A DNA stretch of 64,000 nucleotides from the NCBI RefSeq assembly GCF_007997155.1, contig NZ_VORT01000002.1:124001-188000 (forward strand). The letters run 5' to 3'. The stretch is from Aequorivita antarctica (GTDB lineage: Bacteria; Bacteroidota; Bacteroidia; Flavobacteriales; Flavobacteriaceae). The notes beneath the pieces are model-generated. The model was given only the letters and a program-made list of their open reading frames with translations. It was not told the origin of the DNA and did not search any database. The translations under genes were made by a program, and so were the position numbers. This document shows positions 1-64,000 of this stretch, piece after piece. The number at the start of each line of letters is the position of its first letter. Position 1 is the stretch's first letter.

Positions 1-88
1 TTTGCTTTCAAATATAATCCAAAAACCTTCCTTTTAAAGGATTTAAGACTGTGGAGTTTTCACGGATTTATGGTTGAAAACAACACGC

Positions 89-670
89 TTAGTCTAGTTT
101 AAAATCCATCAATTTGATATTTCCATAATACAATTCGCCCGAAATTTGGTCTTTGGGCATTGCAAAATAGAGGTTGAATGTTTCCGTTTTAAACTCTCTG
201 GTATTAAAATAAATAGGTTTTATATGTGGTTTTTTATTGGTCCCATAATCTATACAGGTTTCAACATCCTTAAAGCCTTCCATTTGATAATCTTTAAAAG
301 TATCAGTAACCTCCGGATTGTAATGGTAGCCATAGTAAGGGGTTTTGTCGTCGGGTTTTACATCAACCAACTGAATGAAGTCGCCATCAAAAGGTCTTAG
401 TCTAAGATTTTTATCTCTCAACACCACGTATAGATTATTGGGATTGAATGTTTCTTTTTCGTTGGTTAATGATTTTGCTTTTAGCTTAAACTGGATTTTC
501 TTGCTGTCTTCAGGTATTCTTATATAATACCCCTTGAAATGCATTTGGAAGAGCCGAGATCGCTGGTCAACCTTTTTAACTTCGAGCTGAAAGGTGTTAT
601 CTACTTTAGTGGATTGACCGTAGCTTAAAATTGAATTAAAGGTAAATAAAATGGCGATTAAGGTTTTCAT
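89..670 (-). CDS. Secreted protein of unknown function
   Basis: This 193-residue product begins with a signal peptide (about residues 1-18, MKTLIAILFTFNSILSYGQ, cleavage near YGQ-S), so it should leave the cytoplasm. The rest is soluble, rich in charged residues and predicted beta, with no membrane segment, no C-terminal sorting tail and no catalytic motif that I recognise. The ATG directly precedes the signal peptide, which supports the start. It lies 45 bases downstream of the small membrane protein at 716-853 on the same strand. I cannot assign a family; periplasmic or cell-surface location is an inference from the signal peptide. Confidence 0.7.
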   Translation of the reverse strand: MKTLIAILFTFNSILSYGQSTKVDNTFQLEVKKVDQRSRLFQMHFKGYYIRIPEDSKKIQFKLKAKSLTNEKETFNPNNLYVVLRDKNLRLRPFDGDFIQLVDVKPDDKTPYYGYHYNPEVTDTFKDYQMEGFKDVETCIDYGTNKKPHIKPIYFNTREFKTETFNLYFAMPKDQISGELYYGNIKLMDFKLD

Positions 671-715
671 GTGTAATGATTATTGGAAACTAAACTTATA
701 TTTTAAAAGTATTTG

Positions 716-853
716 TTACTCTGTCTGGGATTTATCATTGTCCTTCTCCTTCTCATCTTCTTTTCTTGGAGACAGCTTATACATTAACCAACCAAAACCC
801 GCTACCAAGTGTAGTACAATAACACTTATTACAATAATGGAAAAGGTGCTCAT
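716..853 (-). CDS. Small single-span membrane protein (45 aa)
   Basis: A 45-residue ORF starting MSTFSIIVISVIVLHLVAGF. Residues 5-25 form one hydrophobic helix ending in GWLMYKL, followed by a strongly charged tail (SPRKEDEKEKDNDKSQTE). This inside-out pattern of one helix and a hydrophilic acidic/basic tail is what real small bacterial membrane proteins look like, and codon use matches the neighbours. It sits between the methyltransferase at 875-1486 and the secreted protein at 89-670, all on the minus strand with short gaps, so co-transcription is possible. The function is unknown. The plus-strand ORF covering the same bases has no protein-like features. Confidence 0.6.
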   Translation of the reverse strand: MSTFSIIVISVIVLHLVAGFGWLMYKLSPRKEDEKEKDNDKSQTE

Positions 854-874
854 AGAATTGTGATTTAGGTTTAC

Positions 875-1486
875 TTATTTTTTCTTAAAACTACAAAACA
901 AAAAGTTCTGAAACGTATCAAAAGGCGTTTTATGGTCTTCAGTTAGGCAACTAATTTTTTCGAATGCTTCACTGAATTCTGTTGTTAGTTTTTCTTGGCT
1001 GTATTGTGTTACATCAAGTCCACTACATTTTAAAGGGCCATTTTCTGAAAATGTCCCAATTATCAAGTATCTATTTATAGCATTCTTAACCGTTTGCTTA
1101 TACTTTTCAATTTGTTCTGTGGTTGTTAAAAAATGAAAGGTTGCTCTGTCGTGCCAGACGTCGAAAGTAGTTGTGGGCTTAAAATCTGTAATATCGCTTA
1201 CAATCCAACTTACTTTTTTTGCTTTTTTGCCGAGTCTTTTTTGTGCTTTTTCAAGAGCTTTTGCTGAAATATCCAGCACGGTAATTTTTTCAAAACCTTC
1301 TTCTAGCAAATAATCTACAAGTTTACTATCGCCACCACCAATGTCTATAATTTTGGCGGTTTTTTTTAGTTTAAAGGAATGTATAAATTCAAGCGAGGTT
1401 TTTGGTATTTCTTGAGTCCAACTTACTTGGTCTGGGGTTTTGGTATTGTAAACTGCTTCCCAATGGGTCTTTTTGTCTGTTTGCAT
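875..1486 (-). CDS. Class I SAM-dependent methyltransferase
   Basis: The 203-residue protein has the class I methyltransferase fold: motif I IIDIGGGDS near residues 45-53 (SAM glycine loop), an acidic residue after the second strand (VLDIS, about 70-74), and WIVSDITDF near 94-102 for the adenine-binding segment. A following W-HDRATFHFL stretch matches the motif IV region of Methyltransf_11/25-like enzymes. The N-terminal HWEAVYNTK is common in small-molecule and thiol or metalloid methyltransferases of this group, but the substrate cannot be read from the sequence. It is cytoplasmic. The start ATG is followed at once by the conserved HWE motif. Confidence 0.8.
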   Translation of the reverse strand: MQTDKKTHWEAVYNTKTPDQVSWTQEIPKTSLEFIHSFKLKKTAKIIDIGGGDSKLVDYLLEEGFEKITVLDISAKALEKAQKRLGKKAKKVSWIVSDITDFKPTTTFDVWHDRATFHFLTTTEQIEKYKQTVKNAINRYLIIGTFSENGPLKCSGLDVTQYSQEKLTTEFSEAFEKISCLTEDHKTPFDTFQNFLFCSFKKK

Positions 1487-1510
1487 TTTTTATTGCGTTT
1501 TGTGATTTAA

Positions 1511-1548
1511 AAACCTCTCTTTTCAAGGTTCGTGAAAAGAGAGATTTT
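1511..1548 (-). terminator. Hairpin terminator after the lipoprotein gene
   Basis: CTCTCTTTTCA (1515-1525) pairs with TGAAAAGAGAG (1533-1543), an 11-base perfect stem with a 7-base loop. Read on the minus strand it is followed by a T-run (1513 downward), and it lies 43-80 bases past the stop of the lipoprotein gene that ends at 1591. Confidence 0.6.
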
Positions 1549-1590
1549 ATAAATGTCCCACTGATGGCGAAATTTTAAACTATCGCACTT

Positions 1591-2433
1591 TTATCTTGTG
1601 TATTCAAGGGTGTATTGTGAAGGGTCTCCGTAATACTCTTCGTTTACGTCTGTTGGATAACCTTCAGCGTCATACATATAGACGTATGAGGCTACTGCTA
1701 TAGTGTTTTCTTTGATAGCGGTAATGTTGTTCTTTTGAAAAGGGAAGCTATAGCCCTCCATTCCACTAACATAGATGCCATCAAACTCCCAAAAGAACTC
1801 TATGAAACGCTCAATATAAATGGATCTGAATTGGCCGTAAAACGGGTTTATTTTAGCGTCATAAGTTATGGTAAAGGCAGCTATTGGGTCGCTGTTATTG
1901 TCAAAAGATTCGGCACTCACCATATTTCCAATGTTGTCATACTGAAAGATTGTGTATTGGTTGGCTTCAGTAAATTTGGTGATTAGGCCGTCGCTGTTCA
2001 GCTCCAGTTGTACGGTTGCGTTTGCGTCCCCTTCAATGGTTCCGGTCAGCGTTACTTTGTTTGCGGAGTAGGTTAGGGTAACGTCTTCTGAAGGGCCAAT
2101 ATATTTTGAAAGGCGGCCTTGGGCGTCATAGGTGAAGTTTTGTTCGGAGTTTGAGGGAAATTGTCCTGTTTCTACTTCTTTCCACTTTGTTAGGTAGTTG
2201 CCTGTGTAGGTAAACGTTGACTCATAACCAAAATTTGGATAATTGCCTTTGGCTTTGGTTAAAATGTTTTCTATGTTGTATTCATAATCTATCTTTAGGT
2301 TTTCTGAGACTTTTTCGGTTTTTACGTATTTTCGGGTTTCCAATGGCTCGTCTGAGTTGTCATCGTCAGAGGAACAGGAGATTGATAATATGCTTATTAA
2401 AAGAGCAGTGAGGAGGAATCTGTTGTTTTTCAT
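1591..2433 (-). CDS. Lipoprotein with YD-like repeats
   Basis: Residues 1-20 are a lipoprotein signal with lipobox LSISC followed by SSDDDNSDEP, the usual Bacteroidota pattern with acidic residues that often marks surface-exposed lipoproteins. The 280-residue body contains degenerate YD/RHS-like strands such as FTYDAQGRLSKY, LNSDGLITKF and FQYDNIGNMVSAES, each a short beta-hairpin of the kind seen in DUF4595-type lipoproteins. This suggests a beta-rich extracytoplasmic protein; no enzymatic motif is visible. It is followed by a hairpin terminator at 1511-1548, so it probably forms its own transcript. Confidence 0.75.
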   Translation of the reverse strand: MKNNRFLLTALLISILSISCSSDDDNSDEPLETRKYVKTEKVSENLKIDYEYNIENILTKAKGNYPNFGYESTFTYTGNYLTKWKEVETGQFPSNSEQNFTYDAQGRLSKYIGPSEDVTLTYSANKVTLTGTIEGDANATVQLELNSDGLITKFTEANQYTIFQYDNIGNMVSAESFDNNSDPIAAFTITYDAKINPFYGQFRSIYIERFIEFFWEFDGIYVSGMEGYSFPFQKNNITAIKENTIAVASYVYMYDAEGYPTDVNEEYYGDPSQYTLEYTR

Positions 2434-2573
2434 TTTGATATTTTATATTAATATATTTTGAATGAGTTTAATTTTTTATATATAAACGAAAGTGTTTTTA
2501 TTTAAGTTTGAAAAAAGAGGGAGTTATTCACGCAGTTGTTAACTTAAAAATAAAAATACGGTTTCTTAAATAT

Positions 2574-3347
2574 TTATATCTCGTTTATCGAAAGATATTC
2601 CCACTTAATAACATACAATAGAATGGGGATAAACAATACCATCCATATTGCAAATACATAGTTTCCAGAAAATAGGTTTTTGCCACTTTCTATTTGAATA
2701 ACACTATGGGTTATAAAAAAGAAGGTATTGCCTGCCCAGTGCATACTGCCCGTGAGCCATAGGTTTTTAGTTTTGACGAGAGGTATGATAAAAATAATTC
2801 CCAATAAGAAAAGATAGAGGATTGTATCCGGACCATCTGAAAGCCTATAAATATGGTTTAATAAATAGATACTTGCAGAAAGAATTATTAGCGATGGGAT
2901 TGTAATCTTTTTATTAAAATAAGTGTAAACTACCCCCCGTGTTAGTATGTCCTCAGAAAATGACGAAAATAAAACTCCAAAGGCAAAGGGCAAACTGGCC
3001 GTTATAAGAGTAGATATATTGGGAATATTTACAATGGTTTCAATTCCCAAAGCAATAGAAACTCCAAATGGTACTGCATACAATAACAAGCCGAGAAATA
3101 TACCCACTAATATGTTCCTTAATATTTTCTTTGAAAAAGAAAGTCCCCAACATTTTAAACCTTGTTTATTGTACCATTTTCCAAAAAGCCATGCAGCTAA
3201 AAAAAATAAAGTTTGGAAAACGAAAAAACCCAAAACATTGTTTTGGAATAGTATCATATATTCTGCAAGATGATATAAAAGAAATAGTGATATAAATGTC
3301 AGCGTTACTTTTAAACTGTCCTTGGAGATGTTGGATAGAGTTGCCAT
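2574..3347 (-). CDS. CPBP-family intramembrane protease
   Basis: A polytopic membrane protein with about eight hydrophobic segments. The CPBP (CAAX protease and bacteriocin-processing) signature is present: SFSEDILTRG in place of the usual EExxxR, then LLNHIYRL with the motif 2 His, and GSMHWAGN near the C-terminus with the last His and Asn. These residues form the intramembrane active site in this family. I place the start at the ATG giving MATLSNIS (257 aa). An in-frame ATG 16 codons upstream would add MYFYYYRFIICLKKNS, which looks like translated leader. The substrate is unknown. No bacteriocin or peptide precursor is adjacent. Confidence 0.75.
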   Translation of the reverse strand: MATLSNISKDSLKVTLTFISLFLLYHLAEYMILFQNNVLGFFVFQTLFFLAAWLFGKWYNKQGLKCWGLSFSKKILRNILVGIFLGLLLYAVPFGVSIALGIETIVNIPNISTLITASLPFAFGVLFSSFSEDILTRGVVYTYFNKKITIPSLIILSASIYLLNHIYRLSDGPDTILYLFLLGIIFIIPLVKTKNLWLTGSMHWAGNTFFFITHSVIQIESGKNLFSGNYVFAIWMVLFIPILLYVIKWEYLSINEI

Positions 3348-3479
3348 ACTATTCTTTTTTAAACATATAATGAACCGATAATAATAAAAGTACAAAAGAT
3401 ATCAAATGATTTACTCGAAATGTTTCAGTTTTAAAAAACAATGAATGATGATTACTGAAAAATGAATAATAGCTGACTT

Positions 3480-4790
3480 TTATTCTGGGTTGTTTCGAAA
3501 TTTTTTCTTTGTTTTTTTCAGCTCCTCTTCCTCCATTTGCGCACTAATAAACGGAATGCGCGGCGCCAGAAAATAACCAGTTAAACTCGCGAATAGTATC
3601 GGGATAAAATAGGTGAAACCCGTGAGCGTCGCCAGTAGAATGGTAGTGCTCATAGGTGTTCGAGTAACGCAGGCATTGATGGCAGCCATGCAACTTACAA
3701 TAGTGAGTGATAAACTTATAGACGGAAAGATGCTGTGAATTAACAACCCAAGCGCCGTTCCGCAGAAAAAAAGCGGAATAATAAATCCGCCACGCCATCC
3801 AGATGTTACGGTTATGGCAATGGCAATAATTTTAAAAATTAACACGGCAGCCAGAAATTCCATCGTGAGATCGTCTGTAAGTAGTTCATTTATCTCAAAA
3901 TGGCTGAAATATCTTGTAATTGGAAGATAAAAGGCAATGGTTCCTAATAAAAGGCCACCAATTAGAGTATTGACGTAAATGGGAGTTTTTAGTTTTCCGA
4001 AGAGATTTTTAAAGAATTTGGTGCAGAAAATAAAACACCAACCTACAAAAGTGGCAATTACAGCAAAAAAGACCGCCCAGCCAAAGTCGAAAACAGTAGC
4101 CATTTCGTAAGCGGGCAAATGCCAAGCGGGACCAAGCCCCAAATGTACAATAAGCGCAAAAACAATGTAACTAAAACCGCTCGCAACAAGCGCTGGAATA
4201 ATGGCTTGGTAGTATTCTACAGCGTGTTTATGGTGTAAAATTTCTAAAGCGAAAAGGCTGCCGCCTAGCGGAGCCCCAAACAAAGCAGTAAAACCTGAAG
4301 CCATACCAGCAATACTTAAGGAGCGTAATTCTTCACCTTTTAATCTGAAAATTTTACCCAACCAACTTCCCGTTGAACCAGTAACTTGAACCAATGGAGC
4401 TTCTGGACCTAAACTTCCACCCGAGGCAACACAGAGTAGGGAGGAAAGGATCATTGAAGGATTATTTTTAGGATCCAGTTTTCCTTTGTTGAAGCGAATG
4501 TTGTTAACAATAAGTTGCATTTCGCCAGGATCGCCAATAAAATAGATAATTAAACCTGCCAAAAGACCACAGATTGCCATTACGGGAATTACGAGCCAGC
4601 CTTGATAAGCTCCTAAAACCTCGGTTAGAAACATCAATACCACCCAATAGCTACCAGAAATTATTCCTCCAATCAGACCAAGAATGGCCCAAAGAATGAA
4701 CATTCGGCTAAAAACAAAAGGGTTGAACCGAATGGGACGGTCCAGTATGTCACTGTATTTAACGAGTTTTCTTCTTCTTTGTAGTTTCAT
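3480..4790 (-). CDS. ClC-family chloride channel or H+/Cl- exchanger
   Basis: This 436-residue inner-membrane protein has the ClC layout of about ten or more helices. SGGSLGPEAPLVQ (near 123-135) aligns with the helix F motif GREGP, keeping the gating glutamate (E130). GWRGGFIIPLF near 335-345 corresponds to the helix N GxFxP motif but with Ile where the central Phe usually is. Keeping the gating Glu is compatible with either channel or antiporter. There are no C-terminal CBS domains. It starts 20 bases after the miaE-like gene ends and may be co-transcribed with it. Confidence 0.85.
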   Translation of the reverse strand: MKLQRRRKLVKYSDILDRPIRFNPFVFSRMFILWAILGLIGGIISGSYWVVLMFLTEVLGAYQGWLVIPVMAICGLLAGLIIYFIGDPGEMQLIVNNIRFNKGKLDPKNNPSMILSSLLCVASGGSLGPEAPLVQVTGSTGSWLGKIFRLKGEELRSLSIAGMASGFTALFGAPLGGSLFALEILHHKHAVEYYQAIIPALVASGFSYIVFALIVHLGLGPAWHLPAYEMATVFDFGWAVFFAVIATFVGWCFIFCTKFFKNLFGKLKTPIYVNTLIGGLLLGTIAFYLPITRYFSHFEINELLTDDLTMEFLAAVLIFKIIAIAITVTSGWRGGFIIPLFFCGTALGLLIHSIFPSISLSLTIVSCMAAINACVTRTPMSTTILLATLTGFTYFIPILFASLTGYFLAPRIPFISAQMEEEELKKTKKKFRNNPE

Positions 4791-4810
4791 TTCGAAGAAT
4801 TTAAAAATTT

Positions 4811-5392
4811 TTACCCGTGAATGGATTGATGCTTGCCAAGATCTTTCATTACTTTAGCTTCAAAGGAAAGAAGGTCGTTCCACTTTTGGTCAACCTCTTT
4901 TCTGTCACCGTATTGACGCGCAAAGCCTAGGAACATCGTGTAATGGTTTGCCTCACTAACCATCAGTTTTCGGTAGAATTCGGCTAGTTCTTTGTCTTCC
5001 AGCTCTTCGCTTAAAAGACGGAAACGCTCACAGCTACGGGCTTCAATTAAGGCTGCGTAAAGCAATCTGTGAACTAATTGTGTGGTTCGGCTTCCACCTT
5101 TTGGGAAGAATTGCACAATTTGCATTACATAATCATCTTTTCGGTCGCGCCCTAAAACCCAACCATTTTCAATGATTTTATCATGAACCATTTTAAAATG
5201 ACTGATTTCTTCTTTTACCAACGCAATCATTTCCTCTATAAGATCTGTGTATTCTGGAAAACTAACAATTAAAGAAATTGCTGTTGAAGAAGCTTTTTGC
5301 TCACACCAAGCGTGGTCGGTAAGAATGTCTTCTATGTTTTTTTCAACAATATTTACCCAACGTGGGTCTGTGGGAAGTTTTAAGCCTAACAT
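4811..5392 (-). CDS. miaE: tRNA 2-methylthio-N6-isopentenyladenosine hydroxylase
   Basis: The 193-residue protein matches the MiaE family along its length. It is a ferritin-like four-helix diiron monooxygenase that hydroxylates the isopentenyl group of ms2i6A at tRNA position 37. Iron-ligand type motifs are visible: the first Glu in HAWCEQKA (about 32), KEEISHF near 61-67 giving ExxH, and later EARSCERF plus SEANHYTMF giving further Glu and ExxH pairs. The start MLGLKLPTDPRW is typical. It lies between dnaX (upstream, 78-base gap) and the ClC gene. Confidence 0.85.
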   Translation of the reverse strand: MLGLKLPTDPRWVNIVEKNIEDILTDHAWCEQKASSTAISLIVSFPEYTDLIEEMIALVKEEISHFKMVHDKIIENGWVLGRDRKDDYVMQIVQFFPKGGSRTTQLVHRLLYAALIEARSCERFRLLSEELEDKELAEFYRKLMVSEANHYTMFLGFARQYGDRKEVDQKWNDLLSFEAKVMKDLGKHQSIHG

Positions 5393-5470
5393 ATTAATTA
5401 ACGATTAACGATTAATGATTGTCGATTTTTGATTTGCGATTTTGTTATTCCCCTTTGGGGGTTATGGGGA

Positions 5471-7312
5471 CTAAATATCTAAATCAAATTCCTTTCGCAG
5501 TTTTTCAATCAACGGATTCATTTCCTTCATTTTTTCAAATTTCTCTCGAGTGGTGTAGGCGTATTTTTTTTCTGCGGTTTCATTTACTGTTATGTCTAGG
5601 TCTATGTTGTAATTCTGAAGTTTTTCACGCAGGAACCCCAGCAATTCATACTTTGCACGTTCCACTTCGGTTTTTATAGTTTGATTTGGAAATTCAAGAT
5701 GAATGATGGAACCGTCCAACTTTGGAACGCCCATCGTTAAATGTGAAAGGAGATTGAATTTCCCGTCACTTTCAATGCTGGTAGTGTATTCCGTCCAAGC
5801 TGCCTGCATATCTTCTTCGGAAAAATCGTTGACGGGAAGGTTTTCAGCATCGGGTTGGTTAGCAACCATCTCTTGCTTTATTTCCTGCTTTTTTTGAATG
5901 CTTTTGAGTGAAAGGGCGGAAACTTTTTTTGCGTTTCGTTCCGCAAGAATTTGTGGTCGCTCAATTACTTTTTGAGGCTCGCCATTGTCTTCACTTTCGC
6001 TGGAAAATTTTTGGCTGACAAGTGGTTTATCCGCTTTATTTGTTTCTGAAATAGTATTTTCTGAAGAATTGTTTTCAGTGGAAATAGTTTCGGAAGGTTC
6101 GCTGACTTTGTTTTCTTCAACTTCAATTTCAACTTTTTTCAAAGGCTTCGGTGCAATGCTTCCTGCAGAAGTAATTTTTTCTGAAATAATCTTTTCACTC
6201 TTAAAATAGGAGGGAGGTATTACGAAACGGTCGCTATTGGAGTTTTTTTTTTCGCCCTGAAAAGTCAGAGAAGCAAGCTGCATTAAGCATAGCTCAACCA
6301 AAAGCCGCTGGTTTTGGCTGTTTTTATATTTTAGATCGCAAGTGTTTGCAATGTCGATACCATCAATTAAAAACTGCTGATTTGTTTTCTGTGATTGCTC
6401 AAAATACATGGCTTTAACTTGTTCGCCAACTTCAAGTAAATCTATAGTTTCCTGGTTTTTGCAGACCAGTAAATCACGGAAGTGGGAGGCAAGGCCCATT
6501 ATAAAATGATGCCCGTCAAATCCTTTTGAGAGAATATCGTTATATGTAACTAAAACCTGTGGAATGTTGTTTTCCAAAAGTAAATCTGTAACCTGGAAAT
6601 ACCACGTATAATCCAGTACGTTTAGGTTTTCGGTAACGGCTTCGCGGGTAAGGTTTTTTCCTGCGAAACTAACTACGCGATCAAAAATTGAAAGGGCGTC
6701 ACGCAAGGCTCCATCGGCTTTTTGGGCGATGATGTGTAGTGCGTCGTCTTCGGCTTCTATTCCTTCGGCTTTGGCAACATCTGCCAAGTGTTCTTTTATG
6801 TCACGAACGCCAATTCTTCTGAAATCAAAAATTTGGCAGCGTGAAAGTATGGTGGGTATTATTTTGTGTTTTTCGGTAGTTGCCAATATAAAAATGGCGT
6901 GTTTTGGCGGCTCTTCCAATGTTTTCAAAAAAGCGTTGAAAGCCGCAGAGGATAGCATGTGTACCTCATCAATAATATAAACTTTGTACTGTCCTACTTG
7001 TGGTGGTATCCGAACTTGATCTATCAGATTACGAATATCATCTACCGAATTGTTAGATGCCGCATCGAGTTCAAAAATATTGAAAGCGAAATCTTCGTCT
7101 TCCCTTTCGGTGCCATCTTGGTTTATTTTTTTGGCAAGAATTCGTGCGCAAGTGGTTTTACCTACGCCACGAGGACCCGTAAAAAGCAAAGCTTGCGCTA
7201 GGTGGTTGTTTTCTATGGCGTTTTCCAAAGTATTGGTAATGGCTTGTTGCCCAACAACGTCTTTAAAAACGGCGGGGCGGTACTTTCGGGCTGATACAAT
7301 GAAGTGTTCCAT
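5471..7312 (-). CDS. dnaX: DNA polymerase III tau (and probably gamma) subunit
   Basis: DnaX is the ATPase of the replication clamp loader. Visible are Walker A GPRGVGKTT (46-54), Walker B IIDEVH (113-118), the SRC motif (157-159, sensing the neighbouring ATP site) and domain III ending with LLVELCLMQLASL near 350. The zinc-binding cysteines that most bacterial DnaX proteins carry after Walker A are missing; the segment KINQDGTEREDEDF stands there instead, as is usual in flavobacteria. Residues about 355-500 are a low-complexity linker rich in Ser, Glu and Lys, followed by a C-terminal domain V-like part for polymerase alpha contact. An A10 run at 6243-6252 lies exactly where domain III ends (see the separate entry). 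The gene is 613 codons, close to the normal tau length. Confidence 0.95.
   Translation of the reverse strand: MEHFIVSARKYRPAVFKDVVGQQAITNTLENAIENNHLAQALLFTGPRGVGKTTCARILAKKINQDGTEREDEDFAFNIFELDAASNNSVDDIRNLIDQVRIPPQVGQYKVYIIDEVHMLSSAAFNAFLKTLEEPPKHAIFILATTEKHKIIPTILSRCQIFDFRRIGVRDIKEHLADVAKAEGIEAEDDALHIIAQKADGALRDALSIFDRVVSFAGKNLTREAVTENLNVLDYTWYFQVTDLLLENNIPQVLVTYNDILSKGFDGHHFIMGLASHFRDLLVCKNQETIDLLEVGEQVKAMYFEQSQKTNQQFLIDGIDIANTCDLKYKNSQNQRLLVELCLMQLASLTFQGEKKNSNSDRFVIPPSYFKSEKIISEKITSAGSIAPKPLKKVEIEVEENKVSEPSETISTENNSSENTISETNKADKPLVSQKFSSESEDNGEPQKVIERPQILAERNAKKVSALSLKSIQKKQEIKQEMVANQPDAENLPVNDFSEEDMQAAWTEYTTSIESDGKFNLLSHLTMGVPKLDGSIIHLEFPNQTIKTEVERAKYELLGFLREKLQNYNIDLDITVNETAEKKYAYTTREKFEKMKEMNPLIEKLRKEFDLDI
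6243..6252 (-). other. A10 slippage-prone tract inside dnaX
   Basis: On the coding strand ten consecutive A residues span codons for E354-K355-K356-N357. One extra A would give the readthrough EKKKLQ then TAG (359 residues). One lost A would give EKKTPIATVS then TAA (363 residues). Both products would contain domains I-III only, which is the gamma form of DnaX. The tract sits at the domain III/IV boundary. Confidence 0.6.
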
Positions 7313-7394
7313 AGTGCGGAAACAAATATAAAGATGTACAACGGGTTTTAAAAAAATAGACGTCCGTATTTTCCCATATTTATTAACATTGGAG

Positions 7395-7402
7395 TACTTT
7401 TG
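7395..7402 (+). promoter_or_regulatory. Promoter -7 element of the RNase P RNA gene
   Basis: TACTTTTG is a perfect match to the Bacteroidota -7 consensus TAnnTTTG. It ends four bases before the first paired base of the RNase P RNA, which fits a start of transcription at about 7406-7409. I do not see a clear -33 TTTG at the expected distance. Confidence 0.6.
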
Positions 7403-7405
7403 TGC

Positions 7406-7724
7406 AGCAGGCCGCCTTATCGTCCCGAACTTGCTTCGGGGAGGAAAGTCCGGACACCATAGGGAAGCATAGCGGCTAACGGCCGTCGTCCTCCTTCGCT
7501 GAAGCTACGGAGGATAGGACAAGTGCAGCAGAAAGTATGTACAGGTAATGCTGTAGTGAAACCAGGTAAACTCTATGCGGTGAAATGCCACGTAAACCTG
7601 TGCTTGAGGGTTCCCGCCCGATGCAGGAGGGTAGGCAGATTGAGCGTTTTGGTAACGAAACGCCTAGATAAATGATAAGGATTCGTCTTTTTGATGGATA
7701 CAGAACCCGGCTTATAGGCCTGCT
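7406..7724 (+). ncRNA. rnpB: RNase P RNA (bacterial type A)
   Basis: The catalytic RNA that matures tRNA 5' ends. AGCAGGCC (7406-7413) and GGCCTGCT (7717-7724) form helix P1. The conserved core follows: GGAGGAAAGTCCGGACACC near 7440-7458, GTGAAACCAGGTAAACTC in the middle, GGGTTCCCGCCCGATG near 7609-7624, and ACAGAACCCGGCTTATA near 7700-7716. The P1 3' strand is followed by eight T residues, which should end transcription. Bases 7712-7724 also encode the last codons of the convergent minus-strand gene, an unusual shared use of P1. Confidence 0.95.
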
Positions 7725-8113
7725 TTTTTTTCTTCTTCTTCGGCTATTAACTTAGCGATCCACTGTTGTGCTTCCTCCAAACTTCTAAAAACACCAAAGG
7801 GCCAATTGTAGAAAGTTTTTTCGAAGTTTGCATTTTTGATACAATTTTCCGTGTAACAGACTATGGCAATACCAACCATTTTTGGATATCGTGTATTGTA
7901 GAGTTCAGGATTTAGATTTATGGCGTATTGCTTTATGCGATTGTCAATATATCCAAAATTTCCTTCGGAATAATATTCCGCAAAAACCTCGTGAAGAGCT
8001 GCAATGTGTTCTAATTCAATTAAAACGCCTTCTTCCACTGTTCCCACTACACAATGTTTTGATAGGTCCATGTGAACGAAACCTAAATCGATAGTTTTGT
8101 TTGTAAACGACAA
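7712..8113 (-). CDS. Hypothetical protein, possibly SpoIIAA/STAS-like
   Basis: A 133-residue soluble protein with no signal peptide. The alternation of beta and alpha segments (HCVVGTVEEGVLIELEHIAALHEVF, then PKMVGIAIVCYTEN, then WPFGVFRSLEEAQQWI) resembles the SpoIIAA-like/STAS fold found in many flavobacterial proteins of this length, but this is a fold guess. It is the last gene of a minus-strand run with rsmD (11-base gap). Its final codons, encoding KKAGL and the stop, overlap the 3' strand of RNase P helix P1, so the C-terminal sequence may be shaped by RNA pairing. Confidence 0.65.
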   Translation of the reverse strand: MSFTNKTIDLGFVHMDLSKHCVVGTVEEGVLIELEHIAALHEVFAEYYSEGNFGYIDNRIKQYAINLNPELYNTRYPKMVGIAIVCYTENCIKNANFEKTFYNWPFGVFRSLEEAQQWIAKLIAEEEEKKAGL

Positions 8114-8124
8114 GATATTTTAAT

Positions 8125-8658
8125 TTAATTAAAAAAACTGAATACGGAACTTCCGTATTTTCGAGATTCTACAAAATGGGGAAGTGAGGAAAGATCATTT
8201 TGTTTTGCGTGTTCAATAATAAGCAATCCTTCGGCGTTCAACAAAGAATTCTTGAAAATTTCTTCTATTAAATCCTTTAAAGTTTCCGAAGTGAAGTCAT
8301 ACGGCGGATCAGCAAAAATAACATCATATTTACCCGAAGCGTTTTCCAAATATTTTTTTATATCAGACTTTATTGCAGTAATAGGAAAAGAAAATTCTTC
8401 TGATACTTTATTGATGTACTGCACACAACCAATGTGGCCATCTACTGCAGTTATGTTCTGCACCCCACGTGAAGCAAATTCAAAGCTAATGTTTCCTGTA
8501 CCACTGAACAGGTCCAGTACAGTGAGTTCGTCAAAAAAATACCGAACTCGTAAAATGTTGAAAATCGCCTCCTTTGCAAAATCAGTAGTTGGACGCACGG
8601 GTAGATTCTTCGGTGCGGTTAACCTTCTACCTTTATATATCCCTGAAATTATTCGCAT
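8125..8658 (-). CDS. rsmD: 16S rRNA (guanine-966-N2)-methyltransferase
   Basis: RsmD methylates G966 of 16S rRNA (E. coli numbering) in the small subunit. The protein has the family's start MRIISGIYKGRRL and P-x-RPTTDFAKEAIFNIL (about 21-36), SAM motif I LDLFSGTGN (48-56) and the catalytic DPPY (117-120) of N2-guanine and adenine methyltransferases. Its 177 residues are normal for the family. The start ATG directly abuts the stop codon of the DUF3822 gene, a pairing that is common in Bacteroidota, so both are likely translated from one mRNA. Confidence 0.92.
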   Translation of the reverse strand: MRIISGIYKGRRLTAPKNLPVRPTTDFAKEAIFNILRVRYFFDELTVLDLFSGTGNISFEFASRGVQNITAVDGHIGCVQYINKVSEEFSFPITAIKSDIKKYLENASGKYDVIFADPPYDFTSETLKDLIEEIFKNSLLNAEGLLIIEHAKQNDLSSLPHFVESRKYGSSVFSFFN

Positions 8659-9414
8659 TTAGAGCACATTTTTTAATATGAAATGATTGTGTTGACCGTC
8701 ATGGCTCAGACTTTTCTTATTGGAAAAATTTGAATCTAAAAACTCAAGGTTACGGATGTATGTGTATGCAATTTTATAATTTTCGTCTTCTTTTTCAATT
8801 TCACCTAAAAGCATTACCGGAAGAGTCTCTGGGTTCAAGTTCAACTGTTCCATACAGAAAAGGGTGTAATAGATAAAATCTTCGGGAGTTTTATAGGTAT
8901 AACTATTACAAAGTTGAAGTTCGCCGTTTTTCAAGACAATGCAATCAAAACTATTTTTCTGAAAATGTAAATACATTTTCGGGAGTGCATATTTTTCCTT
9001 ATCCAGAATTGCTTTCAGCATAATGGTTGTGGAGTGGTAATAGCTGAAAGAGCCATATTTATCGAAGAAAAAGTTGTTGATGTTCATAAAAGGAACATAG
9101 ACTACAACGATGTCTTGGTTTTCAATTACATCGTGCGCCATATAATCATTGGCCAAGATCTTTGAATTGAATTTTAAATATTCACTGGCCTTTGTCTCAT
9201 CAAAAAGTGCGCCTGGGATAAGACTGTATATTGGTGTTGAATAAATAACGGATACTTCAGAAAAGGATTCATTCAGAATATCGTTTTTGAACATAATGGT
9301 CTCAATATCCATCAATAACTCCTCGGGAGTGGTGCTGTGGTCAAGTATTTTTTCAATGAAAAACACTGGTTCTTCGCATTCAGGATTTGTTACCAAAAAA
9401 GAAAGCCCGTTCAA
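8659..9414 (-). CDS. DUF3822 family protein (start uncertain)
   Basis: A 251-residue protein of the DUF3822 family, regularly found next to rsmD in Bacteroidota; the fold is thought to be actin/ASKHA-like and the function is unknown. The only usual start codon in frame is TTG at 9414. However, the frame stays open upstream to a TGA at 9508, and the codons just before the TTG read NNRLSVQVS, which resembles the conserved family N-terminus. No ATG or GTG occurs there; ATT 9477, CTG 9474, ATA 9465 and ATA 9456 are the only near-start codons. The true start may therefore be a rare codon close to the stop of the upstream gene. Confidence 0.8.
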   Translation of the reverse strand: MNGLSFLVTNPECEEPVFFIEKILDHSTTPEELLMDIETIMFKNDILNESFSEVSVIYSTPIYSLIPGALFDETKASEYLKFNSKILANDYMAHDVIENQDIVVVYVPFMNINNFFFDKYGSFSYYHSTTIMLKAILDKEKYALPKMYLHFQKNSFDCIVLKNGELQLCNSYTYKTPEDFIYYTLFCMEQLNLNPETLPVMLLGEIEKEDENYKIAYTYIRNLEFLDSNFSNKKSLSHDGQHNHFILKNVL

Positions 9415-9457
9415 AGAAACTTGAACGGACAGTCTGTTATTTAATGTATTTAATATG

Positions 9458-10120
9458 TTATTTATCTTTTGCAGAATCGTAAATTTTTGGCCAGTTTCCA
9501 GAAGTATTCACTTCTTCTAAGGAACCTACTTTTAAAACGGGTCCGTTCACACCATCTACTGATTGCACTTGGAGTTCTTGCGCTAAAAGGTCTTTATTAA
9601 GATCTGATAATATTATTGTTTTTGAAACTTTTGCTTCAAATACAGAGTAGGTGGCATCGTTTTTTACAATTTTACCAGATTTAAGGTCAAATTTTGCGGT
9701 AACGCCATCTACCGGCACATTCATCATTGTTTTGTATCGGTCTGTAGTACCGTAAAGTGAATCTTTAACTGGTGTAAAGCCCAAGGTGTCAATTAATGAT
9801 CTTTCAATAAAATAACCATCAGTTATTCCGAAAGCCTTGTTTTTGGCAACATCGGCATAACTAGTGTCACGTCTTTGTGTAATAGCGAATTTTGCGGTAT
9901 CAATAAAACTTACTAAACTGTCCCAATCACCAGTAAAACTTCCTGTTATCTCCTTGTGTGCAAGTTCTGCAGCCTGAATGTCTTTTAAATTTTCAATTAC
10001 TTTAACGTAACGTGCTTCTTTAATTTTGTTGAATTGCACCGGGCCCATAACCGAGTTCCATAATTTCCAGCCCAAAAAGATGATGACAATCCAAAGAACA
10101 ATCTGAATTATTAATTTCAT
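9458..10120 (-). CDS. Membrane-anchored protein of unknown function
   Basis: Residues 4-20 (IIQIVLWIVIIFLGWKL) form one N-terminal membrane helix. The remaining 200 residues are hydrophilic and likely periplasmic, with an early helix (VKVIENLKDIQAAELAHKEI) that recalls pseudopilin-like proteins, although no prepilin peptidase site is visible. It is the first gene of a minus-strand run with DUF3822, rsmD and the STAS-like gene. I cannot assign a function. The divergent helicase gene starts 125 bases away. Confidence 0.7.
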   Translation of the reverse strand: MKLIIQIVLWIVIIFLGWKLWNSVMGPVQFNKIKEARYVKVIENLKDIQAAELAHKEITGSFTGDWDSLVSFIDTAKFAITQRRDTSYADVAKNKAFGITDGYFIERSLIDTLGFTPVKDSLYGTTDRYKTMMNVPVDGVTAKFDLKSGKIVKNDATYSVFEAKVSKTIILSDLNKDLLAQELQVQSVDGVNGPVLKVGSLEEVNTSGNWPKIYDSAKDK

Positions 10121-10244
10121 TATTGATTTTATTTAAGTGTTGATTTACTAAAAGGTCTATCGCAAATCTACAATTTTTTTTTGTTCGTAAAAGTATATTC
10201 CGAAAAAATCATACCTATCTTTAAACCCTCATTGATAGTAGTGA

Positions 10245-11669
10245 ATGATGAATGTATCAGAATTTTACGGTTTTTTAAAAAATGATTTCCCACATAACAC
10301 CACCACAAAACAGGATATTGCGCTTCAATTGTTGGCTAAATTTGTGCTGAGCACGAACAAAAATGAAACGTTTTTACTGAAAGGATATGCCGGAACCGGA
10401 AAAACCACAATTGTGGGTTCTTTGGTGAAAAATTTAGGAAAGGTAAAAAAGCGTTCCGTGCTTTTAGCCCCCACAGGAAGGGCTGCGAAGGTAATCAGCA
10501 ACTATTCAAACAAGCAGGCGTTTACCATTCATAAAAAAATATATTTTCCGAAGAGCGAAAAAGGTTCTGTTTCCTTCACTTTACAGGAAAACAAACACCG
10601 CGATACCATTTTTATAGTTGATGAAGCCTCGATGATTCCAGACATTAACCAAGAATCGAAGCTTTTTGGTAATGGCTCCTTGTTGGACGATTTGATGCAG
10701 TATGTATATAGTGGCAATAACTGTAAACTACTATTGATAGGCGATTCGGCACAGTTGCCGCCAGTGCATCTTTCCATCAGCCCAGCACTGGATGCTAGAG
10801 TTTTGGAAAACCAATACAACCGTGAAGTAATCCTGCTCGAACTGGATGAAGTGGTCCGCCAGCAAAAGGACAGCGGTATTTTGGAGAATGCCACTAGAAT
10901 TAGGGAACGTTTGGACGATGAATTATATGAAGCATTTAAATTTTCTGGAGCAAATTTTCCCGATATCATTCGCCCTGTAGATGGACAGGAAATTATGGAT
11001 GCTATCAATGACAGTTATTCTTCCTTGGGAAATGAAGATACGGTAATTATTGTACGTTCAAACAAAAGAGCAAATCTTTACAACCAAAGTATTCGAGAGC
11101 GGATATTGTTTCAGGAATCAGAACTTTCGGCAGGCGATTATTTAATGGTGGTGAAAAACAATTATTTTTGGGTGGATAATACCAGTGAGGCAGGTTTTAT
11201 TGCGAATGGTGATATTGTAGAGGTTTTGGAAATTTTCAATTTTAAGGAATTATACGGCTTTCGTTTTGCCGAAGTGAAAATCAGGATGGTGGATTATCCA
11301 AATATGAAACCTTTGGAAACTGTCCTACTTTTGGACACTTTAACATCTGAAAGCCCTTCACTCACTTATGATGAATCAAATAAATTATATCAAGAAGTGA
11401 TGAAAGATTACGCTTCCGAAAAATCTAAATACAAGAAGTTTTTGGCAGTAAAGAACAACAAATATTTTAACGCATTGCAAGTGAAGTTCAGTTATGCTAT
11501 TACGTGTCATAAATCGCAGGGTGGACAATGGAATACGGTTTTTGTGGAACAACCTTATCTTCCCAACGGAATTGACAAGGAATACCTGCGCTGGCTTTAC
11601 ACGGCCGTTACTCGTGCTCAGGAAAAATTGTATTTAATAGGTTTTAAGGATGAATTTTTTGTAGATTAG
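10245..11669 (+). CDS. RecD/Dda-like SF1B DNA helicase
   Basis: A 474-residue ATP-dependent helicase of superfamily 1. Walker A GYAGTGKTT (47-55), motif Ia APTGRAAK (75-82), Walker B IVDEASM (124-130), motif III LIGDSAQLPPV (about 166-176), and motifs V/VI ITCHKSQGGQW and YTAVTRAQEKL near the C-terminus are all present. The compact size without RecBCD partners resembles Dda or short RecD2 proteins that act 5' to 3' in repair or fork restart. A second ATG (MNVSEF) immediately follows the first; either could start. An imperfect -7 element TATCTTTA lies near 10216. Confidence 0.88.
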   Translation: MMNVSEFYGFLKNDFPHNTTTKQDIALQLLAKFVLSTNKNETFLLKGYAGTGKTTIVGSLVKNLGKVKKRSVLLAPTGRAAKVISNYSNKQAFTIHKKIYFPKSEKGSVSFTLQENKHRDTIFIVDEASMIPDINQESKLFGNGSLLDDLMQYVYSGNNCKLLLIGDSAQLPPVHLSISPALDARVLENQYNREVILLELDEVVRQQKDSGILENATRIRERLDDELYEAFKFSGANFPDIIRPVDGQEIMDAINDSYSSLGNEDTVIIVRSNKRANLYNQSIRERILFQESELSAGDYLMVVKNNYFWVDNTSEAGFIANGDIVEVLEIFNFKELYGFRFAEVKIRMVDYPNMKPLETVLLLDTLTSESPSLTYDESNKLYQEVMKDYASEKSKYKKFLAVKNNKYFNALQVKFSYAITCHKSQGGQWNTVFVEQPYLPNGIDKEYLRWLYTAVTRAQEKLYLIGFKDEFFVD

Positions 11670-11738
11670 TTCTTCAGTGTTCAATAGTCAACGCAGTAAT
11701 TCATTAACTTCTTAACAATTCAATTCGTTAATTAAAAA

Positions 11739-12317
11739 ATGGAAACTTTCAATATAATCATAAGCATATTTCTAGGTGTCGGCCTTGCGGCAGCCGTTGG
11801 TTTTCGTGTGTTTTTACCGCTACTTATTTTAAGTTTGGCAGGCTTCTATGATGTCATTCCTTTAAACGAGAGTTGGCAGTGGGTTGGAAGTCTTACCGCT
11901 GTAATCACTATGGGAGTTGCCACTTTGATTGAAATTTTCGGTTACTATATTCCGTGGCTGGATAATTTTCTGGATACCATAGCCTTACCTTTGGCAACCT
12001 TGGCTGGAACTGCTGTGATGGTCGCAACAGTGACGGACTTGAGTCCGGTTGTAACTTGGACTTTGGCCATAATTGCCGGTGGTGGAACCGCAGCGGCAAT
12101 AAAAGGGAATACTTCAGCTGCTCGGCTTACGTCTAGCACCACGACTGGAGGATTGGCAAACCCAGTTTTGACAACAGTAGAAACTGGCACTTCAATAGTT
12201 ATGGCAATGGCATCCATCTTTGTTCCTATTATTGCTTTTGTATTAGTTCTATTTCTTTTTTTCGTAATTTTTAGGTTTTATAAAAAGCTTCTCAAAAAGA
12301 GAGCACCAAGAACATAA
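11739..12317 (+). CDS. DUF4126 membrane protein
   Basis: A 192-residue integral membrane protein with about five hydrophobic segments rich in Gly, Ala and Thr. The segment GVGLAAAVGFRVFLPLLILS near the N-terminus and GGGTAAAIKGNTSAARLTSS in the middle are typical for DUF4126. The C-terminus ends in basic residues (FYKKLLKKRAPRT), so it probably faces the cytoplasm. The function of the family is unknown. It lies 69 bases after the helicase and 36 bases before kdsB on the same strand. Confidence 0.8.
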   Translation: METFNIIISIFLGVGLAAAVGFRVFLPLLILSLAGFYDVIPLNESWQWVGSLTAVITMGVATLIEIFGYYIPWLDNFLDTIALPLATLAGTAVMVATVTDLSPVVTWTLAIIAGGGTAAAIKGNTSAARLTSSTTTGGLANPVLTTVETGTSIVMAMASIFVPIIAFVLVLFLFFVIFRFYKKLLKKRAPRT

Positions 12318-12323
12318 TCTTCT

Positions 12324-12331
12324 TATTTTTG
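12324..12331 (+). promoter_or_regulatory. Promoter -7 element before the kdsB-kdnB fusion
   Basis: TATTTTTG fits TAnnTTTG perfectly and lies 22 bases before the TTG start of the fused gene, giving a predicted leader of about 17 bases. No good -33 element is visible, so this is tentative. Confidence 0.4.
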
Positions 12332-12353
12332 AAATCATTTTAAAAACTTTGTC

Positions 12354-14183
12354 TTGAAAATAATAGCAATGATTCCCGCGCGTTATGGCGCGTCTCGATT
12401 TCCCGGAAAATTAATGCAGGATTTAGGGGGAAAACCCGTGATAGTGAGAACCTATGAAGCCGCAAAAGCTACAAATCTTTTTGATGAAGTGTATGTGGTA
12501 ACAGATAGCGATGTAATTTTTCAAGAAATTGAAATGAATGGCGGAAAAGCCATTATGAGTCAAAAAGAACACGATTGCGGTAGCGACCGTATCGCCGAGG
12601 CCGTTGAAAATATGGATGTCGATATTGTTGTGAACGTGCAGGGCGACGAACCTTTCACAAATCGTGAAGGATTAGAGAAGGTTTTGTCTGTCTTCAACGA
12701 ACCCGACGCAGATAAAATAGATCTAGCCTCGCTGATGACTGAAATCCACGACTGGAAAGAAATAAGCGACCCCAACTGCGTGAAGGTTATCGTAGATAAA
12801 GATAATTTTGCACTTTATTTTTCACGTTCGCCCATTCCGTATCCACGCGATAAAAATGTGGCAATGCAGTATTATAAGCACAAAGGAATTTACGCTTTTA
12901 GAAAGCAGGCCATCATGGATTTTTACCGTTTGCCGATGCGTTCTCTGGAAGCTGTGGAAAAAATAGAATGTATCCGTTATTTGGAATACGGAAAAAATAT
13001 AAAGATGGCAATTTCAAACACTGTTGGTGTAGAAATAGATACACCGGAAGATCTTGCAAGAGCTAATAAAATATTAAAAGAGAGCAAACCGGATACCGTC
13101 AACAATAAGTTTAGAAACTTCCCTATGGTACCAAAAGTGGTTTTTGGGGAAGGATGTTTTGACCAGCTTTCCTCAATTCTTGTTTCTCAGAAAAAAGAAA
13201 AAGCTCCTTTCATATTTTTGGTGGATGATGTTTTTGAAGAAAATACTGAATTTACTGATAGAATAAACCTTCGCTTTAATGATAAATTGATATTCGTTTC
13301 GGCAGAAGATGAACCAAAAACCTCGCAGGTTGACAATTTGGTAAAAGATATTAAAGCAGAATTCACCTACACACCTTCTGGGATCATAGGCATTGGAGGT
13401 GGAACCGTTATGGATTTGGCAAAAGCCGTTTCTATTATGTTGATTAACCAAGGAAGTGCCGCTGACTACCAAGGGTGGGATTTAGTTAAACAAAAAGCGG
13501 TTTATCACGTGGGTATTCCAACTATTTCTGGCACTGGTGCCGAAGTTTCACGAACAACTGTTTTAACTGGTCCTTTACGAAAATTGGGTATTAACAGTGA
13601 CTTTACACCTTTTGATCAAGTAATTCTTGATCCAGAGCTCACCAAAGGAGTTTCTAAAAACCAATGGTTCTTTACGGGAATGGATTGTTTTATCCATTGT
13701 GTAGAATCACTGAACGGAACTTTTTTGAATGCCTTCAGCCAGAGTTATGGAGAAAAAGCCTACGATTTGTGTATGGAAATATTCTTGAGCGATTCCCTTT
13801 CTGAACAAGAATCGCGCGCCAAGTTGATGATGGCTTCATGGCACGGCGGAATGAGCATTGCTTATTCGCAAGTGGGTGTGGCGCACGCTATGAGTTACGG
13901 ACTTGGCTACGTCTTGGGCACTAAACACGGTGTAGGTAACTGTATTGTTTTTCAATTTTTAGAAGAATTTTATCCGAAAGACGTGGTGCTTTTCAAAAAA
14001 ATGGTTGAAAAACATGGGGTGGAAATTCCACAGGGAATTTGTAAAAACCTTTCAAAAGAACAGATGGATACTATGATTACCGTGGCATTAGGGATGGTTC
14101 CACTTTGGGAAAACGCCCTTGGCAATAATTGGGAAACTATAATTACCCACGAAAAACTGAAACAATTGTATCTGAAAATGTAG
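12354..14183 (+). CDS. Fused CMP-Kdo synthetase and Kdo 8-oxidase-like enzyme
   Basis: Two enzymes are joined in 609 residues. Residues 1 to about 245 are KdsB (3-deoxy-manno-octulosonate cytidylyltransferase): [24 protein letters not shown] and VEIDTPEDL are its signatures. Residues about 255-609 are an iron-containing alcohol dehydrogenase most like KdnB, which oxidises C8 of Kdo on the way to 8-amino-Kdo in Shewanella: [15 protein letters not shown] binds NAD(P), and the metal ligands D444, H448, H511 and H525 are all kept. The start is TTG, which retains the first beta strand ([11 protein letters not shown]); the next ATG would cut it. No aminotransferase (KdnA) is in the window. An acyltransferase gene follows after 20 bases. 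Confidence 0.85.
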
Positions 14184-14203
14184 TTTCAGGATAAAATCCG
14201 TTT

Positions 14204-14740
14204 ATGGGAATCGCAAAATTTGTTTTTGAAAAAATGATGGGCTGGCGCATTGATGGTGTTTTTGACCCAACAGTTAAAAAAGCCGTTATAATAGTAGTTC
14301 CCCACACCAGCTGGCACGATTTCTATCTTGGATTATTTACCCGTAGAATAACAAAAACCCAGATTAACTATATCGCTAAAAAAGAATTATTTCGCTGGCC
14401 TTTTGGTTGGTACTTTCGCTGGACAGGAGGTGAAATGTTAGATCGAACGCCCGGGCAGAACAAGGTAGAAGCAATTGCTGAAATTTTCAAGAATAAAGAA
14501 GAGTTCCGCTTGGCATTGGCGCCTGAAGGTACCCGAAAGAAAGTAACGGATTGGAAGACAGGCTTCTATTATATCGCCTTAGCGGCAAATGTGCCTATAA
14601 TCTGCGTTCCTTTTGATTATAGCAAAAAGACTATAACTATAAACAAGCCCTTTTATCCAACAGGAAATATAGATTTAGATTCTGAAAAGCTTCGCGTCTA
14701 TTTTGAAGGTGTTGTTGGAAAAAAAGCTGAATATTCGTAA
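14204..14740 (+). CDS. 1-acyl-glycerol-phosphate acyltransferase family protein
   Basis: A 178-residue PlsC-like acyltransferase. The catalytic HxxxxD is present in VVPHTSWHDFYLG (H33 to D38), the substrate-binding LAPEGTRKK motif follows near 105-113, and VPIICVPFDYSKK matches block IV. There is no obvious membrane helix, so it may be peripheral on the inner face of the membrane. The close spacing after the KdsB-KdnB gene suggests a shared role in lipid A/LPS-type envelope lipids, which is inference; the acceptor substrate is not readable. Confidence 0.8.
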   Translation: MGIAKFVFEKMMGWRIDGVFDPTVKKAVIIVVPHTSWHDFYLGLFTRRITKTQINYIAKKELFRWPFGWYFRWTGGEMLDRTPGQNKVEAIAEIFKNKEEFRLALAPEGTRKKVTDWKTGFYYIALAANVPIICVPFDYSKKTITINKPFYPTGNIDLDSEKLRVYFEGVVGKKAEYS

Positions 14741-14881
14741 TTTCCAGAAATCCTTAAAAAAGAGTTTCTTAATTATTAACCAACTGATCTTAAGATGAAT
14801 TTGTTAAATAATAGTTAAGCATCCAACATTCATAAATTAAATTAAGATTTCCCGTTATTTTTATAAAAATTTAAAAAAACT

Positions 14882-15910
14882 ATGAAAAGCCTAAGACTTC
14901 TAATACCCTTTTTGGTCATTACACCATTTATTATTTCTTGTACTGTTGACGACGGCTCCGAAGATGGGTCTCAAATTCCTCCAACCATATTGGCAAACCT
15001 TTATGCAACGAGCAATACAACCAATTCAATTATTTCATATGATATTACAACAAATGGCGTTTTTATCCGCCCTATGAAAAGTAGTTCAAATGACAATGAA
15101 GGAATTTACTATAACGATGTTGCAGACGAATTAACGATTGTTTCTAGAGAACAAAAAGTAATAAATACCTATCGCAATATTAATGATACACCTGCAAATG
15201 GAGATTTGAGTCTAGTGGCATCTGGTGATGTTCTGCTTAATAGTCCTCGAGATATTGCAGTAAAGGATAATTTTTATATTATTTCAGATAACGCCGATAC
15301 TGATGGAGACCCTAATACAGATGATGGGACGTTTTTTATTTTTACGAAAGATACCAACGCCTATACGCTGCGCAATAAAGTAAAAGTCAATTATGCTGTT
15401 TGGGGTATTGAACTAATAGGAAATGATCTTTACACCGTGGTTGATAAAACTTCCGATGTAGCTGTGCTTAAAAATTTCATTACAACTTATACAACTGATG
15501 TTACTGCCACGCCAGACAAGCAGATTACTATAGGAGGTATTACCCGAACCCACGGAATTACCCAAGATGGCGGAACTGTAATTCTTACCGATATTGGTGA
15601 TGCTCAAAACGATACCGATGGAGGGTTTCAACTTATTGGGGATTTTGTTAATAGATTCAATGCTATTCCCGATGGCGGAACTTTACCATTCGCAGGAAAC
15701 CAATTGAGAGTATCAGGCTCTATGACCGATATGGGCAACCCTGTGGCGGTTGAATACGACAATCCCAGTCAAACAATTTTTATTGCCGAACGTGCCAATG
15801 GAGGTGGAAAAGTTTTGTTTTTTGACCAAATAGGAATAGGAGGAAACATAACACCTACTATGAGCTCAGAGTTTCTAGGAGCATCTTCCCTATATTTTGA
15901 TAATAAATAA
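14882..15910 (+). CDS. Lipoprotein, probable beta-propeller
   Basis: The first 20 residues end in lipobox IISC followed by TVDDGSEDG, so the 342-residue protein is a lipoprotein. The mature part shows repeated segments of the type ISYDITTNGVFI, VVDKTSDVAVLKNF, TRTHGITQDGGTVILTDIGDA and VEYDNPSQTIFIAERANGGGKVLFF. This spacing suggests a beta-propeller, as in proteins that bind sugars or other ligands at the surface. No enzyme motif is visible. A strong bidirectional terminator follows at 15922-15973. Confidence 0.7.
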   Translation: MKSLRLLIPFLVITPFIISCTVDDGSEDGSQIPPTILANLYATSNTTNSIISYDITTNGVFIRPMKSSSNDNEGIYYNDVADELTIVSREQKVINTYRNINDTPANGDLSLVASGDVLLNSPRDIAVKDNFYIISDNADTDGDPNTDDGTFFIFTKDTNAYTLRNKVKVNYAVWGIELIGNDLYTVVDKTSDVAVLKNFITTYTTDVTATPDKQITIGGITRTHGITQDGGTVILTDIGDAQNDTDGGFQLIGDFVNRFNAIPDGGTLPFAGNQLRVSGSMTDMGNPVAVEYDNPSQTIFIAERANGGGKVLFFDQIGIGGNITPTMSSEFLGASSLYFDNK

Positions 15911-15921
15911 AGCAAACTGAT

Positions 15922-15973
15922 AATCAATAAAAAATGCCATCTGAAATATTTCAGGTGGCATTTTTTATTGATT
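15922..15973. terminator. Bidirectional terminator, 23-base stem
   Basis: AATCAATAAAAAATGCCATC and the following bases to 15944 pair with 15951-15973 across a 6-base loop, with only one wobble pair in 23. An A-run on the left and T-run on the right let it work for both the lipoprotein gene (plus) and yebC (minus), whose 3' ends face it. Confidence 0.9.
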
Positions 15974-15984
15974 TCATAAGAGTT

Positions 15985-16707
15985 TTACTCTTCCGAAGAC
16001 TCCTCCATAGTATGATAAACGTTCTGAACGTCATCATCTTCTTCAATCTTTTCTAATAGTTTTTCAACGTCAGCAGCTTCTTCTTCGGTCAATTTCTTGG
16101 TTACTTGCGGAATCTGTTCAAAACCAGAAGAAAGGATTTCAATTTTATTTTCCTCCAAATAAGATTGAATCGCACCAAAACTCTCAAAAGGACCGTAGAT
16201 TAGTATTCCGTCCTCATCCTCAAAAATTTCGTCAACGCCGTGATCTATTAGTTCAAGTTCAAGCTCTTCAATATCCAAGCCTTCTGGGTTTATGCGGAAG
16301 TTACACGTGTGGTCAAACATAAAAGAAACTGAGCCAGAAGTTCCCATACTGCCATCACATTTATTAAAATAACTACGAATATTTGCAACAGTTCTGGTAT
16401 TATTATCGGTTGCTGTTTCAATCAAAATAGCAATTCCGTGTGGAGCGTAGCCTTCAAAAAGCACTTCTTTATAATCGCCTAGACTTTTATCACTGGCACG
16501 TTTTATGGCACGTTCCACATTGTCTTTGGGCATATTTACCGCCTTCGCGTTTTGAATTACTGCACGAAGCCTAGAGTTAGCGTCCGGATCAGGACCGCCT
16601 TCTTTTACTGCCATTACAATGTCTTTGCCAATACGCGTAAAAGCTTTGGACATTGCGGACCAACGCTTCATTTTTCTTGCTTTTCTGAATTCAAAAGCTC
16701 TTCCCAT
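15985..16707 (-). CDS. yebC: YebC/PmpR family protein
   Basis: The 240-residue protein starts MGRAFEFRKARKMKRWSAMS and contains GGPDPDANSRLRAVIQNAK and NMPKDNVERAIKRA, the classic YebC (TACO1) signatures. It is cytoplasmic. Family members are described as DNA-binding regulators and, in newer work, as factors that relieve ribosome stalling on proline-rich stretches. The C-terminus is very acidic (KIEEDDDVQNVYHTMEESSEE). Length is normal. Confidence 0.92.
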   Translation of the reverse strand: MGRAFEFRKARKMKRWSAMSKAFTRIGKDIVMAVKEGGPDPDANSRLRAVIQNAKAVNMPKDNVERAIKRASDKSLGDYKEVLFEGYAPHGIAILIETATDNNTRTVANIRSYFNKCDGSMGTSGSVSFMFDHTCNFRINPEGLDIEELELELIDHGVDEIFEDEDGILIYGPFESFGAIQSYLEENKIEILSSGFEQIPQVTKKLTEEEAADVEKLLEKIEEDDDVQNVYHTMEESSEE

Positions 16708-16885
16708 ACTATTATTATCTATTGTTATTGATTATTTTCTATCCTAAAAGAAAGTTCAAATATAAAAAAATCCAAACTCCGAACCCAAATTACAAAACTC
16801 ACCTTTCAGAAGGTTTAACTCTTGAAATTTGATGTTTTATTTATTGAATTTTTTTTTGGAATTTGGCACTTGTGAATTATTATTT

Positions 16886-17167
16886 CTAACCTATTAACTC
16901 ATCAATAATCTTAGCCAACTCAAAATCCTTTTCAGTTACACCTTCAGCATCGTGAGTGGAAAGATATATTTCCAATGAATTGTAAACATTGCTCCATTCT
17001 GGATGATGCTGTAATTTTTCAGCTTCAAAAGCAATTCGGGTCATTGCGGAAAACGCCTCTTTAAAATCATCGAATTCAAAAATGGTATGTAGTGCACCTT
17101 CTTGGTAATCCCACCCTTCAAATTCCTTTAATTTTTCTTTAATCTGTTTTTCTGTTAATGCTTTCAT
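16886..17167 (-). CDS. phhB: 4a-hydroxytetrahydrobiopterin dehydratase
   Basis: A 93-residue pterin-4a-carbinolamine dehydratase. It shows the family core: LTEKQIKEKLKEFEGWDYQ at the N-terminus, then KLQHHPEWSNVYNSLEIYLSTHDAEGVTEKDFELA with the active-site HHPEW and the later His of THDAEG. It recycles the pterin cofactor of aromatic amino acid hydroxylases; no hydroxylase gene is in the window. It lies 42 bases after a reductase gene in a minus-strand run that begins with gcvT. Confidence 0.9.
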   Translation of the reverse strand: MKALTEKQIKEKLKEFEGWDYQEGALHTIFEFDDFKEAFSAMTRIAFEAEKLQHHPEWSNVYNSLEIYLSTHDAEGVTEKDFELAKIIDELIG

Positions 17168-17208
17168 CCTTTTTTATTTTAAATGTGGAGCCGCAATATA
17201 TTACGGCT

Positions 17209-18066
17209 TTACTTTATTGACATAATCTCTTCATTTAAACTACACTCTTCAATAACTTGTGAAACAGTAATTTGAAGAGATTTAGGCAATATATTGTCCT
17301 TCGGGAGAATTGAACTGTATCTAAATTCATTACTATGAAAAACACTTTTAAAGATAGGCATTTTATCGCCCATTTTTGAAGTGATTTCCCTAAAAAGATC
17401 TTCGTGGTGCACCATATCATTACTGGCTAAATGAAAAACACCTAGCAGTGATTGGTTAATGATATAATGGATTTGTTGGCACACTTTACTAATTGTTGTT
17501 GTGGTAATTACCAAATTGGGGAATACCTCAAAAGTAGCTTGATGACGTATGCACTGTCTTAAATGCAAAATTTGTGGTGAGTTGATGCCCAGAACCATCG
17601 GCAATCTTATTACGGCAGTCTGCTGTGGTATTGTTTCCAACAATAATTTTTCTATCGAAATTTTAAATTTTCCCGAAGCTGTTTCCGACAATGTTACATC
17701 GTTTTCATAAGAAGGATGTCTAAATTTTCCATTAAATACTTCAGAAGAAGAGATGTAAAGTACCGAACAAGCTGAATTTATCAATGCATAATTCAGGATT
17801 TGTTGATAGGCTTCATACTGGTTTTTATAATCTCCGTTTATCGCTGAAATTATAATAGTAGGTTGAATTTTATTTAGCAGCAAAAACATAGAATCTTCCT
17901 CCACACAAAAATTATGGAAAACCTGATTTTCTGAAAAAGCGCCTTGCTGTTGACAATAGGTGCAGTGAACTTCAAAGTAGGGCAGAAGCTCTTTGTAGAG
18001 ACCATTGCCAATAAAGCCGCTACCGCCCAAAATTAAAATTCGTTGTTTTTCTACTTTCTTTTTCAT
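17209..18066 (-). CDS. RmlD-like NAD(P)-dependent sugar reductase/epimerase
   Basis: A 285-residue extended SDR. The N-terminal Rossmann motif LILGGSGFIG (about 10-19) binds NAD(P), VLYISSSEVFNGKFRHPSYE holds the catalytic Ser region and the family VF-G segment, and VIRLPMVLGINSP follows as in RmlD (dTDP-4-dehydrorhamnose reductase). The exact YxxxK motif is not clear: the expected place reads ASGKFKISIEKLL, with no Tyr in front of the Lys, so the activity may be changed or lost. It follows glsA after 21 bases. The substrate is unknown. Confidence 0.7.
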   Translation of the reverse strand: MKKKVEKQRILILGGSGFIGNGLYKELLPYFEVHCTYCQQQGAFSENQVFHNFCVEEDSMFLLLNKIQPTIIISAINGDYKNQYEAYQQILNYALINSACSVLYISSSEVFNGKFRHPSYENDVTLSETASGKFKISIEKLLLETIPQQTAVIRLPMVLGINSPQILHLRQCIRHQATFEVFPNLVITTTTISKVCQQIHYIINQSLLGVFHLASNDMVHHEDLFREITSKMGDKMPIFKSVFHSNEFRYSSILPKDNILPKSLQITVSQVIEECSLNEEIMSIK

Positions 18067-18087
18067 TAAAATCCGCTTCGAAATTTC

Positions 18088-19002
18088 TTAAAAAATAGAG
18101 AGTTTCGTTTTTGTAGTGAATTGTTCTAAAGCCTGCATTCCCAAATATGAATTTCCTTTAGGATTTAATGCTGGCGCCCAAGTTGCAATGGTAAAACAAT
18201 GTGGTAATAAAGCTACAATTCCTCCGCCCACGCCACTTTTCCCAGGCAGCCCCACTTCAAATGCAAACTCACCAGCTTCGTCATAAAAACCACAGGTAAG
18301 CATAATCGCGTTGATACGTTTTACTTGGCTGGAAGTTAAATGTTGTACGTTCTTTAAACACTTTCCTTTGTTTGCAAAAACGAAAAAAGCGTTGGTAAGT
18401 TGTCTGCAATCCATCATTATTGAACATTGATGGAAATAGAAGTCTAAAACATCTTCCACATCATTGTGAAGATTTCCATAGGCCTTTAAAAGATTGGCCG
18501 CAGCATAATTGTTGAAACCGGTCAATCTTTCTGACTCGGTTACTTTTTCGCTATATGAAATGGTTTCGTCGTGCGCTAATTCTCTCACGAAATTCAAAAA
18601 ATCTTCTTTCGGATTTTTAAGATGTGAAAGTAAAATATCAGCAACTACAATGGCTCCAGAATTAATCAGGGGGTTTCTTGGAATTCCATCTTCAAGTTCT
18701 AAAAGTGAAAGATGGTTGAAAGGGTGCCCAGAAGGCTCCACATCGACACGTTCCAATAAATCATTTCCCACTAACTGAAATGCTTTAGCAAGCGACAGTA
18801 CTTTTGAAATACTTTGGATGGATAATTTTTCGGAAGCATCACCAACCGAGTAATTTTCGCCAGTAATTAGATGTAAATGTATTCCGAATTTATCTTTGGG
18901 AACATTCGCCAATTCTGGAATATAAGCTGCAACTTTCCCCGTATTTTCAACTTTTTTGAGTGACTCGTGAATTTCTTCTAATATAGCTTGATAATCCAAC
19001 AT
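18088..19002 (-). CDS. glsA: Glutaminase
   Basis: A 304-residue serine-dependent beta-lactamase-fold glutaminase that turns glutamine into glutamate and ammonia. The active-site SxxK is in LSIQSISKVLSLA (about residues 62-74), followed by GIPRNPLINSGAI, ERLTGFNNYAAA and GLPGKSGVGGGI, all family signatures. The ATG shares one base with the TAA of gcvT (TAATG), so translation is probably coupled. Glutaminase and the glycine cleavage T protein both feed one-carbon/nitrogen metabolism. Confidence 0.93.
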   Translation of the reverse strand: MLDYQAILEEIHESLKKVENTGKVAAYIPELANVPKDKFGIHLHLITGENYSVGDASEKLSIQSISKVLSLAKAFQLVGNDLLERVDVEPSGHPFNHLSLLELEDGIPRNPLINSGAIVVADILLSHLKNPKEDFLNFVRELAHDETISYSEKVTESERLTGFNNYAAANLLKAYGNLHNDVEDVLDFYFHQCSIMMDCRQLTNAFFVFANKGKCLKNVQHLTSSQVKRINAIMLTCGFYDEAGEFAFEVGLPGKSGVGGGIVALLPHCFTIATWAPALNPKGNSYLGMQALEQFTTKTKLSIF

Positions 19003-20084
19003 TACCCTTTGTAAAATGGAGTTTTCACAACTGTTGCGGCAACGGGTTTGTTTCTTATTTGAATAAAAATTTCAGTTCCTGGAGCGCTGTTCCCAACAGT
19101 AACATACCCCATCCCAATACCCTTGTTTAATGAAGGTGCCATCGTTCCACTGGTTACAATACCGATATTATTTCCGTCTTTATCAGCAATTTCATAATCG
19201 TGGCGTGGGATGCCGCGTTCGTTCAATTCAAAACCGATTAATTTTCTTTTTACGCCTTCTTCTTTTTGCTTTTTTAAATTTTCAGAGTTCACAAAATCCT
19301 TGGTGAATTTTGTAATCCAGCCCAAACCAGCTTCCAAGGGTGAAGTGGTATCGTTTATATCGTTTCCGTAAAGACAAAAGCCCATTTCAAGTCTAAGTGT
19401 ATCACGCGCGGCAAGGCCAATTGGTTTAATGCCGAAATTTTTACCAGCTTCCATCACTTTTTTCCAAACTTGTTCCACTTCGCTGTTTTTGCAATAAATC
19501 TCGAAACCACCGCTTCCGGTATAGCCAGTTGCGCTTATGATTACGTGTTCAATTCCTGCAAAATCAGCGACTTTAAAATGATAGAATTTTATGGCGCTTA
19601 AATCTTCAGAAGTTATTGATTGCATTGCCTCAATAGCTTTTGGACCCTGAATGGCGAGTAATGAATAATCTTCGGAAAGGTTGCGCATTTCAGCACCCAT
19701 TGTATTGTTTTTTGAAATCCAATCCCAGTCTTTATCAATGTTTGAAGCGTTTACGACCAATAAATACTCTTCGTCTGTCAGTTTATAAACAATTAAATCG
19801 TCCACAATGCCACCAGTTTCATTGGGAAGACAGTTGTACTGTGCCTGTCCGTCAACAATTTTTGAAACATCGTTGCTGCATACTTTTTGAATTAAATCCA
19901 ATGCTTTTGGACCAGTAATCAAAAATTCGCCCATATGCGAAACGTCAAAAACGCCAACTGCTTTGCGGACGGTTTCGTGTTCTGCGTTTACGCCTTCGTA
20001 TGAAACGGGCATATTATAACCTGCAAATGGCACCATTTTGGCACCCAATTGTTCGTGTATATGTGAAAGTGCTGTATTTTTCAT
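19002..20084 (-). CDS. gcvT: Glycine cleavage system T protein (aminomethyltransferase)
   Basis: GcvT transfers the methylene of glycine from the H protein to tetrahydrofolate and releases ammonia. The 360-residue protein contains the family start [30 protein letters not shown] (conserved Asp for catalysis), [13 protein letters not shown] and [19 protein letters not shown]. Length is normal. It is the first gene of a minus-strand run with glsA, and a clean TAnnTTTG promoter element lies 17 bases upstream of its start. The other glycine cleavage genes are not in the window. Confidence 0.95.
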
Positions 20085-20100
20085 ATAAAAAAGATTTTCG

Positions 20101-20108
20101 CAAATGTA
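20101..20108 (-). promoter_or_regulatory. Promoter -7 element of gcvT
   Basis: On the minus strand these bases read TACATTTG, a perfect TAnnTTTG. The predicted transcription start lies about 10 bases before the gcvT ATG (20084). The aldehyde dehydrogenase gene starts divergently 120 bases away. Confidence 0.55.
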
Positions 20109-20227
20109 TTACAATAGGTAGAAGTTACCGATTGTTTCGAGGGTTTATTTTCAACAATTTTCGCGTTAAAATCATCTTAATCGGCTGCTATATTCCCAAT
20201 GTTTTCAATACTTTTAAAATAAAAACC

Positions 20228-21589
20228 ATGGCCACAACCACTTCACTAAATCCTTATACGGGAGAAGCCTTAGATTCCTATAAAAATCACATAAAAAAAG
20301 AAGTTTCAGAAATAATTGACAAAGCTGATAATCGTTTTTACAGTTGGCGCGAAACTTCGTTTTCAGAACGGAAAAAATTAATGTTGGCTGCCGCTTCGGA
20401 ATTAAAAAAGAATAAAAAGGAATATGCTGAAATGATGACGCTTGAAATGGGCAAACCAATTTCACAAGCAATCGCCGAAGTAGAAAAGTGTGCTTGGGTG
20501 TGTGAATATTACGCCGAAAATGCCGAAAAACAACTTCAAAACGAAGTGATTAAAACGGACGCCCATAAAAGTTATGTGAGTTACGAGCCTTTGGGAGTTG
20601 TTTTGGCGGTAATGCCTTGGAACTATCCATTTTGGCAAGTTTTCCGTTTTGCAGTTCCAGCGCTTATGGCCGGAAATATTGGTGTTTTGAAACATGCATC
20701 CAATGTCTTTGGAAGTGCTTTAAATATTGAAAAAGTTTTCAAAAGAGCAGGTTTTCCAGATAATTGTTTTACCACTTTATTGATTGGTAGTGATGCTGTA
20801 GAAGATGTAATTGAAAATGAAAAGATAAAAGCTGTAACCCTTACTGGAAGCGGACCAGCAGGTTCTTCTGTTGCTTCCATTGCTGGGAAAAATATTAAAA
20901 AAACTGTTTTGGAATTGGGAGGAAGCAATGCTTTGGTTGTTTTGAAAGATTGCGATATGGATAAAACCATCGCAACCTGTGTTCAAGCCCGCTTTCAAAA
21001 TACCGGACAAAGTTGCATTGCGGGAAAACGGTTGATTATCGACGAATACATTTCGGAAGAATTTGTGGAAAAGATGCTTGTAAAAGTTCGTGAACTTAAA
21101 AGTGGCGACCCCATGGACCAAGAAACTTATATAGGTACTATGGCGCGCGAAGACTTAGCTAAAGACATAGAAAAGCAAGTGAATACTTCGGTGAAAGCTG
21201 GAGCAAAACTGGCAATAGGAGGTAAGCGACAAGGTGCCTATTTTGAACCGACAATATTAACGAATGTGACAAAAAACATGGCTGTTTTTAGTGAAGAAAC
21301 TTTTGGTCCAGCACTGTCTATTACAACTTTTAAAACTGTGGAAGAAGCAATTGAACTTTCAAACAGTTCAAAATTTGGATTGGGCGTTTCGCTCTTCACA
21401 AAAAATATTGAAGAAGCTGAAAAACTGGCGCTTCAGTTTGATGAAGGCGCGGTTTTTATAAATGAATTAGTGAAAAGCGATCCACGATTACCTTTCGGCG
21501 GAATTAAGCAAAGTGGTTACGGACGTGAGCTAAGTGAGCACGGCATCCGCGAATTTGTTAATCGTAAAACTATTTTTCTTAATAAGTAG
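20228..21589 (+). CDS. Succinate-semialdehyde dehydrogenase-like aldehyde dehydrogenase
   Basis: A 453-residue NAD(P)-dependent aldehyde dehydrogenase, close in pattern to short GabD/SSADH enzymes. Catalytic residues are E229 in VLELGGSNAL and C263 in GQSCIAGKR; AVMPWNYPFWQVFR, LTGSGPAGSS and FGGIKQSGYGREL are further family motifs. I start at the ATG of MATTTSLNPYTGE, because that matches family N-termini; the frame stays open upstream for 76 codons but crosses the divergent promoter region. Substrate preference for succinate semialdehyde is inferred only. The gene stands alone, divergent from gcvT. Confidence 0.9.
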   Translation: MATTTSLNPYTGEALDSYKNHIKKEVSEIIDKADNRFYSWRETSFSERKKLMLAAASELKKNKKEYAEMMTLEMGKPISQAIAEVEKCAWVCEYYAENAEKQLQNEVIKTDAHKSYVSYEPLGVVLAVMPWNYPFWQVFRFAVPALMAGNIGVLKHASNVFGSALNIEKVFKRAGFPDNCFTTLLIGSDAVEDVIENEKIKAVTLTGSGPAGSSVASIAGKNIKKTVLELGGSNALVVLKDCDMDKTIATCVQARFQNTGQSCIAGKRLIIDEYISEEFVEKMLVKVRELKSGDPMDQETYIGTMAREDLAKDIEKQVNTSVKAGAKLAIGGKRQGAYFEPTILTNVTKNMAVFSEETFGPALSITTFKTVEEAIELSNSSKFGLGVSLFTKNIEEAEKLALQFDEGAVFINELVKSDPRLPFGGIKQSGYGRELSEHGIREFVNRKTIFLNK

Positions 21590-21610
21590 AAAACAAACTT
21601 CTTTTTGCCC

Positions 21611-21630
21611 GTTCGAGCGCAGTCGAGAAC
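21611..21630 (+). repeat. REP-like element, copy 1
   Basis: GTTCGAGCGCAGTCGAGAAC, a short partly palindromic element with core CGAGCGCAGTCGA. The same core occurs inverted 22 bases downstream (21653-21672) and again between the two pirin genes (50978-50997), always outside genes. Confidence 0.55.
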
Positions 21631-21652
21631 TTTTAACCCTTGAATATTATTA

Positions 21653-21672
21653 GGTTTCGACTGCGCTAAACC
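21653..21672 (-). repeat. REP-like element, copy 2
   Basis: GGTTTCGACTGCGCTAAACC, the inverted partner of copy 1. The pair could fold into a large stem between the convergent aldehyde dehydrogenase and BNR-repeat genes and may serve there as terminator or mRNA end. Confidence 0.55.
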
Positions 21673-21677
21673 AAACA

Positions 21678-24600
21678 TTATCCTCTCTTCAAAAACGCTT
21701 CTTTGCTTTGTATTTCGGGTTTTTCGATGTTGTTTTTTTCCAAAAAAGAATTGAATTTTTTTCCTTCCTTATTCATTATGGTTTCATAGCGCTTCTTAGC
21801 TTTTGAAAAATCCTCAGAAATCAATTCAAAATTAGCTTTCGAAGCTCCCGAAACCTTATTAAAGTTAGACGCTACATTGCTGTAGAGGTCTCCCATCTTT
21901 TCGCGTAATTCAGGTTCAGCGGAAGCAACGTAATTATCGCCAGTTGTAATCACCAAATCTTTTCTGAGGTTTTCCAGGGCATTGTAAAGTTTCTGGGAAT
22001 CTTTCTTCCCCTTAGGATAATTTTCTATAATCTCAGTAGCTTTGGTTTGAGTTTCGTTGATCTCATAAACCATATAAGCTAAATCTTCAACCATATCATA
22101 AAGTTTTCTGGTAAGTGCTTCCTGCTCGTTTCGCTGCTCTAAAGTGGTTACCGATTTCTCATCATATTTTATTTCAATATCGTGGCTGTAGGTTTCATTG
22201 CCTTTTGTAAGTACAACCTTGTATTTTCCCGCTGGAACTCTTAGCGCTGTAAAACCACTAAAAGCAAGCGTCTTTGCTTGTGCCATTTTTGGAGCTGTAG
22301 TCATGAAATTCCAACTTATAATATTTATCCCTTTCGATTTTCCAGGGGTGAGGGTCGTTATTTTGTTTCCCTGAATATCTTGGATTTCAATTTCCATTTT
22401 CCCGAAAGTGTGGCGCTTTTTGAGGTAATAAACAATTTGAGCAGCTGTGTTTTTATTTTCACCTACAAATTGAGTTTCGGCTCCAAAACTTCCGCTAAAA
22501 TCACTATCTTCAGTCATTGTGAAAGGTTTTGTTTCGAAAAAATGAACATCTTTATTCATAATTTCCGGCGTAAGTTGACGTAACGGACTTATATCATCAA
22601 TAATAATCACACCACGACCGTGTGTGCCCATCACCAAATCATTAGTGCGTTTTTGAAGATCTATAAAATGAACCGCTACAGGAGGCATGTTATTTGTGAA
22701 TTCGGACCAGTTTTTTCCACCATCTATTGTCACATACAGACCCAATTCAGTTCCAAGGAAAAGTAAATCTTCATTTACATAATCTTCTTGAACATTTCTA
22801 ACGAAAGCTTTTGAATCAATATCTTCTGAAATGATAGTTTTCCATGTCTTGCCGTAATCACTTGTTTTCAGGGCATAAGGTTTCATATCACCAGTAGTGT
22901 GACCTTCAAAAACTGCATAAGCTGTACCCTTTCCGTGAACGCTGGCTTCAATATGATATACCCAAGTATTTTTTGGAATACCAACAAGATTTTCGGTAAG
23001 ATTTGTCCACGTTTTTCCACCATCGGTTGTAAGCTGAACATTTCCGTCATCGGTTCCCACCCAAATTATATTTTGGTCAAGCGAAGATTCTGCAATTGTG
23101 AAAATAGTTGTATGTTTTTCTGCTCCGCTATTATCTACCGAAAGTCCGCCTGAATTGGCTTGATCTTGTTTCGATTTATCGTTTGTGGTTAAATCTGGTG
23201 AAATAATTGTCCAGCTATCTCCCATATCGTCCGAGCGATGCAGAAATTGACTTCCCATGTAAAATCTATCAGGGACGAAATTGCTTACTGCCATAGGTGC
23301 ATTCCAATTGAAACGCAATTCAGGGTCGCCTTTTTTTGGTTGTGGCTGGACGGTTGTGGTTCTGTTTCTATCCACGTCATAGCGCCAGACATTGGCTGCG
23401 CCTTGCATTTCGGAATATATTATATTTTTTGTAGGATGCCTCAAAACTCTAAACCCATCGCCGTAGCCAACGCTATTCCAGTCGCGAGCGGTAACTCCAC
23501 CGGGAGCGGAGGAAGGGCCGTACCAACAGCCGTTGTCCTGTAAACCGCCGTAAACATTGTAAGGCTCAGCATTGTCAACACTTATGTGATAAAATTGTGA
23601 AAGCGGGAGGTTTTCAACAATTTCAAAAGTGGAGCCTCCATTCCAAGAACGGTAAACGCCACCATCAGTTCCTGAATAAATGATATCACTATTATTTATA
23701 TCGAGAACTACATCGTGAATGTCGCTGTGCATATTCCCAAGATTTTTGAATGTTTTCCCGCCATCGCGGCTTATGGAGCCTGTTAAACCACCTTTCAGCA
23801 CAATGTCAGGATTTTTTGGATCAACCGTAATTCGTGAAAAGTAAAAAGGACGTACGGTAAGGCCAAAGTCATTGTTTAAATGTTCCCAAGAATTCCCGCT
23901 GTCATTCGATCTCCAAAGACCGTTTGTGCTTTTTTCTCCAGTTTCAATTACCGCATAAATAATTTTACTGTCGCTTGGTGCCATTGCAATCCCTATTCTT
24001 CCCAACTTTCCTAAGGGAAGATTATTAATTAATTTGTTCCAAGTTTTTCCGCTGTCGGTAGATTTGTAGATGGCGCTGTTTTCTCCACCAGAATTAAAAC
24101 CCCAAGCGGTTCTTCGGAATTGCCACATGGAGGCAAACAAAACATTTGGATTTTTTGGATCCATTAAGACATCTGAAACACCTGTAGACGGTCCAATGTA
24201 TAGAATTTTGTTCCAAGTTTTCCCACCATCTGTGGTTTTATAAACACCGCGATCTTCACTATCGCTCCAAAGCGCACCCAAAACACCAACAAAAACTTCA
24301 TCAGTATTATTTGGATTGATAACTATAGAAGCAATCCTTTCGGAATTTTCAAAACCTGGAATCTCTTTCCAATTGTTTCCGCCGTCGGTAGATTTATAGA
24401 GACCGTTTCCCACCGAAACAGAGTTTCTAGTCCAAGTTTCACCTGTGCCTACCCAGATTACTTCGTCGGGGTTTTTTGGATCTAGTTTTACAACACCAAT
24501 GGACTGAGCATGTTTATCAAAAATAGGAGCGAAGGTTGCCCCGCCATCGCCAGACTTCCATACGCCACCGCCAGCTGCACCCACATAAAGGATACGTGCG

Positions 24601-24770
24601 TTCGTGGGATGATTTTCAATATCGTTAATACGTCCGCTCATAAGCGCTGGGCCTATATGCCGTGCTTTCATATTGCCGAAGAGCTCTTTTCCTTTTAAGG
24701 AGTTTTCCTGGGCTTGTAAAAATGTGAGAGAAGATAAAGCGGTGAGAAATGTAAAGAAGAACGTTTTCAT
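21678..24770 (-). CDS. Large exported BNR/sortilin-like beta-propeller protein
   Basis: The 1030-residue product has a signal peptide (1-20, ends LQAQ) and then many Asp-box/BNR motifs such as VWKSGDGGATF, LYKSTDGGNNW, VYKTTDGGKTW, IYKSTDSGKTW and LWRSNDSGNSW, the pattern SxDxGxTW of sortilin/VPS10-type ten-bladed propellers. A beta-sandwich-like part (KYKVVLTKGNETYSHDIEIKYD, near 850) and a helical C-terminal region follow. There is no type IX sorting tail, so it is probably periplasmic. Related proteins are often labelled glycosyl hydrolase, but I see no catalytic residues to support that. Its function is unknown. Confidence 0.8.
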   Translation of the reverse strand: MKTFFFTFLTALSSLTFLQAQENSLKGKELFGNMKARHIGPALMSGRINDIENHPTNARILYVGAAGGGVWKSGDGGATFAPIFDKHAQSIGVVKLDPKNPDEVIWVGTGETWTRNSVSVGNGLYKSTDGGNNWKEIPGFENSERIASIVINPNNTDEVFVGVLGALWSDSEDRGVYKTTDGGKTWNKILYIGPSTGVSDVLMDPKNPNVLFASMWQFRRTAWGFNSGGENSAIYKSTDSGKTWNKLINNLPLGKLGRIGIAMAPSDSKIIYAVIETGEKSTNGLWRSNDSGNSWEHLNNDFGLTVRPFYFSRITVDPKNPDIVLKGGLTGSISRDGGKTFKNLGNMHSDIHDVVLDINNSDIIYSGTDGGVYRSWNGGSTFEIVENLPLSQFYHISVDNAEPYNVYGGLQDNGCWYGPSSAPGGVTARDWNSVGYGDGFRVLRHPTKNIIYSEMQGAANVWRYDVDRNRTTTVQPQPKKGDPELRFNWNAPMAVSNFVPDRFYMGSQFLHRSDDMGDSWTIISPDLTTNDKSKQDQANSGGLSVDNSGAEKHTTIFTIAESSLDQNIIWVGTDDGNVQLTTDGGKTWTNLTENLVGIPKNTWVYHIEASVHGKGTAYAVFEGHTTGDMKPYALKTSDYGKTWKTIISEDIDSKAFVRNVQEDYVNEDLLFLGTELGLYVTIDGGKNWSEFTNNMPPVAVHFIDLQKRTNDLVMGTHGRGVIIIDDISPLRQLTPEIMNKDVHFFETKPFTMTEDSDFSGSFGAETQFVGENKNTAAQIVYYLKKRHTFGKMEIEIQDIQGNKITTLTPGKSKGINIISWNFMTTAPKMAQAKTLAFSGFTALRVPAGKYKVVLTKGNETYSHDIEIKYDEKSVTTLEQRNEQEALTRKLYDMVEDLAYMVYEINETQTKATEIIENYPKGKKDSQKLYNALENLRKDLVITTGDNYVASAEPELREKMGDLYSNVASNFNKVSGASKANFELISEDFSKAKKRYETIMNKEGKKFNSFLEKNNIEKPEIQSKEAFLKRG

Positions 24771-24819
24771 TATGGTTAGCTTTTGGTTATTCTAAAAAAA
24801 ATAAAGGAAAATGTAATGA

Positions 24820-24847
24820 AAAAAAAATCCCCGAACGAGCAGGGATT
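24820..24847 (-). terminator. Terminator of the LolA-like gene
   Basis: On the minus strand AATCCC (24847-24842) pairs with GGGATT (24831-24826) and is followed by a run of T residues. It begins 17 bases past the stop of the gene ending at 24865. Confidence 0.6.
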
Positions 24848-24864
24848 ATTTTGAACGATAATTG

Positions 24865-25641
24865 TTATTCTTTTATAACAGGATTAGTTTCTGTAACGGG
24901 AAAAGCAAATATAGCGTCATCTACTTCAGGGTTCAAGATAATATTTGTGATTGTAATTGCTTGCCCGCCAGGTTGTCCTTTTGCGCCCTCTAATATTGAA
25001 AAAGGGAAATAAAGTCCACTCACTTCTTGATAATCGCTTAATTTTGTTTGGCTTACCATGCCTGCTGCTGGCCCAGATTTAACTTCTTGCTCAACAACAA
25101 TTGGCACAAAGTTTTCGGTATCAAAATAATGAAAGGAAATATCTTGTTCTTCTTTTCCATCAACCATTACAGGTTCTTTAACCAATTTTATTTTATAGGT
25201 TTCAGTTCCCTCAATAGTTTCTTTTCCTATAAGCTCCACAGTATATCCATTTTGTTTATAGTCAATAAAAGGACTTAGAAAATCATTTATTTCATTTTTA
25301 TAATTTCCAGTTGCTTCTGCATCACTCTTTTCTTCTTGCATAGTCATTTGGTTTGTACTCCAAAGTGTTTCTCCATCAAAGACATTTTGATAGAAATTTT
25401 GTCCTTGAAAACTCGCTTTAGCCATAGATTTTCCATCTTTAGTTTGAATCATTTCAACAGGAAGTTCCATTCCCTGAAAGTTGACTTTTCCTTCAAATTG
25501 TATCCCTTTAATTGCTTTCCAGTTTTCAATACCTCCAGTATTTTCAAAATAATTATTTAATATTTCATCAGCTGTCTGAGCTGATACTGGCGCGATGGCA
25601 GTTAATAAAAATGCGATGGTAAGTGTTTTCAAAATTTTCAT
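24865..25641 (-). CDS. Exported LolA/outer-membrane-lipoprotein-sorting-like protein
   Basis: A 258-residue protein with a signal peptide (1-21, ends VSAQ). The start of the mature part, TADEILNNYFENTGGIENWKAIKGIQFEGKVNFQGMELP, and later EGTETYKIKLVKEPVMVDGKEEQDISFHYFDTENF are typical of periplasmic proteins with the LolA-like half-barrel fold, which binds lipidic groups. It is longer than LolA itself, and no lolA neighbour is present, so a lipoprotein-carrier role is only a possibility. It shares strand and a 94-base gap with the BNR gene, but a terminator separates them. Confidence 0.65.
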   Translation of the reverse strand: MKILKTLTIAFLLTAIAPVSAQTADEILNNYFENTGGIENWKAIKGIQFEGKVNFQGMELPVEMIQTKDGKSMAKASFQGQNFYQNVFDGETLWSTNQMTMQEEKSDAEATGNYKNEINDFLSPFIDYKQNGYTVELIGKETIEGTETYKIKLVKEPVMVDGKEEQDISFHYFDTENFVPIVVEQEVKSGPAAGMVSQTKLSDYQEVSGLYFPFSILEGAKGQPGGQAITITNIILNPEVDDAIFAFPVTETNPVIKE

Positions 25642-25773
25642 AAATAAATTTTTAAGTTTTAGTAAATATATGACTAACAGAAAAACAATGTGTTACAAGG
25701 TTCAGTGTAAATATAAAAAATGTTTTATTTAAAAACTCTGAAAACCTTATATTGCAAAATAAAACTATACATT

Positions 25774-26412
25774 ATGAAAAGCGCTTTATTTATTATTACT
25801 TTATGTATATCTTTTTCTTTTTATTCGCAAAACGAAGTTGGGATTATCTTAAAAAATTCAGGAGATAAAATTACAATTTACGATGGCTCAAACTCCAACA
25901 ATAAAAAGTCTATTGGAGGAATGGCTGCTGGTACATTTGGCCCAATAGCTTTTAATGAAAAATTATTGTATTACTTTGATTTTGATGGAAAAATTCAAAA
26001 TATAGAGAATACAGAATATTCTGAAGTTAAACTTGGAAACGGAGAAGTTTTATTTATGACACTCCCTCATAGCAAGGATGGAGGCGGACTTCGGGTGCAT
26101 AGAATTATTGCAAAAAGTGATAAATATATTTTGGGAGATTATATAGGGCAAGACGTACATTTTTTCTACATTTTTGATACTGATAAAAATCTTGTGGAAC
26201 GAAGAATTCCACATTCTGTTACAAAAAAAGTATCAGAAAAAGCAATGGAAAAAGTAAAAGAATATTTTGGAGACTGCACCGATTTGATGGAAGAGCTGGA
26301 AGTAAATTTTTCTCACCCAGAAAAGAGAGGAATGATGAAAACATATTTTCTTTTATTTCATGTAGAAGATGGAAGAATGGTAAACCTTTTGTCAAACATT
26401 GAATGTAATTAA
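25774..26412 (+). CDS. Secreted protein of unknown function
   Basis: I start at the ATG of MKSALFIITLCISFSFYSQ, which gives a clean signal peptide and 212 residues; the frame is open 18 codons further upstream, but that stretch lacks signal-peptide features. The mature protein is soluble with a mix of beta and helix; EKAMEKVKEYFGDCTDLMEELE near the C-terminus forms a helix with one Cys, and a second Cys precedes the end (NIEC). No family is recognised. The DUF72 gene starts six bases after the stop, so the two may be co-transcribed. Confidence 0.65.
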   Translation: MKSALFIITLCISFSFYSQNEVGIILKNSGDKITIYDGSNSNNKKSIGGMAAGTFGPIAFNEKLLYYFDFDGKIQNIENTEYSEVKLGNGEVLFMTLPHSKDGGGLRVHRIIAKSDKYILGDYIGQDVHFFYIFDTDKNLVERRIPHSVTKKVSEKAMEKVKEYFGDCTDLMEELEVNFSHPEKRGMMKTYFLLFHVEDGRMVNLLSNIECN

Positions 26413-26417
26413 AAAGT

Positions 26418-27305
26418 ATGAAATTCGGAAAAGTTGACAACCCCGAGAATATAGATTTCACACTTCCTCCAGATCATATTGGAACGAAGGTAATTCTGTC
26501 TAAACAGAAGAAGTCTGAAAAGCCTAATCTATATGTTGGCTGTGCAAAATGGAACAAAACTGATTTAAAAGGCTTTTATCCGCGAGGCACAAAAGACGAG
26601 TTGGCTTATTATTCAACCCAGTTTAACAGTATTGAGCTGAACGCTACCTTTTATAGAATTTTTCCAGCCGATACCTTTGCGGGTTGGTATGAAAAAACAC
26701 CTGCCGATTTCAGGTTTTTCCCAAAGTTTTTTCAAGGAATCTCACATTGGAAAAGGCTTCAAGATTGCGAAGCTACTTTAAATGAATACATCTTGAATTC
26801 GTCAAATTTGAAGGAAAAGCTACAAATGCCCTTTGTACAATTACCAGACAATTTTGGTCCTAAAAATATTGATAGATTGGAGCCGTTCTTCAAAATGCTT
26901 CCGAAGGACATAAAACCTGCCATAGAATTTCGACATACAGATTGGTTTAATGATAAAAAAGTAGCCGAAGAACTCTATGGAATTCTTGAAAATTACAATA
27001 TTACCAATGCAATCGTAGATTCTGCAGGAAGGCGCGATTTACTTCATATGCGGTTAACCACACCCACTGCTTTTATCCGTTACAATGGCGCAAACCACGA
27101 GAGTGACTACGTTCGTTTGGACGATTGGATAGACCGTTTGGAAACTTGGATTGACCAAGGCTTGCAGAACATTTACTTTTTTGTTCATCAAAACCTTGAA
27201 AAAGCATCACCTTTGCTTTCGGCACATTTTATTAAAAAAGCGAATGAACGGTTTGGAACAACCCTTCACATACCACAAATGGATAACCCTGATACTTTAT
27301 TTTAG
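26418..27305 (+). CDS. DUF72 family protein (YecE-like)
   Basis: A 295-residue TIM-barrel-like protein of the DUF72/YecE family. LYVGCAKWNKTDLKGFYPRGTKDELAYYSTQFNSIELNATFYR is the family's N-terminal block (about 33-75), followed by FRFFPKFFQGISHWKRL and KPAIEFRHTDWF. Members carry conserved acidic and His residues and are thought to be metal-dependent enzymes, but no reaction is established. The stop codon is directly followed by the ATG of the thioesterase gene (TAGATG), a sign of a two-gene operon. Confidence 0.85.
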   Translation: MKFGKVDNPENIDFTLPPDHIGTKVILSKQKKSEKPNLYVGCAKWNKTDLKGFYPRGTKDELAYYSTQFNSIELNATFYRIFPADTFAGWYEKTPADFRFFPKFFQGISHWKRLQDCEATLNEYILNSSNLKEKLQMPFVQLPDNFGPKNIDRLEPFFKMLPKDIKPAIEFRHTDWFNDKKVAEELYGILENYNITNAIVDSAGRRDLLHMRLTTPTAFIRYNGANHESDYVRLDDWIDRLETWIDQGLQNIYFFVHQNLEKASPLLSAHFIKKANERFGTTLHIPQMDNPDTLF

Positions 27306-27695
27306 ATGAATTTTCATACAAGAAAATGGATTAAACCCGAAGACTTAAACCCCAACGAAACACTTTTCGGAGGGAGACTGCTGGAATGGATTGATGAGGA
27401 AGCTGCACTTTACGCCATCATTCAACTTGAAAATCCACGAACGGTTACAAAATTTATGAGCGAAATAAATTTCAGAAGCTCTGCTAAAAAGGGAGATATT
27501 ATTGAAATAGGGCTGGAGGTAAGCAACTTTGGAAAAACTTCGTTGACACTGGCCTGCGAGGTACGCAACAAAATGACGCGGGAAGTAATTATCAGCATCG
27601 ACAAAATTATCATGGTTAGCTTGGACGAGGAAGGACACCCTTCACCGCATGGAAAGATTGAAACGGAATACGTAAAAGACCGTTTGGCTAAATAA
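27306..27695 (+). CDS. Hotdog-fold acyl-CoA thioesterase
   Basis: The 129-residue protein matches YciA/BACH-type acyl-CoA thioesterases: LNPNETLFGGRLLEWIDEEAALYAI (about 13-37) has the N/D-x-x-G-x-x-F-GG-x-L-x-x-x-D/E core, followed by INFRSSAKKGDIIEIGLEVSNFGKTSLTL. Such enzymes cleave acyl-CoA in the cytoplasm. Spacing to the DUF72 gene is zero bases. It converges with the MscS gene, whose stop lies three bases away, and no terminator is visible between them. Confidence 0.85.
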   Translation: MNFHTRKWIKPEDLNPNETLFGGRLLEWIDEEAALYAIIQLENPRTVTKFMSEINFRSSAKKGDIIEIGLEVSNFGKTSLTLACEVRNKMTREVIISIDKIIMVSLDEEGHPSPHGKIETEYVKDRLAK

Positions 27696-27697
27696 AA

Positions 27698-28960
27698 TTA
27701 TTTCAAGTCATGAAAATCTTTGCCTGTGGGCAATTCAAAAATTTCTAAATCGAAATATGGGATAGCAGCCAGTAAATGGTCAAAAATATCTGCTTGAATG
27801 TGTTCGTAATTCACCCAATTTTTATCCTTGCTATAGCAGAATATTTCTATCGGAATTCCTTTATCGGTAGGGGCTAAGTGGCGCACCATTAAAAATAGAT
27901 CTTTATTGATGGCAGAGTTTTCATTTAAGAGCGCATCTGCGTAATAGCGGAAAACTCCCAGGTTTGTTTGGTTTCTCCCGTTTATCAATAATTCTTTATC
28001 AATTTCGTTTTTCTCGTTGAATTTGTTCACCTCTTTTTGCCGATGCTCCAAATAAGGTTTAATAAGTTGAATTTTCTTTAACCTTTCCAGATCTTCGAAA
28101 GAAAGAAACTTGATGGAAGATTGTTTAATAAAAATGGAACGTTTTATTCTTCTGCCATCACTTTCCTGCATTCCACGCCAGTTCTGGAAGGAATCTGCAA
28201 TCAAACTGTAGGTGGGAATGGTTGTAAAAGTATTGTCGAAATTCTGGACGCGAACGGTTGCCAGATTGATTTCCGTAACATAACCATCGGCGCCAAACTT
28301 ACTGAAAGTAATCCAATCACCGATACGCACAATATCATTCACAGAAACCTGAATGCTTGCTACAAAACCGAGAATGGTATCTTTAAAGATCAAAAGGATT
28401 ACTGCAGAGGCAGCTCCAAGAGTGGTCAAGCTGACAACCGAAAAACCAGTAAGAAGCTGAACGGTCCAAAAGATTCCAATTCCCCAAGCGAAAATCATCA
28501 TCACTTGCACATAGCTTTCTATCGGTTTGTCTTTGTAGCGCTCGTTTTCTTCCAAAAAATTTCGCGTGGTTCGCAAAATGCTTCTGAAAATATAAATACA
28601 AAGAACTATTAAATAAATCTGTGCGGCAATCTGTAAAAGATTTGTGACAAAGGGAGATTCCACAAAAATTATAGGAAGCAAGTACCAAATAATCGAAAGT
28701 GGGAAGAGATGCGCAACAAACCGAGGAAAATTGCTTTTTACAAGATAATCATCAAAGGTTGTTTTGGTTTTGTTGCTGAATGCTTTAAAAGCTTCAATAA
28801 TGATTTTCCTTAAAATTATATCAAGTATAAAAACCGCAACTAAAACAATAATACAGTTTAAAACAACATTCATAAATATAGCCCATTGGTCAGCCATTCC
28901 CTCATTCATAAGGTAATCCTGCAGCAAGCAACTGTAATGTTGAATTGTTTCGCTATTCAT
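27698..28960 (-). CDS. MscS-family mechanosensitive channel, YbdG-like
   Basis: A 420-residue inner-membrane protein with about five helices before the pore helix. LTTLGAASAVILLIFKDTILGFVASIQVSVNDIVRIGDWI (about 180-218) is the MscS pore helix and start of the beta domain, followed by GADGYVTEINLATVRVQNFDNTFTTIPTYSL. The long N-terminus and the C-terminal cytoplasmic part (EIFCYSKDKNWVNYEHIQADIFDHLLA) resemble YbdG/YnaI rather than the short MscS. It releases solutes under membrane tension. The ATG shares a base with the stop of DUF3817. Two further MscS genes lie nearby. Confidence 0.85.
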   Translation of the reverse strand: MNSETIQHYSCLLQDYLMNEGMADQWAIFMNVVLNCIIVLVAVFILDIILRKIIIEAFKAFSNKTKTTFDDYLVKSNFPRFVAHLFPLSIIWYLLPIIFVESPFVTNLLQIAAQIYLIVLCIYIFRSILRTTRNFLEENERYKDKPIESYVQVMMIFAWGIGIFWTVQLLTGFSVVSLTTLGAASAVILLIFKDTILGFVASIQVSVNDIVRIGDWITFSKFGADGYVTEINLATVRVQNFDNTFTTIPTYSLIADSFQNWRGMQESDGRRIKRSIFIKQSSIKFLSFEDLERLKKIQLIKPYLEHRQKEVNKFNEKNEIDKELLINGRNQTNLGVFRYYADALLNENSAINKDLFLMVRHLAPTDKGIPIEIFCYSKDKNWVNYEHIQADIFDHLLAAIPYFDLEIFELPTGKDFHDLK

Positions 28961-29274
28961 TATAAATATTTACGCTCTACATAAAAAGGTCCAAAAGGCA
29001 GTACTGAACACATTATCACTATAAACAAATCTGTAATGGACCACTTCAGTTTTTTGTACATATAAATTGCCCCGCCAACATAAAGGACGAACAAAACACC
29101 GTGTGCCATTCCCACAATTTGTACCATTTGGGGCATATGCCAAATATATTTTAAGGGCATCGCTATTCCCAAAAGTACCAGAAAAGAAATTGCTTCCAAA
29201 GTGCTGATTAACCTGAATGATTTTACTGAAAGTTCCAATGTTTTAAAATTTTTTGTCAAAGATACATGTTGCAA
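28960..29274 (-). CDS. DUF3817 membrane protein
   Basis: About 100 residues with three hydrophobic segments. FRLISTLEAISFLVLLGIAMPLKY and MVQIVGMAHGVLFVLYVGGA are the DUF3817 signatures, and the C-terminus PFGPFYVERKYL is also conserved. The function is unknown. No ATG is in frame at the N-terminus; TTG at 29274 (or a second TTG at 29259) is the likely start. Its stop overlaps the start of the MscS gene by one base (TAATG), so the two are translationally coupled. Confidence 0.8.
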   Translation of the reverse strand: MQHVSLTKNFKTLELSVKSFRLISTLEAISFLVLLGIAMPLKYIWHMPQMVQIVGMAHGVLFVLYVGGAIYMYKKLKWSITDLFIVIMCSVLPFGPFYVERKYL

Positions 29275-29352
29275 CTTTCTCTACTAGACTTTAAGGTTAA
29301 TTTATGGGAAGAATTATTTTGTGAAGATTTACTATCTTTAAAAGAAAAATAG

Positions 29353-30276
29353 ATGCTTCCACTTTTACAATCTCCTTCTGAAACAATCCAAAAATCCGTT
29401 GCAAGTTATTACGAAGAATTCCTGAAAGTGTTACCGCGGATTGCTTTGGCGATTTTAGTAATAATTTTAGGAGTTTTGCTGGCCCAATTGCTTACTAACT
29501 TTTATAAACGGCGATTTCAACAAAAATCTGAAGACCCACTTATGTCAAGGTTTTTAGCGCAAGCGGTCAAAATCATTCTCGTTATTATTGCCGTTATGCT
29601 CGCATTGAGAATAGCAGGTTTAGACGGTATTGCAACCGGACTCCTAACAGCCGTTGGCGGTGGGGCAATAATTTTGGGCTTTGCTTTTCAGGATATAGGG
29701 AAGAATTTTTTGGCAGGAATTATACTTGCCTTTAATAGACCTTTCAATATTAACGATACTATTAAGATTGACAACATTTTTGGAAAGGTAAAGGAATTGA
29801 GCTTTCGATACTCCCACATAAAAACTTTTGATGGTCGGGATATTTACATTCCTAATAGCGATGTGCTAACCAAACCGGTTGAAAATTATACTGCGGATGG
29901 CTTTTACAGAGTAGATTTTACTGTGGGTATTGGCTATGAAGATGACATCCAGGCTGCAAAAAAAGTTATTCAAGATATTTTAGATGCAAATAAAGAAATA
30001 ATACGTGATGCCGACCACGAAAATTTTGTAATCGAAGATGAATTAGCGGCAAGTACAGTAAATTTAAAAGTTTTCTTTTGGGTTGATACTGTTGATTACA
30101 GAAGAGCTTCCCGAGTGTTGAGAGGATTGGTTATTCGTCAAGTGAAAGAAGAACTCTTCAAAAAAGGCTTTAATCTTCCTGCGGATATTAAAGAGCTTAA
30201 AATTTATGGAACCGAGGATGCAATCCCTATTAAATTCCGAAATAGTCCAGTATTTCCTAAAGAAGATAATAAATGA
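29353..30276 (+). CDS. MscS-family mechanosensitive channel
   Basis: This 307-residue protein is close to the minimal MscS design. Two or three helices precede LTAVGGGAIILGFAFQDIGKNFLAGIILAFNRPFNINDTI (about 95-135), the pore helix and entry to the beta domain, followed by GKVKELSFRYSHIKTFDGRDIYIPNSDVL. The C-terminal alpha/beta part is complete, ending with a short acidic and basic tail. It is transcribed away from DUF3817; an imperfect -7 element TATCTTTA lies near 29332. Confidence 0.87.
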   Translation: MLPLLQSPSETIQKSVASYYEEFLKVLPRIALAILVIILGVLLAQLLTNFYKRRFQQKSEDPLMSRFLAQAVKIILVIIAVMLALRIAGLDGIATGLLTAVGGGAIILGFAFQDIGKNFLAGIILAFNRPFNINDTIKIDNIFGKVKELSFRYSHIKTFDGRDIYIPNSDVLTKPVENYTADGFYRVDFTVGIGYEDDIQAAKKVIQDILDANKEIIRDADHENFVIEDELAASTVNLKVFFWVDTVDYRRASRVLRGLVIRQVKEELFKKGFNLPADIKELKIYGTEDAIPIKFRNSPVFPKEDNK

Positions 30277-30337
30277 TACGCTAATCCCCGGTTCAACATT
30301 AATCAAACTACCACAGGGATACAGAGCTAAAAATTTG

Positions 30338-31078
30338 TTATTGGGCCGTATATCCACCGTCAACAAGATAATAGGAACCTGTCACAAAACTCGCCTCATC
30401 ACTGCATAACCAATAAACGAGATTTGCCACTTCGTCTGGTTTACCCAAACGGCCTATCGGGTGCATTTGTGCCAGCACTTCTTTTGTTTCGTCATCAATT
30501 TGATCGAGTAATGGTGTTTTTATATATCCAGGCCCAACCGAGTTAATACGAACATTATCCTTGGCATATTCCAAAGCTGCGGTTTTTGTCAAACCCACAA
30601 CCCCGTGTTTTGCGGCAACATAAGCAACGGAGTTTGGCGTACCGACACTTCCCAAAATAGAAGCCATATTCACGATAGCCCCACCGCCTGCTTTGATTAT
30701 TTCAGGAACTTGGTATTTAGTACCGTAAAATACGCCGCTTAAATTAACGCCGATTACCTTTTCCCAGCTATCTAATGGATAATCTCCAGTCTTCGCCATT
30801 TCACCACCAATACCTGCATTGTTCACGGCATACTGCAAACTGCCGAATTTTTTAACGGTTTGTTTAACCAACTCTTCACATTCCTTAGCTTTGGAAGTGT
30901 CTGATTTTATAAAGAAAGCCGTACCATTTTTATCGGTTATCTCTTTCACTACTTTTTTTCCGGCTTCTTCTGCAATATCCGAAACCACTACATTTGCGCC
31001 CTTTTCTGCAAATTTATGAGCAATCGCCCTTCCCAGACCAGAACCTGCACCTGTCACTATTACTGTTTTATTCTTCAT
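30338..31078 (-). CDS. SDR family oxidoreductase
   Basis: A classical 246-residue short-chain dehydrogenase. The NAD(P) motif TGAGSGLG is at 9-16, NNAG at 86-89, and the catalytic triad is S140, Y153 and K157 (AYVAAKHG). The C-terminal DEASFVTGSYYLVDGGYTAQ is typical of FabG or glucose-1-dehydrogenase-like members; the acidic residue D35 after the second strand favours NAD. The true substrate cannot be told. It is transcribed alone. Confidence 0.88.
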   Translation of the reverse strand: MKNKTVIVTGAGSGLGRAIAHKFAEKGANVVVSDIAEEAGKKVVKEITDKNGTAFFIKSDTSKAKECEELVKQTVKKFGSLQYAVNNAGIGGEMAKTGDYPLDSWEKVIGVNLSGVFYGTKYQVPEIIKAGGGAIVNMASILGSVGTPNSVAYVAAKHGVVGLTKTAALEYAKDNVRINSVGPGYIKTPLLDQIDDETKEVLAQMHPIGRLGKPDEVANLVYWLCSDEASFVTGSYYLVDGGYTAQ

Positions 31079-31140
31079 GATATTTGTTTTGTATAAAGTT
31101 ACAATGAAGTTAACGTAAAGTGTATTAATGAAATATTAAA

Positions 31141-31755
31141 TCAATCACAGGGCAAAGGAACATTCAAGGTTTTATAGCTCCAATTTTTTCGAAAACTGAA
31201 ATGCCACCATTCGGTTCGAATGGTATTAAATCCAAATTTGCGCATTCCTTCAAAAAGCAATTTTCGGTTTTCTAATATTTCTTTTGAAAAATTGTAATTG
31301 TCAATATGAGCTTCTCTACCAAAGTAATCGTAATCGCTACCCATTTCAATGTAATAGCCATCTATAGTTTCCAGGGTAATATCTACGGCTGCACCTTTGT
31401 TATGAATGGAACCGTTGCCGTAAGGATTCCCCACATAAGTTGGCCTTGGCACTTTTGCCCACATTTTTTTTTGCACGTCCAACGGGCGATAGCAATCGTA
31501 TATTTTTATGCGGTAGCCTTTTTCGCAGAAATATTGATTAGCTTTTAGCAGCGCCTCGGCTACTTCGGGGCGGAGTAGACATTTTGGGCAGTCGTAAAGG
31601 GTTTCTCCTATGAAATTGTTTGGGGTGGCGTAACGTATTTCATAGTTAAATTCAGTGGAAAGTGTTTCAAGGTTGACGAGGGGGTCTTGAGATTTTTCTT
31701 CCGAAGAAAAACTGAAGAACATAAAAGTGAAAAGCAAAATTGGCAACAACTTCAT
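31141..31755 (-). CDS. D-alanyl-D-alanine dipeptidase, VanX/DdpX-like
   Basis: The 204-residue protein has a signal peptide (1-17) and the peptidase M15D zinc site: H118 and D125 in SIHNKGAAVDITL, H185 in TEWWHF, and the catalytic base E182. These are the ligands and catalytic Glu of VanX, and the spacing is normal. It should cut D-Ala-D-Ala dipeptides in the periplasm, as in peptidoglycan recycling. No vanH/vanA or resistance cluster is near, so a role in cell-wall turnover, not glycopeptide resistance, is inferred. Confidence 0.88.
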   Translation of the reverse strand: MKLLPILLFTFMFFSFSSEEKSQDPLVNLETLSTEFNYEIRYATPNNFIGETLYDCPKCLLRPEVAEALLKANQYFCEKGYRIKIYDCYRPLDVQKKMWAKVPRPTYVGNPYGNGSIHNKGAAVDITLETIDGYYIEMGSDYDYFGREAHIDNYNFSKEILENRKLLFEGMRKFGFNTIRTEWWHFSFRKNWSYKTLNVPLPCD

Positions 31756-31801
31756 TTGTCAAATTTAAGCAGAATTTAATAACATTAGCTTTCGCTATTT
31801 G

Positions 31802-31809
31802 TAACTTTG
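31802..31809 (+). promoter_or_regulatory. Promoter -7 element of the SDR gene
   Basis: TAACTTTG, a perfect TAnnTTTG, 16 bases before the ATG at 31826. The predicted transcript would have a leader of about 10 bases. No clear -33 element is seen. Confidence 0.5.
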
Positions 31810-31825
31810 GAAAAAACGTTAAACT

Positions 31826-32551
31826 ATGAATGATTTAGGAAAAAAATCCGCTCTGATTACAGGCGGGACAAAAGGAATAGGTTATGGGATTGCTGAAGCT
31901 TTGTTGAAAGAAGGCATCAATGTTGCTATAACCGGAAGGACAAAGGAAACGGCTGAGGAAGCCGCAAAACAATTAAACTCCAATGGAAACGATAGAGCAC
32001 AAGCCATTGGTTTAGAAGCAGACGTTCGCAGTTATGAAAGCCAACAAAAAGCCGTAAAAGACGCTATTAAACATTTTGGAGGCGTTGACATTGTAATCGC
32101 AAATGCGGGACTTGGTCATTTTGGTTCTGTGGAAGATATTACTATAGAAGAATGGAAGGAGACGATAGACACGAATCTTTCTGGACCATTCTATTCCTTG
32201 AAAGCGAGCGTTGACCAATTGAAAAAAAACAAAGGTTATTTTATAAGTATTTCTAGTTTGGCGGGAACCAATTTCTTTAAAGGTGGAAGTGCTTACAATG
32301 CAAGTAAATTTGGATTGACAGGTTTCACACAGGCTGCAATGTTGGATTTGCGAGATCACGGAATCAAAGTTTCTACGATTATGCCTGGTTCGGTTTCAAC
32401 CCACTTTGCAGGTAACGAGCCGGATGCGAAAGATTCATGGAAAATCCAGAAAGAAGATATTGGTGAACTTGTTGTTGATTTATTGAAGATGAACCCTCGT
32501 ACGCTTCCGAGCAAGATAGAAGTGCGGCCCACTATGCCTCCTTCAAAATAA
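31826..32551 (+). CDS. SDR family oxidoreductase
   Basis: A 241-residue classical SDR with TGGTKGIG at 12-19, NAG at 93-95, Ser 143/144, and Y157-x3-K161 (AYNASKFG). R38 after the second beta strand (TGRTKE) favours NADP. The closest recognisable pattern is 3-oxoacyl reductase-like, but the substrate is open. A perfect palindromic terminator follows at 32578-32609. It is unrelated in detail to the SDR at 30338-31078, which has a different cofactor-preference residue. Confidence 0.87.
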   Translation: MNDLGKKSALITGGTKGIGYGIAEALLKEGINVAITGRTKETAEEAAKQLNSNGNDRAQAIGLEADVRSYESQQKAVKDAIKHFGGVDIVIANAGLGHFGSVEDITIEEWKETIDTNLSGPFYSLKASVDQLKKNKGYFISISSLAGTNFFKGGSAYNASKFGLTGFTQAAMLDLRDHGIKVSTIMPGSVSTHFAGNEPDAKDSWKIQKEDIGELVVDLLKMNPRTLPSKIEVRPTMPPSK

Positions 32552-32577
32552 ATTTTACTTCTGAATAGTAAATAAAA

Positions 32578-32609
32578 AAAGGCGGTTCATTTTAAAATGA
32601 ACCGCCTTT
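32578..32609. terminator. Perfect palindromic bidirectional terminator
   Basis: AAAGGCGGTTCATTTT (32578-32593) is the exact complement of 32594-32609, flanked by an A-run and T residues. It can end both the SDR gene (plus) and the OmpA gene (minus), which converge here. Confidence 0.88.
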
Positions 32610-32631
32610 ACCATAGTTATTTACTTTCTTT

Positions 32632-33474
32632 TTAGTTGGCAGAAAGCAAGGCCAAAAATTTGTCAAGGTTTGGCAAGATTACAATGCGCGTTCTTCTATT
32701 TGTTGCGCGGCCTTCCTTGGTTTCATTTTCTGTTAGTGGATGGAAACTACTTCTTCCAGCTGCTATCAGCTTTTCAGGAGCTACCCCGTAGTCATCCTGT
32801 AATTTACGGATAACGGCTGTGGAACGTTCCACACTCAGTTCCCAGTTGTCTTTAACGTAAGCACCAGGCTTTACAGTTTGGCTATCGGTATGACCTTCAA
32901 CCATAACTTCCAAAGCTGGTTCGCTGTTGATTACATTGGCAAGTCGCTCTAAAAGCGGATTTGCCTTTGAATTTACGCGAGCACTTCCTGAGTTGAACAA
33001 TAATTTATCAGAAATGGTAATCATTACCACAGTTTCATCAATATCAATCTTGATATCATCTTCTTCACCTTCGCCAACTAAACTGTTGTCAAGGTTTTTT
33101 TTAAGATTGTGGGAAACGATAAGATTCATTGAATCTTTAAGAGTTTTAGCTTGTGCCAATTCTTGGGGATCTACGTTGGCAAGAGCTTTCCTCATTTTTT
33201 CCTTATCATTTTCTGAAACCACAACGCCTTCAATTTCCTGAAGACGACTGTTATTACTATCAGTCAATGATTGGATTTTTGAATTGTAGCTGGCAACGCG
33301 CTCTTCAATCTTGGCGTACTTGGCTTCAATTTCCTCTTTTTCAAGTTGGGTTTTAGATAACGTAGAGCGGGTATCATTGTATTGATTTTCCAGTTCTACA
33401 TACTTTTTTTTTGATACACAAGATGTAGCAAAAATTGCTGTCGCCAGCATGGTTAGTGCAATAGCTTTTTTCAT
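32632..33474 (-). CDS. OmpA-family lipoprotein
   Basis: The 280-residue protein has a lipoprotein signal (lipobox FATSC at about 15-19), then a long coiled coil (about 22-85, YVELENQYNDTRSTLSK and EEIEAKYAKIEERVASY), then an OmpA C-terminal domain (about 150-270). VEGHTDSQTV, NWELSVERSTAVIRKL and ATNRRTRIVI carry the conserved Asp and Arg that bind diaminopimelate in peptidoglycan. It therefore links the outer membrane to the cell wall. No beta-barrel domain is present, so it is Pal-like in design. Confidence 0.9.
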   Translation of the reverse strand: MKKAIALTMLATAIFATSCVSKKKYVELENQYNDTRSTLSKTQLEKEEIEAKYAKIEERVASYNSKIQSLTDSNNSRLQEIEGVVVSENDKEKMRKALANVDPQELAQAKTLKDSMNLIVSHNLKKNLDNSLVGEGEEDDIKIDIDETVVMITISDKLLFNSGSARVNSKANPLLERLANVINSEPALEVMVEGHTDSQTVKPGAYVKDNWELSVERSTAVIRKLQDDYGVAPEKLIAAGRSSFHPLTENETKEGRATNRRTRIVILPNLDKFLALLSAN

Positions 33475-33568
33475 AATACTAAGTTTTTAAGGTTTGTAAT
33501 GCAAATATAACCGCACAACTCACCAAAAAATTAGTTAATGGATGCTATTGTTTTGTTAATAAATGTTT

Positions 33569-33706
33569 TCAAAACCACTCAAAAACGTAGCCCAGCAGCC
33601 AATAAAGAAATATAAAAACAACGATGGTGCCAATACAGCCGCACTTTCCGCCACCAATTTTTTTGGCGCCCCAACCGGCTAATATAATCCTGAGTAATTT
33701 TTTCAT
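33569..33706 (-). CDS. Small membrane protein with GGGKCGC motif (45 aa)
   Basis: A 45-residue ORF: MKKLLRIILAGWGAKKIGGG, then KCGC, then a hydrophobic helix IGTIVVFIFLYWLLGYVFEW. The basic N-terminal amphipathic part, the Gly/Cys motif and the single helix make it look like a real small membrane protein; two Cys two residues apart could bind metal or form a disulfide. It lies 38 bases downstream of the MscS gene at 33745-34635 on the same strand and may be co-transcribed. A longer ORF in another frame over the same bases lacks such features. Confidence 0.6.
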   Translation of the reverse strand: MKKLLRIILAGWGAKKIGGGKCGCIGTIVVFIFLYWLLGYVFEWF

Positions 33707-33744
33707 AGTAAATGAATTTTAAGGATATAACTCTTATAATAAAT

Positions 33745-34635
33745 TTATTCGTCCTTGTTTGGTGCCATCTGCAACTTGTTTTTTCCAAAATCCAATGTTC
33801 GAATAGGGAAAGGAATGTTTATTCCAGCTTCATCGAAATTCTTCTTAATAAGCTTGATGGCCTTATGCTGTGCTTCAAATTTAGGTCTAGGCTGTTGACT
33901 TTGAATCCAAAAACGTGTAATAAAATTGATGGAACTGTCGCCAAATTCGGTAAAATAAAATTCAACGCCTTCATTTTTTTGTTGTTCAAAGTTTTCTGTG
34001 ATTATTTTGGTAACTAAATCTTCCACTTTTTGAAGATCACTTTCATAGCCCACGCCGCAGCTTACAGAAACACGGGCACGCTCTGTCCACGAATAATTTG
34101 TAAAAGGACTATCAACAAAAATTTTATTCGGAATGATTACATAGTCATTATCCGTTTGGCGAATGGAAACGGCCCTTAGGTCAATTTCTTCTACATAACC
34201 ACTTTTGCCTTGAGCCTCAATAAAGTCACCTATGCGCACTTTGGGTTGGAAGGAAAGCATAAAACCAGAAACTGTGTTGCTTAATGTTCCTTGCAACGCA
34301 AACCCAATAGCCAGTCCCATAACTCCTGCTCCAGCCAAAATAGAGGTTAATACTTTATCAAGTTGCAAAACGCCCAGCGCTACAAAAAAACCAATTAATA
34401 TGACAATGGTATAAATTAATTTGGAAAGAATCTGTTTAATAGATTCATCGCTAAGCTTTTTAAAAAGGACTTTCCGTGAAAACTTTTTAAGGCCTTTTGC
34501 AATAAAGTAAAACAGTACCATAACAAGAATGGCCACGGCAAAATTAGGAAGTTTTAGGATGATAGCATCAAGCCAGCCGTCTAGTTTGTCCCAAAGATTT
34601 GAAATGGAGTTGCTTACTGAAAATTTTTCTGACAT
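33745..34635 (-). CDS. MscS-family mechanosensitive channel
   Basis: A 296-residue MscS channel, the third in 7 kb. Helices at about 25-45 and 70-90 precede LAGAGVMGLAIGFALQGTLSNTVSGFMLSFQPKVRIGDFI (about 98-138), which is nearly the canonical pore helix of E. coli MscS (A/G packing pattern with Gln instead of the usual central residue). GKSGYVEEIDLRAVSIRQTDNDYVIIPNKIF follows. It lies 11 bases after the SLC13 permease gene, suggesting one mRNA. Confidence 0.9.
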   Translation of the reverse strand: MSEKFSVSNSISNLWDKLDGWLDAIILKLPNFAVAILVMVLFYFIAKGLKKFSRKVLFKKLSDESIKQILSKLIYTIVILIGFFVALGVLQLDKVLTSILAGAGVMGLAIGFALQGTLSNTVSGFMLSFQPKVRIGDFIEAQGKSGYVEEIDLRAVSIRQTDNDYVIIPNKIFVDSPFTNYSWTERARVSVSCGVGYESDLQKVEDLVTKIITENFEQQKNEGVEFYFTEFGDSSINFITRFWIQSQQPRPKFEAQHKAIKLIKKNFDEAGINIPFPIRTLDFGKNKLQMAPNKDE

Positions 34636-34646
34636 AAGTTTTTAAT

Positions 34647-36473
34647 TTAAAAAAGAGTAGAAAGCATAAATGTACCTAAAACCCATAAAATTATAGAAAG
34701 AATTCCTCCAATAATAAAGAAATGCTTGAATTTATAAATTCCCATTCCATATATTAAGGTGTTGGTTTGATAGCCCATTGGGGTGAAGAAACTAAAATTA
34801 GCCCCGAAAAGCACAGAAAGGATAAATGGTTTCATAGATAGATCCAAACCAACGGCAACCGCAATAGCAATAGGCGTCATGATAATTGCCGTTGCATTGT
34901 TGCTCACCACGCTACTCATCAGCATTGTAATTAAGAATATTAAGCCAATTACAACTAAATTTGACTGCCCACTCAAAATGACTAATAAATGGTCCGAAAT
35001 CCATTTATCGGCACCCGTGTTGTTCATAGCGATGCCAAGGGGCATCATTCCTGCAAGTAAAAAAATTACTTGCCAGTTAATACGATGATACACATCATTC
35101 AAATCTAAACATCTAGTTAGTAACAATAAACTGACCCCAGTAATCGCACTTATTAAAATAGATAAGATTCCGCTCGCTGCCAAACCAATGACGAGGAGCA
35201 GTATTACGAAAGATAGCGTCTTCTTTCTGGTATTTACTACTGGCTTGGTTTTGTGTTCCCTAAGAATTGCCACGTTCTCCATTTCGTATAGCTGGCCAAT
35301 TTCATTTTTCGGAATTTCAACCAACAATCTATCTCCAGGTTTTAAGGTGATCTGCTCAATATTTTTTCGAACTAAGCGCTCTTTGGTGTTCCTGATGTTT
35401 CTCCGCTTTTTGATGGCAATGGGCAATGCACTTTGAAAGGTTTGTTTTCTGAGTTGTTTTAATGTTTTCCCAATTAATATGGAACCAGGTAGAATCAGCA
35501 ATTCCACAAACCCTAAATCGTCTTGCTTTTTTGCGTTCCCATTTTCCTCTTCAAATTTCTCCGCTATCTTTTTTTTGTCATTTTCCTGTGTTTTGTGAAC
35601 ACTCAAACCTTCAGCCTCATTTATTTTGGTTAAATTTTCCAAGTCGCACATAAGTAAAAGCTTATCATTTGCTTTTAGAGTTATATAGCGTCCAGGGGCG
35701 TTGGTTATTTGTTTGTTGCGCGTAAGCTTTAAGATGGATATTTCGGGATTGTTATAAAGAAAAGTGTCTTCAATGTTTTTGTCGATCAAATTAGAACCTT
35801 TGTTAATTACCACTGTTGTCACATAATTATCCAAATCATAAGCATCTTGTAAATCTTCTTTAGAATCATTAGGTAGCCATCTTGAGGCAATGGTTACAAC
35901 AATAATTCCCACGATTAAAAAAATAACTCCAAAGAATGAAAATTCAAAAAAACTGAATCTTTCGGCTCCCAAATCGCGTGCAACGGAATTTACAATTAGG
36001 TTGGTGGATGTTCCCATCAGTGTACAGCTTCCTCCTAAAATACCTGCAAAGGAAATGGGAAGCAGCAGTTTTGATTGTGACACGTTAAAACGTTTCGCCA
36101 ATTCTGAAATGATTTTTATGAAAACAATCACAACCGCTGTAGTATTTATAAATGCCGAAATACCGCCCGTTATAAACATAAAAATAGGCAACAACAGAAA
36201 GAGCGGGAGTATGTGAAGGTTTTTGAGAAAACGTGCTAGCGAAGCAATTACACCGTTGTCCTCAAGTGCAAGTGCAATAATCATTAAAGAAAGAACTGTG
36301 ATTGTAGCAGTATTTGAGAAGCCGGAAATTGCTTCTTCTGGTTTTACCAAACCTGTCAAGGCAAGAGAAGCAATAATAAGCATCGCAATTTTATCAACGG
36401 AAAAGACTTCAAATGCGAAAAGAATGATGGTAATGAACAGAATAGAAAAAACGAGTATTATTTCTGTAGTCAT
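34647..36473 (-). CDS. SLC13/DASS-type permease with two RCK_C (TrkA-C) domains
   Basis: A 608-residue inner-membrane transporter. N-terminal helices include FINTTAVVIVFIKIISELAKR and LLLPISFAGILGGSCTLMGTSTNLIVNS, the SNT-type substrate/sodium motif (here GTSTN) of the DASS family, repeated in the C-terminal half as SNNATAIIMTPIAIAVA. Between the halves sit two TrkA-C domains (about 210-290 and 320-400, with KLTRNKQITNAPGRYITLKANDKLLLM and LKPGDRLLVEIPKNE). The substrate (sulfate, dicarboxylate or another anion) is not readable. It is upstream of the MscS gene in a likely operon. Confidence 0.85.
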   Translation of the reverse strand: MTTEIILVFSILFITIILFAFEVFSVDKIAMLIIASLALTGLVKPEEAISGFSNTATITVLSLMIIALALEDNGVIASLARFLKNLHILPLFLLLPIFMFITGGISAFINTTAVVIVFIKIISELAKRFNVSQSKLLLPISFAGILGGSCTLMGTSTNLIVNSVARDLGAERFSFFEFSFFGVIFLIVGIIVVTIASRWLPNDSKEDLQDAYDLDNYVTTVVINKGSNLIDKNIEDTFLYNNPEISILKLTRNKQITNAPGRYITLKANDKLLLMCDLENLTKINEAEGLSVHKTQENDKKKIAEKFEEENGNAKKQDDLGFVELLILPGSILIGKTLKQLRKQTFQSALPIAIKKRRNIRNTKERLVRKNIEQITLKPGDRLLVEIPKNEIGQLYEMENVAILREHKTKPVVNTRKKTLSFVILLLVIGLAASGILSILISAITGVSLLLLTRCLDLNDVYHRINWQVIFLLAGMMPLGIAMNNTGADKWISDHLLVILSGQSNLVVIGLIFLITMLMSSVVSNNATAIIMTPIAIAVAVGLDLSMKPFILSVLFGANFSFFTPMGYQTNTLIYGMGIYKFKHFFIIGGILSIILWVLGTFMLSTLF

Positions 36474-36537
36474 TTTGAAATATGGTTAGTCTTATAAAGA
36501 TAACCGCAGAAATAATACTCGTTCCTAAGAATTTCAT

Positions 36538-36563
36538 AAAATATTGACACTGCCAATATTTTT
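36538..36563 (-). terminator. Hairpin after rpoD
   Basis: AAAATATTG (36538-36546) pairs with CAATATTTT (36554-36562) around a 7-base loop. Read on the minus strand it lies 12 bases after the rpoD stop. The T-run is short, so efficiency is uncertain. Confidence 0.45.
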
Positions 36564-36574
36564 AACATTTTAGC

Positions 36575-37441
36575 CTAGCCCAAATATTTTTTTAAAATAT
36601 GGCTTTTTGATGTTTGGCGAAGTCTTCTGATTGCTTTTTCGCGAATTTGGCGAACGCGCTCACGGCTCAAATCAAAAGTATCCCCAATTTCTTGAAGCGT
36701 CATCGGAGGTTGTCCACATAGGCCAAAATTCAACTTCACAACATCAGCTTCGCGAGGTGCTAAAGTATCGAGTGCACGGTTAATTTCTATTCGAAGGGAT
36801 TCGTGCATCAAATTTTTATCAGGGTTCGGACTTTCGCCAGAGCTGAGAACATCGTATAGATTGTTGTCGTTTTCACCTTCTTGGAACGGTGCGTCCATAG
36901 AAAGGCTTCTCGTTGAGTTTTTTAAAGAGCTCTTTACTTTGGCTTCGCTAAAATCCAACTCTTGGGCTATTTCGGAAGCAGTGGGTACCCGCTGAAATTT
37001 TTGCTCAAGATGTATTGAAGCTTTTTTTATTTTATTGATATCGCCAATTTTGTTCAACGGTAAACGAACAACACGCGATTGTTCTGCAATAGCTTGCAAA
37101 ATGGCTTGACGAATCCACCAAACTGCATAGGATATAAATTTAAAACCTCGGGTTTCATCAAACCTCTTGGCGGCCTTTACCAAGCCTACGTTTCCCTCAT
37201 TAATAAGGTCAGGAAGACTAAGACCTTGATTTTGGTATTGTTTTGCTACGGAAATAACAAATCGTAAATTTGCTCTGCTCAATTTATTCAGTGCAGCTTG
37301 ATCTCCTTCACGAATGCGCTGTGCCAACTCCACTTCTTCTTCGGCTGTTATCAAATCTATCTTGCTAACGTCCTGTAAATAACTGTTTAAAGATTTAGTT
37401 TCTCGGTTGGTTACCTGCTTCGTGATCTTAAGTTGTCTCAT
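36575..37441 (-). CDS. rpoD: Primary RNA polymerase sigma factor
   Basis: A 288-residue sigma-70 factor of the short Bacteroidota type, which lacks region 1.1 and has a minimal 1.2. Region 2 is clear: [59 protein letters not shown] (about 76-135). Region 3 contains [17 protein letters not shown], and region 4 ends with [29 protein letters not shown]. This sigma reads the TTTG/TAnnTTTG promoters seen across the window. It is transcribed alone, and length and start ([14 protein letters not shown]) are typical. Confidence 0.96.
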
Positions 37442-37567
37442 ATATCTCTCTGTTTTTTATAATAACACGGCATAGTAAGACATTTTGGGGTAATTTCCAA
37501 AAACTTAACACAAGTTGTTAAAATTTTACGGTTCATTTTTTTTTCCTTACTTTGAATAAAAAAGAAA

Positions 37568-37777
37568 ATGAAAATATTAAAGAATATGCTTTTTTCGGTG
37601 ATTTTGTTGATATTGGCTACAAGTTATGCCCAAAAACCCACGGAAGTTCCAAAACCTAGCGAAAAACCAATTGATTTGACCAATCCTGCAGATATAATAA
37701 TCTATATCATTTTGCCATTATGCGCCGTATTGCTATTTTTTATATGGAAAGGAAAACAAAAAAGAAAAAATCAATAA
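37568..37777 (+). CDS. Small membrane protein with signal peptide (69 aa)
   Basis: The 69-residue product has an N-terminal signal-like helix (1-21, ends SYAQ), a Pro-rich stretch (KPTEVPKPSEKPIDLTNP), then a second helix (DIIIYIILPLCAVLLFFIWKG) and a basic tail. The layout is common for a conserved flavobacterial small protein whose database names are often wrong (for example adenylosuccinate synthetase); no such enzyme domain can fit in this length. The function is unknown. It is divergent from rpoD. Confidence 0.7.
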   Translation: MKILKNMLFSVILLILATSYAQKPTEVPKPSEKPIDLTNPADIIIYIILPLCAVLLFFIWKGKQKRKNQ

Positions 37778-37864
37778 CCTTTTAAGATTTAACTGCAATT
37801 TATAATACTTTGCACACTATTTTTGGTGTAATAGTTGTTATGAACTTTTGAAGATTTTATAGCT

Positions 37865-38518
37865 ATGTTGAAAAAATTCCTTTTAGTTGGTTTTTTTGTA
37901 ATTACAGGAACTGTTTTTGCACAAATAGATTTGCCCAATAATTCCGTACGGTTTGATTCTCCACAATCTAATGTGGACAGTCCTACCGGATTTGAAATTC
38001 CAGCAATTAAAGCACCAACCCTTTCAAATACAAAGAACCCGAATACGCCCAACAATTCTAACTTGGGAAAAGAAAAAGAAAATCAAATTGATATGCAAAA
38101 TGGGGATGGCTTGCTGGAATATACAGGAACAAACAAAGCCCCAAAATACTTTACAAAAGATAAAGAAGAAAAACCTGAATACGGAAAAGACCAATATCTC
38201 GGCGATTTCAAGACCACGGCAAAAACTGCCACCATTATGTACCGCGACCACGAATTTGTGGATGGCGATATGATACGTGTTTATTTGAACGGAGAGGTTA
38301 TAATTCCACAAGCTAGACTGGAAGGCAGCTTTAGAGGGTTTGATTTTCCACTTCAGGATGGGTTCAATAAAATAGATTTTGAAGCATTAAATCAAGGCTC
38401 TTCAGGCCCCAACACTGCACAATTAAATATCTTCGATGAAATAGGTAACCTTCTCGCTTCTTATGAATGGAATCTTCTTACGGGAAATAAGGCTACTGCC
38501 ATATTAGTAAAGCAATAA
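37865..38518 (+). CDS. Secreted protein of unknown function
   Basis: The 217-residue protein has a signal peptide (MLKKFLLVGFFVITGTVFAQ). The next 80 residues are low-complexity and rich in Asn, Pro and Ser, followed by a compact beta domain: ATIMYRDHEFVDGDMIRVYLNGEVIIPQARLEGSFRGF and PNTAQLNIFDEIGNLLASYEW. This C-terminal domain looks like an immunoglobulin-like or jelly-roll fold, but I do not recognise a named family. It may be co-transcribed with the small protein upstream (87-base gap). Confidence 0.65.
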   Translation: MLKKFLLVGFFVITGTVFAQIDLPNNSVRFDSPQSNVDSPTGFEIPAIKAPTLSNTKNPNTPNNSNLGKEKENQIDMQNGDGLLEYTGTNKAPKYFTKDKEEKPEYGKDQYLGDFKTTAKTATIMYRDHEFVDGDMIRVYLNGEVIIPQARLEGSFRGFDFPLQDGFNKIDFEALNQGSSGPNTAQLNIFDEIGNLLASYEWNLLTGNKATAILVKQ

Positions 38519-38664
38519 CAGTGTTTTTAAATAATCTTTTAATTTCCTTTTAAACTTCGTATCCTTAACTTTTAAGTATCGCTCAGGATAAATTTCGTTG
38601 AAAGAAAATTTCTTATAAATTATATATATATTTAAATGTAAAGTATATTTTACAAAATAAGTAG

Positions 38665-38672
38665 TATATTTG
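38665..38672 (+). promoter_or_regulatory. Promoter -7 element of the membrane protein/XRE pair
   Basis: TATATTTG, a perfect TAnnTTTG, 43 bases before the ATG at 38716. The bases around it are very AT-rich, and the -33 position has no clear TTTG. Confidence 0.5.
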
Positions 38673-38715
38673 TCATATTGTTAAGTAGACTTACATTAAT
38701 TCAAAAACTAATAAT

Positions 38716-39165
38716 ATGAACAAACAAAAATTTTGTGAAGCTGAAGAGCGCAGATTGAACTGGCTCATTAATTTTAAACTGCCTAATTATTGGAAAAAGA
38801 TAGGATGGGGTATTCTGGTTGTATCCCTTGCTTTAATTCTATCTACAAAATTCATTGATGGTGATTTTGATTTGCTAAAAAGTATCTTAAAAAAGGCAAT
38901 GCTAATTGGCCTTTTGATTGTTACAATTTCAAGAGAAAAAATAGAAGATGAATTTATTGAAAACCTAAGAAGCAAATCATTTTCATTGGCTTTTATATTT
39001 GGGGTTATTTATGTGCTAGCTCAACCTGTGGTAAATTATATTGTATCGCTTATACTACAATCTGAAAAAGCAAATTATGAGGATTTGGGTGATTTTCAAA
39101 TTCTGTGGTTTCTTTTGGTTGTTTATTTAACAGCATTTTGGTCATTAAAAAGGAGAAACGCATGA
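38716..39165 (+). CDS. Four-helix membrane protein paired with an XRE regulator
   Basis: The 149-residue protein has a charged N-terminus (MNKQKFCEAEERRLNWL) and four hydrophobic segments (about 30-46, 60-78, 95-117 and 128-143). No family is recognised with certainty. Its stop overlaps the start of the XRE-type regulator gene (ATGA), so the two are translationally coupled. Membrane protein plus small HTH regulator pairs of this type are frequent in Bacteroidota and Firmicutes; the membrane protein may sense a signal or sequester the regulator, which is an inference from arrangement only. Confidence 0.7.
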   Translation: MNKQKFCEAEERRLNWLINFKLPNYWKKIGWGILVVSLALILSTKFIDGDFDLLKSILKKAMLIGLLIVTISREKIEDEFIENLRSKSFSLAFIFGVIYVLAQPVVNYIVSLILQSEKANYEDLGDFQILWFLLVVYLTAFWSLKRRNA

Positions 39166-39362
39166 AAAACACTTTAAAAGTAGAACGTGCAATTCTCAAT
39201 CTAACACAGGATGAACTTGCTCAGGAAATAGGAGTCTCCAGACAAACAATCAATTCAATTGAGACAAATCGTTACGTTCCTTCAACTCTTTTATCCCTTA
39301 AGTTGTCAAAGCTTTTCAATAAGCCAGTGAATGATTTTTTTAAACTTGAAGACAATGATTAG
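39162..39362 (+). CDS. XRE-family small HTH transcriptional regulator
   Basis: The 66-residue protein is one helix-turn-helix domain: LTQDELAQEIGVSRQTINSIETNRYVPST (about 14-42), with the recognition helix at SRQTINSIE, then LLSLKLSKLFNKPVNDFFKLE. It belongs to the YgzD-like small XRE regulators. I start at the ATG inside ATGA at 39162, which overlaps the preceding stop and directly precedes MKNTLKVERA; a longer upstream frame is the shadow of the membrane gene. It probably regulates its own operon. Confidence 0.88.
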   Translation: MKNTLKVERAILNLTQDELAQEIGVSRQTINSIETNRYVPSTLLSLKLSKLFNKPVNDFFKLEDND

Positions 39363-39480
39363 CGTACTTATATTTTATTTTTTGGAAATTATTTTTAAAA
39401 TTATAATTTTTCTACTCAGTTAAATTTCCCTTAATTGTACTGAAATAGTTCTTTATATTCTCCAAATTTCTTTTGAAGGT

Positions 39481-39504
39481 CTGTAATTTTATATAAAATT
39501 ACAG
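39481..39504. promoter_or_regulatory. Perfect 24-base palindrome before poxB
   Basis: CTGTAATTTTAT followed by its exact complement, ending four bases before the poxB ATG. A near-consensus -7 element TTCTTTTG at 39468-39475 would place the transcription start at about 39482, so the palindrome would fill the 5' leader. It could be an operator or an mRNA hairpin that hides the ribosome-binding region. Confidence 0.5.
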
Positions 39505-39508
39505 TTTT

Positions 39509-41251
39509 ATGAATGTTTCCGAACAAATCCTTCAAATTCTTAAAAATGTTGGTGTAACCCAAATATGGGGTGTTACTGGCGATGCCTTAAATACATTTAC
39601 CGATGCTTTGCGCGGTGATGAAGATATAAAATGGAACGCGGTCCGCCATGAAGAAAACGGTGCGTTCGCTGCAACTGCAGAAGCCCAAATGACAAATAAT
39701 CTTGCGGTTTGCGCTGGGACCGTCGGTCCGGGAACACTACACCTTATAAATGGTTTGTACAATGCCAAAAAAGAACGTGTTCCGGTGCTCGCCATAAGTG
39801 GACAAGTGGCACGTGTAAATATGGGAACCAATTATTTTCAGGAAGTGGGACTCACCAAAATTTTTGACGATGTTTGTGCATACCAAGCCGTAATCCGATC
39901 TGCAGAAGAAGCGCCTCGCGTGGTTTTAAAAGCAATCCAAATTGCTTTGGAACAGCGCGCAGTAGTTCGTGTTGAAATTCCCATTGATATCGCCGTTGAA
40001 GAAGCGAAAGGTTCACACTATGAGCATCCGGTCTTTAGAGGTAATGCAGTTTTGGTTCCTTCCGATGATGACATTAACAAAATAGCAAGTGCTATAAATG
40101 AAGCTAAAAAGATTACAATTCTTGCCGGCGCTGGCTGTAGAAATAGCAGGGAAGAAGTCTTGGCACTTTCAGAAAAAATAAAAGCACCGATAGTGCACAC
40201 ACTTCGTTCTTCCGATGTAATCCACAACGATGATAAAAATGTGGTCGGACTTACGGGTCTTATTGGAAATCCATCTGGCTATCACGCTGTGATGAAAGCA
40301 GATTTACTATTGATGCTGGGTACAGATTTTCCATATAGTAATTTCCTGCCTGACGATTCAAAAATAATTCAAATAGATAACCGCATAGAAAACATTGGCA
40401 ATCGCGTAAAAGTTGATATTGGTGTGCAGGGCGATTGTTTAGCAAGCCTTCAGAAATTAGATTCTAAAATTCTTCCAAAGAAAAATTCTGAATTTTTGGA
40501 TAATCTGGTTGAAAACTTTAATAAATGGAAAAAACACAAAGAGGAAAACAGTAATTTAGACAATGACTTAGAACCCTTGCATCCGCAGCTTTTTATGAAT
40601 GTTTTAAACCGAAAGGCTTCAGATGACGCCTGCTTCACTGTGGACGTTGGCGAAAGCGCCATTTGGGTGGCACACCATTTAACGCTTCACGGAAAACGGA
40701 GACTTTTGGGCTCCTTCAACCACGGTTCCATGGCCGTTGGTTTTCCAGCTGCAATGGGAATTCAATCTGTCAATCCAGGGAGAGAGGTTTGGGCGATTGT
40801 TGGTGACGGTGCGTTCGGAATGTGCATGAATGATTTTATTACCGCTGTTCGCTATAATTGGCCCGTAAAGATTTTAGTTTACAATAACAGCCAGTTAGGC
40901 TTTGTGAAAATTGAAATGGAAGAAGCTGGCTATGCGATGGCAAATGAAGCCCTTGAACTCCAAAACCCTAATTTTGCAGAGTATGCCAAACTCTGTGGGG
41001 GCGATGGGATACGGGTGGAACATGCTACAGATATTGAAAAGGCTATCGAGATGGCAATTGCTTCACCCAAACCTTTTATTATTGATGCTGTTACCAATCC
41101 AGGAGAATTATCATTGCCACCGCACATCACATTGGAAGAAGCGTGGGGATTTGGAAAATCAAAAATAAAGGAAATCTTACTGTCGGTTAAAAGCGACAAA
41201 GACCAAAAAAATAATTTGATGGACGAAATAAAGGCGTTCTTTAACAATTAA
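39509..41251 (+). CDS. poxB: Pyruvate dehydrogenase (quinone)/pyruvate oxidase
   Basis: A 580-residue thiamine-diphosphate enzyme. The N-terminal pyrimidine-binding part starts with VGVTQIWGVTGDALN and RHEENGAF (catalytic Glu near 48-49), followed by AVCAGTVGPGTLHLINGLY. The TPP-binding motif is GDG (432-434) followed by NN 25-30 residues later (ILVYNNSQLGFV). The pattern is closer to E. coli PoxB than to acetolactate synthase, although exact activity needs proof. The end DEIKAFFNN may be the membrane-binding amphipathic tail. A GltS-like gene follows after 25 bases, then UspA. Confidence 0.85.
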   Translation: MNVSEQILQILKNVGVTQIWGVTGDALNTFTDALRGDEDIKWNAVRHEENGAFAATAEAQMTNNLAVCAGTVGPGTLHLINGLYNAKKERVPVLAISGQVARVNMGTNYFQEVGLTKIFDDVCAYQAVIRSAEEAPRVVLKAIQIALEQRAVVRVEIPIDIAVEEAKGSHYEHPVFRGNAVLVPSDDDINKIASAINEAKKITILAGAGCRNSREEVLALSEKIKAPIVHTLRSSDVIHNDDKNVVGLTGLIGNPSGYHAVMKADLLLMLGTDFPYSNFLPDDSKIIQIDNRIENIGNRVKVDIGVQGDCLASLQKLDSKILPKKNSEFLDNLVENFNKWKKHKEENSNLDNDLEPLHPQLFMNVLNRKASDDACFTVDVGESAIWVAHHLTLHGKRRLLGSFNHGSMAVGFPAAMGIQSVNPGREVWAIVGDGAFGMCMNDFITAVRYNWPVKILVYNNSQLGFVKIEMEEAGYAMANEALELQNPNFAEYAKLCGGDGIRVEHATDIEKAIEMAIASPKPFIIDAVTNPGELSLPPHITLEEAWGFGKSKIKEILLSVKSDKDQKNNLMDEIKAFFNN

Positions 41252-41276
41252 AATATTTTAAAACATAACTTTTAAA

Positions 41277-42803
41277 ATGAGAGAAGCAATACAGTTTACG
41301 TTTATAGCTTTAGGAATAATTGCAATAATCACTTGCACCGCAATTTGGCCAATTTATGGTTTTTCTATTTTGGGGGCATTGGTTTTCGGAATAGGCATTT
41401 ATGATCTGTTTCAAAAGAAGCATTCCATTCTCCGTAATTTTCCAGTTTTGGGACATATGCGTTTTCTTTTGGAAATGATAGGCCCAGAAATCCATCAATA
41501 TTTTGTGGAAAGCGACACCGATGGGAAACCGATAGACAGAAACCACAGAACTTATGTTTACGAACGTGCAAAACTTCAAAATGAAACTCATCCCTTTGGA
41601 ACGGAACTAAACGTAGAAGCGGAAAATTATAAGTGGATGAAACACAGTATTTATCCGTCAAAACTTCTTGAAGAAGCGCCGCGAGTTCTTGTTGGTGGAC
41701 CAGATTGTAAGCAACCATACAGCGCGAGTATCTTTAATATTTCAGCAATGAGCTATGGAGCATTAAGTAAAAATGCTGTAATGGCGCTAAATCTTGGGGC
41801 GAAAGCAGGTAACTTTTTCCACGATACAGGGGAAGGTGGAATTGCAGAATATCATTTAAAAGGAGGTGATTTGGTTTATGAAGTGGGCACTGGCTATTTC
41901 GGTTGTAGAACTGAGGATGGAAACTTTTCCCCTGAAAAATTTAGGGAAAAAGCAGCACTTCCAAACGTAAAAATGATTGAAATCAAAATATCGCAAGGTG
42001 CAAAACCAGGCCACGGCGGAGTTTTGCCTGCAGTAAAAAACAATGATGAAATTGCTGAAATAAGAGGAGTAAAACCACATACAACGGTATTATCGCCTCC
42101 CGGACACAGTGCATTCAGTAATGCGGAAGGATTGCTTCGATTTGTTAAGCAAATGCGCGAATTGAGTGATGGAAAACCCATCGGTTTTAAATTGTGTATT
42201 GGTAGTAAAAAGGAGTTTATTGACATATGCGAAAAAATGGTAGAAACGGGAATAAAACCAGATTTCATAACCGTTGATGGTTCCGAAGGTGGAACGGGTG
42301 CGGCACCTATAGATTTCTCAAATTATGTAGGGATGCCGTGGGAAAAAGCCCTAGTTTTTGTGGTGGACACGCTGAATGGTTTTGATTTGAAAAAGGACAT
42401 CAAAGTGGTAACTGCAACAAAAATATTTACTGCGTTTGATATTTTTAAAGCGCTCTGTATTGGTGCCGATATTTGTAATTCCGCTCGTGGAATGATGCTC
42501 GCTCTTGGTTGTATTCAAGCTTTGCGTTGTGACACCAACAAGTGTCCAACGGGTGTAACTACTAACAACCCAAGCTTAATGCGCGGTTTAGTGGTAGAGG
42601 ATAAGTGGAAGCGGGTAAAGAATTATCATGGTGAAACGGTAAAAGAATTTTTGGAACTTTTTGCAGCTGCTGGCTGTAAAACCCTTTCAGATATGAATAG
42701 AAGTTTTATCTTTAAGCAAATTGAAACCGAAATAAAATGTTACGAAGAAATCTACCCCACATACAGGGAAAAATTTCTTAAAGAAGTTTACAACGAATTC
42801 TGA
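41277..42803 (+). CDS. Membrane-anchored FMN-binding glutamate synthase-like protein
   Basis: The 508-residue protein has two N-terminal helices (about 1-45), then the FMN-binding TIM barrel of the glutamate synthase central domain: SAMSYGALSKNAVMALNLGA, FHDTGEGGIAEYHL, IEIKISQGAKPGHGGVLPA and VDGSEGGTGAAP. The 3Fe-4S cysteines are in GCIQALRCDTNKCP (C412, C418, C423). The glutaminase and C-terminal domains of GltB are missing, so it belongs to the stand-alone GltS-like group whose electron donor and substrate are not established. Its position after poxB suggests a redox partnership at the membrane, as inference. Confidence 0.85.
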   Translation: MREAIQFTFIALGIIAIITCTAIWPIYGFSILGALVFGIGIYDLFQKKHSILRNFPVLGHMRFLLEMIGPEIHQYFVESDTDGKPIDRNHRTYVYERAKLQNETHPFGTELNVEAENYKWMKHSIYPSKLLEEAPRVLVGGPDCKQPYSASIFNISAMSYGALSKNAVMALNLGAKAGNFFHDTGEGGIAEYHLKGGDLVYEVGTGYFGCRTEDGNFSPEKFREKAALPNVKMIEIKISQGAKPGHGGVLPAVKNNDEIAEIRGVKPHTTVLSPPGHSAFSNAEGLLRFVKQMRELSDGKPIGFKLCIGSKKEFIDICEKMVETGIKPDFITVDGSEGGTGAAPIDFSNYVGMPWEKALVFVVDTLNGFDLKKDIKVVTATKIFTAFDIFKALCIGADICNSARGMMLALGCIQALRCDTNKCPTGVTTNNPSLMRGLVVEDKWKRVKNYHGETVKEFLELFAAAGCKTLSDMNRSFIFKQIETEIKCYEEIYPTYREKFLKEVYNEF

Positions 42804-42821
42804 ACTAAAACAAATTAACTG

Positions 42822-43280
42822 ATGAAAAAAGTATTGATTACCCTCGACTACAACCCACATTCAGAAAAAGTAGTGAATATGGGTTATGAACTTGCAAAAT
42901 TGATGGATGCTGAAATCTGTCTCTTTCACGTACTTTCAGAAGTACGTTATTACGGAATGCAATATGAACCTTTTATGGGTTACGAAGGCTATGCGTTTCC
43001 TGTAGATTATAAAATTCAAGAAGAATTTGTAAAAGTAGCACAGGATTATCTTGACAAAACAAAAGCACATTTGCAGGGAAACGATATTTCGACACACTTA
43101 GCAGAAGGCGATACCGCTAAAATGATTTTGGAATACGCCGAGGAATGGAAAGCAGATTTAATCGTTATGGGAACCCACAGCCATGGCACATTGGAAAAAA
43201 TATTTTTGGGAACTGTGGCGTCAAGTGTTATGGAGCATACAAAAATCCCTGTTTATATGGTTCCAACAGGAGAAAAATAG
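42822..43280 (+). CDS. Universal stress protein (UspA family)
   Basis: A 152-residue single-domain Usp protein. LITLDYNPHSEKVVNMGYELAKLMDAEICLFHVL is the N-terminal block, and the ATP-binding motif G-x2-G-x9-G-S/T is present as MGTHSHGTLEKIFLGTVASSVMEHTKIPVYMV near the C-terminus, so it likely binds ATP. It is the third gene of the poxB operon, 18 bases after the GltS-like gene, which suggests this operon is induced under energy or redox stress. Confidence 0.9.
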   Translation: MKKVLITLDYNPHSEKVVNMGYELAKLMDAEICLFHVLSEVRYYGMQYEPFMGYEGYAFPVDYKIQEEFVKVAQDYLDKTKAHLQGNDISTHLAEGDTAKMILEYAEEWKADLIVMGTHSHGTLEKIFLGTVASSVMEHTKIPVYMVPTGEK

Positions 43281-43320
43281 GAGGGAAGCGATTGGCCTTT
43301 TTAAGGTAAATAATTAAACA

Positions 43321-43328
43321 TATCTTTG
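43321..43328 (+). promoter_or_regulatory. Promoter -7 element of the DUF1456 gene
   Basis: TATCTTTG, a perfect TAnnTTTG, 17 bases before the ATG at 43346. The upstream -33 position is T-rich but has no exact TTTG at the right distance. Confidence 0.55.
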
Positions 43329-43345
43329 GACAAATAATTTTTATT

Positions 43346-43654
43346 ATGGCTTTAAGCAATAACGATATCATGAAAAAACTGCGAGTAGCACACAAACTCC
43401 GTGACGACGATATAGTGAAAATATGTTCGTTGGTGGATTTTGCAGTTACAAAAAGTGAACTTGGAGCTATCTTTAGAAATGAAAACCACGAAAAATATAT
43501 GGAATGTGGCGATCAGTTTCTTCGTAATTTTCTAAATGGATTAGTCATTCATCTGCGAGGGCCGATGCCGGAAAAGAAAGCGCAACCGCTAAAAGTATCA
43601 CCAAAAGCCAACCCGAGTCCACGTCCGAAATATAAACCAAATCTTAAAAAATAA
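43346..43654 (+). CDS. DUF1456 (YehS-like) protein, single repeat
   Basis: The 102-residue protein holds one DUF1456 unit: NNDIMKKLRVAHKLRDDDIVKICSLVDFAVTKSELGAIFRNENHEKYMECGDQFLRNFLNGL (about 5-66). E. coli YehS has two such units in about 156 residues, so this is a half-length form. The tail is rich in Lys and Pro (EKKAQPLKVSPKANPSPRPKYK) and may bind nucleic acid. The family function is unknown. It has its own promoter element and ends at a bidirectional hairpin (43656-43687). Confidence 0.85.
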   Translation: MALSNNDIMKKLRVAHKLRDDDIVKICSLVDFAVTKSELGAIFRNENHEKYMECGDQFLRNFLNGLVIHLRGPMPEKKAQPLKVSPKANPSPRPKYKPNLKK

Positions 43655-43655
43655 A

Positions 43656-43687
43656 AAAGCTGGATCAAATTTCTTCAATCCAGCTTT
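43656..43687. terminator. Bidirectional terminator at the mini-ORF cluster
   Basis: AAAGCTGGAT (43656-43665) pairs with ATCCAGCTTT (43678-43687). An A-run precedes the left arm, so on the minus strand the hairpin is followed by six T residues. It closes both the DUF1456 gene (plus) and the minus-strand unit of small ORFs, whose last stop is 21 bases away. Confidence 0.8.
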
Positions 43688-43707
43688 AGTAGTTTTCATT
43701 TTTATTT

Positions 43708-43842
43708 TTAATAGAAGTTTCTGCATGTTTTTCTGATTGTGGGTTCCTCAAACAGGCGTTGGTTTCCGTTTAGGTAATTCAACATGTTTTGCTTTTGCGA
43801 TCCGTATTTAATTCGCTTTTGAAGGTTTCTCAAGGTTTTCAT
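43708..43842 (-). CDS. Mini-ORF C, basic small protein (44 aa)
   Basis: The 44-residue product begins MKTLRNLQKRIKYGSQKQNM and ends TIRKTCRNFY. It is strongly basic and lacks a signal peptide or membrane helix. It shares only the M-[RK]-T-L start and the basic, aromatic-ending C-terminus with the two paralogous mini-ORFs upstream (43878-43964 and 43996-44082), so membership of the same family is uncertain. It is the last ORF before the terminator at 43656-43687. A 12-A tract lies six bases before its ATG. Function unknown. Confidence 0.45.
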   Translation of the reverse strand: MKTLRNLQKRIKYGSQKQNMLNYLNGNQRLFEEPTIRKTCRNFY

Positions 43843-43877
43843 AGTTAATTTTTTTTTTTTGGTTTGAGTGAGGGCAT

Positions 43878-43964
43878 TTATCTATAGCGCCTTTTTGTAT
43901 TCCATATATAAGCTCTGGAATCGTGTGGTCTGTGAATGCTTTCGTTGCTGTTTAATGTTCTCAT
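43878..43964 (-). CDS. Mini-ORF B, 28-residue basic paralogue
   Basis: The product starts MRTLNSNESIHRPHDSR and ends YIWNTKRRYR. Aligned without gaps to mini-ORF A (same length) it has 15 identical residues out of 28, including MRTLNSN at the start, S16, Y19, W21-N22, K24-R25-R26 and R28. Six of these identical residues use different codons (for example the Arg codons AGG-CGC-AGA against AGA-AGA-CGC), which points to selection on the peptide. No signal peptide or membrane helix is present. Function unknown. Confidence 0.6.
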   Translation of the reverse strand: MRTLNSNESIHRPHDSRAYIWNTKRRYR

Positions 43965-43995
43965 GATTTTTAAGTTTTAAATATTAATAATTTTT

Positions 43996-44082
43996 TTAGC
44001 GAAATCTTCTTTTCAAATTCCATGAATAGCCTTTTGAAGTTTTCATTTTTTCAGTCAAGTAATTGCTGTTTAAAGTTCTCAT
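43996..44082 (-). CDS. Mini-ORF A, 28-residue basic paralogue
   Basis: The product starts MRTLNSNYLTEKMKTSK and ends YSWNLKRRFR, with a net charge of about +7. It is the first of three minus-strand mini-ORFs in a region without larger genes. A TTACTTTG sequence near 44148-44155 (minus strand) could be a weak -7 element, giving a leader of about 60 bases. The paired evidence with mini-ORF B (equal length, conserved ends, synonymous codon changes) is the main reason to call it. Function unknown. Confidence 0.6.
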   Translation of the reverse strand: MRTLNSNYLTEKMKTSKGYSWNLKRRFR

Positions 44083-44259
44083 AATAAAATAGTTTTACTG
44101 GTTATACTTAAAAGACGCAATAGTTTTGTTTTTGTTACAGTACTATGTAATGCAAAGTAATGATTTAACTAAATATTAACCTTTTGTAAAAGAATTAACA
44201 GCAAAAAATCTTGCGTAAATGTTTAACATTCTATTAACCGTGAATCCTTTGCCAATTGG

Positions 44260-44290
44260 TTGCAGAGTAGGGGCTTTAGCTATATATTTG
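44260..44290 (+). promoter_or_regulatory. Promoter of the VTT-domain gene
   Basis: TTG at 44260-44262, a 20-base spacer, then TATATTTG at 44283-44290 (perfect TAnnTTTG). The predicted transcription start is about 44296, 26 bases before the ATG at 44322. It is one of the two best full promoter matches in the window. Confidence 0.7.
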
Positions 44291-44321
44291 CACCTTCGAA
44301 TATTTAGATTCCCAAATTGAA

Positions 44322-44936
44322 ATGGAGACTGTAAGAAAATCTGAAACCAATAAATTAAAGCGTGCCCATCTGTATTATAAATACACTGGGTTTTACTCTT
44401 TTGTGGGTCAAAGTCTTAAGAAATCTATTGTTCCAATAGTTTTGATTATTGTTGCACTCATCGTATTGGATCTTTACGTTGTAGATTTCAGTAATCTCTT
44501 TACATATATTACTGAAACCTACGCGCCAATTAACATATTGCTTGTTTTTCTTGCTTCGGAATCGTTATTGGGCCTTGTTCCTCCAGAAATATTTATTGCT
44601 TGGAGTGATAAAATGCCTGAGCCAATTCTTTATTTAACACTTTTGGCAACACTTTCTTATGTAGGCGGAATTATTTCTTACTTCATCGGGAAATGGATTT
44701 TTACGATTCCAAGGGTTTATGCATATATGGAAGGGAAGATGAAGAAACACCTAAAGCAAATACGCAAATGGGGTGGATTCTTAATTGTTGTTGGTGCTTT
44801 GTTGCCCATTCCGTTTTCTATGACTAGTATGGCCGCAGGAATGATTCATTATAAATTCAGTAACTATCTTCTTTTTGGATTGCTTCGTTTTGTGAGGTTT
44901 TATCTTTATGCCATTGCCATATTCAGTTTGCTATAG
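44322..44936 (+). CDS. VTT/DedA-like (YqaA-type) membrane protein
   Basis: The 204-residue protein has about five hydrophobic segments, with the VTT core GGIISYFIGKWIFTIPRVYAYMEGKMKKHLKQIRKWGGFLIVVGALLPIPFSMTSMAAGMIHY (about 127-188). The G-x-x-x-Y-x-x-G turn, the basic KxxRKWGG and the P-x-P-F motif match the YqaA/SNARE-associated group. DedA-like proteins help flip undecaprenyl phosphate or phosphatidylethanolamine-type lipids and keep membrane potential; which applies here is not known. The clean promoter upstream suggests a single-gene start of an operon with the MFS gene. Confidence 0.82.
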   Translation: METVRKSETNKLKRAHLYYKYTGFYSFVGQSLKKSIVPIVLIIVALIVLDLYVVDFSNLFTYITETYAPINILLVFLASESLLGLVPPEIFIAWSDKMPEPILYLTLLATLSYVGGIISYFIGKWIFTIPRVYAYMEGKMKKHLKQIRKWGGFLIVVGALLPIPFSMTSMAAGMIHYKFSNYLLFGLLRFVRFYLYAIAIFSLL

Positions 44937-45006
44937 TACTTTTGGCATACTGAAGTGGTTTACTTTGGAAGTAACCACATTCATCTTTAAACAGCAACCT
45001 CTTTAA

Positions 45007-46272
45007 ATGAAGAAAAACGATCCCTACGCTGCATTACGATTTCGGGAGTTTAATATATTTCTTTTGGTGCGGTTTGCAATGGTGTTTGCTTGGAGCATGC
45101 AGTTTGTAGTGATTGAGTGGGAAGTTTACAGTATTACCAAAAATCCACTTTCCTTAGGAATTATCGGTTTGATGGAGGTTATTCCTGCGGTATCTATGGC
45201 GCTTTTTGCAGGACATATTGTAGATCAGCGTGAGAAAAGAAGTCTTTTATTTAAGTGTATTTTTGGATTTTCAGTTGTGAGCCTAGGGCTTTTCTTGCTT
45301 ACTTGGCCGCGGGTTGTAGGGGATCTGTCCACCAATACTGTTCTTTACGCCGTTTACTTTTTGGTTTTTCTCGGTGGGATTGTTCGAGCTTTCTTGGGCC
45401 CAACTATTTTCTCCTTATTCTCTTTATTGGTTCCTAAAAAAATATACCCCAATGCGGCCACTTGGAGTAGCTCCGTTTGGCAAATGGGTTCTGTTGTAGG
45501 TCCAGCAACAGCAGGTTTCTTTATTCATTGGATTGGGGTTCACTGGTCCATGTGCTTTGTTTTCGCATTTTCGTTGATGGCTTTGCTGCTTTTGCTTCAA
45601 ATCCCGAAGAAACCTATTTTAAACCCCAACATCGGTGAACCGATAATGAAGAGCTTAAAAGAAGGTATTAAATTCGTGATGAACACTCGGGTAATTTTGG
45701 GTGCGCTTACCTTAGATATGTTTGCAGTACTTTTCGGCGGAGCGGTAGCGCTTCTTCCTATTTATGCACAGGATATTCTTAAAGTGGGACCAGAGGGTTT
45801 TGGAATACTTCGTGCAGCACCAGCAGTTGGTGCATTACTGATTATGTTTACTTCAGCACATTTTCCTCTCAATAAAAATGCGGGTATGAAATTGCTTGCA
45901 GCCATTTTTGGTTTTGGTATTTGCATTATTGTGTTTGGGGTTTCCACTTGGTTTTGGGTTTCGGTAATCGCGCTATTCTTGAGTGGGGCAACAGATGGTA
46001 TTTCTATGGTTATCCGCTCCACGATTTTACAGCTAAGAACTCCAGATGCCATGCGAGGGCGCGTAGCTTCTGTTAATTCTATGTTTGTTGGATCTTCCAA
46101 TGAATTGGGAGCTTTTGAGAGTGGGCTTACCGCAAAATTGATGGGAACGGTTACTGCAGTTGTTTTTGGTGGTAGTATGACTATACTTACTGTACTGGGG
46201 ACTGGATTCTTTTTCCCAAAACTTCGAAAACTGGATTTACGGAAGGATTTGGAGGAACACGAGCGGGAGTAG
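45007..46272 (+). CDS. MFS transporter, EntS-like (MFS_3)
   Basis: A 421-residue permease with 12 hydrophobic segments. FAGHIVDQREKRSLL (about 74-88) is the MFS motif A (G-x-x-x-D-R-x-x-R-R type), and VIRSTILQLRTPDAMRGRVASVNSMFVGSSNELGAFESG near the C-terminus is typical of the MFS_3/EntS group. Such proteins export siderophores or drugs, but no siderophore genes are nearby, so the substrate remains open. It starts 70 bases after the VTT gene. Confidence 0.85.
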   Translation: MKKNDPYAALRFREFNIFLLVRFAMVFAWSMQFVVIEWEVYSITKNPLSLGIIGLMEVIPAVSMALFAGHIVDQREKRSLLFKCIFGFSVVSLGLFLLTWPRVVGDLSTNTVLYAVYFLVFLGGIVRAFLGPTIFSLFSLLVPKKIYPNAATWSSSVWQMGSVVGPATAGFFIHWIGVHWSMCFVFAFSLMALLLLLQIPKKPILNPNIGEPIMKSLKEGIKFVMNTRVILGALTLDMFAVLFGGAVALLPIYAQDILKVGPEGFGILRAAPAVGALLIMFTSAHFPLNKNAGMKLLAAIFGFGICIIVFGVSTWFWVSVIALFLSGATDGISMVIRSTILQLRTPDAMRGRVASVNSMFVGSSNELGAFESGLTAKLMGTVTAVVFGGSMTILTVLGTGFFFPKLRKLDLRKDLEEHERE

Positions 46273-46314
46273 AATTTTAAATATGTTCAATAATTATTAG
46301 GGCTTCCCAGTTAG

Positions 46315-46884
46315 TTAAACCTTTAACGCCCCACGAAACCCTCTACCGCCGTAGTATGATTGCACCCCATTGTGATACACAAATACGGTATTGAAACGAA
46401 AATCCCCAAAAATAGCACCACCCAATTTTCTAATAGTATCGGGAGTTTTTAACCAACTTGAGGTTTTGCTTTCAAAATTTCCGAGTTGCTGTAATTCGCG
46501 GTATTGATCTTCTGTTAAAAGTTCAATGCCCATTTCGGAAGCCATTCCAATAGCACTGTGTTTTGGTTTGTGTTCTTTTCTTGCTTCCAAGGCCTCAGGG
46601 TCGTAGCAAAAGCTTCGGCGGCCTTTGGGACTTTCTTCAGAGCAATCATAAAAAATATATTCATTGGTCTTTTTATCAAAACCAACAACATCTGGTTCGC
46701 CGCCAGTTTCTTCCATTTGATGTAGCGACCAAAGTTTTTCGGGATTAGCCTCAAGTTTTAATTGTACTTTAGACCAGCTAATACTCGGGTGCCGGTCTGT
46801 GTGTTTTCCGAAGCGAGCTTTCAAAATAGCTATTAATTCTTCGCTCTGCTTCAATGTAAGGTCTTTTTTACTTGGTTTTTGCAT
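46315..46884 (-). CDS. DUF4256 family protein
   Basis: I start at the ATG of MQKPSKKDLTLKQSEELIAIL (189 residues), 16 bases after the SulP stop. An upstream ATG (46917) would add 11 residues and overlap the sulP gene. WSLHQMEETGGEPDVVGFDKKTNEYIFYDCSEESPKGRRSFCYD and RGFRGALKV are DUF4256 signatures. The protein is cytoplasmic, has conserved Trp, Cys and Glu, and no known function. It is the second gene after sulP on this strand. Confidence 0.85.
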   Translation of the reverse strand: MQKPSKKDLTLKQSEELIAILKARFGKHTDRHPSISWSKVQLKLEANPEKLWSLHQMEETGGEPDVVGFDKKTNEYIFYDCSEESPKGRRSFCYDPEALEARKEHKPKHSAIGMASEMGIELLTEDQYRELQQLGNFESKTSSWLKTPDTIRKLGGAIFGDFRFNTVFVYHNGVQSYYGGRGFRGALKV

Positions 46885-46900
46885 AACTGATAATGTTACT

Positions 46901-48583
46901 TTATTTCCTTTTTTCAATTATTTGAGCGGCTCTTTCAGAAGCCTTTTCAATACTATCGGTTAAATTTTCCTTACTAAGTACTGCATAGATATCACTTTTC
47001 AACAAATCTCTCAAAACATTATCATTTACGCCAGATAGTATAATAGCGGTGTTCTGTTCCGAGAATTTTTTGATTATTTCTATTAGTCTGTAAATACCTG
47101 TAGCATCGATAAATGGAACATGCCGCATCCTTAAAATAAGTACTTTCGGCCTTTCCTGCAACCGGTACATTGTATCTTGAAATGTTTGTGTTGCACCAAA
47201 AAATAAGGGCCCATTTATTTCAAACATAGTTACGCCTTTGGGCAAAACAGGTAGTTCGTCCTCAAATAATACATCGGGATTGTCCTTATTTGCAAAGAGA
47301 TCATTAGCAAGTTGTACAGTGGTGTTATCGCTCATTCTTTTCATCAATATAAAACTAGAAAGAACAATTCCAATTTCAATAGCAATTACGAGATCGAAAA
47401 TAACGGTTAGAAAAAAAGTAACCAACAATATCAGCACATCCGATTTGTTACCTTTTAATAAGGAACGGAATTGCCTCCACTCGCTCATGTGGTAAGCCAC
47501 TACAATTAGAATTCCTGCCAAGCATGACATTGGGATCAATTTTGCATAGGGGGCAAGAACCAACATAATAACCAGAAGTACAATTGCATGGACTATTCCG
47601 GCAATGGGTGTGCGTCCGCCATTCTTAACATTGGTTGCAGTTCTAGCAATTGCACCCGTGGCAGGAATTCCGCCGAACATGGACGAAAAGCAATTGGCAA
47701 CCCCTTGAGCCACTAGTTCTGCATTAGAACGATGACGCCCGCCAATCATACCATCACTAACTACGGCTGATAGCAAAGATTCAATACCTCCGAGCAGTGC
47801 GATGGCAAAAGCTGGTTGAATCAACTTTTGGACTGTTGCAAAATTGATATGGGGAAAGTGTGGCATTGAAAGTTCGTTGGGAATTTCGCCAAAAACCGTT
47901 TCAATTGTTGGTACGGGGATATTGAAAAAGTAAACAGCCAATGTACTCAAGAGGATAGCCACAATGGAGCCAGGAATCTTTTTACTTACTCTATGAAAAT
48001 TAAATGCCAATAGAATGGTACCAGTTGCTATGGCTACAGCACTCCAGTTGATACTGCTAAAATTTAATGCGTAAACCTTCCATTTTTCAATAAAGTCGGC
48101 TGGTACCGTTTCAATAGAAAGTCCGAAGAAATCTTTTATTTGGGAAGAAAAAATAATAATCGCAATTCCACTGGTAAAGCCGACGATAAGTGGATGTGGA
48201 ATAAATTTTAAAAGGTTGCCCAGTCTCGCAATACCCATCGCAATCATTATAATTCCGGCCATGAAGGTAGCGATAATAAGCCCATCTACGCTGAACTCCT
48301 GTACAATAGCGTAGACAATTACAATAAAGGCGCCCGTGGGGCCACCAATTTGAACGCGGCTGCCGCCTAAGACGGAAATTACTAGCCCAGCAATAATAGC
48401 AGTTATCAATCCTTTGTCTGGCGATACGCCTGAAGCAATAGCAAACGCAATGGCCAATGGGAGGGCAACAATACCTACAATTAATCCCGCAATAAAATCC
48501 TTTCGAAATTGTTCCTTGCTAATTCCTTTTTTTAAAAGTGAGAAAAACTTAGGTGTAAATTGAGATTCTTTCATGGGATGCAA
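46901..48583 (-). CDS. SulP-family anion transporter with STAS domain
   Basis: The 560-residue protein has about 12-14 hydrophobic segments and the SulP core: FIAGLIVGIVALPLAIAFAIASGVSPDKGLITAIIAGLVIS (about 29-69), GPTGAFIVIVY and IARTATNVKNGGRTPIAGI. A C-terminal STAS domain (about 435-555, with RHVPFIDATGIYRLIEIIKKF) has the site that is often phosphorylated in anti-sigma antagonists and SulP regulators. It may carry sulfate, bicarbonate or another anion; no cysM/cysN or carbonic anhydrase gene is adjacent, so the substrate is not determined. Confidence 0.9.
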   Translation of the reverse strand: MHPMKESQFTPKFFSLLKKGISKEQFRKDFIAGLIVGIVALPLAIAFAIASGVSPDKGLITAIIAGLVISVLGGSRVQIGGPTGAFIVIVYAIVQEFSVDGLIIATFMAGIIMIAMGIARLGNLLKFIPHPLIVGFTSGIAIIIFSSQIKDFFGLSIETVPADFIEKWKVYALNFSSINWSAVAIATGTILLAFNFHRVSKKIPGSIVAILLSTLAVYFFNIPVPTIETVFGEIPNELSMPHFPHINFATVQKLIQPAFAIALLGGIESLLSAVVSDGMIGGRHRSNAELVAQGVANCFSSMFGGIPATGAIARTATNVKNGGRTPIAGIVHAIVLLVIMLVLAPYAKLIPMSCLAGILIVVAYHMSEWRQFRSLLKGNKSDVLILLVTFFLTVIFDLVIAIEIGIVLSSFILMKRMSDNTTVQLANDLFANKDNPDVLFEDELPVLPKGVTMFEINGPLFFGATQTFQDTMYRLQERPKVLILRMRHVPFIDATGIYRLIEIIKKFSEQNTAIILSGVNDNVLRDLLKSDIYAVLSKENLTDSIEKASERAAQIIEKRK

Positions 48584-48787
48584 GGCAACTTTAAATTCAA
48601 AGAAAAATTTTCGGAACGTATTGGTTTAGGATTGGCAAAGATATTAAAACAGCGCACAATTTGAATCTATTTTGGAGGGAACTTGATTGCTGACCTTAGG
48701 TTTTAGAAATTTGTTTTTATAAAATAGAGAACCACTAAAATGAGGTTTTTTGATGGTTTGCTTAGAAGTTTTATTTAGAAAATACTT

Positions 48788-49339
48788 TTATAAAGACGAT
48801 TCAATAATTCGGAAAGGATAGGCATCTTGCGTCTTTTTTAATTCATCGTCGGTGATTTTTTTCGCCTCCGTTTTTAATATTTCGGAAACATACTTTTCGC
48901 GTAATTCAAAATATGCGGAGGCTATTTGATCTTGAATAGAAATATAGCTTTGATACGGTGCTTCGCGATGAATGGATAAAGAAATTGAAGCTTTTTTCGG
49001 ATTATCTGAGGCTTCTGCAAGCCTTTCTCCGCTACAATAAATACAGGACTGGTCTGCATTGTTATCTAAAAAATGTTTTAATTCGTCTTTTAGATTTTCA
49101 ATTGGGGTAATTGTCTTATTCACCATAATTTCGCCTTTTTCATTGACGCTGATTGTAAAAATATTATTCTTTTTAAGTGGAATATTACAATCGGCACCGG
49201 GCGGACAAGGCTGCGGAAGATCGCGCGCAATTCCTTTATCATTCGGAATCATTGAGGTTACCAAAAAGAAAATTAGAAGTAGAAAAGCAATATCGGCCAT
49301 ACTGCCGGTATTCACGGTGGGCATAATTGAGTTTCTCAT
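48788..49339 (-). CDS. Biopolymer transporter ExbD-like protein
   Basis: The start at MRNSIMPTVNTGSMADIAFLL fits the flavobacterial ExbD N-terminus, giving 183 residues; a 17-codon upstream extension (ATG at 49390) lacks this look. One membrane helix (about residues 15-32, with D16 in SMADIAFLLLIFFLVTSM being the conserved proton-binding Asp) is followed by a periplasmic domain with an unusual CPPGADC stretch and QSCIYCSGE, four Cys that may form disulfides. ExbD works with ExbB and TonB, but neither is in the window, so this orphan copy may serve another complex. Confidence 0.82.
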   Translation of the reverse strand: MRNSIMPTVNTGSMADIAFLLLIFFLVTSMIPNDKGIARDLPQPCPPGADCNIPLKKNNIFTISVNEKGEIMVNKTITPIENLKDELKHFLDNNADQSCIYCSGERLAEASDNPKKASISLSIHREAPYQSYISIQDQIASAYFELREKYVSEILKTEAKKITDDELKKTQDAYPFRIIESSL

Positions 49340-49465
49340 AATTGAAAATGGTTTAAGGTTCTCTCTTTCACAAATCAAAGAAAGTGCCATAAGTTTATTT
49401 CTTAAACCAGACAGCTGTTTCGTAAGAAAACAGTAATTTTAAAATGTTGAGAAATTCACTATTTA

Positions 49466-50080
49466 ATGATTTTAGAAAATAATAAAATAGAACCCCGCTT
49501 TAATTCTTATTTGGTGGAAACCGCAGGAATGACTGCAGACGAAGCCGCTAAGGTAACTTCAGATTTAAAACGGGTAAAATATGAAAAGGGAGCTATCGTT
49601 TTAAGAAAAGGCGATTTGTGTAAACATTCTTTGTTTGTTGAAAAAGGCTTGCTGCGGTCCTATATGCTCGATGAATCTGGAAAGGAACACGTAATCCAGT
49701 TTGCGCCCGAAAATTGGTTTGTTGTTGATAGGAGCAGCGTCTATTTCAACGACCCTTCTGAAAGTTATATTGAAGCCATAGAGGACACTGAAGTAGTTAT
49801 GATTGGCGAAGATTTTATTTGCAGTGCAAGTCAAACAAGCCCTGTTTTCAGTAGGTTTAACGATAAACTATTGCACAACCATATTCGGCAAATGCAGAAA
49901 CGCATCAATCTTTTGCTTGGTGCTACGGCAGAAAAACGTTACTTGAGTTTTATAAAAATGTATCCAGATCTTTTGCTGAGAGTGCCTCAATGGATGATTG
50001 CTTCTTACCTGGGAATTACCCCAGAAAGTTTAAGCCGTGTTCGTAAAGAATTGGCGCATAAAAATTTCAAAACCAATTAA
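49466..50080 (+). CDS. Crp/Fnr-family transcriptional regulator
   Basis: The 204-residue regulator has a cyclic-nucleotide-binding-type beta barrel (about 20-120, YEKGAIVLRKGDLCKHSLFVEKGLLRSYMLDESGKEHVIQF), a dimer helix, and a winged HTH (QWMIASYLGITPESLSRVRKEL). Residues E187, S190 and R191 keep the ExxSR pattern of FNR that recognises TTGAT half-sites. The FNR Cys cluster for Fe-S is absent, so the signal is not oxygen sensing of that type. It converges with pirin 1 (four-base overlap of 3' ends) and may act on the FNR-like boxes near 51971 and 52697. Confidence 0.88.
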   Translation: MILENNKIEPRFNSYLVETAGMTADEAAKVTSDLKRVKYEKGAIVLRKGDLCKHSLFVEKGLLRSYMLDESGKEHVIQFAPENWFVVDRSSVYFNDPSESYIEAIEDTEVVMIGEDFICSASQTSPVFSRFNDKLLHNHIRQMQKRINLLLGATAEKRYLSFIKMYPDLLLRVPQWMIASYLGITPESLSRVRKELAHKNFKTN

Positions 50081-50946
50081 TCTGGAAGGGGAACAAACTC
50101 AGTTTCTCCATGTACTTTTGGAAAACGTTTTGCTTTCCAATCCTCTCTCGCTCTTTCGATAGTTTCTTTTTCCGTTGCAACAAAATTCCAATATATATGA
50201 CGTTCTTCAGGGAAAGGATCACCGCCAAAAATGTAAACAGTTGTATTATCCGCCATTTCAAATTCGCAGAGTTTGCTATCATTCGCTATCAAAATTTGCT
50301 TAGGTTCGTAAGTATTTCCTTCGCTGAAAATATTTCCCTCCAGGATATACAGGCCGCTTTCACCAAAAAGATAATCACCAAGACTGATTTTACGTTTCTT
50401 CCCGCTTTTCAATTCCAAAAAATAAAGATTGCTGTGGACGGGAACCGGCGATTTTTTTCCAAAAACCTCCCCTGCAATTACTTTTATTGAAACACCATCT
50501 TTTTCAAAATGTGGGATTTCCTGTTTATTGGTGTGATGAAACGAAGGTTCCATATTTTCCAAATGTTTCGGAAGCGCCACCCAAATCTGCAGACCATGCA
50601 ATGATTTCTTAGTATTTCGAAGACTTTCTGGAGTTCTTTCCGAATGGACCACGCCTTTTCCTGCGGTCATCCAGTTTACGGCGCCTGGTGTGATTTCAAC
50701 TTCTGAACCTAAACTGTCGCGGTGCATAATGCTTCCCTCAAAAAGATAAGTTAGTGTTGAAAGTCCAATGTGCGGATGTGGCGGAACGTCCAGATTTTCA
50801 GATTCGTCCATCGTCACAGGGCCCATGTGATCAATAAAAGCGAAAGGACCAACCATCCTTTTTTCGCGAAAAGGGAGCAAGCGACCAACCATAAAGTTTC
50901 CAATATTTGCGGCGCGTTCTGGAATTATTATTTTTAGGTTTGACAT
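50077..50946 (-). CDS. Pirin family protein (copy 1)
   Basis: A 289-residue bicupin of the pirin family. RLLPFREKRMVGPFAFIDHMGP, the metal-binding DVPPHPHIGLSTLTYLFEGSIMHRDSLG (His ligands near 57-101), WMTAGKGVVHSERTP and HGLQIWVALPKH are family signatures. Some pirins are quercetin 2,3-dioxygenases and others act as redox cofactors. It lies 87 bases after pirin 2 on the same strand, separated by a hairpin that carries a REP-like repeat. The pirin pair, YceI and a regulator form a local group. Confidence 0.9.
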   Translation of the reverse strand: MSNLKIIIPERAANIGNFMVGRLLPFREKRMVGPFAFIDHMGPVTMDESENLDVPPHPHIGLSTLTYLFEGSIMHRDSLGSEVEITPGAVNWMTAGKGVVHSERTPESLRNTKKSLHGLQIWVALPKHLENMEPSFHHTNKQEIPHFEKDGVSIKVIAGEVFGKKSPVPVHSNLYFLELKSGKKRKISLGDYLFGESGLYILEGNIFSEGNTYEPKQILIANDSKLCEFEMADNTTVYIFGGDPFPEERHIYWNFVATEKETIERAREDWKAKRFPKVHGETEFVPLPD

Positions 50947-50962
50947 AGTTGTAAAAATTAAA

Positions 50963-51016
50963 AAAGGATGCTAAATAGGTCTCGACTGCGCTCGACCAGA
51001 CATTTTTGCATCCTTT
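50963..51016. repeat. Hairpin with REP-like element (copy 3) between pirin genes
   Basis: AAAGGATGC (50963-50971) pairs with GCATCCTTT (51008-51016). The loop holds GGTCTCGACTGCGCTCGACC (50978-50997), a third copy of the REP-like core found at 21611 and 21653. It may end part of the transcripts from pirin 2 or stabilise the processed mRNA. Confidence 0.55.
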
Positions 51017-51033
51017 AAAGTTACTTAAATTTA

Positions 51034-51909
51034 TTATTCCAAATAACCGAATTTCCCCATATTAAAATCACTTATAGCTTGAACAAGCTCGCTGCGAGTG
51101 TTCATTACAAATGGTCCTTGTGCAGCTATAGGTTCGTTTATGGGTTTACCGCTTAATATTAAAACTACAGCGTTATCGGTTGCTTCAATGGTGAATTCTT
51201 CGCCATCATTGGCGAACAGTCCCAAACTATCGGTTTTAATCTCTTCGGAATTGTTCACTTTTATATTTCCTTCAACTACCAAAACTGTAGTATTGTAATT
51301 TTTAGGAAAACTGAAAGTGGCTTTTCCATCTTTGTTCAACTTCGCGTTTAGCATGTTAACTGGGGTAAATGTAAAAGCGGGTCCTTTTTCACCATTGTAT
51401 TCTCCAGCAATTACTTCAACAACTCCAGCATTATCTGGGAGTTGAACTTTTTTCATTTCAGCATTTGTGATTCCCTGATATTTTGGGGCGCTCATTTTAT
51501 CCTTTGCGGGAAGATTTACCCACAACTGCACCATTTGAAAGTATCCTCCAGCTTTACTGAATTCTTCTTCGTGGTATTCTTTATGAAGAATTCCCGAGGC
51601 AGCCGTCATCCATTGTACATCGCCTTCACCAATTACACCACTGTTACCAGCGCTATCGTGGTGCGCAACGCTTCCTTTATATGCAATAGTCACCGTTTCA
51701 AAGCCTCTGTGCGGATGTACACCAACTCCCCGCGGTTGATCGGTGGGAGGGAAGTAGAATTTGCTATTGTAATCCATCATAATAAAGGGGTCCATTCTTT
51801 CAAAACCTTCCTGTATTCCAGAAGGAATATATTGGTGTACCCTAAAACCATCACCTACCATATGTGGTGCGGGTGGTGTTAATACGCGTTCTATTTGTCT
51901 TGTTTTCAT
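51034..51909 (-). CDS. Pirin family protein (copy 2)
   Basis: A 291-residue pirin with GFRVHQYIPSGIQEGFERMDPFIMMDYNS, the metal site VGVHPHRGFETVTIAYKGSVAHHDSAGN, MTAASGILHKEYHEEEF (Glu ligand region) and QLWVNLPAKDK. It differs clearly from copy 1, so the pair is an old duplication or separate acquisition. A 19-base element with an FNR-like core sits 23 bases before a near-consensus -7 element (TAATTTTA, 51942-51935) upstream of the start, the same layout as in front of yceI. Confidence 0.9.
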   Translation of the reverse strand: MKTRQIERVLTPPAPHMVGDGFRVHQYIPSGIQEGFERMDPFIMMDYNSKFYFPPTDQPRGVGVHPHRGFETVTIAYKGSVAHHDSAGNSGVIGEGDVQWMTAASGILHKEYHEEEFSKAGGYFQMVQLWVNLPAKDKMSAPKYQGITNAEMKKVQLPDNAGVVEVIAGEYNGEKGPAFTFTPVNMLNAKLNKDGKATFSFPKNYNTTVLVVEGNIKVNNSEEIKTDSLGLFANDGEEFTIEATDNAVVLILSGKPINEPIAAQGPFVMNTRSELVQAISDFNMGKFGYLE

Positions 51910-51964
51910 TTTAAATTGTTTTTATTTTGTACTGTAAAATTACATCCTTAACTATTGTTTTGCA

Positions 51965-51978
51965 TTGATGTATGTTAA
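51965..51978 (-). promoter_or_regulatory. FNR-like box before pirin 2
   Basis: TTGATGTATGTTAA (plus-strand reading), one perfect FNR half-site TTGAT and one weaker half GTTAA, within a 19-base stretch CATTGATGTATGTTAAGAA (51963-51981) that is identical at 52688-52706. The -7-like TAATTTTA lies 23 bases further on the minus strand. Confidence 0.55.
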
Positions 51979-52037
51979 GAACTGCTTTTAGCGAATGGGA
52001 ATATGTGAAGAGGGAAAAGTCTTAGGAAAATACAAAA

Positions 52038-52070
52038 CGAGAACTTCATTTGAAACAAACAAAGTTCTCG
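52038..52070 (-). terminator. Terminator of yceI
   Basis: CGAGAACTT (52038-52046) pairs with AAGTTCTCG (52062-52070). On the minus strand it is followed by TTTTGTATTTT, 34 bases past the yceI stop, so pirin 2 needs its own promoter. Confidence 0.7.
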
Positions 52071-52103
52071 ATTCTTAAAAGGGGAATATTATATTATTAA
52101 AAT

Positions 52104-52625
52104 TTATTGCTTTATGAATTGTAGTGAAGCAATCAATTTTACTTTATCACTCACTACAATGCTTCCAGCTTCGGTAACGGCGCTCCAAGTAAGGCCAAAA
52201 TCTTTACGGTTTATATTGCCTTCAAACTCAAAACCTGCTTTCGTTTGTCCATAGGGATCAACTGCGGTGCCGTTGTATTCTGTTTCTAAGGTTACTTCTT
52301 TTGTAACACCTTTTATTGTTAAATCGCCAATCATTTTTTCACCGTCAAATGATTTTGATTTAAAGGTTAACTTCGGATTGTTTTCAGCTCCAAAGAAATC
52401 ATCACTCTTTAAATGATTGTCGCGATCTTTATTATTTGTGTTTACTGAATCGATTTCCGCAGCAAATGAAAAATTTCCGTTTTTAAAATCTTCATTTGAA
52501 GTTTCAACCTTGCCATCAAATTTTTCGAAACTACCGCTTACGGTAGAAATCATCATGTGCTTTACCTTAAAATTGATTTCTGAATGTGTAGTATCAATAT
52601 TCCAAACTGTTATTGCATTGTCCAT
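52104..52625 (-). CDS. YceI family protein
   Basis: The 173-residue protein has the YceI lipocalin-like beta barrel: WNIDTTHSEINFKVKHMMISTVSGSFEKFDGKV, NNKDRDNHLKSDDFFGAENNPKLTFKS and DLTIKGVTKEVTLETEYNG are the family's core. YceI proteins bind isoprenoid quinones or similar lipids. Unlike the E. coli protein, no signal peptide is present, so it is predicted to be cytoplasmic. It has its own promoter (perfect TAnnTTTG at 52660-52667) with an FNR-like box upstream. Confidence 0.9.
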   Translation of the reverse strand: MDNAITVWNIDTTHSEINFKVKHMMISTVSGSFEKFDGKVETSNEDFKNGNFSFAAEIDSVNTNNKDRDNHLKSDDFFGAENNPKLTFKSKSFDGEKMIGDLTIKGVTKEVTLETEYNGTAVDPYGQTKAGFEFEGNINRKDFGLTWSAVTEAGSIVVSDKVKLIASLQFIKQ

Positions 52626-52659
52626 ATCTATAATTTTTAGTTATTAATTATTTATAGGA

Positions 52660-52667
52660 CAAAACTA
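52660..52667 (-). promoter_or_regulatory. Promoter -7 element of yceI
   Basis: On the minus strand TAGTTTTG, a perfect TAnnTTTG. The predicted transcription start is near 52654. The centre of the FNR-like box (52696) would then lie at about -42, the classical class II activator position, where a -33 element would otherwise be expected. Confidence 0.6.
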
Positions 52668-52689
52668 GGGTACACAAGACACTCTCACA

Positions 52690-52703
52690 TTGATGTATGT
52701 TAA
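52690..52703 (-). promoter_or_regulatory. FNR-like box before yceI
   Basis: TTGATGTATGTTAA on the plus strand, inside the 19-base element identical to that before pirin 2. It stands 23 bases before the -7 element TAGTTTTG, the same distance as at pirin 2. The two copies are otherwise in unlike sequence. Confidence 0.55.
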
Positions 52704-52729
52704 GAAATTGAATAATGTCGAAATTGAAA

Positions 52730-53350
52730 CTATTTATTTAATTCTTCCAATAATTGATCGTAGTCCTCGATTTTCACATGTAGCACGCCACCTAAGCTAA
52801 TGATTGGGGCAGTAACAGAATCAATTTTTACTGTGGCATTAACGAAGGCTGGAGCCAGTTGGGCTTTCAATTCGGGCTTTTCGGAAAAGCTATGGGAAGT
52901 GTATAGATAATGGCTTTTTTCTAAACTGGAAACAAGGCTATCACAACTGCTACAGTTTTCAGGTATGTAAACAATTATCTTTTTTTTTGGTTCAATTTTA
53001 ATCGACTCATATTCCTTTTGCAATGCACGGCGGGAAAGGCTATCACTTACCTTTAATTCGTAAGTGTAATTGGCCTTTTTACCTCTTTCCACAATCAAGT
53101 TGGTAAGCATAACTTTTGATGCAGCCGGAACACGCACGGCCCTCGGCACACTCTTACTTTGGCGAAAGTTGGTTCCTTCAACAGTTATGGAAACGTCTAA
53201 ATCTTTTTCATTTTTGTTTAGGGCATATAGAAAGAGACGATTGGCCTTAGCTTCTTCTACAATTTCTATAGGTCTTTCTTGAGAAAATAGAGGAGTGCAG
53301 CTTATTGCCACAATTAATATTAAGAATATTTTTTTGAACATTTGGGACAT
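52730..53350 (-). CDS. Exported protein with glutaredoxin-like CxxC domain
   Basis: The 206-residue protein has a signal peptide (about 1-23, ends LFSQ), then a beta-rich part (FLYALNKNEKDLDVSITVEGTNFRQSKSVPRAVRVPAASKVML) and a C-terminal domain (about 128-206) that starts KKIIVYIPENCSSCDSLVSSLEK. The strand-CxxC-helix layout and the cis-Pro-like VTAPIISLGG resemble glutaredoxin or thioredoxin folds, so it may be a periplasmic thiol-disulfide protein. The link to the nearby MsrB lipoprotein is inference. A promoter was not identified. Confidence 0.6.
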   Translation of the reverse strand: MSQMFKKIFLILIVAISCTPLFSQERPIEIVEEAKANRLFLYALNKNEKDLDVSITVEGTNFRQSKSVPRAVRVPAASKVMLTNLIVERGKKANYTYELKVSDSLSRRALQKEYESIKIEPKKKIIVYIPENCSSCDSLVSSLEKSHYLYTSHSFSEKPELKAQLAPAFVNATVKIDSVTAPIISLGGVLHVKIEDYDQLLEELNK

Positions 53351-53460
53351 TTTTATATTTTTCCGAATATATAAAATTTAATAAGAAATCAAAAAATTAT
53401 AGACAAAGAAACGCGCACGATCTTTAACAATCCTTTATGGAGCTAAAGAAAAACAGTGAG

Positions 53461-53468
53461 TATCTTTG
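53461..53468 (+). promoter_or_regulatory. Promoter -7 element of msrA
   Basis: TATCTTTG, a perfect TAnnTTTG, 21 bases before the ATG of msrA at 53490. This supports the start at 53490 over an upstream in-frame ATG at 53466, which would fall before or on the predicted transcription start. Confidence 0.6.
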
Positions 53469-53489
53469 GATTATAAATTTCAAAAAAAA

Positions 53490-54032
53490 ATGGAGAGCAA
53501 AAAAATTGAACAAATGACTGTAGGTGGAGGTTGTTTTTGGTGTACCGAAGCTATTTTCGATCAAATAAAGGGCGTTGAAAAAGTAGTTTCAGGCTATTCC
53601 GGGGGAAGTGTTCCTGGAACGCCGACTTACCGTGAAGTGTGTTCTGCTCTTACTGGCCATGCTGAAGTGATACAAGTAACCTTTGACCCAACGGTCGTTT
53701 CTTTTGAAGATTTGTTTGTTATTTTTATGACCAGCCACGATCCCACAACCTTGAACAAACAAGGGGCGGATAGGGGCACGCAGTATCGTTCGGTTATTTT
53801 TTATCAAAATGAAAAGCAAAAACAGATAGCTGAAAACGTGCTAAATGAAATGGCACCCTATTATGAAAATCCGATTGTTACTGAATTAAGTCCTTTGGAA
53901 AAGTTTCATCCTGCAGAAGATGACCATCAAAATTATTATGCCAACAACCCATCGCAAGGGTATTGCACAGCTGTTATTTCGCCAAAACTAGCCAAACTTC
54001 GAAAAATGCATTCTGACAAATTGAAACAATAA
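53490..54032 (+). CDS. msrA: Peptide-methionine (S)-S-oxide reductase
   Basis: MsrA repairs S-sulfoxides of methionine. The 180-residue protein has the nucleophile C15 in VGGGCFWCTEAIF, SGYSGGSVPGTPTYREVCSALTGHAE, and the C-terminal resolving Cys in QGYCTAVISPK. No signal peptide is present, so it works in the cytoplasm. The start at MESKKIEQM is supported by the promoter position. The lipoprotein MsrB gene follows after about 100 bases on the same strand, so both sulfoxide forms are covered in two compartments. Confidence 0.93.
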   Translation: MESKKIEQMTVGGGCFWCTEAIFDQIKGVEKVVSGYSGGSVPGTPTYREVCSALTGHAEVIQVTFDPTVVSFEDLFVIFMTSHDPTTLNKQGADRGTQYRSVIFYQNEKQKQIAENVLNEMAPYYENPIVTELSPLEKFHPAEDDHQNYYANNPSQGYCTAVISPKLAKLRKMHSDKLKQ

Positions 54033-54136
54033 CAGTTTTTTATATTTTCTGATAGTTAGTTTTATAAAACCATCTCGACTTAGTTTGCGTATATTTTTAT
54101 AGTATGTATAAAAATACTCTTTAAAGCATCAACAAT

Positions 54137-54688
54137 ATGAGAAACTATTTATTAAAAACAGTCACACTTTCATTCGGATTATTAGTATGTCTTTCGCAGG
54201 TTTCTTGCCAAAACAACCAAACAAAAAATGGCGACAAGGCAATGACTACAAATGAAACATTGGAGATAGCAGACGACCCTGCAATTAACAGCCAATTTCC
54301 AAAAGCAAAAACTGATACCGAATGGAAAAAAGAACTTACAGATGAACAATATCAAATAATGGTGAAAAAAGGAACCGAAACTCCTTTTAATAATGAATAC
54401 AACAACAACCATGAAAAAGGTATTTATGTAAGTGCTGCAACGGGCGAACCATTGTTCAGCAGTGAAGATAAATTTGAATCGGGAACGGGATGGCCTTCAT
54501 TCACAAAACCGATCAATGACGATGCCGTAGTTTGGATAAAAGACAACAGCTTAGGGATGACCCGTGATGAAATTGTAGAAAAATCAACGGGTTTGCATTT
54601 GGGCCACGTATTTAATGATGGACCCGCACCAACACATTTGCGGTACTGTATGAATTCTGCAGCGCTTAATTTTATAAAGCATGACTAA
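54137..54688 (+). CDS. msrB: Peptide-methionine (R)-S-oxide reductase, lipoprotein form
   Basis: The 183-residue protein has an N-terminal lipoprotein-type signal ending QVSC (C24) and an MsrB domain (about 65-180): GTETPFNNEY, SGTGWPSFTKP and HLGHVFNDGPAPTHLRYCMNSAALNF. The catalytic Cys is in RYCMNS. The four zinc cysteines usual in MsrB are replaced (VSAATG for VCAVCG, VEKSTG for RCARCG), and the Cys often found in SGCGWPSF is Thr, so the mature domain has no second Cys to resolve the sulfenic acid. It likely needs an external reductant in the periplasm. A clear terminator follows. Confidence 0.9.
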   Translation: MRNYLLKTVTLSFGLLVCLSQVSCQNNQTKNGDKAMTTNETLEIADDPAINSQFPKAKTDTEWKKELTDEQYQIMVKKGTETPFNNEYNNNHEKGIYVSAATGEPLFSSEDKFESGTGWPSFTKPINDDAVVWIKDNSLGMTRDEIVEKSTGLHLGHVFNDGPAPTHLRYCMNSAALNFIKHD

Positions 54689-54711
54689 TTCCCATTTATA
54701 GTTATGCTTGG

Positions 54712-54737
54712 AAAACCTCCTTAGGGAGGTTTTTTTT
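54712..54737 (+). terminator. Terminator of msrB
   Basis: AAAACCTCC (54712-54720), loop TTAG, GGAGGTTTT (54725-54733), then further T residues. It lies 24 bases past the msrB stop. Confidence 0.88.
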
Positions 54738-54925
54738 ATTAAAAAATATTTCTGGAAATGAAGCAATAGATTTAATTCAGGAACTTAACTAGTTGCGAAA
54801 CAAATGATTGCTGTGGCAAAGATGCTGGGAATCTATAATTCCGAAACTTGGGAAGGTTTTTAGTAAACGATTATATAGCTTCCTTATTTTAACCATTTTT
54901 ATGATTTTAACTATTTAATTTACTT

Positions 54926-54933
54926 TACCTTTG
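54926..54933 (+). promoter_or_regulatory. Promoter -7 element of the cold-shock gene leader
   Basis: TACCTTTG, a perfect TAnnTTTG, about 130 bases before the cold-shock domain gene. It predicts a transcription start near 54939 and therefore a leader of about 118 bases. Confidence 0.55.
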
Positions 54934-55042
54934 CACCACTAAGGTGAGCAATATTTAAAATCCAGCTAGGTAAACCAATAAAACAATTTATTACATATAA
55001 CTAATTAAAAAGTCATCTGCCCACCGTGGATGGCTTTTTTTA
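54934..55042 (+). promoter_or_regulatory. Structured leader or small RNA before the cold-shock gene
   Basis: After the promoter, CACC (54934-54937) and GGTG (54943-54946) can form a first small hairpin. An AT-rich middle follows, then AGTCATC (55011-55017) pairs with GATGGCT (55029-55035) and seven T residues follow (55035-55041): an intrinsic terminator before the gene. The transcript may therefore end as a RNA of about 100 bases or read through under some condition, for instance cold. I do not recognise a known riboswitch. Between 54738 and 54925 I see only a short ORF (54804-54863) that may be a gene remnant. Confidence 0.5.
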
Positions 55043-55057
55043 TTCAAAAAAATACAA

Positions 55058-55504
55058 ATGGCAAAATCGCAACAAACATACAGCAAGAAAGAAAAGGAAA
55101 AAGCAAAACTGAAAAAACGGGAAGATAAGCAAAAGAAGAAAGATGCCCGTAAGGCAGACAAAACTCCAGGAATTGAATTTGTGTATGTTGATTACAACGG
55201 AAATTTAGTAGATACTCCGCCAGATCCATCAATGAAAGTGGAGGTAGAAGCTGAAGATATAATACTAGGAATTCCTAAGCAAGAAGAAGGTGATCGCGAA
55301 GCTTTTGACCCAGTAAGAAAAGGAACAGTTTCTTTCTATGATTCTTCCAAAGGCTTCGGCTTTATTATAGATGATGAAAACAACGAAAAATACTTTACCC
55401 ACGTAAGTGGTATTATAGATGAGATTACTGAAAACAACAAGGTGACCTTTGAGCTCGAAAAAGGGCAACGAGGAATGAACGCCGTGAGGGTTAAGAAAAT
55501 TTAA
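55058..55504 (+). CDS. Cold-shock domain protein with basic N-terminal extension
   Basis: The 148-residue protein has a lysine-rich N-terminus (about 1-40, KKEKEKAKLKKREDKQKKKD), an acidic linker, and a cold-shock domain at 85-148: KGTVSFYDSSKGFGFIIDDENNEKYFTHVSGI with RNP1-like KGFGFI and RNP2-like KYFTHV. It binds single-stranded RNA or DNA in the cytoplasm. The extension makes it twice the length of a CspA. Control by the upstream leader (54934-55042) is likely. A bidirectional terminator follows. Confidence 0.9.
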   Translation: MAKSQQTYSKKEKEKAKLKKREDKQKKKDARKADKTPGIEFVYVDYNGNLVDTPPDPSMKVEVEAEDIILGIPKQEEGDREAFDPVRKGTVSFYDSSKGFGFIIDDENNEKYFTHVSGIIDEITENNKVTFELEKGQRGMNAVRVKKI

Positions 55505-55524
55505 ACATTTTAAATGTAAGCATA

Positions 55525-55551
55525 AAAAATCCCGCACTTGTCGGGATTTTT
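55525..55551. terminator. Bidirectional terminator
   Basis: AAAAATCCCG (55525-55534) pairs with CGGGATTTTT (55542-55551). It lies between the convergent cold-shock and YtxH genes and has A and T runs on both sides. Confidence 0.88.
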
Positions 55552-55571
55552 CTATTTTAATAACCAGGATA

Positions 55572-55805
55572 TTAATTAGTAAAATCGTTTGCTTCTTTTT
55601 TAGCAGCGTTTTTAAGCTGGTCGTATTTTTCTGAAATAGTATCTTGTACTTCTCCAGCTTTTTCTTTTATTTTATTACCTGTTTCGGTTGCTTTATCTTT
55701 AAGCTTTTGTTTTTCTTCTGGCGACATATTTTTGTATTTCCAAAATGCAAATGCACCACCTGCTATACCTAGCAATGCCAATATTCCTTTTCCTTTATTG
55801 TTCAT
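55572..55805 (-). CDS. YtxH domain protein
   Basis: A 77-residue protein with one N-terminal membrane helix (GILALLGIAGGAFAFWKYKN, about 5-24) and an amphipathic helical tail rich in Lys, Glu and Ala (SPEEKQKLKDKATETGNKIKEKAGEVQDTI). This is the YtxH/general stress protein layout, usually induced by stress and anchored in the inner membrane. It is transcribed alone and has no partner nearby. Confidence 0.82.
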   Translation of the reverse strand: MNNKGKGILALLGIAGGAFAFWKYKNMSPEEKQKLKDKATETGNKIKEKAGEVQDTISEKYDQLKNAAKKEANDFTN

Positions 55806-56069
55806 GTTGTTTTTTTTTAGTTTATGTGAAGATAATGATATTTAGACAGATTGAAAAAATACACATCATACTTTGGGAATATTTTAATAATAATTACTGT
55901 TGCTGATTATCTTCTCTTAAAAAAAATAAAACTTCATTTTAACCAAAAAAATTGATTGAATTTTATTTCAATAAAATGCTTTTCCCTTTTTTGTCGAAAA
56001 ATGTTTAGTTTTGAGGCCTTCTTAAATATAACGGAAGGTTTAACAATATTCAACTATTTAGATTCTATT

Positions 56070-57239
56070 ATGATAAAAATTACTTTAATTCTTTCCTTAA
56101 TTAGTATTTCTCTCAATACAGTTCAAGCACAACAGTGGGATATAATTAATTCCGCTGCAACGGGCAGGTTGGACGCTATCTATTTTATGGATTCGCAGAA
56201 AGGTTTTGCTTCTGGTGGATTTAATAAAATTATGAAAACTACAAACGGGGGGGATACTTGGGTTCTTAGCAATTCCAAAGCTACTCGCGATTTTAGTTTT
56301 TTTGATAATACCTATGGCTATGGCGCGGCAACCACAGTTGGATCTATGCATAGAACTACAGATGGGGGTACAACCTGGACTTCTATAACTCCACCAGACA
56401 GTAGCTCGTTATGGGCTGTTTCTGCGGTGAGTCCGACTAAGGCATACTTTGTTGGCGTAGCTGGTAATTTATGGATAACAAACAACGGCGGTTCGACTGT
56501 AACAGAAGGAAATTCTGGAGTTTCTGAATTGCTTACCGATGTTGTTTTCACATCTCCTACTACTGGTTATATCGCTGTACAAACAGGTAGTGTTATAAAA
56601 ACCGTAAACAGTGGAGCCACTTGGACAGAAGTCTTTCATACCACGAATGTTTTAATGACTGAAATGGATTTTGTAAACGAAAACATAGGGTTTGCTGTAG
56701 GTTCAAAAGGTTTGGTCGCAAGAACTATAAATGGCGGAGATGATTGGACTATTTTAAATACTGGTAGTACAGAATATTTTCAAGGAGTAAGTTTTTACGA
56801 TGCCAACAATGGAATTGTGGTATCCACACAAGGTAATGTTATTATCACAAATGATGGTGGAAATACTTGGTCTCATCAAGACACTGGAGCAACCGAAACA
56901 CTATATGATGTTTTTATGGTTTCTCCTACTTCTGCAATTGTTGTAGGCGACGCGGGTACTATTATTAAAAACAGCAATATTGTTTTAAACACCGAAAATT
57001 TTGACACTGCACCTATTGTCTCTTATTACCCAAACCCAGTTAAGGATTTGCTATCCATTGAATCTTCTTCATCAATAATTTCAATTACTATTGTTGATGT
57101 TACAGGAAAAGAGATTTTTACTGCCTTAAACATTTATTCTTTAGAATATTCAGTAGACTTCAATACGTATGCTTCGGGAATTTATATTGTAGAAATACAA
57201 ACGATGGATGGAAACCACGTAACCAAAATTGTTAAATAA
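56070..57239 (+). CDS. Type IX secreted BNR/HCF136-like protein
   Basis: I start at the ATG of MIKITLILSLISISLNTVQAQ, which is a clean signal peptide (389 residues in total); the frame is open 38 codons upstream without such features. The body has Asp-box-like repeats (IMKTTNGGDTW, MHRTTDGGTTW, VIKTVNSGATW, VARTINGGDDW, VIITNDGGNTW), as in Ycf48/HCF136-type seven-bladed propellers. The C-terminus is a T9SS type A sorting domain: VSYYPNPVKDLLSIESS, then IVDVTGKEIF, then YASGIYIVEIQTMDGNHVTKIVK. So it is exported to the cell surface by the Por system. Its binding target is unknown. Confidence 0.88.
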   Translation: MIKITLILSLISISLNTVQAQQWDIINSAATGRLDAIYFMDSQKGFASGGFNKIMKTTNGGDTWVLSNSKATRDFSFFDNTYGYGAATTVGSMHRTTDGGTTWTSITPPDSSSLWAVSAVSPTKAYFVGVAGNLWITNNGGSTVTEGNSGVSELLTDVVFTSPTTGYIAVQTGSVIKTVNSGATWTEVFHTTNVLMTEMDFVNENIGFAVGSKGLVARTINGGDDWTILNTGSTEYFQGVSFYDANNGIVVSTQGNVIITNDGGNTWSHQDTGATETLYDVFMVSPTSAIVVGDAGTIIKNSNIVLNTENFDTAPIVSYYPNPVKDLLSIESSSSIISITIVDVTGKEIFTALNIYSLEYSVDFNTYASGIYIVEIQTMDGNHVTKIVK

Positions 57240-57252
57240 GTAAGTTAATGAA

Positions 57253-57760
57253 TTAATTTTTTACTAATTTAATATTATGGATATCACTATCCATAACTAC
57301 TTGTAAGATATAGTTACCAGGGTTTAAGAATTCAATATTAAATTCTTCGTTATTAATAGGTTCATTCTTAAATTATAAATTTCCCAGTAAAATCAATTAT
57401 GCTAATTTTTTTCAGTATTTCCTTTTTGGGATGAAATAATGTGAATGCTTTTTTTTGCCGGATTTGGAAAAACTTCCAATTGTTGTGCTATTTCAAAATC
57501 TTCTGTTCCCCAAGAGCACAATTAATTTGAATAGGTTCCAGTCGGTCTATTGTGGTTCCAATTCCCAATTGTCCTTGTTGATTAAGTCCCCAACTCAACA
57601 ACTTCCCATCTTCTTGAATAGCAAATGCATGCCAAGCTCTTTTTTCGATTTTCTCCCAACATTGAGCAATGCTCTGGTTTCCAGAATAAAAAAGAATTAA
57701 TAACAAAAGAAGTTTACGGATGAATGCTTGAAATTTTTGGTTAGTTAGTGTTTCTCTCAT
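57253..57760 (-). pseudogene. Decayed RCC1-repeat T9SS cargo gene
   Basis: From the ATG at 57760 comes a signal-peptide-like part (FIRKLLLLLILFYSGNQSIAQ) and one RCC1 repeat (WHAFAIQEDGKLLSWGLNQQGQLGIGT), which then stops at 57488. In a second frame the sequence goes on as DFEIAQQLEVFPNPAKKSIHI, the start of a type A sorting domain, then in a third as KISIIDFTGKFII, and then as NPGNYILQVVMDSD to IKLVKN and a stop at 57253. The order matches a sorting tail in which at least three frameshifts have occurred. Most RCC1 repeats are gone, so a large deletion is likely as well. It converges with the intact T9SS gene. Confidence 0.75.
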
Positions 57761-58014
57761 TGTTTCAATTTTAAAAATCGAATAAATATACAAGTTTTTG
57801 ATTTACTCAATAAGGGTTAAATATTATGTCTTTATGGAAAGATTATCTGTAACTATTGAATGTTTCTAAAAAAAATATTGAATATATTTCTTATCTTTAA
57901 GTGTCCAAAAATACTAACCGGCAATATGATTTACAGTAAATAAGCAAGTCCAAACTACTTAAGAATTTTTTGGCGCATTGCATCTGAAATATACTAACCA
58001 AAAAATACGAACAG

Positions 58015-60117
58015 ATGAAAATATACGACGACAAACACATCAAAAACGTAGTCTTTGTAGGCGCCCATAACAGCGGCAAAACTACACTTGCGGAAACCAT
58101 GCTTTTTGAAGCTGGTCTCATAAACCGTCGCGGAACGGTTGAAAATAAAAACACTGTTTCAGACTATCACGATGTAGAACACGAAAGGGGTAACTCTATT
58201 TTCGCCACCCCACTGCATACAGAATGGCGCAATTACAAAATAAACATTATCGACACTCCTGGTTTGGATGATTTTATTGGAGAAATCATTTCTTCCATTC
58301 GTGTTTCAGATACCATCCTTACTGTTTTGAATGCACAACAAGGTGTGGAAGTGGGGACTGAGATCATTTGGAATTATATCGATAAATACCTCAAACCAAC
58401 GATTTTCGTAATTAACCAAATAGACCACATCAATGCGAAGTTTGATGAGAGCTTCAAAAGCATAAAAAACTTGGTGGGCAACAACGCCGTAAAAATGCAA
58501 TATCCCTTGGTTGTGGATGGTGCCCAGTGCATTATTGATGTACTGAAGATGAAAATGTACAAATTTTCTCCAGATGGAGGAAAGCCCGAAAAGTTGGAAA
58601 TTCCTGATGATCAAAAGCAATTAGCCAACGAACTCAACAATGAATTGATAGAAAAAGCTGCAGAAAATGATGAAACATTGATGGAGCTTTTTTTTGAGAA
58701 AGGAACTTTAAATGAGGACGAAATGCGGGTTGGCATCAAAGCGGGAATGTTGAACCATGAACTTTTTCCGGTGTTTTGCGTTTCTGCTTTAAACGATATG
58801 GGAACAGGGCGATTGATGGGTTTTATTGACAATGTTGCGCCCGCCGCCGCAGATTTAAAATCTGAGCAAAGCATGGAAGGAAAAGAAGTAAATGCCACAA
58901 AGGAAAACCCAACGGCTTTATTTGTTTTCAAAACAGTGTATCAACCCAATTTGGGTCAGATAACCTTTTTTAAAGTGATGAGTGGGGAAGTTCGTCTTAA
59001 TGATAAATTAGTCAATTCTCGAAATGATGAAACCGAGATAATAAATCAGCTATTCATAATGGATGGAAAGGAGCGCCAACCCGTTACAAAATTGACCGTG
59101 GGGGACATTGGTGCAACTTTGAAATTGAAATTCACCGAGACTAATGATACTTTGGCGGCACCTAAACATGCAATTACCATAAAACCTATTAAATTCCCAC
59201 CACCAAGAGTGAAAAAGGCCGTTTTTGTTGTAAATACGAAAGACGAAGAAAAGCTCAGCGAGTCTTTAAAGAAAATTCACAGTCAAGATCCCACAGTGGA
59301 AATTTCCTTTTCCTCTGAGGCAAAGCAGCTTATTCTTTCCTGCCAAGGTGAGCTTCATCTTGCCACTATAGATTGGACGTTGAAAAATGTATACGGTGTG
59401 GAAGCAAGATTTGAAAAACCAAAAATTGCTTTCAGGGAAACTATTCAGCGTTCCTCAACTTCAAATTATAGACATAAAAAGCAGTCGGGTGGATCTGGTC
59501 AGTTTGCAGAAGTTCATTTAAAAATTGAACCTTGGAACGAAGGTATGGATGAGCCGCAGGGTTTCAATATCCGAGGAAAAGAAGAAGTGGACCTTTCGTG
59601 GGGTGGAAAATTAGTTTTCTACAACTGTATTGTTGGTGGCGTGATAGACCAGCGTTATTTGCCATCAATAATGAAAGGTGTTTTGGAAGTAATGGAAGAA
59701 GGCCCGTTGGTAAACTCATATATTCGCGATGTGCGCGTAATGGTTTATGATGGCAAAATGCATTCTGTGGACTCTAATGATATTTCCTTTAAAATTGCGG
59801 GTGCGCACGCTTTCAAAGAAGCTTTTTTGAATGCGAATCCCAAGCTTTTGGAGCCAGTTTTAGAACTTATCGTGAAAGTGCCTGAAGAAATGGTGGGTAA
59901 CGTAATGACTGATTTACAGGCTCGCCGTTCGATGATTCAGGGAATAGAGAGCAACAATAACTATCAAGTTCTAAAATGTTTAACCCCCGAAGCAGAGCTC
60001 TATGGTTTTTCAACAGATTTACGATCGTTGACGCAGGGCAGGGCAACTTTTAAATCTGCGTTTTCGTCCTATCAACCGGTACCCACAAATGTTCAAAAGG
60101 AATTGGTAAACCAATAA
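58015..60117 (+). CDS. Elongation factor G-like GTPase
   Basis: A 700-residue EF-G paralogue with all five domains. The P-loop is GAHNSGKTT (16-24) where canonical EF-G has AHIDAGKTT. Switch II is DTPGLDDF (80-87), with Leu84 in place of the catalytic His, and the base-recognition motif is NQID in place of NKxD. Domain IV includes SGGSGQFAEVHLKIEP. The missing His suggests slow or altered GTP hydrolysis. Similar EF-G-like proteins have been linked to ribosome rescue or regulation, but a specific role is not known. The standard fusA gene is not in this window. Confidence 0.85.
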   Translation: MKIYDDKHIKNVVFVGAHNSGKTTLAETMLFEAGLINRRGTVENKNTVSDYHDVEHERGNSIFATPLHTEWRNYKINIIDTPGLDDFIGEIISSIRVSDTILTVLNAQQGVEVGTEIIWNYIDKYLKPTIFVINQIDHINAKFDESFKSIKNLVGNNAVKMQYPLVVDGAQCIIDVLKMKMYKFSPDGGKPEKLEIPDDQKQLANELNNELIEKAAENDETLMELFFEKGTLNEDEMRVGIKAGMLNHELFPVFCVSALNDMGTGRLMGFIDNVAPAAADLKSEQSMEGKEVNATKENPTALFVFKTVYQPNLGQITFFKVMSGEVRLNDKLVNSRNDETEIINQLFIMDGKERQPVTKLTVGDIGATLKLKFTETNDTLAAPKHAITIKPIKFPPPRVKKAVFVVNTKDEEKLSESLKKIHSQDPTVEISFSSEAKQLILSCQGELHLATIDWTLKNVYGVEARFEKPKIAFRETIQRSSTSNYRHKKQSGGSGQFAEVHLKIEPWNEGMDEPQGFNIRGKEEVDLSWGGKLVFYNCIVGGVIDQRYLPSIMKGVLEVMEEGPLVNSYIRDVRVMVYDGKMHSVDSNDISFKIAGAHAFKEAFLNANPKLLEPVLELIVKVPEEMVGNVMTDLQARRSMIQGIESNNNYQVLKCLTPEAELYGFSTDLRSLTQGRATFKSAFSSYQPVPTNVQKELVNQ

Positions 60118-60147
60118 CTATTGTTTTTACTATTTGAAATAAAATGC

Positions 60148-60176
60148 TTTGAACATTCAAACTGTGACTATATTTG
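60148..60176 (+). promoter_or_regulatory. Full promoter of the zinc-ribbon SDR gene
   Basis: TTTG at 60148-60151, a 17-base spacer, then TATATTTG at 60169-60176 (perfect TAnnTTTG). The predicted start near 60182 is nine bases before the ATG at 60191. It is the best -33/-7 match in the window. Confidence 0.7.
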
Positions 60177-60190
60177 CCGAAAATTAATTT

Positions 60191-61807
60191 ATGTCACATC
60201 GGGTTTCTGAAATAGAAACTTCCACAACGGAAGAAATGGAGAATATGAATAAGACCGTTTCTGGTATTGATGCCAACCAAGAAATCAACGCCAAAGAAAT
60301 AGCTAAGTGTATAGCTATTCTTGAATATCTGAACAGTAATACTGATTGCATATTCGAAATCCCAAAAAAACAGCGCACCGCTTTAATAAAAGCTTCGGGG
60401 CAACTTTCACGACCTAACCGCGATGAGTTTTCGCGAAGGAAAAAAGATGCACAAAAAGCAAAAAAACGCAAGCAGGCCAATAAAGATAGAACTGCGCGTA
60501 AGGAAACAGGGATAAGAAGTGCTCGGGAAAATGTAGTATTCGTAGCGCCGAAACTATTGCAAACGGCAGATTTATCTTCAAAAAAAGAACTAGAACTTGA
60601 AACGCCGCGCAACTGCTACGTCTGTAAAACACTTTATACCAAACTACATCACTTTTACGATACAATGTGCACGGAATGCGGCGATTTCAACTACGCAAAA
60701 CGATTTCAGACTACTGATTTAACGGGACAAGTGGCTGTTATGACGGGTTCCCGATTAAAAATTGGGTACCATATTTCATTAATGTTGCTTAGGGCAGGCG
60801 CTACTGTAGTTGCTACAACTCGGTTTCCAGCAGATTCGGCCTATCGTTTTGCTCAGGAAGAAGATTTCCATAAATGGGCGAATCGATTGAAAATCCACGG
60901 TTTGGATCTTCGCCATATTCCGAGTGTGGAGATTTTCTGTAACTACATTGAGCAGAAATACGAAAATTTAGACATTCTCATCAATAATGCTGCCCAAACC
61001 GTAAGGCGGCCAGCAGGCTTTTACCAGCATTTGATGGCGAAGGAGGAAATGCCTTTTGAAGAACATCCGCAGTTTGTAAAGGAATTATTGCATGATCATA
61101 TGAATTGCTTGCAGGAATTGAAAACACTTACGGCTGACATTGGCAAAAACCCAAACAAGAATCTGCCCGTTACTTGGCACGGTTCTGAGCCAGGTATTGG
61201 TATTCGTGCGTCTGCTAAGTTATCACAGATTCCGTATAGTTTTGACAACTCATTAAGTGCCAAAGAAGTATTTCCCGAAGGAAAATTAGATGCAGATTTG
61301 CAGCAAGTAGATCTTCGAAAAACAAACAGTTGGCGTTTAAGGCTTGGTGAAATTGAAACCACCGAAATGATTGAGGTTCAGTTAGTAAACTCCATTGCAC
61401 CTTTTGTGCTCTGCAATCGTTTGGGTGAAATAATGAAGAAGGAAAATACAGGCAAGAAACACATTATAAACGTTTCTGCAATGGAAGGGAAGTTCCACCG
61501 CTTTTTTAAGGAAGACCGACATCCGCATACCAATATGGCAAAGGCCGCACTCAATATGTTGACGCATACCGCAGCTGGAAGTCTTGCAAAAGATGGAATT
61601 TATATAAATGCAGTTGATACAGGTTGGGTTACTGATGAAGACCCCGTAGAACTTGCAAAACGCAAAATGGAACTGCACGACTTTCAGCCACCGCTAGATA
61701 TTGTTGATGGTGCTGCAAGAGTGATGGACCCATTGATTGATGGAATAAATACAGGAAAACATTGGAGCGGTAAGTTTCTGAAAGATTATAGGCCTATTGA
61801 TTGGTAG
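60191..61807 (+). CDS. SDR-fold protein with N-terminal zinc ribbon
   Basis: The 538-residue protein is much longer than usual SDRs. Residues 1-140 are helical and charged, with a basic stretch ([19 protein letters not shown], about 78-96). A four-Cys zinc ribbon follows (C142, C145, C160, C163 in CYVCK and CTECG). The SDR part begins with [31 protein letters not shown] and includes [13 protein letters not shown]. The expected catalytic YxxxK is THNMAK-like: T447 stands in place of the Tyr, and K451 is kept (HTNMAKAAL). The changed active site and the basic N-terminus suggest a nucleic-acid or protein-binding role, not classical redox, as inference. Confidence 0.8.
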
Positions 61808-61860
61808 TTTTTTAGAGAACAAAGAAGAGACAATTAAGAAAAAGAACTTTAAAAGTAATT

Positions 61861-62082
61861 ATGAATAACGAACAGCCCAACAACCCTTTACACGGAATCA
61901 AGCTTGCAGAAATTATGGAATTTCTTGTGGATTATTACGGCTGGGAAACATTGGGTGAAAAAATAAAAATAAACTCCTTCAACAGCAATCCCTCCATCAA
62001 ATCGAGCTTAACATTTCTTCGAAAAACTCCTTGGGCACGCGAAAAAGTGGAGCAACTTTATTTAAAAACTAAGTCAAAATAA
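61861..62082 (+). CDS. VF530/DUF2132 family DNA-binding protein
   Basis: The 73-residue protein reads [29 protein letters not shown], then [30 protein letters not shown], which is the VF530 (DUF2132) family along its full length. Structures of this family show a compact helical fold with a proposed double-stranded-DNA-binding surface. It is cytoplasmic. It follows the zinc-ribbon SDR after 53 bases on the same strand; their joint function is unknown. Confidence 0.88.
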
Positions 62083-62145
62083 AATATCAGAAAATTCGTT
62101 CGTAATAAATTCGCTATTTCTTCGTCCAAAACCTACAAAAGGACG

Positions 62146-62153
62146 TAGTTTTG
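62146..62153 (+). promoter_or_regulatory. Promoter -7 element of the helicase gene
   Basis: TAGTTTTG, a perfect TAnnTTTG, predicts a transcription start near 62159. The upstream TTG at 62151 would then not be in the mRNA, so the helicase starts at the ATG 62178. Confidence 0.6.
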
Positions 62154-62177
62154 CAAACCTTCACAAATGGGGACTTT

Positions 62178-63731
62178 ATGACCGAGGCCAAAGACGCAAT
62201 TCACGAAAAAAAGACTGACAAAGAGCTATATAGTTATCAAAAAGGGGCTATTGACAGGATATTTGAAAAATTTGAAACTGCGCCCGACGACTATCATTTG
62301 CTTTATCAACTTCCAACTGGGGGCGGAAAAACGGTTATTTTTTCTGAAATAGTACGCCAATATTTAAAGAACCATAACAAAAAAGTGCTTGTAATGACCC
62401 ACCGCGTGGAGCTTTGCAAGCAGACTTCAGATATGTTGACCAGCTTTGGAGTTGTGAACAAAGTGGTGAACAGCACAGCAAACCTCGATGACCAGGAAAA
62501 ATACAGTTGTTTTGTAGCAATGGTGGAAACTTTAAACAACCGACTAAACGATGATAAGCTGGATATTTCGGACGTTGGTTTGGTAATAATTGATGAAGCA
62601 CATTACAACTCGTTCACTAAGCTTTTTAAATTTTTCGAAAAATCATTTATCCTTGGTGTAACTGCAACGCCGCTAAGTTCCAACAGAGGACTTCCTATGA
62701 AGGACAATTACCAGGAATTGATAGTTGGAGAAAGCATTCAGTCATTAATTGACAATGAATTTTTGGCAGAAGTTGAGGTTTTTCAATACAATATGGGACT
62801 GACTTCCTTGGAAATTGGTTCCAATGGTGATTATACCGTAAAGTCTTCCGATGATCTTTATTCCGCGGTGGGAATGTTGGATCAATTATACCAAGCCTAT
62901 TTAAACCATTCCAAAGGAAAAAAGACATTGATTTTCAACAATGGAATAAATACTTCCATACAAGTTTATTATCATTTGAAAGCGGAAGGTTTGCCTATTA
63001 TGCATTTGGACAATACCGCCACCAAAAAACAACGGAAACAGATTTTGAAATGGTTCCGAGACACTCCAGATGCAATTTTGACATCAGTGAGTATTTTAAC
63101 CACTGGCTTTGATGAACCGACTATTGATACCATCATTCTGAATAGGGCAACACGGTCCTTAACGCTCTATTTCCAAATGATTGGCCGTGGGTCGCGTATT
63201 TTGAACAACAAGTCAAAATTCTCAATGATTGATTTGGGAAATAACTATCAGCGTTTTGGTCCTTGGGAAGCACCTTTGGATTGGCATGCTATTTTCCGCT
63301 CGCCCGATTACTATATGGATCGCCTGTTGAGCGATGATGAATTGGAGAGCCATTTTAGATATGAAATGCCTGAAGAACTCAGAGCAGAATTTGCAAAGAG
63401 TAATGAAGTTTATTTCGATATAAAGGGCACTTATCAGGATGCAACTTTTAGAGGTGAATCCTCCAAAGTAGTGTTGGAAAGATCCATTGAACAACATGCT
63501 TACATCTGTATTGAAAACAGTGAAGATGTTTACGATGCATTGGGCTTAGCAAAAATGCTTGGAGATGACATTGACTACCGCATCGAAAGATACTCGCAAT
63601 GCATTAGCAAAAGCACACATAATTTTATAAGTTGGCTAAAAGATGATTATCGCCTAAAACTGAGAAGTTATCTACGTGAAAATTTCGATACTGTTTTTGA
63701 AGAAATCCACGGCCATCCACCTGAAGAATAG
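62178..63731 (+). CDS. SF2 DEAD/DEAH-box helicase, RadD-like
   Basis: A 517-residue superfamily 2 helicase. Motif Q-like YSYQKGAIDRI, Walker A PTGGGKT (46-52), motif II DEAH (139-142), motif III GVTATP (160-165), and motifs V/VI TTGFDEPTIDTII and LYFQMIGRGSRI are present. The two-domain core with a short C-terminal extension (RAEFAKSNEVYFDIKGTYQDATFRGESSKVVLERSIEQ) resembles RadD/YejH-type repair helicases; no nuclease domain is visible. Neighbours do not form a known defence or restriction system, so a repair role is inferred. A terminator hairpin follows at 63795. Confidence 0.87.
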   Translation: MTEAKDAIHEKKTDKELYSYQKGAIDRIFEKFETAPDDYHLLYQLPTGGGKTVIFSEIVRQYLKNHNKKVLVMTHRVELCKQTSDMLTSFGVVNKVVNSTANLDDQEKYSCFVAMVETLNNRLNDDKLDISDVGLVIIDEAHYNSFTKLFKFFEKSFILGVTATPLSSNRGLPMKDNYQELIVGESIQSLIDNEFLAEVEVFQYNMGLTSLEIGSNGDYTVKSSDDLYSAVGMLDQLYQAYLNHSKGKKTLIFNNGINTSIQVYYHLKAEGLPIMHLDNTATKKQRKQILKWFRDTPDAILTSVSILTTGFDEPTIDTIILNRATRSLTLYFQMIGRGSRILNNKSKFSMIDLGNNYQRFGPWEAPLDWHAIFRSPDYYMDRLLSDDELESHFRYEMPEELRAEFAKSNEVYFDIKGTYQDATFRGESSKVVLERSIEQHAYICIENSEDVYDALGLAKMLGDDIDYRIERYSQCISKSTHNFISWLKDDYRLKLRSYLRENFDTVFEEIHGHPPEE

Positions 63732-63794
63732 ACTTCCTAAATGCAAAGTGATAGTTATTCAAACATAATCACCTTTTTTTTCCATAATTTACAG

Positions 63795-63822
63795 TTACAA
63801 CGATTTTCTCGTTGTAATTTTA
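63795..63822 (+). terminator. Terminator of the helicase gene
   Basis: TTACAACGA (63795-63803) pairs with TCGTTGTAA (63809-63817) and is followed by TTTTAT. It lies 64 bases past the stop. The remaining bases to 64000 are AT-rich, with no gene, repeat or promoter that I can support. Confidence 0.7.
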
Positions 63823-64000
63823 TATATTTATAACTGAAAATGAATTTATAATAAAATGACTTACAGAGAGTAAGAGCATTTTATTTTTGAAGATGCATTT
63901 TTCTTTCCTCAAAATATTATCCCCAAGATTAGTATAGACTTAATGGCTTTTAATAAAAACTGATTCAATTCAAGTTCAGTTTCTATATATATTAATTAAA

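Follow-up and report, generated by a model that had tools for sequence, protein, structure and literature searches.

Arrays of basic micro-protein genes in Aequorivita antarctica and other Flavobacteriaceae, with a putative ECF sigma and PadR control region

A stretch of 64,000 nucleotides from the 3.84-Mb genome of Aequorivita antarctica, hereafter the window, holds three very small genes, A, B, and C, which almost certainly encode proteins. Comparison of related genomes gives good support both to their coding nature and to a conserved composite control region ahead of them, which combines an ECF-type promoter with a palindrome also found upstream of a padR operon elsewhere in the genome. From these comparisons we infer the type of sigma factor involved and PadR as the protein that binds the palindrome. 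Our best explanation, which we put slightly ahead of even, is that the genes form a micro-protein operon that would be jointly controlled by an ECF sigma factor and PadR and would serve envelope stress.

Three micro-protein genes in a probable transcription unit

The genes lie on the minus strand between two plus-strand genes, one encoding a DUF1456 protein (43346-43654) and the other a VTT-domain protein (44322-44936). A sequence-only reading of this DNA had proposed three open reading frames in a gap of 630 bases; the gap is in fact 667 bases, from the end at 43654 to the start at 44322, and all three frames are where it had placed them. Gene A (43996-44082) encodes 28 residues (MRTLNSN...WNLKRRFR) and gene B (43878-43964) another 28 (MRTLNSN...WNTKRRYR), stop codons included in the coordinates, while C (43708-43842) encodes 44 residues. 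As had been counted before, an ungapped alignment of A with B has identical residues at 15 of 28 positions, and at 6 of these 15 identities the codons differ synonymously. Chance resemblance was rejected, since 100,000 shuffles of B never gave more than 12 identities.

An intrinsic terminator on the minus strand (43656-43687), which also ends the convergent DUF1456 gene, closes the unit. The hairpin that had been noticed there is a 14-pair stem with a T-rich tail, 20 bases beyond the stop of C, and its fold together with its flanks is unusually stable (z of -5.75). Upstream of A, sequence comparison defined four elements on the minus strand: a GTTAA box (44165-44169), which lies 5 bases before the palindrome TACTTTGCATTACATAGTA (44141-44159), a candidate PadR operator; one base further on, the ECF-type -35 element TGTAAC (44134-44139); and, 16 bases after it, the ECF-type -10 element CGTCT (44113-44117). 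With a conserved promoter region at one end and the terminator at the other, A, B, and C appear to form a transcription unit of their own, as had been suggested. The earlier reading had missed that C represents a second conserved family, and it had missed the conserved promoter and operator and their link to the padR operon.

In a pooled pairwise Nei-Gojobori comparison of the genus sequences, the dN/dS values for A, B, and C were 0.18 (25 sequences), 0.21 (23 sequences), and 0.07 (21 of 24 sequences, with three divergent or shorter ones dropped), respectively; they are descriptive only, because the sequence pairs lack independence. All three genes are thus under purifying selection, with mostly synonymous substitutions, in line with the earlier suggestion that the peptides are what is conserved. 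Variation across the genus was lower in the genes (0.16, 0.20, and 0.19) than in the spacers between them (0.34 and 0.44), and the third codon position was the most variable. Among 145 distinct start regions, the base A stood at position -3 in 96% and at positions -11 to -13 in 91 to 97%. A study of Flavobacterium johnsoniae reports that A at -3, -12, and -13 promotes initiation (PMC6847099), and the A/B starts match this published translation signal. The gaps between successive genes were distributed over the three frames (30, 29, and 24 of 83), which argues that each copy is its own gene.

A structure model of C (mean pLDDT of 76) predicted one helix, residues 4 to 26, and a low-confidence tail. 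Elsewhere in the window, the only Rfam match at the gathering threshold was the class A RNase P RNA (7404-7730, plus strand). The window also contains an ExbD gene (48788-49390, minus strand) and a gene (37865-38518, plus strand) whose product, of unknown family, has a signal-like start. By eye, genes similar to these two lie beside arrays in several other genera, and of the 80 named loci, 9 have an ExbD-type motif in the flank of the array.

Distribution and features of the family

The sequence-only reading had named the presence of homologous frames in relatives, free of internal stops, among the tests of its claim, and both outcomes favored it. With A as the query, matches at an E of ≤1 were obtained in 46 of 118 relatives, several of the weakest being partial and probably due to chance. 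They included 26 of the 28 genus genomes, with the window's own counted and G014 and G023 without a match. Internal stops were absent from the listed full-length matches and occurred in a single partial match, from a genome of another family. Across the genus loci, the gene order A-B-C and the flanking genes were mostly kept. An A/B profile built from 27 rows matched 103 of 299 Flavobacteriaceae genomes, from 81 of 236 genera. The same profile matched 12 of 395 order-wide genomes, two of them probably by chance, and a single genome in a class-wide sample of 295, which was the window's own. Among the order-wide matches, those in G144 and G322, partial and with an E near 0.01, were taken as chance.

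Among the named genomes, 381 stretches matched the search pattern and 302 of them encoded a relative, from which the best 80 were kept as array loci. These come from Aequorivita, Aquimarina, Ulvibacter, Altibacter, Xanthomarina, Hyunsoonleella, Algibacter, and other genera. Copy number in these best 80 of 302 loci was one in 23 arrays, two in 37, three in 14, four in 5, and five in 1. When C candidates were defined as frames of 41 to 48 residues starting with M[RK][TSA] and lying ≤250 bases past the last A/B copy, 41 of the 80 arrays had one, not all of which need be homologous. Since a C profile at an E of 0.01 matched just 9 of 30 array-bearing genomes (four in the genus and two weak and partial), C is a patchier or faster-changing companion of the A/B arrays.

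The A/B peptides are mostly of one length (28 residues in 144 of 163 peptides, 29 in 13, 31 in 1, and 33 in 5) and strongly basic, with a net charge of +4 to +9 and a mean of +6.1 over 139 distinct peptides. Fixed ends, MRTL[ND][SN]NQ and WNxKRR[YF][RK], enclose a short variable middle. Among the distinct peptides of 28 residues, M1, T3, W21, R25, and R26 never vary, and R2, N7, N22, and K24 are conserved at ≥98%. In one genome, the B copy at approximately 1617-1700 (plus strand) of locus L011 starts with TTG in place of ATG and is otherwise intact. Three loci (L098, L112, and L143) encode single-copy relatives with the longer end WNSKRRHKRLSTN and have neither the ECF-type promoter nor the palindrome. 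By eye, a TANNTTTG-like stretch lies upstream, and it may be that the housekeeping sigma factor controls this branch.

Profile searches of Pfam, NCBIfam, and PHROGs with A, B, and C gave nothing over the cut-off. The best match of all, that of C to DUF7740, had an E of 0.16 and was rejected because its 12.6 bits fell below the cut-off of 28. A search for relatives of solved structure returned one match at chance level (E of 0.13). The earlier statement that the motif belongs to no described family holds for these three collections and for a peptide-word search of open-licence papers, and a search of the open-licence literature with small-protein terms found no paper that combined them. A phage origin was also rejected, because 75 pattern matches in viral contigs yielded no confirmed relative and PHROGs gave no match. 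With neither a known domain nor a solved relative, any proposal on function rests on charge and regulation only.

A composite control region and a palindrome in common with the padR operon

Each of the 25 genus loci read has TGTAAC followed after 16 bases by CGTC. Of the 80 named loci, 68 have the pattern [TC]GTAAC-N15-17-CGTC ≤320 bases upstream of the array, and the spacer was 16 in every one of the 69 pattern matches. One of the 68, L129, carries the CGTAAC variant and has no palindrome. Twelve arrays lack the full promoter element; six of these keep the palindrome and have a changed -10 element, and in the other six the palindrome is absent too. The palindrome itself occurs with 0 to 2 mismatches in 73 of the 80 arrays (the other seven have 6 mismatches), directly followed by TGTAAC in all 73.

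The TGTAAC-N16-CGTCT pattern resembles an ECF-sigma promoter, and from its conservation we consider it very probably one, although a search of open-licence literature for such elements found none. In the window's own genome, TGTAAC-N15-17-CGTCT had 10 matches versus 6 for the reversed pattern, a weak excess. The spacer was 16 in eight of the ten, an ORF started within about 115 bases downstream of eight, and two fell within long open frames. Downstream of the eight were the array, an ECF-like sigma-70-family gene, and six further genes with Pfam matches: CarboxypepD_reg, MacB, DUF6702, DUF3108, beta-lactamase-like, and a weak Porph_ging. The site at the DUF3108 gene overlaps a hairpin and may be due to chance. 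The sigma-70-family gene, read as a 160-residue piece, matched Sigma70_r2 over the cut-off and Sigma70_ECF just below it. It carries a similar promoter element of its own with a 17-base spacer, which as a possible sign of ECF dependence is suggestive only.

A degenerate palindrome pattern with ≤1 mismatch matched only the array site in the window's genome. We then ran a second pattern, drawn to leave out most arrays, on 149 family genomes; it matched in 14, and its reversed control matched in none. Eleven of the 14 sites precede a DUF4870-like gene, and the other three a receptor-like gene, an operon for an ABC transporter, and an array. DUF4870 was confirmed with Pfam in one of the 11 loci and in the window's genome and was assigned by eye in the others. 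A PadR-like gene follows the DUF4870-like gene in all seven loci read further, and in five of the seven a PspC-like gene can be seen to begin after it. The window's genome has one PadR match, in an operon of DUF4870, a small ORF, PadR, and PspC, with a palindrome site upstream at 2 mismatches.

A search by protein found 80 padR loci, and all of the best 30, which were read, have a palindrome site at 1 to 3 mismatches; at least two of them are from array-less genomes (G039 and G040). Base-shuffled upstream DNA from padR loci gave 4 to 6 mismatches. Upstream of the Flavobacteriaceae DUF4870-PadR-PspC operon, a GTTAA-like box accompanies the palindrome as in the arrays. The two differ in what follows: at the padR loci the palindrome lies just ahead of a TATATTTG element, presumably a housekeeping-type promoter, whereas the arrays have ECF-type elements instead. 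At the padR operon the palindrome would be expected to be a site of repression, and adjoining the ECF-type -35 of the array it could act in repression or activation. A search of open-licence papers for PadR together with PspC found nothing related.

Taken together, these sites make PadR control of the array probable. The co-occurrence of arrays and PadR does not discriminate here, as PadR orthologues were present in all 80 genomes tested, including 20 picked for lack of arrays. A scan of the window's genome at ≤3 mismatches gave 6 forward and 6 reverse matches, against 3 and 1 for the reversed control, with six further places beside the array and the padR operon. Of five such places read (L187 to L191), at least three are inside or at unrelated genes. 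L187 (C64:66097) has a near relative of the palindrome just upstream of another operon, with one winged-helix-like and one CreD-like gene by name, which may point to another regulator whose operator is similar. Such a regulator could also bind the array palindrome.

Proposed circuit, alternatives, and meaning

We propose that A, B, and C are all translated and belong to a single transcription unit, which has a promoter and a terminator of its own. An ECF sigma factor that reads TGTAAC-N16-CGTCT is most likely required for its transcription, and the PadR-family regulator from the DUF4870-PadR-PspC operon at another locus most likely binds the palindrome beside the -35 element, such that the unit would be fully on only with both signals. 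The site in common with the padR operon is the ground for an envelope-stress role, the chances of which we judge to be even. That the peptides are strongly basic and carry a near-invariant W-N-x-K-R-R end points to a partner of negative charge, either membrane or RNA. Among such anionic surfaces, the inner side of the membrane under stress would be the likeliest, ahead of RNA, with array copy number contributing to peptide dose; we give binding to the membrane surface less than even odds, and the molecular target is a guess.

Alternatively, the peptides might act as small feedback regulators within this stress circuit, with the ECF sigma factor, the corresponding anti-sigma factor, or the membrane proteins PspC and DUF4870 as what they bind. 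The operator-like site in common with the padR operon would fit this, and fixed ends around a variable middle would suit a docking peptide. However, PadR also occurs in the 20 genomes tested that lack arrays, so that the circuit does not need the micro-proteins, and we regard such feedback as rather unlikely.

Cationic, Trp-containing peptides encoded in tandem could also be antimicrobial peptides or toxins of type I toxin-antitoxin systems, and tandem toxin genes such as Ibs-Sib exist. The net charge and the tandem copies favor this, as does a marine-biofilm Ribo-seq study, which reports 80,430 charged expressed sORFs, 15% of them from Flavobacteriaceae, and their screening as antimicrobial candidates (PMC11683478). 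That set may include A/B family members; its main text mentions neither Aequorivita nor Aquimarina. Against this, a hydrophobic stretch and a signal peptide are absent by eye, and the viral contigs held no confirmed relative, which leaves this explanation improbable. That short, repeated peptides with conserved ends are RiPP precursors matured by modifying enzymes is very doubtful, given that inspection by eye of the ORFs at 16 loci and Pfam on five window genes revealed no maturation enzyme and that the C-terminal end is among the best-conserved parts, unlike a variable core. We rejected as scarcely credible a regulatory or structured RNA with incidental short ORFs, which the short unit, strong terminator, and conserved control region might have suggested, on the basis of the dN/dS range of 0.07 to 0.21, the translation start signal, a fold of the transcript minus its terminator that was not unusual and no better than that of shuffles (z of 0.25), and an Rfam search at the locus that gave sub-threshold matches alone and none at the gathering threshold.

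Stress-induced small proteins of bacteria have fewer than 50 residues, are expressed from stress-type promoters, and are easily missed by gene callers. The A/B peptides are likewise short and easily missed and have a putative stress-type promoter, but they differ from such proteins in general in matching no family profile, in being basic, in lacking an evident membrane stretch, and in their tandem arrangement and fixed ends. For the joint control that we favor, there is a parallel in Listeria, where the sigC operon is reported to be under the combined control of the PadR-type LstR and the ECF factor sigma-C (PMC6624303). The likeness lies in one promoter on which a repressor of the PadR type and an ECF sigma factor act together. 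In contrast, the sigC operon encodes both regulators and a RodA/FtsW-like protein, while the array encodes micro-proteins in another phylum and its proposed regulators are encoded elsewhere. By analogy, we propose Listeria-type PadR and ECF logic for the array, with micro-proteins as the output.

It is conceivable, though we give it well under even chances, that copy-variable arrays for cationic micro-proteins, their ends fixed and their middles interchangeable, are the dedicated output of a two-signal PadR and ECF envelope-stress circuit in many marine Flavobacteriaceae. If so, this cationic output would be an intracellular peptide defense without a known counterpart. About a third of the sampled family genera (81 of 236) carry genes that are missing from Pfam, NCBIfam, and PHROGs. 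The fixed promoter geometry makes the circuit directly testable, and the arrays lend themselves naturally to testing how micro-proteins are translated in bacteria without Shine-Dalgarno signals. If the stress role is true, the arrays would represent an envelope-stress output in a group for which this circuit is undescribed in the open-licence papers searched.
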